33,912 nt of DNA from Planctomycetota bacterium (GTDB lineage: Bacteria; Planctomycetota; Phycisphaerae; Phycisphaerales; Phycisphaeraceae), in the NCBI GenBank assembly GCA_024276075.1, contig JAJRXX010000023.1:1-33912 (forward strand). The letters are read 5' to 3'. The position numbers and the translations under genes were made by a program. Position 1 is the first letter of the stretch; every line of letters begins with the position of its first letter. Below, one piece after another: positions 1 through 33,912 of this stretch. The notes under the pieces were generated by a model. It was not told the DNA's origin. It did not search any database and saw nothing but the letters and a program-made list of their open reading frames with translations.

Positions 1-180
1 CGGCACGTGTGGCCGACCGCCTTGGCCCTGATCTTCGACAAATACGTTCGCCACCGAGTCAGCCAGCTGTTGCCACGGGATGTGTTGGTCGCACTTCTCG
101 AAAAACTCAACCGTCCGGGGACAGCCCAGGTCCAGCGTAGCCGCGTCGGCAAAAGTCGGGGGATTCGTAGAGCGTTCCAT
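1..180 (-). CDS. IS5-like (DUF772-type) transposase, N-terminal part, cut by window edge
   Basis: The minus strand reads 60 uninterrupted codons from an ATG at 178-180 to the window edge. The peptide contains an 'FFEKCDQHIPWQQLADSV' block followed by 'GRPHVP', the layout of the N-terminal DUF772 region of IS5/IS1182-type transposases (helical region, IPW-xx-L, then GRP-x-x-P). The catalytic DDE part would lie outside the window. The frame is also open upstream of this ATG back to a stop near 228, so the exact start is uncertain. Upstream DNA up to about 270 probably belongs to the end of the same insertion sequence, but the partner end is not visible. Family assignment is by motif memory; intactness cannot be judged. 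Confidence 0.6.
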   Translation of the reverse strand, partial: MERSTNPPTFADAATLDLGCPRTVEFFEKCDQHIPWQQLADSVANVFVEDQGQGGRPHVP

Positions 181-244
181 GAAGGCGTCTTTGCGGTAAA
201 AGGTTCGAGCCCCAGCGTAGACAGTCTACAAATCATACCTCTCT

Positions 245-267
245 CTCTGAAAAAAAGTTTTTCAGAG
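245..267. repeat. A/T-rich hairpin in the insertion-sequence end region
   Basis: Perfect 10-bp inverted arms (CTCTGAAAAA at 245-254 and TTTTTCAGAG at 258-267) separated by AAG. It lies between the start of the transposase fragment and the miniature-element fragment. A run of T's does not follow on either strand, so it is a poor intrinsic terminator candidate. It may be part of the insertion-sequence end. Confidence 0.5.
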
Positions 268-271
268 GGCT

Positions 272-331
272 CAGGTGTCTGTTACATCTGCGATCCAATC
301 CAGATGGAGAATATTGACGCCAGTTGCTCTA
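272..331 (+). repeat. Right-end fragment of a TA-flanked miniature inverted-repeat element
   Basis: These 60 bp align without gaps to the right-hand 60 bp of the complete element at 13851-13976, with about six mismatches by eye (roughly 90% identity). The fragment ends in the element's terminal inverted repeat, GCCAGTTGCTC followed by TA at 330-331. The left half of the element is missing and is replaced by DNA associated with the IS5-like transposase. The fragment sits 48 bp upstream of the RNase H-like gene and so forms part of its leader region. Confidence 0.75.
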
Positions 332-379
332 GACCTCTGTGCATCGATCAGATGGCAGGTGTTATAGTAACTCTCAGCC

Positions 380-1393
380 ATGTACATCTACGCTGGTATC
401 GACGAGGCGGGATATGGGCCGATGTTCGGGCCCCTACTGGTCAGCCGAATGGTCATGGGCATCCCGGGCCTCGAGCCGGGCGATGATAATACCCAGCCCC
501 CGCGCATGTGGCAGCGACTATCCGCAGCCGTTTGCAAATCACTCTCATCGCGCAAACGCGGCCGCATACCCGTCAACGACTCCAAGAAGCTCTATACCCC
601 TGCCAGCGGGCTGCGCCATCTCGAATTATCCGTGTTGACCTTCGCCGGAGCCGCGGGCCATCGACCCGCCACCGTGGACCAGTGGCTCGACTGCCTCGGC
701 GAGGATTGCCACCACGACCTCAACGCACTGCCCTGGTATGAACCGACTGACGACCACCCCTGGGCGTCGCTGCCGTGCACGGTGACCGCAGGCGAAGTCG
801 CCATCGCTCGGAGCATGCTCACAAAAACCGCTGACCGGATCGGCGTGCAGATGCTCGACCTGAGTGGGTCCGTCGTGTTTGAGGATCGGTTTAACGAAAT
901 GGTTTCCGCTACCCGCTCAAAATCCGCAGCCAGTTTTACATTCGTCGCGGGCCACCTTCGGTCGATCTGGGATCGCTTCGGTCACCACCACCCCACCGTG
1001 GCTGTCGACCGCCAATCGGGTCGCACCCGCTACCGTGAATTGCTCGCCATGACGTTCCCCAATACCCAACTGCGCGTCTTCGACGAATCCCCCACCGCCA
1101 GCCGTTACCATATCCAAGCCCTCAGCAACGATCACGAACCCGCCCGTAGCATGTACGTGCGATTTGAGGTCGAAGCCGACAGCCGACACATGCCCGTCGC
1201 CTTGGCCAGCATGATCAGCAAGTACACGCGCGAGTTGATGATGATCCGTTTCAAGACGTGGTTCGCTCAGCACGCTCCGCAGATCAAGCCCACCGCAGGC
1301 TATGGCAGCGATGCCAAACGCTTCTGGCAACAGCTACAGCCCATCCTCCCCGAACTCTCGATCGCACCCGAAAAAATCAAGCGACGCTGCTAA
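380..1393 (+). CDS. RNase HII/HIII-like ribonuclease, divergent and enlarged
   Basis: A 337-residue protein that starts directly with 'YAGIDEAGYGPMFGPL', the signature of type 2 RNases H (GIDEAGRGP in canonical enzymes). These cut the RNA strand of RNA-DNA hybrids. Candidate metal ligands are D8 and E9, D210 in 'VAVDRQSG', and D267 in 'EADSRHMPVALASMISKYTRE', which matches the RNase HII block where an Asp precedes the ASI-x-AK-x-TRD helix. 'NDSKKL' and the C-terminal 'GYGSDAKRFW' also fit the fold. The protein is about 130 residues longer than usual RNase HII and has Tyr where canonical enzymes have Arg after the catalytic pair. ATG 380 is the only start that retains the first strand; no clear ribosome binding site precedes it. 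Fold assignment is good; whether it is the housekeeping enzyme or a lineage-specific paralogue is unknown. Confidence 0.75.
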   Translation: MYIYAGIDEAGYGPMFGPLLVSRMVMGIPGLEPGDDNTQPPRMWQRLSAAVCKSLSSRKRGRIPVNDSKKLYTPASGLRHLELSVLTFAGAAGHRPATVDQWLDCLGEDCHHDLNALPWYEPTDDHPWASLPCTVTAGEVAIARSMLTKTADRIGVQMLDLSGSVVFEDRFNEMVSATRSKSAASFTFVAGHLRSIWDRFGHHHPTVAVDRQSGRTRYRELLAMTFPNTQLRVFDESPTASRYHIQALSNDHEPARSMYVRFEVEADSRHMPVALASMISKYTRELMMIRFKTWFAQHAPQIKPTAGYGSDAKRFWQQLQPILPELSIAPEKIKRRC

Positions 1394-1715
1394 CTCACAA
1401 CTGCACGAAGCCATAATTACCTGCTTGAAAACGAGTTACGATTCATTTGAGCCAAATAACCCTTCGTGACCTAGCTACCTGTTTATTAAGATAATTTGAA
1501 CTGGTTCTTACGTATATCTCGATATACTCGATGGTTTGCCGCGTCTAATCCTGACAGCAGCAAGCTAAATACATAGGTCGAATTGTGGGCTTCACTGATA
1601 CGAAAACGTTTGCAAAATTTAACAGCCGCTTCGTCAACCATTCACCCAAACACCTCGCCTCCCACTTGCGCAATTTAATGACGACATAGCCTAAACATAG
1701 GGGACGATAAACCCC
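1394..1715. other. Intergenic region without recognised gene
   Basis: About 320 bp, distinctly more A/T-rich than its neighbours and without a convincing ORF on either strand. It contains several TATA-like hexamers around 1513-1528. I could not find a -35/-10 pair with normal spacing, so no promoter is called. No strong hairpin followed by T's is seen after the RNase H-like gene. Confidence 0.5.
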
Positions 1716-2810
1716 ATGACACTTAACAAAACTGAGACTGATGATAAAACCGCTGATGCCGGCCCCGAACGCATCGCGAAAATCACCGCTGAGATTTCAC
1801 AAGAACTCCGCCGCGCGATCTCGGAAATCTCTCACGTCAACACCCAGACACGGCTCTTGTCACTCAATGCTCAGATCGAAGCCGCTCGTGCGGGTGGCGC
1901 TACCGGCGCCGCTTTTGCTGTGGTTGCACAGGAAATAGAAAAGCTCTCCAAGAAGACCGGCGACGTCGCGCAGAACATTGAAACCGAAACACAAGGCTCT
2001 ATCTCAGAACTCAATCGTGTCAATAAACTACTCGCCACAAACGTACGCGGCGTACGCCTTTCGGACCTGGCGCTAACGAACATCGACCTGATCGACAGGA
2101 ACCTCTACGAACGCACCTGCGACGTGCGATGGTGGGCTACCGACCCCAGCCTCGTAGACGCCCTGACAGAAAAAAACGATCAAAAGACCAAATACGCTTG
2201 CCAACGGCTGGGCGTCATCCTCAACGCGTACACGGTCTATTACGACCTTGTCCTAGCAGACCTCGACGGAACAGTCATCGCCAACGGACGACCCGATCAA
2301 TACCGCTCACAAGGCGACAGCGTGGCCGATCTGCCCTGGTTTACAACGGCATGCGCCACCTCCAACGGCGATGAGTACGGATTCCAAACCTGTCACGAAT
2401 CGCCGCTCGTCGACAACCAACGCGTACTGGTCTACTCCTGCGCCATTCGTGAAAACGGCCAATCTTTCGGCAGACCCATCGGAGCGCTGGGCATCCATTT
2501 CAATTGGGATGATCTGGCACAGGTGATCGTCAAGCACACGCCACTCACCGATCAAGAATGGCAGCGCACCCGTGTATGTATTATCGACGATGATGGCTTG
2601 GTACTCGCCGACTCAAATGAACATCAACTCAAAGAAAATTTACAAATCGATAACAAGCTGATCCGCGCGGATAAAAAAGGCTTCACGACCAGCAAATATC
2701 AAGGCAAAAATGCCATGGTCGCGTACGCACACTCGCCAGGATACGAAACCTACGCCACCGGCTGGCACTCCGTGATCATTCAGCAGATCAAAGACGACGC
2801 CATCAGCTAA
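1716..2810 (+). CDS. Soluble methyl-accepting-chemotaxis-like protein with C-terminal Cache-type sensor domain
   Basis: 364 residues, no transmembrane segment. Residues about 20-110 form an alpha-helical segment with the chemoreceptor signalling-tip signature 'LLSLNAQIEAARAG...AFAVVAQEIEKL', the part that contacts CheA/CheW in true receptors. Only the tip and short coiled arms are present. Residues about 120-350 look like a PAS-like Cache/PDC sensor: 'YDLVLADLDGTVIANG' and 'DLPWFTTA' followed by a second region with 'VCIIDDDGLVLADSNEH'. The order (signalling tip first, sensor last) is the reverse of a classical receptor. A cytoplasmic location is inferred from the lack of signal and TM segments. 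No chemotaxis genes are nearby. The ligand is unknown. The domain calls are firm; the function is open. Confidence 0.8.
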   Translation: MTLNKTETDDKTADAGPERIAKITAEISQELRRAISEISHVNTQTRLLSLNAQIEAARAGGATGAAFAVVAQEIEKLSKKTGDVAQNIETETQGSISELNRVNKLLATNVRGVRLSDLALTNIDLIDRNLYERTCDVRWWATDPSLVDALTEKNDQKTKYACQRLGVILNAYTVYYDLVLADLDGTVIANGRPDQYRSQGDSVADLPWFTTACATSNGDEYGFQTCHESPLVDNQRVLVYSCAIRENGQSFGRPIGALGIHFNWDDLAQVIVKHTPLTDQEWQRTRVCIIDDDGLVLADSNEHQLKENLQIDNKLIRADKKGFTTSKYQGKNAMVAYAHSPGYETYATGWHSVIIQQIKDDAIS

Positions 2811-2907
2811 ACAGACCACTCCTCGCGCCCATCACGCCCCGCAGCTTTTAATCTTTCTCAACACGGCGAATACCCGCCCGCCGCCCATATCCCGGACACC
2901 GAATTAC

Positions 2908-2937
2908 TTGACGCACCCACAACAGCGGGCTTATGCT
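2908..2937 (+). promoter_or_regulatory. Sigma70-type promoter for tRNA-Glu
   Basis: TTGACG (2908-2913) and TATGCT (2932-2937) are separated by 18 bp. The expected start of transcription near 2944 is about 28 bp upstream of the mature 5' end of the tRNA. Spacing and position are what is expected for a stable-RNA promoter. This is a prediction from sequence only. Confidence 0.6.
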
Positions 2938-2971
2938 GCGGTAGTCGTGTTCGGCAGACCATTTGTTACCC

Positions 2972-3044
2972 GCCCCCTTCGTCTAGAGGCCTAGGACATC
3001 GGATTCTCAGTCCGAGAACAGGGGTTCGACTCCCCTAGGGGGTA
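2972..3044 (+). tRNA. tRNA-Glu (anticodon CTC)
   Basis: A 73-nt cloverleaf. The acceptor stem pairs GCCCCCT (2972-2978) with AGGGGGT, followed by discriminator A at 3044. The anticodon arm is TCGGA/TCCGA around loop TTCTCAG, giving anticodon CTC at 3006-3008, which reads GAG (Glu). The T arm is AGGGG-TTCGACT-CCCCT. CCA is not encoded. The 3' half (3007 onwards) is also the end of the integrase reading frame on the opposite strand, which marks this tRNA as an integration site. Confidence 0.93.
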
Positions 3045-3669
3045 TCTTCTTGATATCGCAGTGCTTAGAATCAACATGAACCAACTCGAAATCACCTGAA
3101 TCTTCAGTGGGTTGCGAGGTTGGTTCCATCTCTTGGTTCGTGCCGTTTCGAGTGCCTTCTGCAATTTGCTGCGCCGCATTTTGCGCCACCTCGGCACCCA
3201 CGATTGGCTCGCCACGGACAGCACGCTCAAAATGCTCATCCGTGAGTTGTAGGTAGTGTTCAATGGCCACGGGTTGGCTGTTGCCGATCCACTTACAAAC
3301 AACGTGGATTGGGAATTGCTCAGCTAACTCCGTCTCGCGGGTAGACCGCAGGTTTTGGAACAGCTTCGGCCACGGCTGAAGCCCCGCTCGGTGGATGATC
3401 CGTTGAAGCTGTGTCCGCAGATTGGAGTTCCGTTGCCGGTAACGGTTGATGACATACTGGCTCCCCGGCTCGGCCTGCTCAAAGGCCTCCAGCAGCAGCG
3501 GCTTGAGTTCGGGGAACAGCGGAATCATTCGGCTGGCCTTACCCTCGACATGCTCGGTCTTGGGGCTTGGTACACGAATGCGGTTGTGTTCCCAATTCAC
3601 GTCCGCCCACGTCAGAGCCAAAACTTCCGATGGACACCTTAGCCCACCAAACCGCGCCAGCGAGAACTA
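3007..3669 (-). pseudogene. Tyrosine recombinase (phage-type integrase), N-terminally truncated, reading into tRNA-Glu
   Basis: Open for about 220 codons. From the cut end it reads '[24 protein letters not shown]' in two overlapping blocks, the catalytic Arg I region of tyrosine recombinases. It continues with '[17 protein letters not shown]' (Arg II region) and 'KWIGNSQ...[12 protein letters not shown]' (the WIG block and nucleophilic Tyr). The N-terminal arm- and core-binding domains are missing: an in-frame TAG at 3670-3672 marks the junction with the IS3-family element. The last residues, '[11 protein letters not shown]', are encoded by the antisense of the tRNA 3' half, a common result of att-site overlap. 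Without the DNA-binding N-terminus it is probably non-functional. Confidence 0.85.
3041..3215 (-). repeat. Direct repeat, left copy: integrase 3' end next to tRNA-Glu
   Basis: This 175-bp stretch aligns without gaps to 10327-10501, with about 14 mismatches counted by eye (about 92% identity) and the same orientation. It covers the 3' end of the integrase coding sequence and the first bases inside the tRNA end (GGTATCTTCTTGATATCGC). The repeat pair brackets the 7.3-kb accessory region. Confidence 0.85.
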
Positions 3670-4785
3670 CGGTGGCCCATAAGTGGCGGATTCCGAATGA
3701 AGCTGGGAAGGTACCTAGCGAAGGAGTCCCACGATGTCCCAACCGATTACGACGATCCCGATTGATCCGCAATCGCACAAACTGCCCAGCAGGCGGTTCA
3801 CCGAGCTATTCAAGCGTGACGCGGTCCGCTTGGTGACCCACGAGGGCTACACGTTCAAAGCCGCGGCGGTAGCGGTAGGCGTATCGGACAGGAGCTTGCG
3901 TAACTGGCATCAACAATTCACACCGGCTGGGGCACCCTGTGGTCCCGATGCCAATGTCGATCAGCTCCAAGACGAGGTTCGTCGTCTGCGGCGGCAGCTC
4001 AAGGGTGCCGAGTTGGAACGAGAGATTTTAAAAAAAGCGACGGCCTACTTCGCCAAGAAGTCGTCATGAGGTATCAATGGATCCAACGCCACCGTGACAC
4101 GTTCCCCGTGGCGGCGATGTGCCGGGTGCTGGCGGTGTCCGACTCGGGCTACTACGGCTGGCTACGACGTAAGCCCAGCCCACGGGCAAAACGCACCCAG
4201 GCGATCCGTCAACAGGTCCGCGAAGTCTTCGAGCAAAGCCAAGGCATCTATGGCAGCCGCAAGATCGTCGAGATGCTAGAGAAGCGGGATCAACTCGAGT
4301 CTGCCTGCCGCAACACGGTCGCTAAAGCGATGAAACATCTGGGCCTGCGGAGCTGCGTGGCCAAGGCGTTCAAGCCCACCACCACCCAAGCGGACCCGAC
4401 CAAAACCCCCGCGTCCAACGTGCTGGATCAAGACTTCCAAGCCCACCGCCCTGATCAGAAATGGGTCACCGACATCACCTATCTGCCTACGGCTCAGGGC
4501 CCCGGGAAGTGGATTTATCTGGCGGTGGTGCTGGACCTGTTTAGCCGCAAGATCGTTGGCTGGGCAATCGACACGTCACTCGCCACCGGCTTGGTCACCC
4601 AGGCCTTGCGTCAAGCGGTCGAATCACGTCGGCCCGGTCCGGGGTTGATCCATCACTCGGATCGCGGTTGCCAATACACTAGCGATCGGTACCGGTCGAT
4701 CCTGCGTGGGCTGGGGGTGACCGTGAGCATGAGCCGTAAGGGATGTTGTTATGACAACGCGGTCTGCGGCGGTTCTTCTGGTCGG
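3670..4785 (+). mobile_element. Degenerate IS3-family insertion sequence
   Basis: Contains the two overlapping IS3-type frames orfA and orfB. The left boundary is placed at the break of the integrase frame near 3670; the exact terminal inverted repeat could not be defined. On the right, similarity to an IS3 transposase stops at about 4785 and no inverted copy of the left end is seen downstream. The element has therefore lost its right end and presumably cannot move. Its insertion explains the loss of the integrase N-terminus. Confidence 0.75.
3734..4069 (+). CDS. IS3-family transposase OrfA (helix-turn-helix subunit)
   Basis: 111 residues. 'RRFTELFKRDAVRLVTHEGYTFKAAAVAVGVSDRSLRNWHQQF' (seen across residues about 20-60) is the HTH of IS3 OrfA proteins. 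It is followed by a leucine-zipper-like 'LQDEVRRLRRQLKGAELEREILKKA' segment (about 80-105) that mediates multimerisation. ATG 3734 follows GAAGGAG at 3719-3725, a reasonable ribosome binding site. The stop codon overlaps the orfB start (ATGA at 4066-4069). In IS3 elements OrfA binds the terminal repeats and is fused to OrfB by frameshifting; here the two frames overlap by four bases. OrfA itself looks intact. Confidence 0.9.
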   Translation: MSQPITTIPIDPQSHKLPSRRFTELFKRDAVRLVTHEGYTFKAAAVAVGVSDRSLRNWHQQFTPAGAPCGPDANVDQLQDEVRRLRRQLKGAELEREILKKATAYFAKKSS

Positions 4786-4794
4786 TGGTCATGA
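4066..4794 (+). pseudogene. IS3-family transposase OrfB (DDE integrase core), frameshifted and truncated
   Basis: The first 220 or so codons are a normal OrfB: an N-terminal HTH_21 region with 'IYGSRKIVEML', then the rve integrase core with 'KWVTDITYLPT' (first Asp), 'HHSDRGCQYTS' (second Asp) and 'KGCCYDNAVC'. The usual continuation is an 'ERFFWSLK'-like block carrying the catalytic Glu. Here the frame reads 'GGSSGRWS' and stops. Deleting one A from an ancestral GAG at about 4770 explains this, because the next frame reads RFFWS before similarity ends at about 4785. The catalytic Glu and the C-terminus are lost, so the transposase should be inactive. Confidence 0.88.
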
Positions 4795-4980
4795 TTGACA
4801 CTCCTTGGTGTTGTGAGGCGTGGGCTGATGGCACTTCGCTTCGGCTGCGCCTGCGCTGCGTGCCATCAGCATCCCATACCTCTAGATCGAGGAATGTCAG
4901 ATCAAATCTTGACTATTACATCTCTGAGCCTAAGTGCGGTTCAATCGTTTCCAAGCCGTTCTCTTTGTAAGCCTTGCTAC
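4786..4980. other. Non-coding junction DNA with an 11-bp inverted repeat
   Basis: No convincing gene. GCTGATGGCAC (4824-4834) and GTGCCATCAGC (4860-4870) are perfect inverted arms with a 25-nt loop. The hairpin lies between the broken end of the IS3-family element and the 3' end of the SWIM gene. It could be a fragment of another element or act as a bidirectional transcription barrier. No T-run follows to support a terminator. Confidence 0.5.
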
Positions 4981-6072
4981 CTAGTTTAATGCATCGATCG
5001 TACGTGCTTGTAGGTTAAGCCGTCCCTTCTTCTTCTCCCAATTGTTGACGGACGACACACTCATACCGAGCAGCCGGGCGAATTGGATTTGCGCCATGTC
5101 AAACTTCGCTCGCAACGCTCTCACAGACTTGCCCGTAGGGGATCGAACGTTCCAAGCTGCGTGCGAACCCTTTTTCGCATCTGTTTTTCTTGAGGCAGCA
5201 TTTTTCTTGCGGCTGATCACCTCTCTGTTCGACTTTGACTTCTTTTTCGCTGACTGTTCGCCCACGGCCTTGCCTGTTGTCTTTCTCTTTCCGGAGTGAG
5301 GAGGGGTTCGCTTGATTGCCGTTATACTGCTCAAACCGTGCCGGGTGCCCGTCGCTTCGTCTTCGGCTATCTCGATCCCGAATACGTCCTTGAGGTCGCC
5401 TTGGACAATGCGCCCGCGACGGCCTGGTTCCCCGGTGGTTGTGGCCATGACCGCATCGGCATCAGCGCTGATGAGTTTTTCATGGTCTACGCCGCGCAGA
5501 CGGAAGAGCATCTGTGGCTTCTCGTCAAGCCGCGCGCCCACCCCGTAAAGCACTGCTGCCACGTGTTTGCACATGACGGCCCAGTCGGGGCAGTCGCAGG
5601 TGAAACGGATCTCGCTGGATAGCGGGAATAGCCCCTTCTGACGGTCAGTAACGGCCATCATAATGTTCTTGGACAGTTTGCCTTGAAGCAATTCCAACAA
5701 GGAACCAATTTGCCCGGCACAGCGACTCTTGATATCGCGCCATGTCTGACTCGAGAGCTTCTTGATCGAGACGTTTACGTTGTAGAGATCGGAACCGCTG
5801 ACCATCGCCTTGACCGTGCCCTGGGTCATTTCAAGATGACACACCGAGCCGTTGCGGACGTAGATGCGCCCGCGCGGCAAGCGGTTGGCGTAGTCGCCCA
5901 ACGATTCGAGGTGATCACACCACGCCTTGCCCCAGAACGTTCGCGAAATCTTCCGCCCCTCGATTTCCACAGGCTGAATATCGAGACCCTTTTTCCGCAG
6001 TTTCGCCATTTTCTTCAAGGCCTGTGCACGGCGGACGGCTACAGGAACATAGGGTTTCCATCCCCAATACAT
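4981..6072 (-). CDS. SWIM zinc-finger protein with lysine-rich linker and C-terminal HTH
   Basis: 363 residues from ATG 6072, chosen because AGGAG lies about 8 nt upstream (overlapping the stop codon of the helicase gene) and because family members begin near 'YWGWKPYVPV'. The N-terminal half has the family blocks 'FWGKAWCDHLE' and 'YANRLPRGRIYVRNG'. The SWIM motif 'CDCPDWAVMCKH' (CxC...CxH, residues about 155-168) should bind zinc and DNA or protein. Residues about 260-308 are a Lys/Arg/Ser/Ala-rich disordered linker. Residues about 320-360 resemble an XRE-type HTH ('MAQIQFARLLGMSVSSVNNWE'). The C-terminus ends abruptly compared with relatives as I remember them, close to the IS junction. 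The 10-nt spacing to the helicase argues for translational coupling and a joint function. Confidence 0.82.
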   Translation of the reverse strand: MYWGWKPYVPVAVRRAQALKKMAKLRKKGLDIQPVEIEGRKISRTFWGKAWCDHLESLGDYANRLPRGRIYVRNGSVCHLEMTQGTVKAMVSGSDLYNVNVSIKKLSSQTWRDIKSRCAGQIGSLLELLQGKLSKNIMMAVTDRQKGLFPLSSEIRFTCDCPDWAVMCKHVAAVLYGVGARLDEKPQMLFRLRGVDHEKLISADADAVMATTTGEPGRRGRIVQGDLKDVFGIEIAEDEATGTRHGLSSITAIKRTPPHSGKRKTTGKAVGEQSAKKKSKSNREVISRKKNAASRKTDAKKGSHAAWNVRSPTGKSVRALRAKFDMAQIQFARLLGMSVSSVNNWEKKKGRLNLQARTIDALN

Positions 6073-6082
6073 TTTGATACTC

Positions 6083-8785
6083 CTACATACATGCTCGGTC
6101 AATATCTAAGGCGACAAGCTCGATCAACTGCTTGTCATTCATTTCGGTCAGCATGCTTTCGGCTCCGCCCTCTAGGATATCATGGGCAAGCTCCGTCTTC
6201 TCTTGGATCAGCGCGTCGATCTTCTCCTCGACCGTGCCTCGGCAGATGAACTTGTGGACCACCACGTTCCGGTGCTGACCGATGCGGAACGCGCGGTCTG
6301 TCGCCTGATTCTCCACCGCGGGGTTCCACCAGCGGTCGAAATGGACGACGTGTGACGCGGCCGTGAGGTTCAGACCCGTCCCGCCCGCCTTGAGAGAAAG
6401 CACAAAAAACGGCGGGCCGTCTTCCCGCTGGAACGCGTCGACCAATGCCTGGCGTTTCTTTACGGCCGTGCCGCCATGCAAAACAAGCCCTCCCCGGTCG
6501 AAGAGGTCTCCGAGGAAGGCGGCGACCGGGTCGGTCATCTCGCGGAACTGCGTAAACACAAGCACCTTTTCCTGACGCGAGCTGATCTCTTGGCAGATGG
6601 CCCGGAGGCGGTCAAATTTGCCGCTGGCGCCCGGCTCGTATCCCCCGTCGCCTAGCCACTGGCTGGGGTGGTTGCAAATCTGCTTGAATCGCATCAGGTA
6701 CGCCAAGACCAGACCGCGCCGCTTTATACCGTCAAGGCCCCCCAACGCGCGCTGTAATTCGTCGACCGACTTGGCATACAACGCCGCCTGCTGCTTCGAA
6801 AGCCCGCAAAATGCCTTCATCTCGGTCTTGTCGGGCAAGTCCGAAATAATTGTCTTATCGGTTTTGAGACGACGCAGGATGTAAGGACGAACAAGGTTGC
6901 GCAGCGGCGCATAGCGGTCCTGCTCACGATGATCCAACCCCTTGACGAACCGCTTGAATTTGACGGCCGACCCCAGCAGGCCGGGGCAGAGGAAATCGAA
7001 TAGCGACCACAAGTCGGATAACCGGTTTTCCACCGGCGTACCCGTCAACGCAATTCTCGCTTCGCTTTTGAGTTTTTTGACCGCCCGGGTCTGGCGTGCC
7101 GACGGATTCTTAATCGCCTGGGCCTCGTCGAGGATCACCAGCCGCCAATCCACGTCCAGCAGCCAATCCTGGCGCACAAGCATCGCATACGTGGTCAGGA
7201 TGATGTCGGTATTAGCGAAGGCCTTGGCAGGTTCTTTCGCCATCGCGGCCAGTTCGGCCTTGGCCGATTCGGACGGATGCACAAAGCAGGGCGCCAGCGT
7301 GGGCGCGAACCGTTTCATCTCCGCCTTCCAGTTCGCAAGCAGCGAGGCCGGCAGCACCAGCAACGACGGCCTGACAGGCTTTTTCCGGGCCTGCTTGACC
7401 GACAACAACAGCGACAGAACCTGGATGGTCTTGCCCAGCCCCATATCGTCGGCAAGGCAGGCGCCCAGGCCAAGGTTCGAGAGTAACCACAGCCAGTCGT
7501 GCCCCGTCTGCTGGTAATGTCGGAGGGTTCCGCGAAATGCCTTGTCCCGGCTGACCGTGACCAATTGCTCCGGGTCGCGCAGGCCAGAAAGAACTTCCGA
7601 AAGCCAACCCCCAGCGTTTACGAATGACCACTGGCAATCTTCGTCCTTTGATCCGTCGTCGGCGTCGAGGTCCGACGGCGCGCCCGCCAGCAGCCGCATC
7701 CCCTCGATAAAGGAAATCCCCTCTTCGCGGGTCTCCTTCTCCACGAGTTTCCAATGCGCCAAGGCCTCGCAGAGCCGATCTTTGTCGACTTCGATCCATT
7801 GCCCCTTCAGGTGGACAAGCCCCTCGTCGGTCTCCATCAGCCGTTGCCATTCCTCCTGGGTCAACTCCCGGTCGCCCAAAGCGATCCCGACCTTGAAGTC
7901 CAGCATCGCATCAACTCCGAAGCGGCTCTGTTTCTTTTCGCCCAGTGTCACGGCCACACGAGGCCGGGCACGCTTACGCCACCAATCCGGAAGCCGTACC
8001 AAAAGTCCGCTCTCTTCGAGCAGCGGGACTTCCTTGAGAAAGCGGTAGGCCTCGCCGGGCGTCCACGCCAACGGGTGGAACACATCGCCAGACTCGACCA
8101 GTTCCTTGACCCATTCGCTCATCTGCGACGCCAAGTGTACGGGTGACAGCAACTTGATCAGTGCCTTCTTATTCTGTTCCCCGGCATATTCCTGCAAGGC
8201 TTGATTGAGAGGTTGGTATTGCACGCGTCCGCCTTTGGAAAGGCGCGGCGCGTAGGTGGCTAAAAACGCGAACGGGAATTCAGGGTCGCGTTTGTTCTCC
8301 GCAAGATGAAAACAGACGCGCCCAACCTGGTGCCAAAGTGGCGCCTGCTTTTTCAACCACCTACCCAGACCGTTGGCGGATGAGGCGACTTCCTGCCATA
8401 CCCAGGCATCCAGATCGATCCACAGGCCCCGAAGAACACCCGTACTCAAATACTCCGCGCCACGCATAGGCGGTGCGGAGAGCAGCATGGAGGTCATTTT
8501 TGACTCTTCGGGGGGAGCGATAGGAGTCGGTTGTTCCCAGGCAGACTCGGGGGTACGACAAAGCTCGGTCAGGTAACAGCAGGAAAAATCCCGCCAATAG
8601 GAAATGGGCGAAGAAGTTGGAGCGTCTGGCCTCGACGCCCCAAGAGCAAAAAGACCGGCCCCTTGACACGATGAAAAGGCGTCAAACACCCTCTTGATCC
8701 AACCGCCGGGGTTACTCTCGCCTTCGGTGCAATCCTCTTGAACGGCCAAATGACCGGCAGGTGTCAAGATGAGTTGGAAGCTCAT
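6083..8785 (-). CDS. SNF2-family DEAD/DEAH helicase with DUF3670 domain
   Basis: 900 residues. The first 400 residues include a DUF3670-like (SNF2-associated) region: 'DFKVGIALGDRELTQEEWQRL' followed by 'HLKGQWIEVDKDRL' at about 295-345. The ATPase core follows: Walker A 'DDMGLGKT' near 447-453, Walker B 'LDEAQAIKN' near 552, 'LTGTPVENRLSDLWSLFDF', and the C-terminal lobe with 'LSLKAGGTGLNLTAASHVVHF' (in two parts) and motif VI 'QATDRAFRIGQ' near 828. Such enzymes translocate on double-stranded DNA and remodel protein-DNA complexes. The gene is the middle member of a minus-strand cassette: the ATPase gene lies just upstream and the SWIM gene starts 10 nt downstream. All core motifs look intact. 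The physiological role is not known from sequence. Confidence 0.92.
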   Translation of the reverse strand: MSFQLILTPAGHLAVQEDCTEGESNPGGWIKRVFDAFSSCQGAGLFALGASRPDAPTSSPISYWRDFSCCYLTELCRTPESAWEQPTPIAPPEESKMTSMLLSAPPMRGAEYLSTGVLRGLWIDLDAWVWQEVASSANGLGRWLKKQAPLWHQVGRVCFHLAENKRDPEFPFAFLATYAPRLSKGGRVQYQPLNQALQEYAGEQNKKALIKLLSPVHLASQMSEWVKELVESGDVFHPLAWTPGEAYRFLKEVPLLEESGLLVRLPDWWRKRARPRVAVTLGEKKQSRFGVDAMLDFKVGIALGDRELTQEEWQRLMETDEGLVHLKGQWIEVDKDRLCEALAHWKLVEKETREEGISFIEGMRLLAGAPSDLDADDGSKDEDCQWSFVNAGGWLSEVLSGLRDPEQLVTVSRDKAFRGTLRHYQQTGHDWLWLLSNLGLGACLADDMGLGKTIQVLSLLLSVKQARKKPVRPSLLVLPASLLANWKAEMKRFAPTLAPCFVHPSESAKAELAAMAKEPAKAFANTDIILTTYAMLVRQDWLLDVDWRLVILDEAQAIKNPSARQTRAVKKLKSEARIALTGTPVENRLSDLWSLFDFLCPGLLGSAVKFKRFVKGLDHREQDRYAPLRNLVRPYILRRLKTDKTIISDLPDKTEMKAFCGLSKQQAALYAKSVDELQRALGGLDGIKRRGLVLAYLMRFKQICNHPSQWLGDGGYEPGASGKFDRLRAICQEISSRQEKVLVFTQFREMTDPVAAFLGDLFDRGGLVLHGGTAVKKRQALVDAFQREDGPPFFVLSLKAGGTGLNLTAASHVVHFDRWWNPAVENQATDRAFRIGQHRNVVVHKFICRGTVEEKIDALIQEKTELAHDILEGGAESMLTEMNDKQLIELVALDIDRACM

Positions 8786-8930
8786 GGGTGCTTTTTAGAT
8801 TGATGATTGAGATGCGTCTACACGATCACCATTTCACCTCGTGAATCTGATCCCACGGCAGGACCGTCACGTTGCTTCGCTTCTGGCCGGTATCGCCGCC
8901 AATGACAACGAACCGTTCGACTTCAGTTAA
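8786..8930 (-). pseudogene. Detached in-frame C-terminal tail of the DUF4143-type ATPase
   Basis: The minus strand from 8930 to 8826 is in the same frame as the ATPase, directly after its TAA. It encodes 34 residues including 'VVIGGDTGQKRSNVTVLPW', which looks like coding sequence rather than spacer. It ends at TGA 8826-8828, leaving about 40 bp before the helicase start codon at 8785. Restored, the ATPase and helicase genes would have the tight spacing of one transcription unit. Confidence 0.65.
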
Positions 8931-10004
8931 TTAATCCATGATCTGGCCGACTTTGTTGACGGATTTAAGTGTATCACTGGTGATTGTCGCGCCGGCCTTG
9001 GCTTCAACCAGGATCATGCGATCCGGTTCTTCAATCACAGCGTCCACTTCCTGTTGGTGTGCATCGCGGTAATGGTAGAGGCCGGTTGTTTCACCGCGAT
9101 TCATACGGTGTTTGATGATCTCACTGACCACCCAAGTCTCAAAAATCGCACCGCGGAGAGGATGAGTCTTTAGCTGTTCGCCGGATCGGATACCCAATAA
9201 CCAGCAAGCCAACCCAGTATCGTAGAAGTGCAGCTTGGGTGCCTTGACCAGACGTTTACGGAGGTTGCCGTGCCACGCGGGTAGGCGAAAAACAATAAAG
9301 GTTGATTCGAGGATCGACAACCACGCCTTGACTGTGGGCTGTGAGACGCCAGCATCGGAGGCCAGGGCGGAGAGGTTCAGAAGCTGCGCGGTACGACCGG
9401 CGCATAGCTGAACAAATCGCTGAAACGTCGCCAAGTCACCGATGTTCGACAAACCGCGAACGTCACGCTCAAGGTACGTCGCAACGTAAGCCCCCAGCCA
9501 CTGTGACGGCTCAATCCGCTGATCGAAGATCCGAGGGTAGCCACCTGAAAAGATTGTTTCGTTAAGCTTTGTGGGGTGGCGTTTGAATCGGATCACTTCG
9601 TTTCGTGTGAGCGGTAAGAGGTGCAACACCGCCGAACGGCCTGCCAATGATTGGCTGATCGATGCCACCAGCGCTAAGTTTTGCGAACCGGTTAGGATCC
9701 ATCGGCCGGGCTGGGGTTGAGCGTCCACCCTGGCTTGCAGATAAGAAGTAAGCTGGGGACACCGCTGGATCTCGTCGATGATTGCCTGATCAGTGAATTG
9801 ATCCAAAAACCCCCGAGGGTCTTGGCCTGCAAAGGCTCGAATATCCGGCTCCTCGAGATTGGCGTAGGGGTAGTCAGGGAACATCGCCCGGCACAGCGTG
9901 GATTTGCCGCTTTGGCGGGGCCCGGTGATGGTCACCACTGGAAATGACGCTGCAGCAGCACAAAGACCCGGTGCCAAATCTCTCTCAATCATCGAGCCAA
10001 TCAT
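8931..10004 (-). CDS. P-loop ATPase of the AAA_14/DUF4143 type, ending at a premature TAA
   Basis: 357 residues from ATG 10004; TTG 10022 and ATG 9992 are alternatives. Walker A is 'GPRQSGKST' (28-36) and Walker B 'AIIDEIQR' (D77, E78). Next come 'WILTGSQNL' (sensor-like), 'GGYPRIFDQRI' and 'YLERDVRGLSNIGDL', and the DUF4143 C-terminal region with 'LHFYDTGLACWLLGI', 'GAIFETWVVSEI' and 'YHYRDAHQQEVDAVIE' (a nuclease-like D/E-x-D block). Frame reading stops at TAA (8931-8933). The same frame then continues 34 more codons to TGA at 8826-8828, encoding 'FVVIGGDTGQKRS...VLPWDQI', which matches the usual C-terminal strand of this family. The gene has therefore probably suffered a late nonsense mutation. 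ATPases of this family are often orphan or toxin-like; no antitoxin is evident. Confidence 0.85.
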   Translation of the reverse strand: MIGSMIERDLAPGLCAAAASFPVVTITGPRQSGKSTLCRAMFPDYPYANLEEPDIRAFAGQDPRGFLDQFTDQAIIDEIQRCPQLTSYLQARVDAQPQPGRWILTGSQNLALVASISQSLAGRSAVLHLLPLTRNEVIRFKRHPTKLNETIFSGGYPRIFDQRIEPSQWLGAYVATYLERDVRGLSNIGDLATFQRFVQLCAGRTAQLLNLSALASDAGVSQPTVKAWLSILESTFIVFRLPAWHGNLRKRLVKAPKLHFYDTGLACWLLGIRSGEQLKTHPLRGAIFETWVVSEIIKHRMNRGETTGLYHYRDAHQQEVDAVIEEPDRMILVEAKAGATITSDTLKSVNKVGQIMD

Positions 10005-10022
10005 ACCCCGAAAATCGGACAA

Positions 10023-10313
10023 TTCAAGGTTGAAGTTTCAAATAGCACCATTCGTTGTAGGGGGGTGGTAGCCAAGATGGCGATCATTTGCGACAATGAG
10101 TAATCAAGGAAGCTTGAGTGTGAAATCTCCGATGACGTGTCAGGGTTCAATAATGATGACACCATTCAAGTATTTTTCCATAAAATACTTGCGCGGAAAT
10201 CAAGGGTGCTTGTCCATGACACATCGGCCACCGGTAACAATCCCCTGTACCACCTGGTAGAAGCCAAAACCGGTGGTCGGGCTACCCCGACCGCTGGGGA
10301 TATCAAGCTCAGC
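10023..10313. other. Intergenic DNA upstream of the ATPase cassette
   Basis: No supported gene. Imperfect inverted repeats (CCACCGGT near 10230 and ACCGGTGG near 10271) can be drawn. The segment should contain the promoter of the minus-strand cassette, but I could not pick one with good hexamers and spacing. Confidence 0.4.
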
Positions 10314-10501
10314 CTATCGCGTAGGCGGTATCTTCTTGATATCGCAAGGCTTAGATCCAGCGCAAACCAACTCGAAACCACCTGAATCTTCAGAGGGTTG
10401 CGCGGTTGGTTCCATCTCTTGGTTCGTGCCGTTTCGAGTGCCTTCTGCAATTTGCTGCGCCGCATTTTGCGCCGCCTCGGCGCCCACGATTAGCTCGCCA
10501 C
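10314..10501 (-). pseudogene. Remnant of a second integrase (C-terminal tail only)
   Basis: The minus-strand frame reads '[19 protein letters not shown]', then 'NQEMEPTAQPSEDSGGFEL', and ends '[10 protein letters not shown]' before TAG (10314-10316). This is the same C-terminal tail as the integrase at the tRNA-Glu gene. The catalytic domain is absent. The tail differs only after 'KKIPP', where the left copy runs into the tRNA. It is a scar of a related element. Confidence 0.8.
10327..10501 (-). repeat. Direct repeat, right copy of the integrase 3' end
   Basis: Gap-free partner of 3041-3215 (about 92% identity by eye, same strand). Immediately to its left the sequence reads GCGTAGGCGGTA, where the tRNA-side copy reads CCCTAGGGGGTA. 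Only these few bases recall the tRNA end, so a clean att duplication is not demonstrated. Confidence 0.85.
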
Positions 10502-10617
10502 CGCAGTTTGGTGTGTATGTTGGTTTCATTGCCCGGCACGATGCCGGGCCTACGGCGGCAAGCAAGCTGTGCTACCCGACGGGTATGGACACCGGGGCTG
10601 AGTAGGGGATGTGCGGT
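10502..10617. repeat. Spacer with GC-rich palindromes
   Basis: GCCCGGCA (10531-10538) and TGCCGGGC (10542-10549) form a perfect 8-bp hairpin with a CGA loop. The following GGCAAGCAAGC...GTGCTACCCGACGG resembles, in reverse complement, the GGGTGGCACGGCTTGCTTGC core found in the miniature elements at 13885 and 26660. It lies between the integrase scar and the 3' end of thiG and may act as an intergenic palindromic repeat. No gene is seen. Confidence 0.5.
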
Positions 10618-11508
10618 TTATTCGCCGGGGATGTAGCTGATGACGCCTGTCCAGGGGCTCGACGCGGTGGCGTAGCGTTTTTTGGGTATGCGTCCTGCCA
10701 GGTACGCTAGTCGTCCTGCTTCGATGCCGTGGCGCATGGCGTGTGCCATTTGCACGGGGTCGGTGGCGTGTGCGATGCCGGTGTTGAGCAGCACGCCGTC
10801 GGCACCCAGTTCCATGGCGATGGTCACGTCGCTGGCGGTGCCGACGCCCGCGTCGACAATCACCGGGTAATCGGGGCTGCCACCGCAGGCGGGGTCCTTG
10901 AGCAATTCGAGTATCAAGCTGATGTTGTTGGGATTGAGCACGCCCTGGCCCGAGCCGATGGGTGAGCCGGCGGGCATGACGCTGGCGGCGCCGGCGTCGC
11001 GCAACCGTTGGGCGGCGATGGGGTCGTCGGAGCTGTAGCACAGTACCTTGAACCCGTCGTGGACCAGTTGTTTGCAGGCCTCGAGTGTGCCCACGGGGTC
11101 GGGTAGCAGCGTCTTTTTGTCGCCTAGGACCTCGAGCTTGACCCAATTTTTACCAGCATTGTTTAATTGGTCGAGCAGTTCCCTGCCCAGGCGCGCCACA
11201 CGCACCGCGTCGTCGGCGGTAAAACATCCAGCGGTGTTCGGCAGGATCGTGTAACGGTTTGTATCGATGAACTCCAGAAGCGATCGGCCCTGATGATCGA
11301 TTAAGCGCTCGCGGCGGACCGCGACGGTAACGACCTGGGGCCCGCTGGCGTCGAGTGCCTGACGCATGGTTTCGTAGTCGGGGTACTTGCCCGTGCCGAC
11401 GATCAGCCGGGATTGTAGCGTGCGCCCGCCGACGACCAAAGGCGAGTCGAGGGGTGAGGGGTGGTGCGTGGTGTGTGTGGCGGTTTTATTTTCTTCTATT
11501 TGTGGCAT
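10618..11508 (-). CDS. thiG: Thiazole synthase ThiG
   Basis: 296 residues from ATG 11508 (GGAG about 11 nt upstream); a TTG at 11529 would add seven residues. ThiG forms the thiazole phosphate ring of thiamine from deoxyxylulose 5-phosphate, dehydroglycine and ThiS thiocarboxylate. The TIM-barrel family blocks are clear: '[10 protein letters not shown]', 'VTVAVRR', '[19 protein letters not shown]', 'VKLEVLGD' (containing the Schiff-base Lys), '[11 protein letters not shown]', '[12 protein letters not shown]' and '[14 protein letters not shown]'. The N-terminus has about 25 extra polar residues. thiS lies 36 nt upstream on the same strand, so the two are probably co-transcribed. Confidence 0.96.
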
Positions 11509-11544
11509 GGGTCGGGGTGCTCCGATCAAACGATGCTGGTGACT

Positions 11545-11745
11545 CTAACCCCCGCCAACGAGTGTGACGATTTCCACAGTGTCACCGTCTCGGAGCGTGG
11601 CTGTCGCGTGCTGTTTGCGTGGGATCAATTGCTTATTGACCTCGACTGCCACAGCCCGGCCGCCCAAGCCTAGCTGCGTGACCAAGTCGCTAACCGATTG
11701 CGGGTCGTTGAGTCGCTTCTTTTCGCCGTTGACGAACAGGTCCAT
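11545..11745 (-). CDS. thiS: Sulfur carrier protein ThiS
   Basis: 66 residues with a ubiquitin-like beta-grasp pattern. It starts '[12 protein letters not shown]', has the middle block '[29 protein letters not shown]', and ends in the essential Gly-Gly tail ('LVGGG'). The C-terminal glycine is converted to a thiocarboxylate and donates sulfur to ThiG. It is the first gene of a thiS-thiG pair. No TPP riboswitch (CTGAGA ... ACCTGA elements) could be recognised upstream. Confidence 0.94.
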
Positions 11746-11996
11746 GGTACGAGGATTCTATCACCATCAGCACCGCTGGGCGAGGCAAGCCCGTGATACG
11801 GTCGTGGGTGAGTTTGAATACGGTTGGCAGGGTTTGCGGTAGTGCCGGATGCCACGGGTGTCATCACCCGTGGCTAAGTGAGGGACCCACGCATTGCAAT
11901 GCGTGGGCTTCGGTCGAAGACAGGCCTGCTGCCTCACCGTTGCGGTTCGTGGCGATGACACTCGATTTCAAATTAGGATACGACCCGTAAGTTGCG
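11746..11996. other. Intergenic region between thiS and the Deg protease gene, with two adjacent palindromes
   Basis: About 250 bp between the thiS start and the 3' end of the protease gene, so it should hold the thiS promoter. No gene was found. Its centre holds two strong palindromes, listed separately at 11851-11907. No TPP riboswitch was seen. Confidence 0.5.
11851..11907. repeat. Paired palindromes (probable dispersed palindromic repeat)
   Basis: GCCACGGGTG (11851-11860), TCAT loop, CACCCGTGGC (11865-11874) is a perfect 10-bp hairpin. Eleven bases further, CCCACGCATTG/CAATGCGTGGG (11886-11907) is a perfect 22-bp palindrome. Both could form stable structures in either strand. Similar short GC palindromes occur at 10531 and inside the miniature elements, so this is more likely a genome-wide repeat than an operator. 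Confidence 0.7.
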
Positions 11997-13364
11997 TTAC
12001 CGTGCTCGAAGCTCAGCGGAAACCCGGAAGATGGTACGCCCATTGACGCGCAATATGGTGGCACGGACGCGCTGACCGGCGCGGACGTGTTCGAGCAATT
12101 CGCCTACGTCTTCAAGGCTGGCAGCTTGGTGGCGACCTATGTGGATCAAGATGTCGCCTTTCTGGAATTGAACGCGATCTGCGGGGCTGTTGGGTTCCAC
12201 GTAGGTAACCAGTAGGCCGGTTAGGCCGCGTATGCCTAATGCCTGAACCATCTGTCGGTTTAACGGCAGGGCCTTGATGCCGAAGCGTAGTGCCAACAGA
12301 TCGGCGCCGTCGGGTCTGGAACGCTGAGCGAGTGTGAGCGTCGTCGATCGCTCGCGTCCGAGGCGGTGAAACCTCAACCGGATCGAGTCGCCGGGGTGCT
12401 TGCCGATCAGCAAGATGTGGAGGTCGAGACCCGACTTGATCGGTTGATCGTCGACGTGGGTAATGACGTCATTGATGCGGATGGAGGCGTGTTCTGCGGG
12501 CGAGTCGGGGACGACATTTTCGACACGAGATGGGGTGTCCCACCTCACGCGCAGGCCGGTGTAGATGTTGTATCGGCGTTCGACGTCCATCAGATCGGGC
12601 AGGACACGACGCAGCTTATCAACGGGGATGGCGAAGCCGATGTTCTGCGCGTCTCCGCGGATGGCGGTGTTGATGCCGATCAGCTCACCGAGCACGTTGA
12701 GCAGAGGCCCGCCCGAGTTGCCGGGATTAATGCTTGCGTCGGTCTGGATTAGTCCGTGGAAGCTGAGGTTTTCATTGAGCTCGAGTGTGCGGTCCAGTGC
12801 GCTGATGACCCCTGCTGTTACGGTATTCTGATAACCCAAGGGATTCCCGATTGCGATGACGGTTTCTCCAACCATCAGATCGCCGCTGTGTCCTAGTTTG
12901 ATCGGGAGCAAGGGTTCGGGGGTGTCGATCTTGAGTACAGCCAAGTCGTTTTCGTGGTCTACAGCCACGATCTGGGCGTCGAACTCGCGCTTGTCTGCGA
13001 AGATGATTTTCTGCTCAACGGTTCGAGCAATGACGTGGGCGTTGGTCACGATGTATCCAGCGGGGTGCAGGATAAACCCGCTGCCGACGCTGGTCTGCTT
13101 AAATTGGCGAGGCTTGCGAGGCAGGTCGAATACGTCCTCGAAGAATTGATCCAAGCCGAATGGCGAGCGGATCTCGACGATCTGCGTCGAGGAGATATTG
13201 ACGACGGTATCCTTGGCCGCTGCGAATACCTCGACGACGGGTGTACGGCGTGCGAGGACGTGGTCGGATTCGACCGCCGATGTGATTGAGGCGCCCGCGA
13301 GAATGCTCGCCAGGAATACAATCGGCGAGAGTAACTGTTGGCGGATGTGGCGATGCTGCGTCAT
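11997..13364 (-). CDS. Deg/HtrA-family periplasmic serine protease with two PDZ domains
   Basis: 455 residues. An N-terminal signal peptide (hydrophobic 'LLSPIVFLASILAGASITSA', cleavage likely near residue 30) sends it to the periplasm. The chymotrypsin-fold domain carries a complete triad: H110 in 'VTNAHVI', D140 in 'ENDLAVLKID' and S217 in 'NPGNSGGPL'. PDZ1 covers about 280-360 ('VVPDSPAEHASIRINDVITHV'-like blocks) and PDZ2 about 370-450 ('VEPNSPADRVQFQKGDILIHI'). Such proteases degrade or refold misfolded envelope proteins, which fits the nearby LptD and chaperone genes. Whether it is the DegP-, DegQ- or DegS-type orthologue cannot be decided. ATG 13364 is supported by the signal peptide. 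Confidence 0.94.
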   Translation of the reverse strand: MTQHRHIRQQLLSPIVFLASILAGASITSAVESDHVLARRTPVVEVFAAAKDTVVNISSTQIVEIRSPFGLDQFFEDVFDLPRKPRQFKQTSVGSGFILHPAGYIVTNAHVIARTVEQKIIFADKREFDAQIVAVDHENDLAVLKIDTPEPLLPIKLGHSGDLMVGETVIAIGNPLGYQNTVTAGVISALDRTLELNENLSFHGLIQTDASINPGNSGGPLLNVLGELIGINTAIRGDAQNIGFAIPVDKLRRVLPDLMDVERRYNIYTGLRVRWDTPSRVENVVPDSPAEHASIRINDVITHVDDQPIKSGLDLHILLIGKHPGDSIRLRFHRLGRERSTTLTLAQRSRPDGADLLALRFGIKALPLNRQMVQALGIRGLTGLLVTYVEPNSPADRVQFQKGDILIHIGRHQAASLEDVGELLEHVRAGQRVRATILRVNGRTIFRVSAELRAR

Positions 13365-13438
13365 TGCTTATTACAGGATCATTGTTGTCGCTGTTCGTGG
13401 CCGAGTGATAGGCTGTGTGCTCAAAGCGTGCATGTTAT

Positions 13439-14149
13439 ATGAATATATTGCCGCCGATAATTCAATTTTATCTGCTGTACGTGGTGATTTTAGTCATCGT
13501 ATTTATCGGTTGCGAGCAGCGGGACCATGAGCCTATTGCGGCACAGCAACTAGCTGGGTAAGACCGCGAGGTGTCCGAGTCCGAGCTTCCGCGGATCGAT
13601 ATCTAGCGGGCCTGCGTGAGTTGATCGCTCAGAGCAGTTGTGAGGGTCGGGTACTGACAATCGAATTATGGGCCACGTGGTGCGGTCCCTGTGTCGCTCG
13701 TTTTGACGTGTTGCACACGGGATTGACCGATTTGGGCCCACGGGTACGGTTGGTTACAGTGATGCTGGACGTGCCGGGCGAGTACGAGGAGAAAGCGGTG
13801 GTGTTTTTGAGGCTCCACGACGCTTTGGCGGACGCATATCTGCTTGTATCTAGAGCAACTGGCGTCATTAATCTTCATTGACCGGGTGGCACGGCTTGCT
13901 TGCAAGCCGTGAAATACAGATGTTTGTTACACCTACGATCCAATCAAGATGGATAATATTGACGCCAGTTGCTCTAATGACGATGCGAGAATGGCTGTCG
14001 TCGAGGGGCTCGGTCAACGGTGGCGGGATTTAGTGGTTCCGGCTATTTTGATCTACGACAGGAACGGCGAATTGATAGAAGAGCTTATCGGTGACTTACA
14101 GACATCCAGCGAGATCACCGCTGGGGTGGTACAAATGCTTGCCCGGTGA
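13439..14149 (+). pseudogene. TlpA-like thioredoxin-fold lipoprotein gene, multiply disrupted
   Basis: ATG 13439 begins a lipoprotein-type signal ('YVVILVIVFIGCEQ', lipobox Cys) whose frame stops at TAA 13559-13561 and again at TAG 13604-13606. The next frame, open from before 13606, reads 'LRELIAQSSCEGRVLTIELWATWCGPCVARFD', a thioredoxin-fold start with the WCGPC redox site. A 124-bp miniature element then interrupts it at 13851. Downstream, a third frame reads 'NDDARMAVVEGLGQRWRDLVVPAILIYDRNGELIEE', including the cis-Pro 'VPAILIYD' of the fold. Removing the element restores the second-to-third frame join exactly. The first join needs one indel plus one nonsense reversion. Loss of this disulfide-exchange protein is inferred. 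Confidence 0.8.
13851..13976 (+). mobile_element. TA-flanked miniature inverted-repeat element (complete copy)
   Basis: Terminal inverted repeats TAGAGCAACTGGCGTCA (from 13851) and its reverse complement (ending 13976) are 17 bp and perfect, counting the flanking TA. TA is present at both outer ends, as expected for the TA target duplication of IS630/Tc1-mariner-type transposition. The interior has the palindrome CACGGCTTGC-TT-GCAAGCCGTG (13890-13911) and no ORF. The element interrupts the thioredoxin-fold gene. Confidence 0.85.
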
Positions 14150-14192
14150 GCGATCGGGATGAGCCAAAATAGATGGCTGCAGTGTTATAACG

Positions 14193-14885
14193 ATGCGCGA
14201 GTCCGTCACCAGCAAAACGTACGACATATGGTCGTGGTTCTACGACCATACATTTGGTGCGCTGGTGCGTAACCGCCAGCGGCGAGCGGTGCATCAGTTG
14301 CGGATGCGCCCGGGCGACTGTTTGCTGGACATCGGCGTGGGCACGGGGATGCTGCTGCCGTTGTATCCAAAAAATGTGACCGTGATCGGGATGGACCTGA
14401 GCTGGGGTATGCTCGCTAAGGCCAAACGCAAGTGTGGTGAGCTGGGGCTAGAACACTGTGGCTTGGTGCGTGCGGATGCGATGCTTCCTCCATTTGCTCC
14501 GGGGAGCTTTGATCAGATCATGATTACCCACACGATCAGCGTGGTCAGCGATCCCACCAAGCTCATTCAATGGGCTTCACGCTTGCTCAAACCGAGTGGC
14601 AGGATCATCATGTTGAACCATTTTCTTTCGGCACATCCGGTGGTCGCTTGGTTCGAAAAAATATCGAATCCGGTATTTATGAAGATCGGCTGGCGCAGTG
14701 ACCTGTCACTCGAAGAAGTTCTACGCAGCACTGATCTGGAGCTCGAGTACCGCTTCAAGATGCAGATGATTGACCTGTGGCAGATCATTGTGCTGACCCA
14801 TACGGGTTCCATGAATACCGCATCGCCCAAAGCCGCTACGCCACAGCCCGTCTCGGCGGAGCAATGGGCGGTGAAAGCGGGGTAG
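14193..14885 (+). CDS. SAM-dependent methyltransferase, PmtA-like (phospholipid N-methyltransferase)
   Basis: 230 residues of class I methyltransferase fold. The N-terminal 'YDIWSWFYDHTFGALVRNRQ' matches the 'W-x-P-x-YD-x-x-FG' opening of PmtA enzymes, which methylate phosphatidylethanolamine toward phosphatidylcholine. Motif I is 'LLDIGVGTGMLLPLYP' (about 45-60) and motif II 'VIGMDLSWGMLAKA'. The post-motif 'ADAMLPPFAPGSFDQIMITHTISVV' and 'LKPSGRIIMLNHF' are also seen. A membrane-associated cytoplasmic enzyme is likely. UbiE-like quinone methylation is the main alternative, but the opening motif favours PmtA. It sits 43 bp after the thioredoxin pseudogene and about 165 bp before lptD. Confidence 0.8.
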   Translation: MRESVTSKTYDIWSWFYDHTFGALVRNRQRRAVHQLRMRPGDCLLDIGVGTGMLLPLYPKNVTVIGMDLSWGMLAKAKRKCGELGLEHCGLVRADAMLPPFAPGSFDQIMITHTISVVSDPTKLIQWASRLLKPSGRIIMLNHFLSAHPVVAWFEKISNPVFMKIGWRSDLSLEEVLRSTDLELEYRFKMQMIDLWQIIVLTHTGSMNTASPKAATPQPVSAEQWAVKAG

Positions 14886-14980
14886 GCCTTCGGGTTGTGG
14901 CAAAGAGCAAGCGTTCTGGTTTTCAATATCGGTTGCGTGGCAAAGAAAGCCGGTCGACGCCCGACCCGCAATCGCGGTGA

Positions 14981-15008
14981 TTGCCGACCCGTTGTGGCAC
15001 TCTATAAT
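14981..15008 (+). promoter_or_regulatory. Probable sigma70-type promoter for lptD
   Basis: TTGCCG (14981-14986) and a perfect TATAAT (15003-15008) are separated by 16 bp. The expected start site near 15015 lies about 20-35 bp before the candidate lptD start codons, so the leader would be very short. Confidence 0.55.
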
Positions 15009-15049
15009 CGCCGCTCCATCGTAAATAATAGAAGTTGGGTGCGCTGGGC

Positions 15050-18000
15050 ATGGGTTTATTTTTTTGCTTGGATTCTCGTAGTCGGCGGTATGGCGGGTCG
15101 CGAAGCCGTGCGTGTGTGGCTGTGTCTGTCGGTCTGCTGATGGTCTGTCTCGGCTCGACCCTCTCGAAAGAGCAGGGGGCTTATGCAGACGTCGGCGAGC
15201 AGCCTTCGGAGGGGGGGGCTGAGGCCTCGATCGTCAGGTCGGCGTTGCCTTTGGCGGACCCGGTGGTCGAAGCCGATGTTCAGATCAAAGCCGATCGGGT
15301 GTCGGCGTGGAGCGACGGCAAGTCACGGATGCTCTTGCTGGAACGGAGCGTAACCGTGCAGATCGGCGCGTACGGATTCCGTGCTGACCGTGCGGTGGTG
15401 CGTATTGATACCGAAGACAGCCCGGGACGACGTGTGTATCACCTGGCGGTATACCTCGACGGCGCCAGCGCGTTATCCGGAGGGGGCCCGGTCCAGGCCA
15501 GTGCGCCGCGGTTGCTTGTTACAGCATCCACAACCGGCCGAGTTCGGCTTGTGACAAACCTGTTACACCCGCGCAGCTCTTCTGTCGACGACCCTTTGGT
15601 CGCCGAGGCGGTCGAGCGGTTTCGCCGGTATTTGGCTGCGTTACGCCAGAACCTTTTAGATGTCCCAGTCGGTGCGCCGGTGTTTGATCAGCAAGTGTTA
15701 GCGTTGCAAGAGAAGCGGCGAGCGGAGATCGCCGATGACCTGCTGCGCCGGATAGACACCTCTCGCCCCGACGCGTCGGGTAGCGGTGTGCAGGCCGCGG
15801 TGGACGATCTGCCCACCGAACGGATCATGCGGGCAGGCGGCACGGTGGTGTTCCACGCGGACAAGATCATCTTTCAGCAAGGGGATCGTCAGGATGAGAG
15901 CACGCTGGTGCTGCTGGGTGGTGTGCGTGTGATGTACCAGCACAGCAGCCAGGGAAGCATGTCGCTGAGCGCCGAAAACGCGGTGATATTTTTAGCTCAG
16001 GGGGCTTCGGGAGGGTTGCCGGGTCGCCAAGCCGATGCCGCCGACGTGCGTGGCGTGTACCTCGAAGACAATGTGATCGTATCGGATAGCCAGTACACGG
16101 TGCGTGCGCCGCGTGTCTACTACGATCTGACGCGTAACAAAGCCGTCGTGTTAAACGCGGTGTTCTACGCGTGGGACGTGCGTCATCAGTTGCCGATTTA
16201 CGTGCGTGCGGAAAAGTTGCGGCAGCAGTCACTGTCGAGTTGGTCGGCCCACGGCGCGGTGTTGACCACTAGTGAGTTTGCCGAGCCGCATTTTTCCATT
16301 GCTGCGGATGAGCTTACGTTCAGGCGTCAGGCGAATCCCGACGGTTCACCCGGCTACCGATTTGTGGGCAAAGACATGACTGCTCAGTGGGGGCGCCTGT
16401 CCGTCTTTTATTGGCCACACCTTTCCGGGGATGTCAAGACGCTACGTGAGGCGCCATTGCCCCGGGTCAGCGCTAGCTACAGCAGCAAAATTGGTCCGGT
16501 GGTGCAGACGACGTGGGACCTGTTCGCGGTGGCGGGCCAACCGTCACCCGATGGCGTGAAACTAAGGGGTAGGCTCGATTACCTGGGCGATCACGGGCCA
16601 GCGGCGGGGGTGAACCTGGAATACGACCTGCCGCGGATGTTTGGGTATCTCAATGGGTACACGGTGATCCGCGACACAGCCGAGGACACGATCGCTAATC
16701 GGCGAGACATCGAGCAAGACGGCGACGTACGTGGTTTTATCAAATGGCGGCACCGGCAGTACCTGCGTGATCATTGGGAGCTTTCACTGGAAACTTCGCA
16801 CGTCTCGGATGAGACGTTCCTCGAGGAGTATTTTCAGAACGAGGCGGAGTTGAGCAAGCCCTACGAGACCTCGGTCTATCTCAAAAGACAAGCGGAAGAC
16901 AACATTGCGTTTACTTTCCTGGCGCAGGCCGACACGATGCAATTCACGCCACAGGTCACAACGCTCCAAGCGCCTGGTTACACGGTGGAGAAACAACCCG
17001 AGTTGAGCTATCACCGTGTGGGTACAAGTATCTGGGGCGATCGGCTGACGTACACATCGCAAACGCAGTTGAGCCGTATGCGGATCCGTGCGGGTGAAGA
17101 CACGCCGTTCGACCGAGGCTTTTCTGCTGCGGATAGCCTGGCGTTGTTCGGCATCCCGTTGGGAACGAGATTTGAGGACGGGCTGGGTGCCGCGGGCGTG
17201 CCCAGCGGGTATCGGCTGCGATTGGACACCCGCCACGAGGTGCAGTCACCGCTGAAGATGGGCGCTCTGAACCTGGTGCCCTACGCGGCTGGGCGGGTGA
17301 CGCTGTACGACGATGATTTCGTTGAGTTTGCTGGCGAAGACGACAACGCGCGTTTCTGGACCACACTGGGCTTCCGTGCGCACACACAATTCAGCAAGGT
17401 ATACGAAGGTGTGGAGGATCGGGTGCTGGACCTTCACCGGTTGCGGCATGTGATCGAGCCCAGGCTTGACGTGTTCTGGTCCGGCTCCACGGTGAACCCT
17501 GAAGACATCCCGGTGTACGACACGGATGTGGAGGCTTTGCACGAAGGGTTTGGCGTGCGGTTTGGAGGTCGGAATGTGCTGCAAACTCAGCGTGGCGGGC
17601 CAGGACGCTGGCGCAGCGTGGACTGGCTGGTACTGAATACGGACATTGTGCTGCGTAGCGACGATACGGACGTGAATACCGAGATCGCCCGTTTTTTCAG
17701 CTATCGGCCCGAGTTCGGCCTCGGGGGCGACCATTTTTATTCACACTTGGCGTGGATGGTCAGCGACACGCTAGCGGCTGTCGGCGAACTGACGTACAGC
17801 TTCGAGAGTGAGCGAGTGCCGCAATGGCGTTTTGGTGCCAGCCTCCAGCATTCGCCGCGGATGCGTATTTTCGTCGATTATTCCGAGGTGGATTTGTTGT
17901 CGAGTCGCCTTTTGGTCTACGGGTTCGACTACGATCTGACACGTAAATACAACATCAGTATGCAGCACACACTGGACCTGGGCGGCGACGATCAGTCTCG

Positions 18001-18166
18001 AAGTATTCAGTTGTCATTGGAGCGGAAATTACCGCAGTGGCGGCTGATCATCGTGGCGAGGATTGACGAACTCGACAACGAGCAGACGTTCGGTTTGGCG
18101 TTGGTCCCCGAGGGCGTGGGATCGTCGCGGGTGCTTCAACCCGCTGGCAGTCGGCGTGATCGGTGA
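15050..18166 (+). CDS. lptD: LptD-like LPS-assembly outer-membrane protein
   Basis: 1038 residues from ATG 15050; TTG 15035 is an in-frame alternative. A hydrophobic stretch 'VAVSVGLLMVCLGS' acts as signal peptide, after an unusually long basic n-region. Residues about 60-480 contain repeated OstA/LptA-type beta-jellyroll blocks ('VQIKADRVSAWSDGKSRMLLLE', 'VVFHADKIIFQQGDRQDESTLVLLGGV' in parts, 'LSAENAVIF', 'RAPRVYYDLTRNKAVVLNAVF'). The rest is rich in alternating hydrophobic residues and aromatic strand ends, typical of an LptD beta-barrel, with 'HVIEPRLDVFW' near 790. It inserts LPS into the outer leaflet. It is larger than E. coli LptD (784 residues), with the extra length in the N-terminal region and barrel loops. 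Conserved barrel-periplasm Cys pairs are not obvious. Confidence 0.85.
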   Translation: MGLFFCLDSRSRRYGGSRSRACVAVSVGLLMVCLGSTLSKEQGAYADVGEQPSEGGAEASIVRSALPLADPVVEADVQIKADRVSAWSDGKSRMLLLERSVTVQIGAYGFRADRAVVRIDTEDSPGRRVYHLAVYLDGASALSGGGPVQASAPRLLVTASTTGRVRLVTNLLHPRSSSVDDPLVAEAVERFRRYLAALRQNLLDVPVGAPVFDQQVLALQEKRRAEIADDLLRRIDTSRPDASGSGVQAAVDDLPTERIMRAGGTVVFHADKIIFQQGDRQDESTLVLLGGVRVMYQHSSQGSMSLSAENAVIFLAQGASGGLPGRQADAADVRGVYLEDNVIVSDSQYTVRAPRVYYDLTRNKAVVLNAVFYAWDVRHQLPIYVRAEKLRQQSLSSWSAHGAVLTTSEFAEPHFSIAADELTFRRQANPDGSPGYRFVGKDMTAQWGRLSVFYWPHLSGDVKTLREAPLPRVSASYSSKIGPVVQTTWDLFAVAGQPSPDGVKLRGRLDYLGDHGPAAGVNLEYDLPRMFGYLNGYTVIRDTAEDTIANRRDIEQDGDVRGFIKWRHRQYLRDHWELSLETSHVSDETFLEEYFQNEAELSKPYETSVYLKRQAEDNIAFTFLAQADTMQFTPQVTTLQAPGYTVEKQPELSYHRVGTSIWGDRLTYTSQTQLSRMRIRAGEDTPFDRGFSAADSLALFGIPLGTRFEDGLGAAGVPSGYRLRLDTRHEVQSPLKMGALNLVPYAAGRVTLYDDDFVEFAGEDDNARFWTTLGFRAHTQFSKVYEGVEDRVLDLHRLRHVIEPRLDVFWSGSTVNPEDIPVYDTDVEALHEGFGVRFGGRNVLQTQRGGPGRWRSVDWLVLNTDIVLRSDDTDVNTEIARFFSYRPEFGLGGDHFYSHLAWMVSDTLAAVGELTYSFESERVPQWRFGASLQHSPRMRIFVDYSEVDLLSSRLLVYGFDYDLTRKYNISMQHTLDLGGDDQSRSIQLSLERKLPQWRLIIVARIDELDNEQTFGLALVPEGVGSSRVLQPAGSRRDR

Positions 18167-18200
18167 TCGTGGCAGGATCGCAGGGCCGAGGCTGCCACGA
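18167..18200. repeat. Inverted repeat after lptD
   Basis: TCGTGGCAG (18167-18175) and CTGCCACGA (18192-18200) are perfect 9-bp arms around a 16-nt loop, starting directly after the lptD stop codon. No T-run follows. It may be a weak terminator or an mRNA-processing or stabilising hairpin within the lptD-chaperone operon. Confidence 0.45.
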
Positions 18201-18257
18201 GAGGGTATACTGCGAGATTCATAGGTTACACCGGAGAGCCCGGCTGGGCGTTGCGCG

Positions 18258-20300
18258 ATGCTAAGATTTTTCCGAGAGTACAACAAATACATTCTGGTAG
18301 TCGGCGTGGGTTTTCTGATGGTCGCGTTCCTGATTCAGCCGACCCTGAGCATGTTTGTCCCCGATCCAACCGGCGAGGTGATCGGGACGATCGGCGATGA
18401 TCAGATCACGTTAGGCGAACAGCGAAGAGCCGGCACTGACCTATGGGTCTTGAACGAATTGGCGCCGATCCTTGCCGACTTGGGCGGTAGCAAGCCCGGC
18501 GCGGCTCCGGATTCGTTTGGGTGGCTACTGATGCTGCACGATGCGAGGTCGATGGGGCTCTGGGCCAGCGGCACACAGGTGGACGAGATGCTCGGGACGA
18601 TCGGGCTCGACGAAGACCGTCTCGCGGGGTTGGCTAGGCGGCTGGGTGTATCGGCTAACGTGGTCGAGCAGGCGTTGCGGAATTGGATCACGATCCAGGC
18701 GTATAAGGAACTGGTGCTGGGGGTGGTGCATGACCCGGGCCGACAACGATTGCAGCATTACCTCGAAGCGGGGCAGTATCTTCAGTTTGGGCGTTACCAG
18801 GACGCGGTATTGGCGATTGGGTCCGCGTATCAGGGGCGTGCGCGGCTCAGCGGCCCGCTGGTGGAGCGGTTTTTGCAAGACCACCAAACAACCGTGAAAG
18901 CAGCGGTGCTGGCCATCCCCAGTGATCGGTATCTGCCACAAGTCTCCGAGCCCGATGAGCAGGCGCTGGTAGACCAGTTCGAGCGGTACAAAGACGTGCT
19001 AGCGGGACAGAGCGGGCCATACGGCTTCGGGTACCGGATACCCGACCGGGTGAAGCTGGAATACCTGTCGGTGCCTTTTGATCGAGTGCGTCAACAGGTT
19101 CGTGTCGAAGAAGCCGACCTGTTGAGCTACTACGATGCTCACCGCGACGAGTTCCAGATCGATCAGTCGTCCGGCGACGGAGCGACGGGTGATGCCGAAA
19201 AGAGTGTTTTGCCCTATGAGAAGGTACGCAACAAAATCCGTGGCCGTCTTATTGCGGAGCGCGCGTCGGAACTCGGCGACCGTGTAATCAAATTTGCACA
19301 GGCGATGCTCCTCGAAGACGCTCGCAGCTTGGAGCAGCGTAACGGCTACCGTGAGGTCCCCGCTGGGTGGACGCCGATGGCGTTGGAGCAGGTGGCTGTG
19401 AAAGTGCAGCAGCAGTTTGGTATTTTGCCGGATGTGCATCGGCACGACGACGGGTGGCTGACCCGTGTGTTATTGCAAGGGCTAGCCGGGATCGGTAGCA
19501 GCTATGTAGCCTCTCATCAGCCGAGGGTAGGGTTTGTTCCTTATGCATTCAGTGCCAAGCGGTTTGCGGGGCCCGCAGTGGATGCGTCTATGGGGTCGCT
19601 GAAGCTGCAGGCGCAATTACCCAGTACACCCTTGGTGGCGCCGGATGGTGGGCGGTACCTCTTTCGCCTGCTCGATGCACAGCCCAGCCGTGTCCCTGCA
19701 TCGGTTGATGCGGTGCGTGAATTGGTCCGTCGCGATGTCAAGCAGCTCGCGGCTTACAATTTGCTTAAAAGCGAGCGGGTCGTTTGGCTTTCGCGGGCTA
19801 GGGAGAAGGGGTTAGTAGACCTAGCGGCCCAGCTAGGCTTGGAGGTAGTGAAATCCAAGCCGTTCTCCAAGCGTCGGGTGGGTGTGGATGGCCGTCAGGA
19901 TGTAGCGGACGTCGCGGGCGTGGGTCGCAGCGAAGCGTTTGTGGATAGCGTGTTCGAGCTTGCATACGAGGTGGTCGTGGTTGCCCAAGCCGGACGGCAG
20001 GGAGCGATTGATTACACCGCTGCGATCGATCAGGTACCGCCTGCGGTCCGCACCGCTGCGATTGGGGTCGATGAGCAGATGAGCGTGGTGCTGGTGCGTT
20101 TGGATGACATCGAGCCGATGACACGGGGGGACTTTGAGCGCGTGGCGGGTCAGCGGCAGGTCGGGGCATGGATCAAACACGCCCTGTTCACACAGCAAGA
20201 CGAAGACCCCCTGTCACTCGATGCCTTGATTGAGAGGGTACACTACGTGTCTGCCCGAGCGGGGGATGAATCGGATGATGAGGTCTCGCCCGAGCCTTAG
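18258..20300 (+). CDS. PpiD/SurA-like membrane-anchored periplasmic chaperone without a clear parvulin domain
   Basis: 680 residues. It opens with 'LRFFREYNKYILVVGVGFLMVAFLIQP', a single N-terminal TM anchor typical of PpiD. Residues about 40-200 resemble a SurA_N-type helical domain ('IGTIGDDQITLGEQRRAG'). 'VKLEYLSVPFDRVRQQVRVEEADLLSYYDAHRDEF' (about 255-300, read in parts) and 'VDAVRELVRRDVKQLAAYNLLKSE' (about 480-505) match the segments that flank the PPIase domain in PpiD. The parvulin core itself (GGDLG-x-F ... G-x-HI-x-x-V) is not recognisable, so prolyl isomerase activity is doubtful. The role is probably folding or escort of outer-membrane proteins. It is 91 bp downstream of lptD, probably the same operon, which suggests LptD as a client. 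Confidence 0.75.
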   Translation: MLRFFREYNKYILVVGVGFLMVAFLIQPTLSMFVPDPTGEVIGTIGDDQITLGEQRRAGTDLWVLNELAPILADLGGSKPGAAPDSFGWLLMLHDARSMGLWASGTQVDEMLGTIGLDEDRLAGLARRLGVSANVVEQALRNWITIQAYKELVLGVVHDPGRQRLQHYLEAGQYLQFGRYQDAVLAIGSAYQGRARLSGPLVERFLQDHQTTVKAAVLAIPSDRYLPQVSEPDEQALVDQFERYKDVLAGQSGPYGFGYRIPDRVKLEYLSVPFDRVRQQVRVEEADLLSYYDAHRDEFQIDQSSGDGATGDAEKSVLPYEKVRNKIRGRLIAERASELGDRVIKFAQAMLLEDARSLEQRNGYREVPAGWTPMALEQVAVKVQQQFGILPDVHRHDDGWLTRVLLQGLAGIGSSYVASHQPRVGFVPYAFSAKRFAGPAVDASMGSLKLQAQLPSTPLVAPDGGRYLFRLLDAQPSRVPASVDAVRELVRRDVKQLAAYNLLKSERVVWLSRAREKGLVDLAAQLGLEVVKSKPFSKRRVGVDGRQDVADVAGVGRSEAFVDSVFELAYEVVVVAQAGRQGAIDYTAAIDQVPPAVRTAAIGVDEQMSVVLVRLDDIEPMTRGDFERVAGQRQVGAWIKHALFTQQDEDPLSLDALIERVHYVSARAGDESDDEVSPEP

Positions 20301-20348
20301 AGACGGGGCGTGTCAGGCGTCGAAGCCTCGCTGCGGTTGGAGAGGGGC

Positions 20349-20702
20349 TTACCCCACAGTTGAACCGGGCGGCACCGGCTTGGCTACGCCGAGTACGACC
20401 ACATCTGTAACTTGGTCCCCCTCGTGCGTGGAGCACGCCAGGAGCATGCCGTTGGAAGGCTCGCCGCGGATGGTGCGTGGCTCGAGATTCGCCACGACGA
20501 CGATCCGCTTGCCCACCAGCGTCGAGGGCGGGTCGTAATACTGCTTGATACCAGCGCAGATTTGTCGCTGCTCATCGCCTAGATCGATCTGGAGCTTGAG
20601 CAAGCGGTCGGCGTTGGGATGTAGCTCGGCCTCGAGCACGGTGGCGACGCGCAGGTCCAGCTTGGTGAAATCATCGAACGTAATAGTCGGTTTGAGCGGC
20701 AC
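20349..20702 (-). CDS. Free-standing tRNA-binding OB-fold protein (MetRS C-terminal/Trbp111/CsaA type)
   Basis: 117 residues from GTG 20702. 'TITFDDFTKLDLRVATVLEAELHPNADRLLKLQIDLGD' (read in two parts), 'QICAGIKQYYDPPSTLVGKRIVVVANLEPRTIRGEPSNGMLLA' and the C-terminal region match the dimeric tRNA-binding domain found at the end of bacterial MetRS and as the separate MetRS beta subunit or Trbp111. Here no MetRS catalytic gene is adjacent. It binds the tRNA elbow nonspecifically. It is convergent with the chaperone gene (48 bp between stop codons). Annotation as a MetRS beta subunit is plausible; CsaA chaperone is the alternative. Confidence 0.88.
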   Translation of the reverse strand: MPLKPTITFDDFTKLDLRVATVLEAELHPNADRLLKLQIDLGDEQRQICAGIKQYYDPPSTLVGKRIVVVANLEPRTIRGEPSNGMLLACSTHEGDQVTDVVVLGVAKPVPPGSTVG

Positions 20703-21040
20703 GCGTGGGCTCCGGTACTAGTGTCCAGCAGAAGATAACGGATAATACGCATTGCGTATATTCTTAGCGCGTCGACCATGCATTCACTTATTGTGGGTTA
20801 TCTTTCCGCATTCGTAAATACGCACGAATGTTAAGTAAAATTGGTATAAATTGGCGTGCTGCACGGCGTCGAGTGATACGCATTACGTATAGTAGTAGCG
20901 CGTTGTAAGGGATGTAAGTGATTGTCTGTTTTGTCTTCGCGTTCTCAGATGCCGCGCAAGTATTAATCTTGATTGGTATGAGGCCCAGCTTCCGGTTGTG
21001 TGGCTGGGTGTGATGTGCTTGGGTGGTGTAGTGGTGATAG
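20703..21040. promoter_or_regulatory. Divergent intergenic region with repeated, symmetric AT-rich motifs
   Basis: 338 bp between two divergent genes. A 30-bp direct repeat occurs at 20745-20774 and 20876-20905 (about 25 of 30 identical), each starting with a dyad: ATACGCA-T-TGCGTAT and ATACG-CATTA-CGTAT. Between them lie inverted repeats CATTCGT (20809-20815)/ACGAATG (20824-20830) and AAGATAAC (20732-20739)/GTTATCTT (20797-20804). The spacing of the direct repeats is 131 bp. This looks like operator sites for a dimeric regulator or a small repeat element; no regulator gene is adjacent. No ORF is supported. Confidence 0.5.
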
Positions 21041-24000
21041 GTGGTACTGCCTTTGAGGGTCGATCAGTTGCGTAGGCTTTCTCATTTATCGGGACGATTT
21101 GATCGACCACGTGGCTGGCGGCGGTGGTCGATGTTGACGCTGCTGATGCTACTGGTTGGGGCGTTTGGTGCGTATCTGTATCTGGTGAGCCCTAGCCGTG
21201 TGGCGAAACTGGCGGGAGACCTGCTCGCGGGGATGTCGGGTACAGACGTACGGATCAACTCGGCGCGGTTTGGGCTCGATGGGACGATTACCCTGCACGG
21301 GTTGGAGATGCGGATCAAAGGCGTCGAAGGCAATGAGGGACGGCTATTCGATGCGGAACAGGTGCTGATCAAGCACGACCTGTTGAGCCTGATCGAGGGT
21401 ACATTTCAGGCGCAACTGATTACGTTTATTAAACCCACGCTGCACCTGACGGAGAACCCCGAAGCCGGTCGATTTAATTTTCAGTACCTTCAGCAGCAGC
21501 GACGCGACCAATCGCCTGATATGGTGCTTGGTACGCCGCCGGAGATTTTCATTCGCAACGGACGGGTTCGTTTCGGTGAGCTAGAGGGTGGCCGATACCG
21601 TGTCTTGGGTACGGTCCATGTGGAAGGAAACTTCACAGCATCTCCTGACGAGTCGAGCGTGTATTTTTTCGCGCTGCGTCAGGGTGAAATGGGACGCTGG
21701 TCTGGGGAGGGTGGCCCCGAATTGACCGGGCGGTTGGACCTGGAGGGGTTCGTTGTTTGGGCGAAGCTTGAGCGGTTTGTCTTCGAGGGCCCGCAGCGGA
21801 GCATGTTGCCTCGCAACCTACGCCGGTGGTGGGACCTGCTCGAACCTGTGGGCTCGGTTCCTTCGGTGCGATTTGGTTACGACCCCGATCCTGAATCGGG
21901 TTTTCACGCGGACCTCGAACTGAACGGCGTGTCGATTACGCTTCCGTACGGCGAGCTTGATTCACGCATGACGGATGTGTCGGGGTGGTTCTCGATTGTC
22001 AACGAATCGATCACGATCACAGACCTGACCGGCCAGATCGAGGGTATCCGCTACACGATCGACGGCCGCGTCGACGGCTTTACCCGCGATGTGCCGTTTC
22101 AGTTATCGGTACGGACCGAGCCGTTTTCGATTCCTGAGAAGCCGCGGTACATGTTCGCGCTACCGACCGGGGTCCAGCAGCAGTTTAAGCTCTTTAATCC
22201 CAGCGGCATGTTTAAAGCGTTGGTGGTTCTGGAGCGGAGAAAACCGGGCGACAGAGTTAGCTATGACGGCACGGTTGAGATATCCGACGCCAAAATTTTG
22301 TACGAAAAATTTCGATACCCATTGGAAAATGTGAGAGGCGAGCTGCGTTTTAATGACGAGCGTATCGAGATCGTAGGCCTGCGTGGGCGTGGGCCTACCG
22401 GTGCGAACGTCGCGGTCAACGGCTCGATCGCGCCGCCTAAAGCCAACGCCGCTGTCCACGTGATCCTCACAGCGGTGGACTCGCCGATCGACGATGCGCT
22501 CTACGAGGCGATGCCTGAAAAGCACCAGAAGGTGCTCGATATGTTCATGAATCGCAAGGCTCATGAAACCCTGCTCGAACGGGGCCTAATCCAGACCAGC
22601 CAGCAGCAGGCACAGCGGTTAGAGCAGCTAAACGAGTTGCGTAGCCTTCAACGCTCATTGGAAGCGGCCAAACCCGTTGACCGTGAAGCGTTGGCGGATT
22701 TGGGTGCGAAGATGGATCGTTTACGTCGCGTGATCGAGACGCCGGTGTTCGAGTTGGGTGGTATCGCCACGGTCGTGGCGCAGTCTTCGCGGTCGCCGGG
22801 TGAGAATCAGCGGTTCCGCACCACGGTGGGCCTGAAGGTGGCTGGGGTCAATGCGCTGCTGGCGTTTTGGCCTTACCCGGTCCGAGGCACCGCGGGTCAG
22901 CTTTTAATCAAGCCGGACGAGGTGGTCGTAGACGGCATTGAATTGGAAGGGCTCACCGGTGCGACCGGCAAAATCACGGGCCGCATCGGACGGTCGAAGG
23001 GCAGAAAAAACAAGGCGGAACCCGATCTCGTCGTGACGATACCCCGCATGCCGATGGACGGCTTCTTGCTCGCGTCGATTCCCGAACCACAAGGTCAGTG
23101 GCTGCGGGACCTGTACCTCAAGGGTGTGCTCGCCGCACAAGGGACTATTTTTCGCAGTGAAGAAGAGGATGAAGTCGACTTTCGTATCAAGATGGAAACC
23201 AGCCGCAGCAGTCTTCGACCTTATGAGGGACTGTTTGAGATCGAGCAACTCGAAGGCAGCGTTACCCTGGGGCGCTTTGGCTTGTGGGTGAAATCGTTGG
23301 AAGGGCGTCGGGGCCCGACGCGGCTGACGTTGTCGGGGTCTGCAATCTGGGGTGGGCCAAAACCCCGGATGGACATGGCATTAAACATCAAGGACCTGAA
23401 TATAGACCAGGCGGCATTAGACCTGTTGCCTCCCGACAGCAGCGCGGGTTTGCGTGTTCGCCGTTTGTACGACGAGCACAAACCGACGGGCGTATTGGAC
23501 GCCCACGTGCAATACAAGATTGAAGATGAACAAGCAGCGGACTATCGGCTCGACGTACGATTTGGCGAGTTGGGCTTCAACCTGCACGGCCAACAGATAG
23601 ACATCGACGAGATTAGCGGCGAGTTTGCCGTTACGCCCAGGGCGGTTGAGTTCGCCGACTGGGGCGGGTCGTTCGGGACGGGACAGTTTGTGGCGTCGGG
23701 TGCGGTGGGCTTTGGTCCGCGGTTCTCATGTGACCTGACGTTTGACGTTCAATCAAGCAGCATCGGTCCTGTGACGCGAGCTTGGCTGCCGCGTGCGGCG
23801 GTGTCGGTCGTTGACGGCTTGGCACTCGAGGGTGCCTATACGGTCAAGGGCGCCCATTTGAAATATCAATCGGATGACGGTGAGCACACAGCTTATGAGT
23901 TCCAGGGGACAGCCCGTCTAACCGACGCTTCGGCTGTCGTGGGGATACCCATTACCGACATGACCGGCGACTTGGAGATACACGCCACCGGCGAGGCGGG

Positions 24001-24838
24001 CGCACAGTGGCCTCGCTTGGACATGAATTTTTATGCAGAACGATTGTTGGCTGCGAAGCGATTAACCAGCCCGCTGTCGTTGCGCATTGTGACGACCGAG
24101 CGACCCGATCGGTTGGCGATCAAAGACCTATGGGGAGGCTGCTATGGCGGAAAACTGCTCGGGTCGGGCGAGATACAGCTAGGCGAGCAGGGGTTTTACC
24201 GGATGAGCCTGGTCTTGCAGGACGTGGCGCTCAACCCGTTTCTATATCCCGAAAAGGCTGTGGAATCATCGGATGTGGATGATGACGATCAGGCGGGCCC
24301 CATGGGGATATTGGCTGCGAGCTTGGCGATCGAGGGGGGGTTGGATCATTCCAACTCACGCCGTGGACGTGGCGAGTTGGAGATCCGAAACGCCAATTTG
24401 TATGAGGTGCCGTTGGCGTTGGCGCTGATCCAGTTGCTGAATCTGAGTCTCCCGTCGGCGCGTGCGTTTGACCGTGCTTATGCCAGCTACGTGCTCGATG
24501 ACGACTTGGTGTGGTTCGATACGGTCCGGTTCGAAGCACCCACGATCCAGGTCGTTGGTGGGGGATTGATGCAATATAGCACCCTGGAATTGGACCTCGA
24601 TCTCTACACGCGGAACCCGGAAAGCCCCGAGCTTGGTGCCCTGTCTGATCTGTTTACCGTGTTCAAAGACGAGTTGCTGAGCATTCACGTAGGCGGGACG
24701 CTTGACGAGCCCGATCCGCAGGCATCGAGTTTTCAGGGGATCAAGCGTTCGTGGAGAGAAATCTTCGGCAACAACAAAAAAGTCCATCATCAGCCGCTGC
24801 CGGGCGTGCGTGAAACACCCACCACACCGGGCCAATAG
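21041..24838 (+). CDS. AsmA-like/YhdP-TamB-type giant envelope protein
   Basis: 1265 residues from GTG 21041. A basic N-terminus precedes one TM helix ('MLTLLMLLVGAFGAYLYLV', about 31-50). The remainder is a long periplasmic beta-rich chain: 'VRINSARFGLDGTITLHGLEMRIKG' (in parts) resembles the AsmA start, many 'I-x-G-x-(I/V)' amphipathic strands follow, and the C-terminal 'GRGELEIRNANLYEVPLALALIQLLNLSLPS' with 'FDTVRFEAPTIQVVGGG' matches AsmA-like C-terminal domains. A coiled segment with many Gln and Leu lies at about 515-570. AsmA-like proteins form hydrophobic grooves that bridge the membranes for phospholipid transport. The end overlaps bioD on the opposite strand by 49 bp. Assignment to AsmA-like is good; the exact subfamily is uncertain. 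Confidence 0.82.
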   Translation: MVLPLRVDQLRRLSHLSGRFDRPRGWRRWSMLTLLMLLVGAFGAYLYLVSPSRVAKLAGDLLAGMSGTDVRINSARFGLDGTITLHGLEMRIKGVEGNEGRLFDAEQVLIKHDLLSLIEGTFQAQLITFIKPTLHLTENPEAGRFNFQYLQQQRRDQSPDMVLGTPPEIFIRNGRVRFGELEGGRYRVLGTVHVEGNFTASPDESSVYFFALRQGEMGRWSGEGGPELTGRLDLEGFVVWAKLERFVFEGPQRSMLPRNLRRWWDLLEPVGSVPSVRFGYDPDPESGFHADLELNGVSITLPYGELDSRMTDVSGWFSIVNESITITDLTGQIEGIRYTIDGRVDGFTRDVPFQLSVRTEPFSIPEKPRYMFALPTGVQQQFKLFNPSGMFKALVVLERRKPGDRVSYDGTVEISDAKILYEKFRYPLENVRGELRFNDERIEIVGLRGRGPTGANVAVNGSIAPPKANAAVHVILTAVDSPIDDALYEAMPEKHQKVLDMFMNRKAHETLLERGLIQTSQQQAQRLEQLNELRSLQRSLEAAKPVDREALADLGAKMDRLRRVIETPVFELGGIATVVAQSSRSPGENQRFRTTVGLKVAGVNALLAFWPYPVRGTAGQLLIKPDEVVVDGIELEGLTGATGKITGRIGRSKGRKNKAEPDLVVTIPRMPMDGFLLASIPEPQGQWLRDLYLKGVLAAQGTIFRSEEEDEVDFRIKMETSRSSLRPYEGLFEIEQLEGSVTLGRFGLWVKSLEGRRGPTRLTLSGSAIWGGPKPRMDMALNIKDLNIDQAALDLLPPDSSAGLRVRRLYDEHKPTGVLDAHVQYKIEDEQAADYRLDVRFGELGFNLHGQQIDIDEISGEFAVTPRAVEFADWGGSFGTGQFVASGAVGFGPRFSCDLTFDVQSSSIGPVTRAWLPRAAVSVVDGLALEGAYTVKGAHLKYQSDDGEHTAYEFQGTARLTDASAVVGIPITDMTGDLEIHATGEAGAQWPRLDMNFYAERLLAAKRLTSPLSLRIVTTERPDRLAIKDLWGGCYGGKLLGSGEIQLGEQGFYRMSLVLQDVALNPFLYPEKAVESSDVDDDDQAGPMGILAASLAIEGGLDHSNSRRGRGELEIRNANLYEVPLALALIQLLNLSLPSARAFDRAYASYVLDDDLVWFDTVRFEAPTIQVVGGGLMQYSTLELDLDLYTRNPESPELGALSDLFTVFKDELLSIHVGGTLDEPDPQASSFQGIKRSWREIFGNNKKVHHQPLPGVRETPTTPGQ

Positions 24839-25569
24839 ACCCCGTCAATCGCGTCGAGGATAGCCTGATGGATACGCCCTTCGTGAGCTGCCACGGTGTC
24901 GGGAGAGCAAACGGGTACGGTGGCGAGGATCGGTGTTTGGTTCATCTTGTGCAACCAATGGAGGTTGCTGGCCATAGAAGCGTCAGTTGAGTCGGGGTCG
25001 TGTGCATTGACGATCAATCCCGCTACGCCACAGCCCCGGTTACGCAGCAGCGCTACGGTCATGGCGGTGTGATTGAGTGTGCCCAGGCCTGCCCGGGTCA
25101 CGATGATCACTGGGTACCCGATGGCCTCGATCAGATCAAGCGTGGTGTATTGATCCGTCAGCGGGACCAGCAGCCCACCGATGCCTTCGACGACCAGGGC
25201 GTCGCTCGAATGATCGATTGTACGCATCGCGTCGGTGAGCAGGCCCAGGTCGGCTGGTTCGTGAGCGGTGCGGGCTGCGGGCGCGGGGGCAAGCGGGGCT
25301 TGGTATCGGATGGGGTTGATTAATTCCAGCGGGTGTCGATGGTCGGTAAAGTGCGCCAGAGCCTGGGCGTCTTCGCTGACGAGCCCGTTGCTCTCGACAT
25401 GGCAACCTGTGGCGAATGGCTTGCAAACGCCCACTCGGTCTACGTGTCGCCGCAGGGCCCGCGCGACGGCGCAGGCGATGACGGTCTTGCCCACGCCGGT
25501 GTCCGTGGCGGTGATGAACACGCCCGGCTTGGTCAGAAATGGTGGTCTCGGTAGCACCTCCGCAATCAT
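24790..25569 (-). CDS. bioD: Dethiobiotin synthetase BioD
   Basis: 259 residues. 'VFITATDTGVGKTVIACAVARAL' (P-loop, about 17-38), 'VGVCKPFATGC', 'SEDAQAL', 'RYQAPLAPAPAA', 'LVVEGIGGLLVPLTDQYTTLDL' (in parts), 'VIIVTRAGLGTLNHTAMTVALLRNRG' and 'GLIVNAH' are all standard BioD motifs. The enzyme makes the ureido ring of dethiobiotin from DAPA, CO2 and ATP in the cytoplasm. The C-terminus runs about 20 residues beyond the typical end and overlaps the 3' end of the AsmA-like gene convergently. No other bio genes are in the window. Start ATG 25569. Confidence 0.93.
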   Translation of the reverse strand: MIAEVLPRPPFLTKPGVFITATDTGVGKTVIACAVARALRRHVDRVGVCKPFATGCHVESNGLVSEDAQALAHFTDHRHPLELINPIRYQAPLAPAPAARTAHEPADLGLLTDAMRTIDHSSDALVVEGIGGLLVPLTDQYTTLDLIEAIGYPVIIVTRAGLGTLNHTAMTVALLRNRGCGVAGLIVNAHDPDSTDASMASNLHWLHKMNQTPILATVPVCSPDTVAAHEGRIHQAILDAIDGVYWPGVVGVSRTPGSG

Positions 25570-25614
25570 ATCGGGCCTCTACGATCAACGGCGTCTGATT
25601 GCACCGAGTCCGGT

Positions 25615-26529
25615 ATGATCAGTGGCATGGCAAAGCTCAGTGGTTCTGGGTCGGGTGTTACGCAGCGGGCGGATGGCTCGAGCGGCGGCCCGGTCGGCCT
25701 GATTGCCGGCCAGGGGCGGCTACCGGTGCTGGTAGCGCAGGGGATCCGTGCTGCGGGTAGGCAGGTGGTGTGCGTCGGGTTGGCGGGGCAGTATGCGCCT
25801 CAACTGCCGGATTTGTGCGACCGGTTTACGCATGCTGGCATCGCTAGATTGGGCAAGTGGATCCGGGTATTGAGCCGAGGTGGTGTGCGTGAAGCGGTGA
25901 TGATCGGGCGTGTCCGTAAAGCGAAGATGTACGATCCCTTGCGGCTGATCCGTCAGCTCCCCGATCTGAGGGCGATCCGGTTGTGGTATCGTGTTTTGCG
26001 TCACGATCGGCGTAACTCGGCGGTGCTGGCGGCGGTGGCGGATGAACTGGCAAAGGGAGGTATCACCCTGATCGATTCGACCCAATACATCCGTGAATAC
26101 ATGGCCCAGGAGGGGGTTATGACGTCCAGACAGCCCACGCCCCAGCAATTGGCCGACGCTGGGTTCGGTTGGCCGTTGGTGGAGCGGCTGTGCGAACTGG
26201 ACATCGGCCAGGCGATCGCGGTGAAGGAGCGTGAAGTTGTGGCTGTCGAAGCCATTGAGGGCACCGATGCGATGATTCATCGAGCGGGCGAGCTTTGCCG
26301 GGTCGGGGGTTGGACACTTATCAAAACGGCTAACCCTAGTCAGGACATGCGGTTTGATGTACCTACGATCGGCCCGGACACGATTGATGCTCTGCATGAA
26401 TGCGGTGCGGGTTGCTTGGTGGTGGGGGCGGGCAGGGTGATCCTGGCGGACAAGCAGGAGTTGTTAGAACGGGCTGATCGGTACGGCATCAGCGTGGTGG
26501 GTTGGCCTTGGTCGGAAGATTTGAGCTAG
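25615..26529 (+). CDS. lpxI: UDP-2,3-diacylglucosamine pyrophosphatase LpxI
   Basis: 304 residues; ATG 25615 or ATG 25627. The DUF1009/LpxI architecture is clear: 'VGLIAGQGRLPVLVAQGIRAAGRQVVCVGL' (in parts) at about 27-55, 'GGVREAVMIGRVRK', then the C-terminal domain with 'DIGQAIAVKEREVVAVEAIEGTD', 'RAGELCR', 'LIKTANPSQDMRFDVPTIGPDTI' and 'GCLVVGAGRVILADK'. LpxI hydrolyses UDP-diacylglucosamine to lipid X in lipid A synthesis and replaces LpxH in many bacteria. With lptD in the same region it indicates real LPS. It is divergent from bioD, with 45 bp between starts. The stop TAG at 26527-26529 begins the heptamer TAGAGCA, which matches the tip of the miniature elements that follow. Confidence 0.93.
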   Translation: MISGMAKLSGSGSGVTQRADGSSGGPVGLIAGQGRLPVLVAQGIRAAGRQVVCVGLAGQYAPQLPDLCDRFTHAGIARLGKWIRVLSRGGVREAVMIGRVRKAKMYDPLRLIRQLPDLRAIRLWYRVLRHDRRNSAVLAAVADELAKGGITLIDSTQYIREYMAQEGVMTSRQPTPQQLADAGFGWPLVERLCELDIGQAIAVKEREVVAVEAIEGTDAMIHRAGELCRVGGWTLIKTANPSQDMRFDVPTIGPDTIDALHECGAGCLVVGAGRVILADKQELLERADRYGISVVGWPWSEDLS

Positions 26530-26542
26530 AGCAGAGGGCTAT

Positions 26543-26647
26543 TAGAGCAACTTGCGTAATTATTCTCCATCTCCCCAAGAAGAAGGCAGGTCAATGACCT
26601 GCCCTACTCCAGAACTGACATGGCGATTATTTATGCAAGGTGCTCTA
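26543..26647 (+). mobile_element. Miniature inverted-repeat element, copy A
   Basis: 105 bp including flanking TA on both sides. The left end TAGAGCAACTTGCGTAATT and the right end (TAGAGCACCTTGCATAAAT when reverse-complemented) are imperfect terminal repeats. The interior carries GGCAGGTCA-A-TGACCTGCC, a 9-bp hairpin. Non-coding. A further TAGAGCA heptamer 16 bp to the left (26527-26533) may be the tip of an older copy. Confidence 0.75.
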
Positions 26648-26654
26648 ATCTCCG

Positions 26655-26752
26655 TTAGTCGGGTGGCACGGCTTGCTTGCAAGCCGTGAGACACAGATAT
26701 GTGGCGCACCAGCGACCTACCGGGATGGCAAATATTTTTGCCACCTGCTCTG
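26655..26752 (+). mobile_element. Miniature element, copy B (left end missing)
   Basis: From 26660 it aligns along its length to 13884-13976: the same GGGTGGCACGGCTTGCTTGC palindrome, the ACAGAT block and GATGG before the right terminal repeat. The right end reads TTGCCACCTGCTCTGA, a diverged terminal repeat with TA changed to TG. The left terminal repeat is absent. It is an older, decayed copy. Confidence 0.65.
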
Positions 26753-26775
26753 AAATGGAATTTACTTTTTTGGGT

Positions 26776-26879
26776 TAGAGCAACTGGCGTGAATAATTGA
26801 TATATCGGTCTGCTGTAGGGCAGGACATTGTCCTGCCGTCTTCCCTGCGACGTGGAAAATAATTACGCAAGTGGCTCTA
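26776..26879 (+). mobile_element. Miniature inverted-repeat element, copy C
   Basis: 104 bp including TA at 26776-26777 and 26878-26879. The left end is TAGAGCAACTGGCGTGAATA; the right end in reverse complement is TAGAGCCACTTGCGTAATTA. The interior hairpin GGCAGGACA-T-TGTCCTGCC is the counterpart of that in copy A with different arm bases. Non-coding. Its right-hand TAG supplies the stop codon of the small minus-strand ORF that abuts it. Confidence 0.75.
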
Positions 26880-27158
26880 GCCCTTGGTCGTCGTTTTGGG
26901 GTCAATCGTAGCTGCCTGCTGGAGCGCGTGGACAGCAATGCTTAGCAGCGTCTGCTCGTCGGCTTCATGCAGAAGCTTTTCTAATGCTGGGTCGAGCGGT
27001 TGGTTGGACCATCGCTGGAAGGCAGGCACGCAGGTCAAGAGCGTGGCCAGAGTTGCGTCGCCTGCGTGGCCGCTTTGCATCGTCGGTGATCTCCCGGCCC
27101 GCCCCGTTGTGCAACTCGCTCTCCTCTGGTGATTAGTCAATCGGTTGATCGTGTGCAC
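26877..27158 (-). CDS. Possible small hypothetical protein ending in a miniature element
   Basis: A 93-codon frame from GTG 27158 (an internal ATG is at about 27080). I do not recognise the protein. The stretch 'LATLLTCVPAFQRWSNQPLDPALEKLLHEADEQTLLSIAVHALQQAA' (in parts) has a helical, protein-like composition, while the first 25 residues are less convincing. The stop codon TAG lies at the TA junction of element copy C, so an original longer C-terminus may have been cut off by the insertion. It may equally be chance. No clear ribosome binding site. Confidence 0.35.
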   Translation of the reverse strand: MHTINRLTNHQRRASCTTGRAGRSPTMQSGHAGDATLATLLTCVPAFQRWSNQPLDPALEKLLHEADEQTLLSIAVHALQQAATIDPKTTTKG

Positions 27159-27608
27159 TGCTTAACGAACAGGCAAAGTGATAACCCTCAGTGGGCCCCG
27201 TGAATGCTTGTAAAGGCATACCTTACGAATGCAGTTCAAACGGTCTTTTCGTAGATGTTTCAATGAGTTGGCGGATTAATCGAGCAGAGCTGCGCGTGTT
27301 GCTTATGAAATTTGATCAAAAGCTGCAGCCATAGCCCACAGCGACCCGATATGAAATTTTGCTTGCCCTGCCCCGGATTTAAAAGTAAGTTATAACTTGC
27401 TAGTTCAATAATCCTGCCAGCGAATCCCACCCACATACCGGCTGATGCCGGTCCTCATAGGGGAAGAGATGAAAGCTTCGGAAGTCGGATCGCTTAGATC
27501 GTGACGCCACAGAGACAGTAGATGTTGGTTGGTGTCGAAACGATCGTCCAACGCAAACGACACAGTACGGATCACGGAAAGTATCACCTTGAAGGGAGAG
27601 CAACGGCC
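27159..27608. other. Intergenic region and leader of the G8-domain protein gene
   Basis: About 450 bp without a supported gene. It contains the perfect palindrome AAGTTATAACTT (27387-27398) and, close to the gene, GAAGGGAGAG (27592-27601), a good ribosome binding site for ATG 27609. A promoter could not be assigned with normal hexamers and spacing. Confidence 0.45.
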
Positions 27609-30542
27609 ATGGGTAAGTTCGCGCAATTAATCAGCAGTATTCGATCAAGATCGGACCAGCGGATCGGGTCGACCCAGAACCATGGGTTTAGCCGTCGTGA
27701 TACCAATCTCGCGTGTGATCTCTGGCCCGGTCTTGAGCCGCTTGAGCCGAGGGTCTTGCTGCACGGCGTAGACCCGGTAACGGGTTTGGCGCATGACCAT
27801 GGCGTGGTGGAAGCGGTGGATGTGTCCATGTTGGATCAACCGTTTTCCACGTCGGCGCACCCGGATGACCCTCAGAAGCAGATCGATCACGACACGCTTC
27901 TAGACTTGGTGAAATATGAGAACGTGACCCACACAGCCATCTCGAACGGGGGCAGGTGGTCGCAGGTCAACACGTGGGCGGACATCGACGGCGACAATAT
28001 CGGCGATATCCCCGATGCGGGTGCGGACGTGCTGATCCCTGAAAGCCTGACAGTTGTGTTTGATCTTGTCAGCACGACGCCGTTGCACACGATCAGGGTG
28101 GACGGTGTTCTAGACTTTGCGACCCAACAAGACACCCAATTGCGGGTCGATACGCTGGTCGTGTCGCCCGTGGGGACGCTGGAGGTCGGCACCAAAGACG
28201 ACCCGATCGCTGACAGCGTCAACGCGGTAATTGTGATCGCTGACAGCGGACCCATTGATACCGGCTGGGACCCCACGCTGTTGAGCAGGGGTTTGATTTC
28301 ACACGGCTCGGTGAGTATGTATGGCTCTGCAACCACAGCATTTGTGTCATTAACTAAGAACCCATCGAGGGGTGACAACACACTGGAACTGTCCGAGGTG
28401 CCCACCAATTGGAAGCCTGGTGATCGGCTGGTGCTCACGGGGTCTTACCAGAACCAAGACGAAGAGCTTCAGATCGCTTCGATCTCGGGCAACGTCGTCA
28501 CCACGGTCGAATCGTTGGCGTACAACCACCCCGCACCCGATGGGCAATCCGTCTTCGTGGCGAACCTATCGCGCAATATCGTGGTCATGTCGGAGAACCC
28601 ACAGGACATCGATCGGCGTGGGCACGTCATGTTTATGCACTCGGCAGATGTGGACGTGAACGATGTCGGGTTTTACGGCCTGGGTCGGACCGACAAACGA
28701 TCACACGTCGATGACCCGGAACTGGACGCGAACGGCCAATTGATCGATGGCACGGGCCTGAACCCGAGGGCGCGTTACGCGGTTCACTTTCATCGCAGCG
28801 GATCGGACATCAACCAATCACCCGCGACCGTGCGGGGCAGTGTGGTCGTTGACAGCCCCGGCTGGGGATTTGTCAATCACGACAGCTACGTGGTGATGGA
28901 AGACAACGTGGCGTTTGATGTCGTGGGAGCGGCGTTCGTTACGGAGAACGGCAACGAAATCGGCGCGTTTCGCAGGAACATCGCCATCAAATCTACCGGA
29001 TCGGGTGACAGCCTAGAGAGCCGAGAGGAGTTACACGATTTCGGCCACAACGGGCACGGCTTCTGGTTCCAGGGCGGGGGTGTTGAAGTCGAAGACAACG
29101 TCGCCTCTGGCCAAAACGACGCGGCGTTTATTTACTTCACCCGAAGCAAGGTCGCTAAGTTCCTCACGGCCAATCTGTCTGACCCGTCCATTGCGGGCGG
29201 TGCTGCGGAGTTGGCTGTGGGTGATGTCCCGATCAAGAAGTTCAAGGGCAACACCGCTTTCGCTTCCAAGACGGGCTTTGAGTCCTGGTTCCATCTTCTC
29301 GGAGCCAAGCACGATCAGCGGAGTGTTGTCGAGGATTTTACGGTGTGGAATACACGCAAGCAGGGGATGAGGATTCCTTACACCAATCAGATGACACTGC
29401 GTAACGTACAGGCGATTGGCAATGTGAATCGGCCTAGAGCTGTCGCCATCGCCCGAAATAACGTGACCAAAAACATCAACTACGAAAACCTACGCATCGA
29501 AGGCTGGATAATCGGTATTGACGTGGCGAGGAACGGCCGCAATGTGATCGAGGGCGGATTTTTTAACAATGTGTATAGCATTCTTATCAAAACCACCAAC
29601 GACCGTTCTCGCGTGATCGATATCAAAGGCGACATTAAGTTTGGCACGCTTAGCGGTGGTGCACTGCGGGGCCGAACCCAACGTGACATTGCAATAAAAG
29701 CTTCGTTTAGCCTCAAAGACAAAGATATTGCCAAGTTGTTCTCGCCGGATGCCGTTCGGTTGGGTACCGTGAGGTACAACGGCAAGCAGCTCTATTACAA
29801 CGAGCAGGCGTATGACTTTGTGCCGTTCAAGGCGGGCGAGGCGGCGGACTATATCCCTGCTGAACTGATCGGTAAGACGAATCAGCAGTTGTGGGATCAG
29901 TACGGCTTAGCCATCGGCGGGACGGTGGCGCCCACGGACGCGGTTACCGATCCGCGGATCAAGGGCCTGATCGGTGACCCGACGACGTACCTCCCCAACT
30001 TGAAGCTGCGTAGCAGGAAATACACAAAACAATTAAATCAGTACCAGTTGGCCTACAGAGACGCCAATGGCAAGATCGTTCGTGACGCTCACCGTGTCGA
30101 TCTACACGAAGGTTGGAACCTGATTACCCGCGAGATCGATGGGCAGACCAGGACGTTCTTCATTTACGGCGACGTGACGGGGCCGACGTTTAAGGTCAGC
30201 CCGAAGAAGCCGTTGGTGATCAATCCTGCTGCTCTGCACAAGGGATTTAAGGTTAAGGGCACCGTCTTTGACGACAGTTTCGGTAAGAAGCGGTTTAGGA
30301 AAAACTTTAGCGGCAAAGACCTACAGGGCTTGGTAGTTCAGACCCGATCCGACGGGAGTCGGTTCCTGTTGCTGGAGTTCAGCGTCCGTGACCGGGCGGG
30401 TAACACCACAAAGGTCACGCTGGAACTTACGCTCGATATCGACGCATCACTGAACCCGTTAGGCCCGCAGAAGAAGCTCAAGAAAAGGGTCTTGTCACGG
30501 TCGCTGTTGTCGTTGATTTCAAATTATTACAAACGGGCTTGA
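27609..30542 (+). CDS. Secreted/surface LEPR-XLL protein with G8 domain and CEMIP-like beta-helix
   Basis: 977 residues from ATG 27609, preferred over the upstream in-frame ATG 27522 because of the ribosome binding site at 27592-27601. Residues about 42-53 are 'LEPLEPRVLLHG', the LEPR-XLL signature at the N-terminus of exported planctomycete proteins. About 110-200 is a G8 domain ('NGGRWSQVNTWAD...VLIPESLTVVFD...VDGVLDF...GTLEVGT'). Then a right-handed beta-helix region resembles CEMIP/TMEM2 proteins: 'RNIVVMSENP', 'ARYAVHFHRSG', 'VVDSPGWGFVNHDSYVVMEDN' (in parts), 'GHGFWFQGGGVEVEDN'. The C-terminal 200 residues are basic and Ig-like ('VLEFSVRDRAGNTTKV'-type strand pattern). Vertebrate relatives act in hyaluronan turnover; here a role on surface or environmental polysaccharide is only inferred. 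Confidence 0.82.
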   Translation: MGKFAQLISSIRSRSDQRIGSTQNHGFSRRDTNLACDLWPGLEPLEPRVLLHGVDPVTGLAHDHGVVEAVDVSMLDQPFSTSAHPDDPQKQIDHDTLLDLVKYENVTHTAISNGGRWSQVNTWADIDGDNIGDIPDAGADVLIPESLTVVFDLVSTTPLHTIRVDGVLDFATQQDTQLRVDTLVVSPVGTLEVGTKDDPIADSVNAVIVIADSGPIDTGWDPTLLSRGLISHGSVSMYGSATTAFVSLTKNPSRGDNTLELSEVPTNWKPGDRLVLTGSYQNQDEELQIASISGNVVTTVESLAYNHPAPDGQSVFVANLSRNIVVMSENPQDIDRRGHVMFMHSADVDVNDVGFYGLGRTDKRSHVDDPELDANGQLIDGTGLNPRARYAVHFHRSGSDINQSPATVRGSVVVDSPGWGFVNHDSYVVMEDNVAFDVVGAAFVTENGNEIGAFRRNIAIKSTGSGDSLESREELHDFGHNGHGFWFQGGGVEVEDNVASGQNDAAFIYFTRSKVAKFLTANLSDPSIAGGAAELAVGDVPIKKFKGNTAFASKTGFESWFHLLGAKHDQRSVVEDFTVWNTRKQGMRIPYTNQMTLRNVQAIGNVNRPRAVAIARNNVTKNINYENLRIEGWIIGIDVARNGRNVIEGGFFNNVYSILIKTTNDRSRVIDIKGDIKFGTLSGGALRGRTQRDIAIKASFSLKDKDIAKLFSPDAVRLGTVRYNGKQLYYNEQAYDFVPFKAGEAADYIPAELIGKTNQQLWDQYGLAIGGTVAPTDAVTDPRIKGLIGDPTTYLPNLKLRSRKYTKQLNQYQLAYRDANGKIVRDAHRVDLHEGWNLITREIDGQTRTFFIYGDVTGPTFKVSPKKPLVINPAALHKGFKVKGTVFDDSFGKKRFRKNFSGKDLQGLVVQTRSDGSRFLLLEFSVRDRAGNTTKVTLELTLDIDASLNPLGPQKKLKKRVLSRSLLSLISNYYKRA

Positions 30543-30631
30543 CGACATCTGACCGGTGGTTGAAACGGGTCTGAGTAGTCCGCTGATGGCTGAGAGGGGA
30601 CAGCCATCTGATTTGTGTAACGTGTTTAGGC

Positions 30632-31237
30632 TTACTGGGTTTTGCTGTTGTACGACCACAGCAGCCCCGCGGCCACGCACAACAGGCCGGCAGCGGTGAG
30701 CACGAGTTGGTTCAAGCCGGTGGTCAAGCGAACCAGTCTCGTCTGCGGTATTTCATACGATGAGCCGACGCGAGGCAGTGGCGTGTGCAGCCAACTCTCG
30801 AGTGTGTCTGTTGAGAAATCTGCGACGCGAGTCGTGGCGACTTCTACGCTCATCGGTCTAGGCGCCGACCATGTCGAGGCCGATTCGGGTCCGACCGTGG
30901 CGAAGCTGATAGTCCCAGCATCGTTGTAGGGGACCTTGATGACTTCAACGCCGGCGGGCTTGAGCCCGAGGTGGTGATACGCCAATCGCTCTAAAAGCAA
31001 AGTATCGTTAGCCCGCAACGAAACGTAAAAGCTGTCATAGGCACGCTGTTGTTGTGCAAGGCGGTTGGCCTGGATTTGCATAATGTTGTGTTGGCGCTGC
31101 AATTGCCGGTACTGCAGCCAGGGCTGCACCAAGACCGCCATCGCTAGCAACGCCCCTCCCGCAGCCAGGAATACCCAGCCCGATACCGAGGACGTCGGCT
31201 TGGTGGTGGGTTTTAAAATTCGTGGGTACGCAGCCAT
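30632..31237 (-). CDS. Two-TM membrane protein with coiled coil, unknown function
   Basis: 201 residues. TM1 at about 19-42 ('VFLAAGGALLAMAVLVQPWL') is followed immediately by a Gln-rich coiled coil ('QLQRQHNIMQIQANRLAQQQRAYDSF'). A middle region of about 90 residues and a second TM near 176-196 ('LVLTAAGLLCVAAGLLWSYN') complete it. The TM-plus-coiled-coil start recalls FtsL/DivIC-type proteins, but the second TM and the sequence do not fit clearly, so no name is given. It is divergent from miaB and convergent with the G8-protein gene. ATG 31237 has no strong ribosome binding site. Confidence 0.7.
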   Translation of the reverse strand: MAAYPRILKPTTKPTSSVSGWVFLAAGGALLAMAVLVQPWLQYRQLQRQHNIMQIQANRLAQQQRAYDSFYVSLRANDTLLLERLAYHHLGLKPAGVEVIKVPYNDAGTISFATVGPESASTWSAPRPMSVEVATTRVADFSTDTLESWLHTPLPRVGSSYEIPQTRLVRLTTGLNQLVLTAAGLLCVAAGLLWSYNSKTQ

Positions 31238-31286
31238 GCATCAAGAATATCGCCAGGGTCCGGCTGTGCGCATGAATTCCTTGGGC

Positions 31287-31314
31287 TTGGTATTTCCAGG
31301 TTTGCCCCTAAAAT
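31287..31314 (+). promoter_or_regulatory. Possible promoter of miaB
   Basis: TTGGTA (31287-31292) and TAAAAT (31309-31314) are 16 bp apart, and the position fits a short leader to TTG 31361 or GTG 31403. The hexamers are only moderately close to consensus. Confidence 0.35.
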
Positions 31315-31360
31315 CTCAGAATCACGCGTCGCATCGCCTCGACGAGCCAGCGGTGCCTGT

Positions 31361-33004
31361 TTGCACCGCGATGACGCTGGAAAAGATCAACGGGTAAAGC
31401 CAGTGGAAGGACCAAATTGTAAAACCCATTCGGGCCGAACGGTGTACCTGGAGACGTTTGGTTGTCAGATGAACGTGCTCGACTCGCAGCTCGTCACCGG
31501 GCAACTGCGTGCGATGGGTTACCGGTTCGTCGACGATTGGCGGGGGGCGAGCGTGGTGCTCTACAACACCTGCTCGGTACGGGAGCAGGCAGAGAACAAA
31601 GTTTATAGCCGTCTCGGTGAGCTTGGAATTTACAAGCGAGACCACCAGGACGTGGTGCTGGGCGTGCTGGGTTGCATGGCTGAGCGCGACGGGGTGGACA
31701 TGCTCCGCCGGTTCCCGCAGCTCGACATCCTGTGCGGGCCCGGTGAGTTGGATAAGGTGCCGTTGCTGATCGACAACGCGGTCAAGACCAAGCTCGGCGC
31801 TCGGATGGACGCAGCGGAGTCGGCTGGTGGTGGTGGTGGGTTGACCGCGGGCGGGCGGGCAGCGTTGCAGGGCAACAAGCACCGCCGATCGTCGACGCTC
31901 GCGGCAGCAGAAGACCAGCTTGAGCTTTTGGACTTGTCGCGTAGCTTCTCACCCGACGACTACAGCGGCTCGGCGTACGTGCGGATCACCCGCGGGTGCA
32001 ATAAGTTCTGTACGTATTGCGTCGTGCCCAACACGCGCGGTGCTGAGGTACACCGAGCACCGGACCATATCATCGATGAGTGTAAGCGTCTGGTCGACGC
32101 GGGGGTCGTTGAGATTACCCTGCTTGGCCAAACGGTTAATCACTACCACTACGACCACGGCGCGTCGGTGACGATAGCCGGCGTCCAGCAGCCTCAGGTC
32201 GGACAAGCGGTCAGTGGTCCGGGGCGGGGCGCGGGTACAAGATTGACCACGTTCGCTGATCTGTTGGACCGGATACACGATGAGGTGTCGGGCTTGTCAC
32301 GGCTGCGATTTGTAACCAGCTTCCCACGCGACTTCGGCGACGACATCCTCCAGGTGATGGCCGACCACCCACGCATCTGTCGATACCTGCACGTGCCAGC
32401 ACAGTCGGGCAGCAACCGGATGCTCGAATTGATGAACCGGGGCTACACCGTCGAGCAGTACATTGATCTACTCGACCGTGCCAGGGCGTATCTGCCGGGC
32501 GTCGAGATTGCCGGCGACCTGATCTGCGGGTTTCCCACCGAGACGCACGAAGACCATCAAGCCACGTGCGACTTGCTGCGTCGGGCGCAATACAAGAATT
32601 GTTTTGTATTTAAATACTCACCACGGCCGGGCACAGCCGCGATTACACGCTTTCAGGACGACGTGCCGGACGTTGAGAAAAAGCGGCGCAACAACGAACT
32701 GCTAGCCATTCAGAGCGGTATCAGCGAGCAGGTGCACAGTCGATACGTAGGCCGAACGGTGCGTGTTTTCGTCGAATCGGTCAGCCACAAAGCCGCCAAG
32801 GAAGCGGACGCCAGTAGCGGCGCGACCGTGACGCTGGGGTGGGAGAAGCCGGTGACACAGCTATCGGGTCGCACCGACGGCGACCTGATCGTGGTGTTTG
32901 ACGGCGAGCCGTCCTTGATCGGCTCGATCGTCCAGGTGCGGGTCGAGCGTTCTGCTCCGCTGACGCTCTTTGGCCGGTTGGTCGAGCAAGCGGTCATTGC
33001 CTGA
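31361..33004 (+). CDS. miaB: tRNA-2-methylthio-N6-dimethylallyladenosine synthase MiaB
   Basis: 547 residues from TTG 31361; GTG 31403 (14 codons later) is an equally possible start. The N-terminal UPF0004 domain supplies three cluster cysteines, C35 ('TFGCQMN'), C71 ('NTCSVREQAENK') and C105 ('GCMAERDG'). The radical-SAM CxxxCxxC is C213, C217, C220 ('GCNKFCTYCVVPNTRG'). 'LLGQTVNHYHYD', 'HVPAQSGSNRMLELMNRGYT', 'DLICGFPTET' and a C-terminal TRAM domain (about 465-540) complete it. It methylthiolates A37 of tRNAs that read UNN codons. Two insertions relative to ordinary MiaB (about 440-480 residues) are visible: a Gly-rich stretch near 150-178 and a low-complexity loop near 266-297. Confidence 0.94.
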   Translation: MHRDDAGKDQRVKPVEGPNCKTHSGRTVYLETFGCQMNVLDSQLVTGQLRAMGYRFVDDWRGASVVLYNTCSVREQAENKVYSRLGELGIYKRDHQDVVLGVLGCMAERDGVDMLRRFPQLDILCGPGELDKVPLLIDNAVKTKLGARMDAAESAGGGGGLTAGGRAALQGNKHRRSSTLAAAEDQLELLDLSRSFSPDDYSGSAYVRITRGCNKFCTYCVVPNTRGAEVHRAPDHIIDECKRLVDAGVVEITLLGQTVNHYHYDHGASVTIAGVQQPQVGQAVSGPGRGAGTRLTTFADLLDRIHDEVSGLSRLRFVTSFPRDFGDDILQVMADHPRICRYLHVPAQSGSNRMLELMNRGYTVEQYIDLLDRARAYLPGVEIAGDLICGFPTETHEDHQATCDLLRRAQYKNCFVFKYSPRPGTAAITRFQDDVPDVEKKRRNNELLAIQSGISEQVHSRYVGRTVRVFVESVSHKAAKEADASSGATVTLGWEKPVTQLSGRTDGDLIVVFDGEPSLIGSIVQVRVERSAPLTLFGRLVEQAVIA

Positions 33005-33016
33005 GCTAGACGTGTT

Positions 33017-33912
33017 ATGCAAACGATCATCGACGGGCACCTCGATCTGGCGTGGAACGCGCTGGCCTACGACCGCGACCAGACGCAGTCGTTGGCACTG
33101 TTGCGCCAGCGCGAGGCGGACTTAAATGAGTCCGACAGGGGCCACGCGACGGTGTGTCTGTCGGAGATGCGACGTGGGGGCGTAGGGGTGTGCATAGCGT
33201 CGTTGCTGGCACGTGCGCGTCCGGATGCGGGGCGGGGGAAGTGCCCTCTACGCACAGATATCGACCACGCCAGCCAGGCCATCGCCCACGCTGTGGCGCA
33301 AGGACAGTTGGCGTATTACCGGTTACTCGATCAGCAAGACCAAGTGCGCATGATCCGTGACGCGGCTGCACTAGACTCGCTGTGGTCGCGATGGGTAGGG
33401 GGCGACTGTGAAGGCGAGCCGCCGATTGGGGTCGTGCTGTGTATGGAGGGGGCCGACCCGATCGTGGACCCGGGCCAGGTGCGGCAGTGGTGGGACCAGG
33501 GCCTGCGTGCGGTGAGCCTAGCGCACTATGGGCCCGCGGTGTACGGCCACGGCACGCCCAGCATCGCCAGTGCAGCGTCCACGCCAAATGAAAACGGCGT
33601 CACGCAGCGTGGCCGGGACTTGCTGCGAGAGCTCGAAGCGGTGGGCATGATGCTCGACCTCACACACACGACCGATGCGTGCTTTTTCGAGGCGATCGAT
33701 TTGTACAGCGGGGCTGTGTTTTCTAGTCATACCAATTGCCGGGCGCTGGTGCCTGGGCCGCGTCAATTCAGTGATGAGCAGGTCCGTGCCTTGGTTGCCC
33801 GTGACGGCGTGGTCGGCGTCGCGCTCGAAAACTCAATGCTCCAAGACTGGCGCGAGAAGCCTGTCACAAGAGACGTCGTGACGCTTGAGCATGTGGCGGA
33901 TCACATCGACCA
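33017..33912 (+). CDS. Membrane-dipeptidase-like peptidase M19, 3' end beyond the window
   Basis: ATG 33017 lies 12 bp after the miaB stop; 298 codons are open to the window edge. The zinc-site residues of family M19 (renal dipeptidase) can be seen: H8 and D10 in 'IDGHLDLAWN', E144 in 'LCMEGADPI', H217 in 'LDLTHTTD' and H238 in 'FSSHTNCRAL'. 'GLRAVSLAHYGP' is also typical. The enzymes hydrolyse dipeptides, including D-amino-acid-containing ones. No signal peptide is present at the N-terminus, so a cytoplasmic location is likely. Spacing suggests transcription with miaB. It looks intact as far as visible. Confidence 0.9.
   Translation, partial: MQTIIDGHLDLAWNALAYDRDQTQSLALLRQREADLNESDRGHATVCLSEMRRGGVGVCIASLLARARPDAGRGKCPLRTDIDHASQAIAHAVAQGQLAYYRLLDQQDQVRMIRDAAALDSLWSRWVGGDCEGEPPIGVVLCMEGADPIVDPGQVRQWWDQGLRAVSLAHYGPAVYGHGTPSIASAASTPNENGVTQRGRDLLRELEAVGMMLDLTHTTDACFFEAIDLYSGAVFSSHTNCRALVPGPRQFSDEQVRALVARDGVVGVALENSMLQDWREKPVTRDVVTLEHVADHID

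Follow-up and report, generated by a model that had tools for sequence, protein, structure and literature searches.

A TA-flanked miniature element in a broken thioredoxin-fold gene belongs to a dispersed MITE family of likely IS630 origin

The window analysed here, a whole stretch of 33,912 nucleotides from a member of the Phycisphaeraceae, contains a thioredoxin-fold gene whose reading frame is split by a short repeat with TA on both sides. The locus raises the question of whether this repeat is a mobile element, by what means it moved, and how far its insertion accounts for the state of the gene. The element is almost certainly a non-coding MITE that was mobilised in trans by a transposase of the IS630/Tc1-mariner type and landed in the thioredoxin-fold gene.

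The element and the gene it splits

The preliminary description reported an element at 13851-13976 with TA on both sides and perfect ends of 17 bp (TA counted), and all of these features are present. The outermost 17 bp (TAGAGCAACTGGCGTCA) form an unbroken pairing within arms of 28 nt each (13851-13878 and 13949-13976), which are 86% complementary. The RNA fold of the element gives z = -8.0 on one strand and z = -8.6 on the other, which exceeds chance. With its TAs the element measures 126 bp, combining the short length and the terminal inverted repeats of a MITE; no ORF of at least 80 aa is present inside it, as 126 bp are too short to hold one. The features of the locus are as follows.

13439..13606, + strand: N-terminal remnant in a different frame, with a signal-like stretch that ends IGC and is followed by ...ELPRID; contains an in-frame TAA
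13603..13851, + strand: left part of the split thioredoxin-fold gene, with a WCGPC motif, ending ...DAYLLVS
13851..13852, no strand: left TA of the duplicated target (C-TA-A)
13853..13974, + strand: type-A MITE proper, 122 bp, GAGC...GCTC, with the duplicated TA on each side
13890..13911, no strand: central (inner) 10-bp palindrome, CACGGCTTGC-TT-GCAAGCCGTG
13975..13976, no strand: right TA of the target duplication
13979..14149, + strand: right part of the split gene, DDARMAVV...VQMLAR, then stop

The interrupted gene is located between an htrA-like gene and a methyltransferase gene. When 13852 is joined to 13977, which removes 13853-13976, a single open frame results (...DAYLLVS/NDDARM...), the right frame after the element reading DDARMAVVEGL. 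The frame is restored only locally, because the sequence upstream of the thioredoxin domain has two more lesions, an in-frame TAA at 13559-13561 and, near 13600, a change of frame. The earlier statements that deletion of 124 bp restores the frame and that insertion with TA duplication explains everything hold for the join and fail for the whole gene, where both upstream lesions are left over.

The thioredoxin domain carries its WCxxC motif as WCGPC. The PF00085 model scores above the cut-off on the orthologue from the same-family genome G012 and below it on the left part of the window gene, and the joined 140-aa protein has no family match at 1e-5. The N-terminal remnant is disconnected from the domain and shows a modest match to the N-termini of the orthologues (local scores 26-49, G012 best). 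Of the proposed TlpA-like lipoprotein identity, the thioredoxin-like part stands. The domain has no lipoprotein signal in its own frame, the signal-like stretch being in a different frame with a stop in between (lipobox judged by eye), and lipoprotein-like N-termini, also judged by eye, are carried by the orthologues. Taken by its current sequence, in which draft errors are possible, the gene is a pseudogene broken in three places.

The joined protein was searched against 61 genomes (its own, 36 of the same family and 24 of the same order), 49 of which gave some match at 0.001. Twelve matches are strong (E 2.2e-28 or better) and come from twelve different genomes of the same family, the best being the G012 orthologue with 56% identity; the remaining listed matches are weak thioredoxin matches at 8.6e-10 or worse. 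Within flanks of about 1.5 kb, the orthologues have a methyltransferase in 11/12 cases, an htrA match in 4/12 and a thiG match in 7/12. The gene is open and insert-free in 12/12 orthologues, none of which contains the 124 bp, and G012 carries the same MITE family at other loci, absent from this gene. Alignment across LLVS/NDDA, which had been proposed as a check, holds for all 12; within 10 residues on either side of the join it is gap-free in ten, and a single residue is missing in two. The expectation that relatives carry the gene unbroken and with only one TA at this position is borne out in its first half and not in its second, since TA is found at the exact insertion point in 0/12 orthologues and within a few bases in 2/12, the loop not being conserved. 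The empty site of the window copy is thus supported at the protein level and not at the TA level.

An even chance is given to the reading that the MITE entered an existing pseudogene as a neutral passenger and was not the cause of the loss, a distinction that concerns only the order of events. The in-frame stop and the frame change upstream of the thioredoxin domain favor a passenger, as does the small number of copies in ORFs of at least 200 codons (8/76 Y-TA-R sites, compared with 576/1035 control Y-TA-R sites). In contrast, both gene parts are still open as far as the element, and the joined product retains the 56% identity with its G012 orthologue given above, which points to young decay, and the other two lesions could postdate the insertion or be draft-assembly errors.

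Copies, targets and nested insertions

The genome of the window (G000) is a 2.88-Mb draft of 77 contigs with 96% completeness. The element occurs in at least 40 places in it at 94-100% identity (40 scored of 185 first-look candidates, all 40 of which qualify); 37 of these match over the full 126 bases and three over 124-125, and a 41st row in the copy list is a second, partial match within a copy already listed. Terminal sites with at most 3 mismatches number 209, compared with 0 for the reversed-pattern control. With 100 of the 209 sites listed, the copies read comprise 84 paired elements, an incomplete set in which old copies are under-counted because detection needs recognisable ends. At least 64 type-A copies (120-130 bp) are present among these at least 84 paired elements, and the 64 copies read differ from the 126-bp consensus at a median of 6 positions (range 0-28), the window copy at 1. 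The window copy is identical (126/126) to G000:C17:12654-12779, the flanks of which differ. Multiple dispersed near-identical copies, as in a MITE family, are therefore observed. Further MITEs lie in the window.

272..331, no strand: right part of a type-A copy, the left part being unrecognisable
26527..26753, + strand: second type-A copy, decayed, its internal TA holding a type-B MITE (26543-26647)
26776..26879, no strand: third MITE, type C, with the same ends and a different central palindrome (automatic sorting placed it with type B)

TA is present at both ends of 79/84 paired elements read, a count partly conditioned by the search pattern, which itself includes TA. The target is Y-TA-R, with Y at -1 in 62/65 and R at +1 in 65/65 sites among the elements read; the other 19 of the 84 were excluded as outer nest halves (2), long forms (4), elements with TA missing at one end (5) and nested or tandem elements (8).

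Empty and filled sites can be compared in three places, L032, L095 and window 26543-26647, where a type-A copy carries a type-B MITE in its internal TA and the TA is duplicated. In L032, 105 bp of type B are located inside an otherwise complete type A, and GTCAT-TA...TA-ATCTTC is found where the consensus reads GTCAT-TA-ATCTTC. In all three, the match to type A is highest when type B is removed and a single TA is left (118, 107 and 62 for L032, L095 and the window, respectively), compared with 113, 102 and 57 when no TA is kept and 115, 104 and 59 when two are kept. The type-B elements of L095 and the window are opposite in orientation to that of L032, so at least two independent insertions must have occurred; L095 and the window nest could share one.

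These nested copies are stronger evidence of TA duplication than the frame argument. In the frame-join test, the joined frame was longer than either shifted control at 7/33 loci, a share no higher than expected by chance, the window copy being among the seven (164 codons vs 125 and 145). The TA duplication on insertion that had been proposed for the split gene is thus confirmed independently by the three nests. The further proposal, that the repeat is or was mobile, agrees with the dispersed copies, the identical second copy, the Y-TA-R targets and the nested insertions with TA duplication, and mobility of the element is well supported on these sequence grounds.

Several other forms were observed. 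Four type-A forms of 231 bp (G000:C7:67087-67317, C49:31574-31804, C24:57458-57688 and C40:32693-32923) contain an additional 105 bp between repeats like TTACACC, and the 126-bp form could have arisen from the 231-bp form by deletion. Adjacent MITEs with a common TA are located at G000 C40:32693-33026, C24:57458-57791, C49:27020-27248 and C25:62456-62684, a side-by-side arrangement in which the end CTA-R is itself a target. In G012, a second MITE subfamily of 127 bp (L127-L156) consists of near-identical copies with the same central palindrome and a different body. The genomes G004, G010 and G045 carry the central palindrome alone (matches of ~30 bp), REP-like, without the remaining MITE. A scan of the collection for paired ends, from which the records of G000 itself were possibly excluded, returned two stretches, both from the MAG Phycisphaerae bacterium isolate 3_bin.56.

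Elsewhere in the window, a 185-bp direct repeat (3031-3215 and 10317-10501, 91% identical, 7.3 kb apart) was observed, the first copy of which starts within the 3´ end of a tRNA-Glu (2972-3044). The span between the repeats contains an SNF2-type helicase gene and is possibly an island at the tRNA.

Placement at the 3´ ends of genes

Placement relative to ORFs and 3´ flanks, including the 8/76 given above, was counted on sites with both Y and R only (62/65 in G000 and 14/17 in relatives), with control sites from the same flanks and with ORFs taken as stop-to-stop frames, not annotated genes. Outside ORFs, 34/68 sites lie at a 3´ end compared with 85/459 controls (odds ratio 4.4, p = 8e-8); for ORFs of at least 200 codons, 18 of these fall on the stop codon itself and 16 lie at most 60 bp beyond it. 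Of five such 3´-end ORFs tested, four (an MCP, a TPP enzyme, a secretin and a DHDPS-type gene) have a family match that reaches almost to the end.

In G000, 13/65 sites lie exactly in a stop codon compared with 24/717 control Y-TA-R sites (at least 200 codons; odds ratio 7.2, p = 2e-6), and 23/65 compared with 131/717 at a threshold of 80 codons (p = 0.002). The relatives show 5/17 such sites (four in G012, one in G011) vs 12/191 controls (p = 0.007), and 5/17 vs 31/191 at a threshold of 100 codons (p = 0.18); four of their 21 elements were excluded because TA is not at both ends, and one of the remaining 17 is shared with the 14-site set of the second G012 subfamily. No preference for stop codons over the 60 bp of 3´ flank that follow is seen, either at 200 codons or more (18:16 vs 40:45, p = 0.69) or at thresholds of 100 and 150 codons (p = 0.69 and 0.44, respectively). 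Stop-codon targeting as such was rejected on this comparison, and the 3´-end bias alone stands. As no preference over the adjacent flank is seen, the simplest reading is that selection removes the other sites.

It appears doubtful that the family is more than a parasite, kept as a mobile 3´-end module whose TA-G restores the stop and whose hairpin ends or protects the transcript. The ends read TA-G at both ends in 75/84 paired elements read, so that a TAA or TAG stop hit by an element becomes TAG, and the stop is restored as TAG in 13/13 stop-codon sites of G000. In the second G012 subfamily, which has TAT at one end, 2/14 sites lie in stops (at least 200 codons), in each case at the TAT end and in no case at the TAG end; this argues against a need for stop restoration.

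A candidate parent element and known systems

G012 contains an IS630-type element (L069:1015-2030) that is 1,016 bp long. Of the 15 positions compared at each end, 13 at one and 14 at the other agree with the MITE, and its flanks, C-TA and TA-A, give the target C-TA-A. Its ORF 1 matches HTH_Tnp_IS630 and its ORF 2 DDE_3, both above the cut-off; the two ORFs overlap in different frames, which suggests frameshifting. The only copy found in G000 (L064:1400-2415; 40 of 53 candidates scored) is 75% identical to the L069 element and looks broken: orfA is interrupted by a stop, orfB has another close to its end, and both element ends are decayed (12 of 15 positions match at each). The MITE thus has ends in common with IS630-type elements that carry a DDE_3 transposase (L069 and L064). 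Four other DDE_3 matches in G000 are partial or weak, and no flanking pair of MITE-type ends was found around them. In L067, a DDE_3 transposase fragment lies at the contig end beside an ORF that looks, by eye, like the beginning of a Cas9-type protein (MSRTVLGLDLGPNSIGWALVDE).

These matches make the IS630 family the likely source of the MITEs. An IS630/Tc1-mariner-type transposase would act in trans, binding the ~15-bp ends, excising the MITE and joining it to a Y-TA-R target with duplication of the TA. One copy would have inserted in the CTAA of the thioredoxin-fold lipoprotein gene between the htrA-like and methyltransferase genes, and further mutations would have destroyed the gene before or after this insertion. 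We infer that the transposase came from the L069/L064 lineage, that the MITEs moved by cut-and-paste and that the gene was lost through the other mutations.

Mobilisation by a different TA-targeting family is improbable. It would fit the finding that no intact transposase of this IS630 lineage with these ends was found in the G000 draft (77 contigs, 96% complete), from which an active copy could be missing; the Y-TA-R target argues against it, as do two IS630-type elements in which both ends match. That the 124 bp are an ancestral structural insert, or an intron-like or RNA-processed segment that never moved, can be dismissed with near certainty despite the strong hairpin and the exact local restoration of the frame, as they are missing from 12/12 orthologues and the repeat occupies dozens of unrelated sites, mostly outside long ORFs.

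The IS630 reading has parallels among known systems, which are compared by description. RUP of Streptococcus pneumoniae is described as an intergenic element of 107 bp in 108 copies with TA termini, whose ends resemble a resident IS630-family element and which derived from IS630-Spn1 (PMC2229807). The type-A MITE is like RUP, as described there, in its TA termini and IS630-like ends. Unlike RUP, the present system comprises several MITE types with different central palindromes and one set of ends, some of which are nested. Correia/NEMIS of Neisseria (~107-155 bp) likewise has inverted ends, TA termini and known filled and empty sites, and its ends of 24 bp are longer than the 17-bp perfect ends here (PMC2229807). 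ISY100 (Tc1/mariner/IS630) is described as moving by cut-and-paste in vitro with duplication of its TA target, and a reference listed there reports a preference of IS630 for TA in CTAG (PMC2170065); the target duplication is as here, whereas the MITE codes for nothing.

Literature searches returned no report on Phycisphaerae with miniature inverted repeats, and a narrow search on element insertion into stop codons gave only an unrelated one, neither of which is proof of absence in print. By this descriptive likeness, RUP with IS630-Spn1 would be the closest precedent, and the type-A MITE would be a new family of a known, RUP-like kind. A high-copy MITE system of IS630 type is thereby documented together with its filled sites and a likely parent IS, and its placement at 3´ ends and in stop codons suggests low-cost spread for a Y-TA-R-targeting element with TA-G ends.
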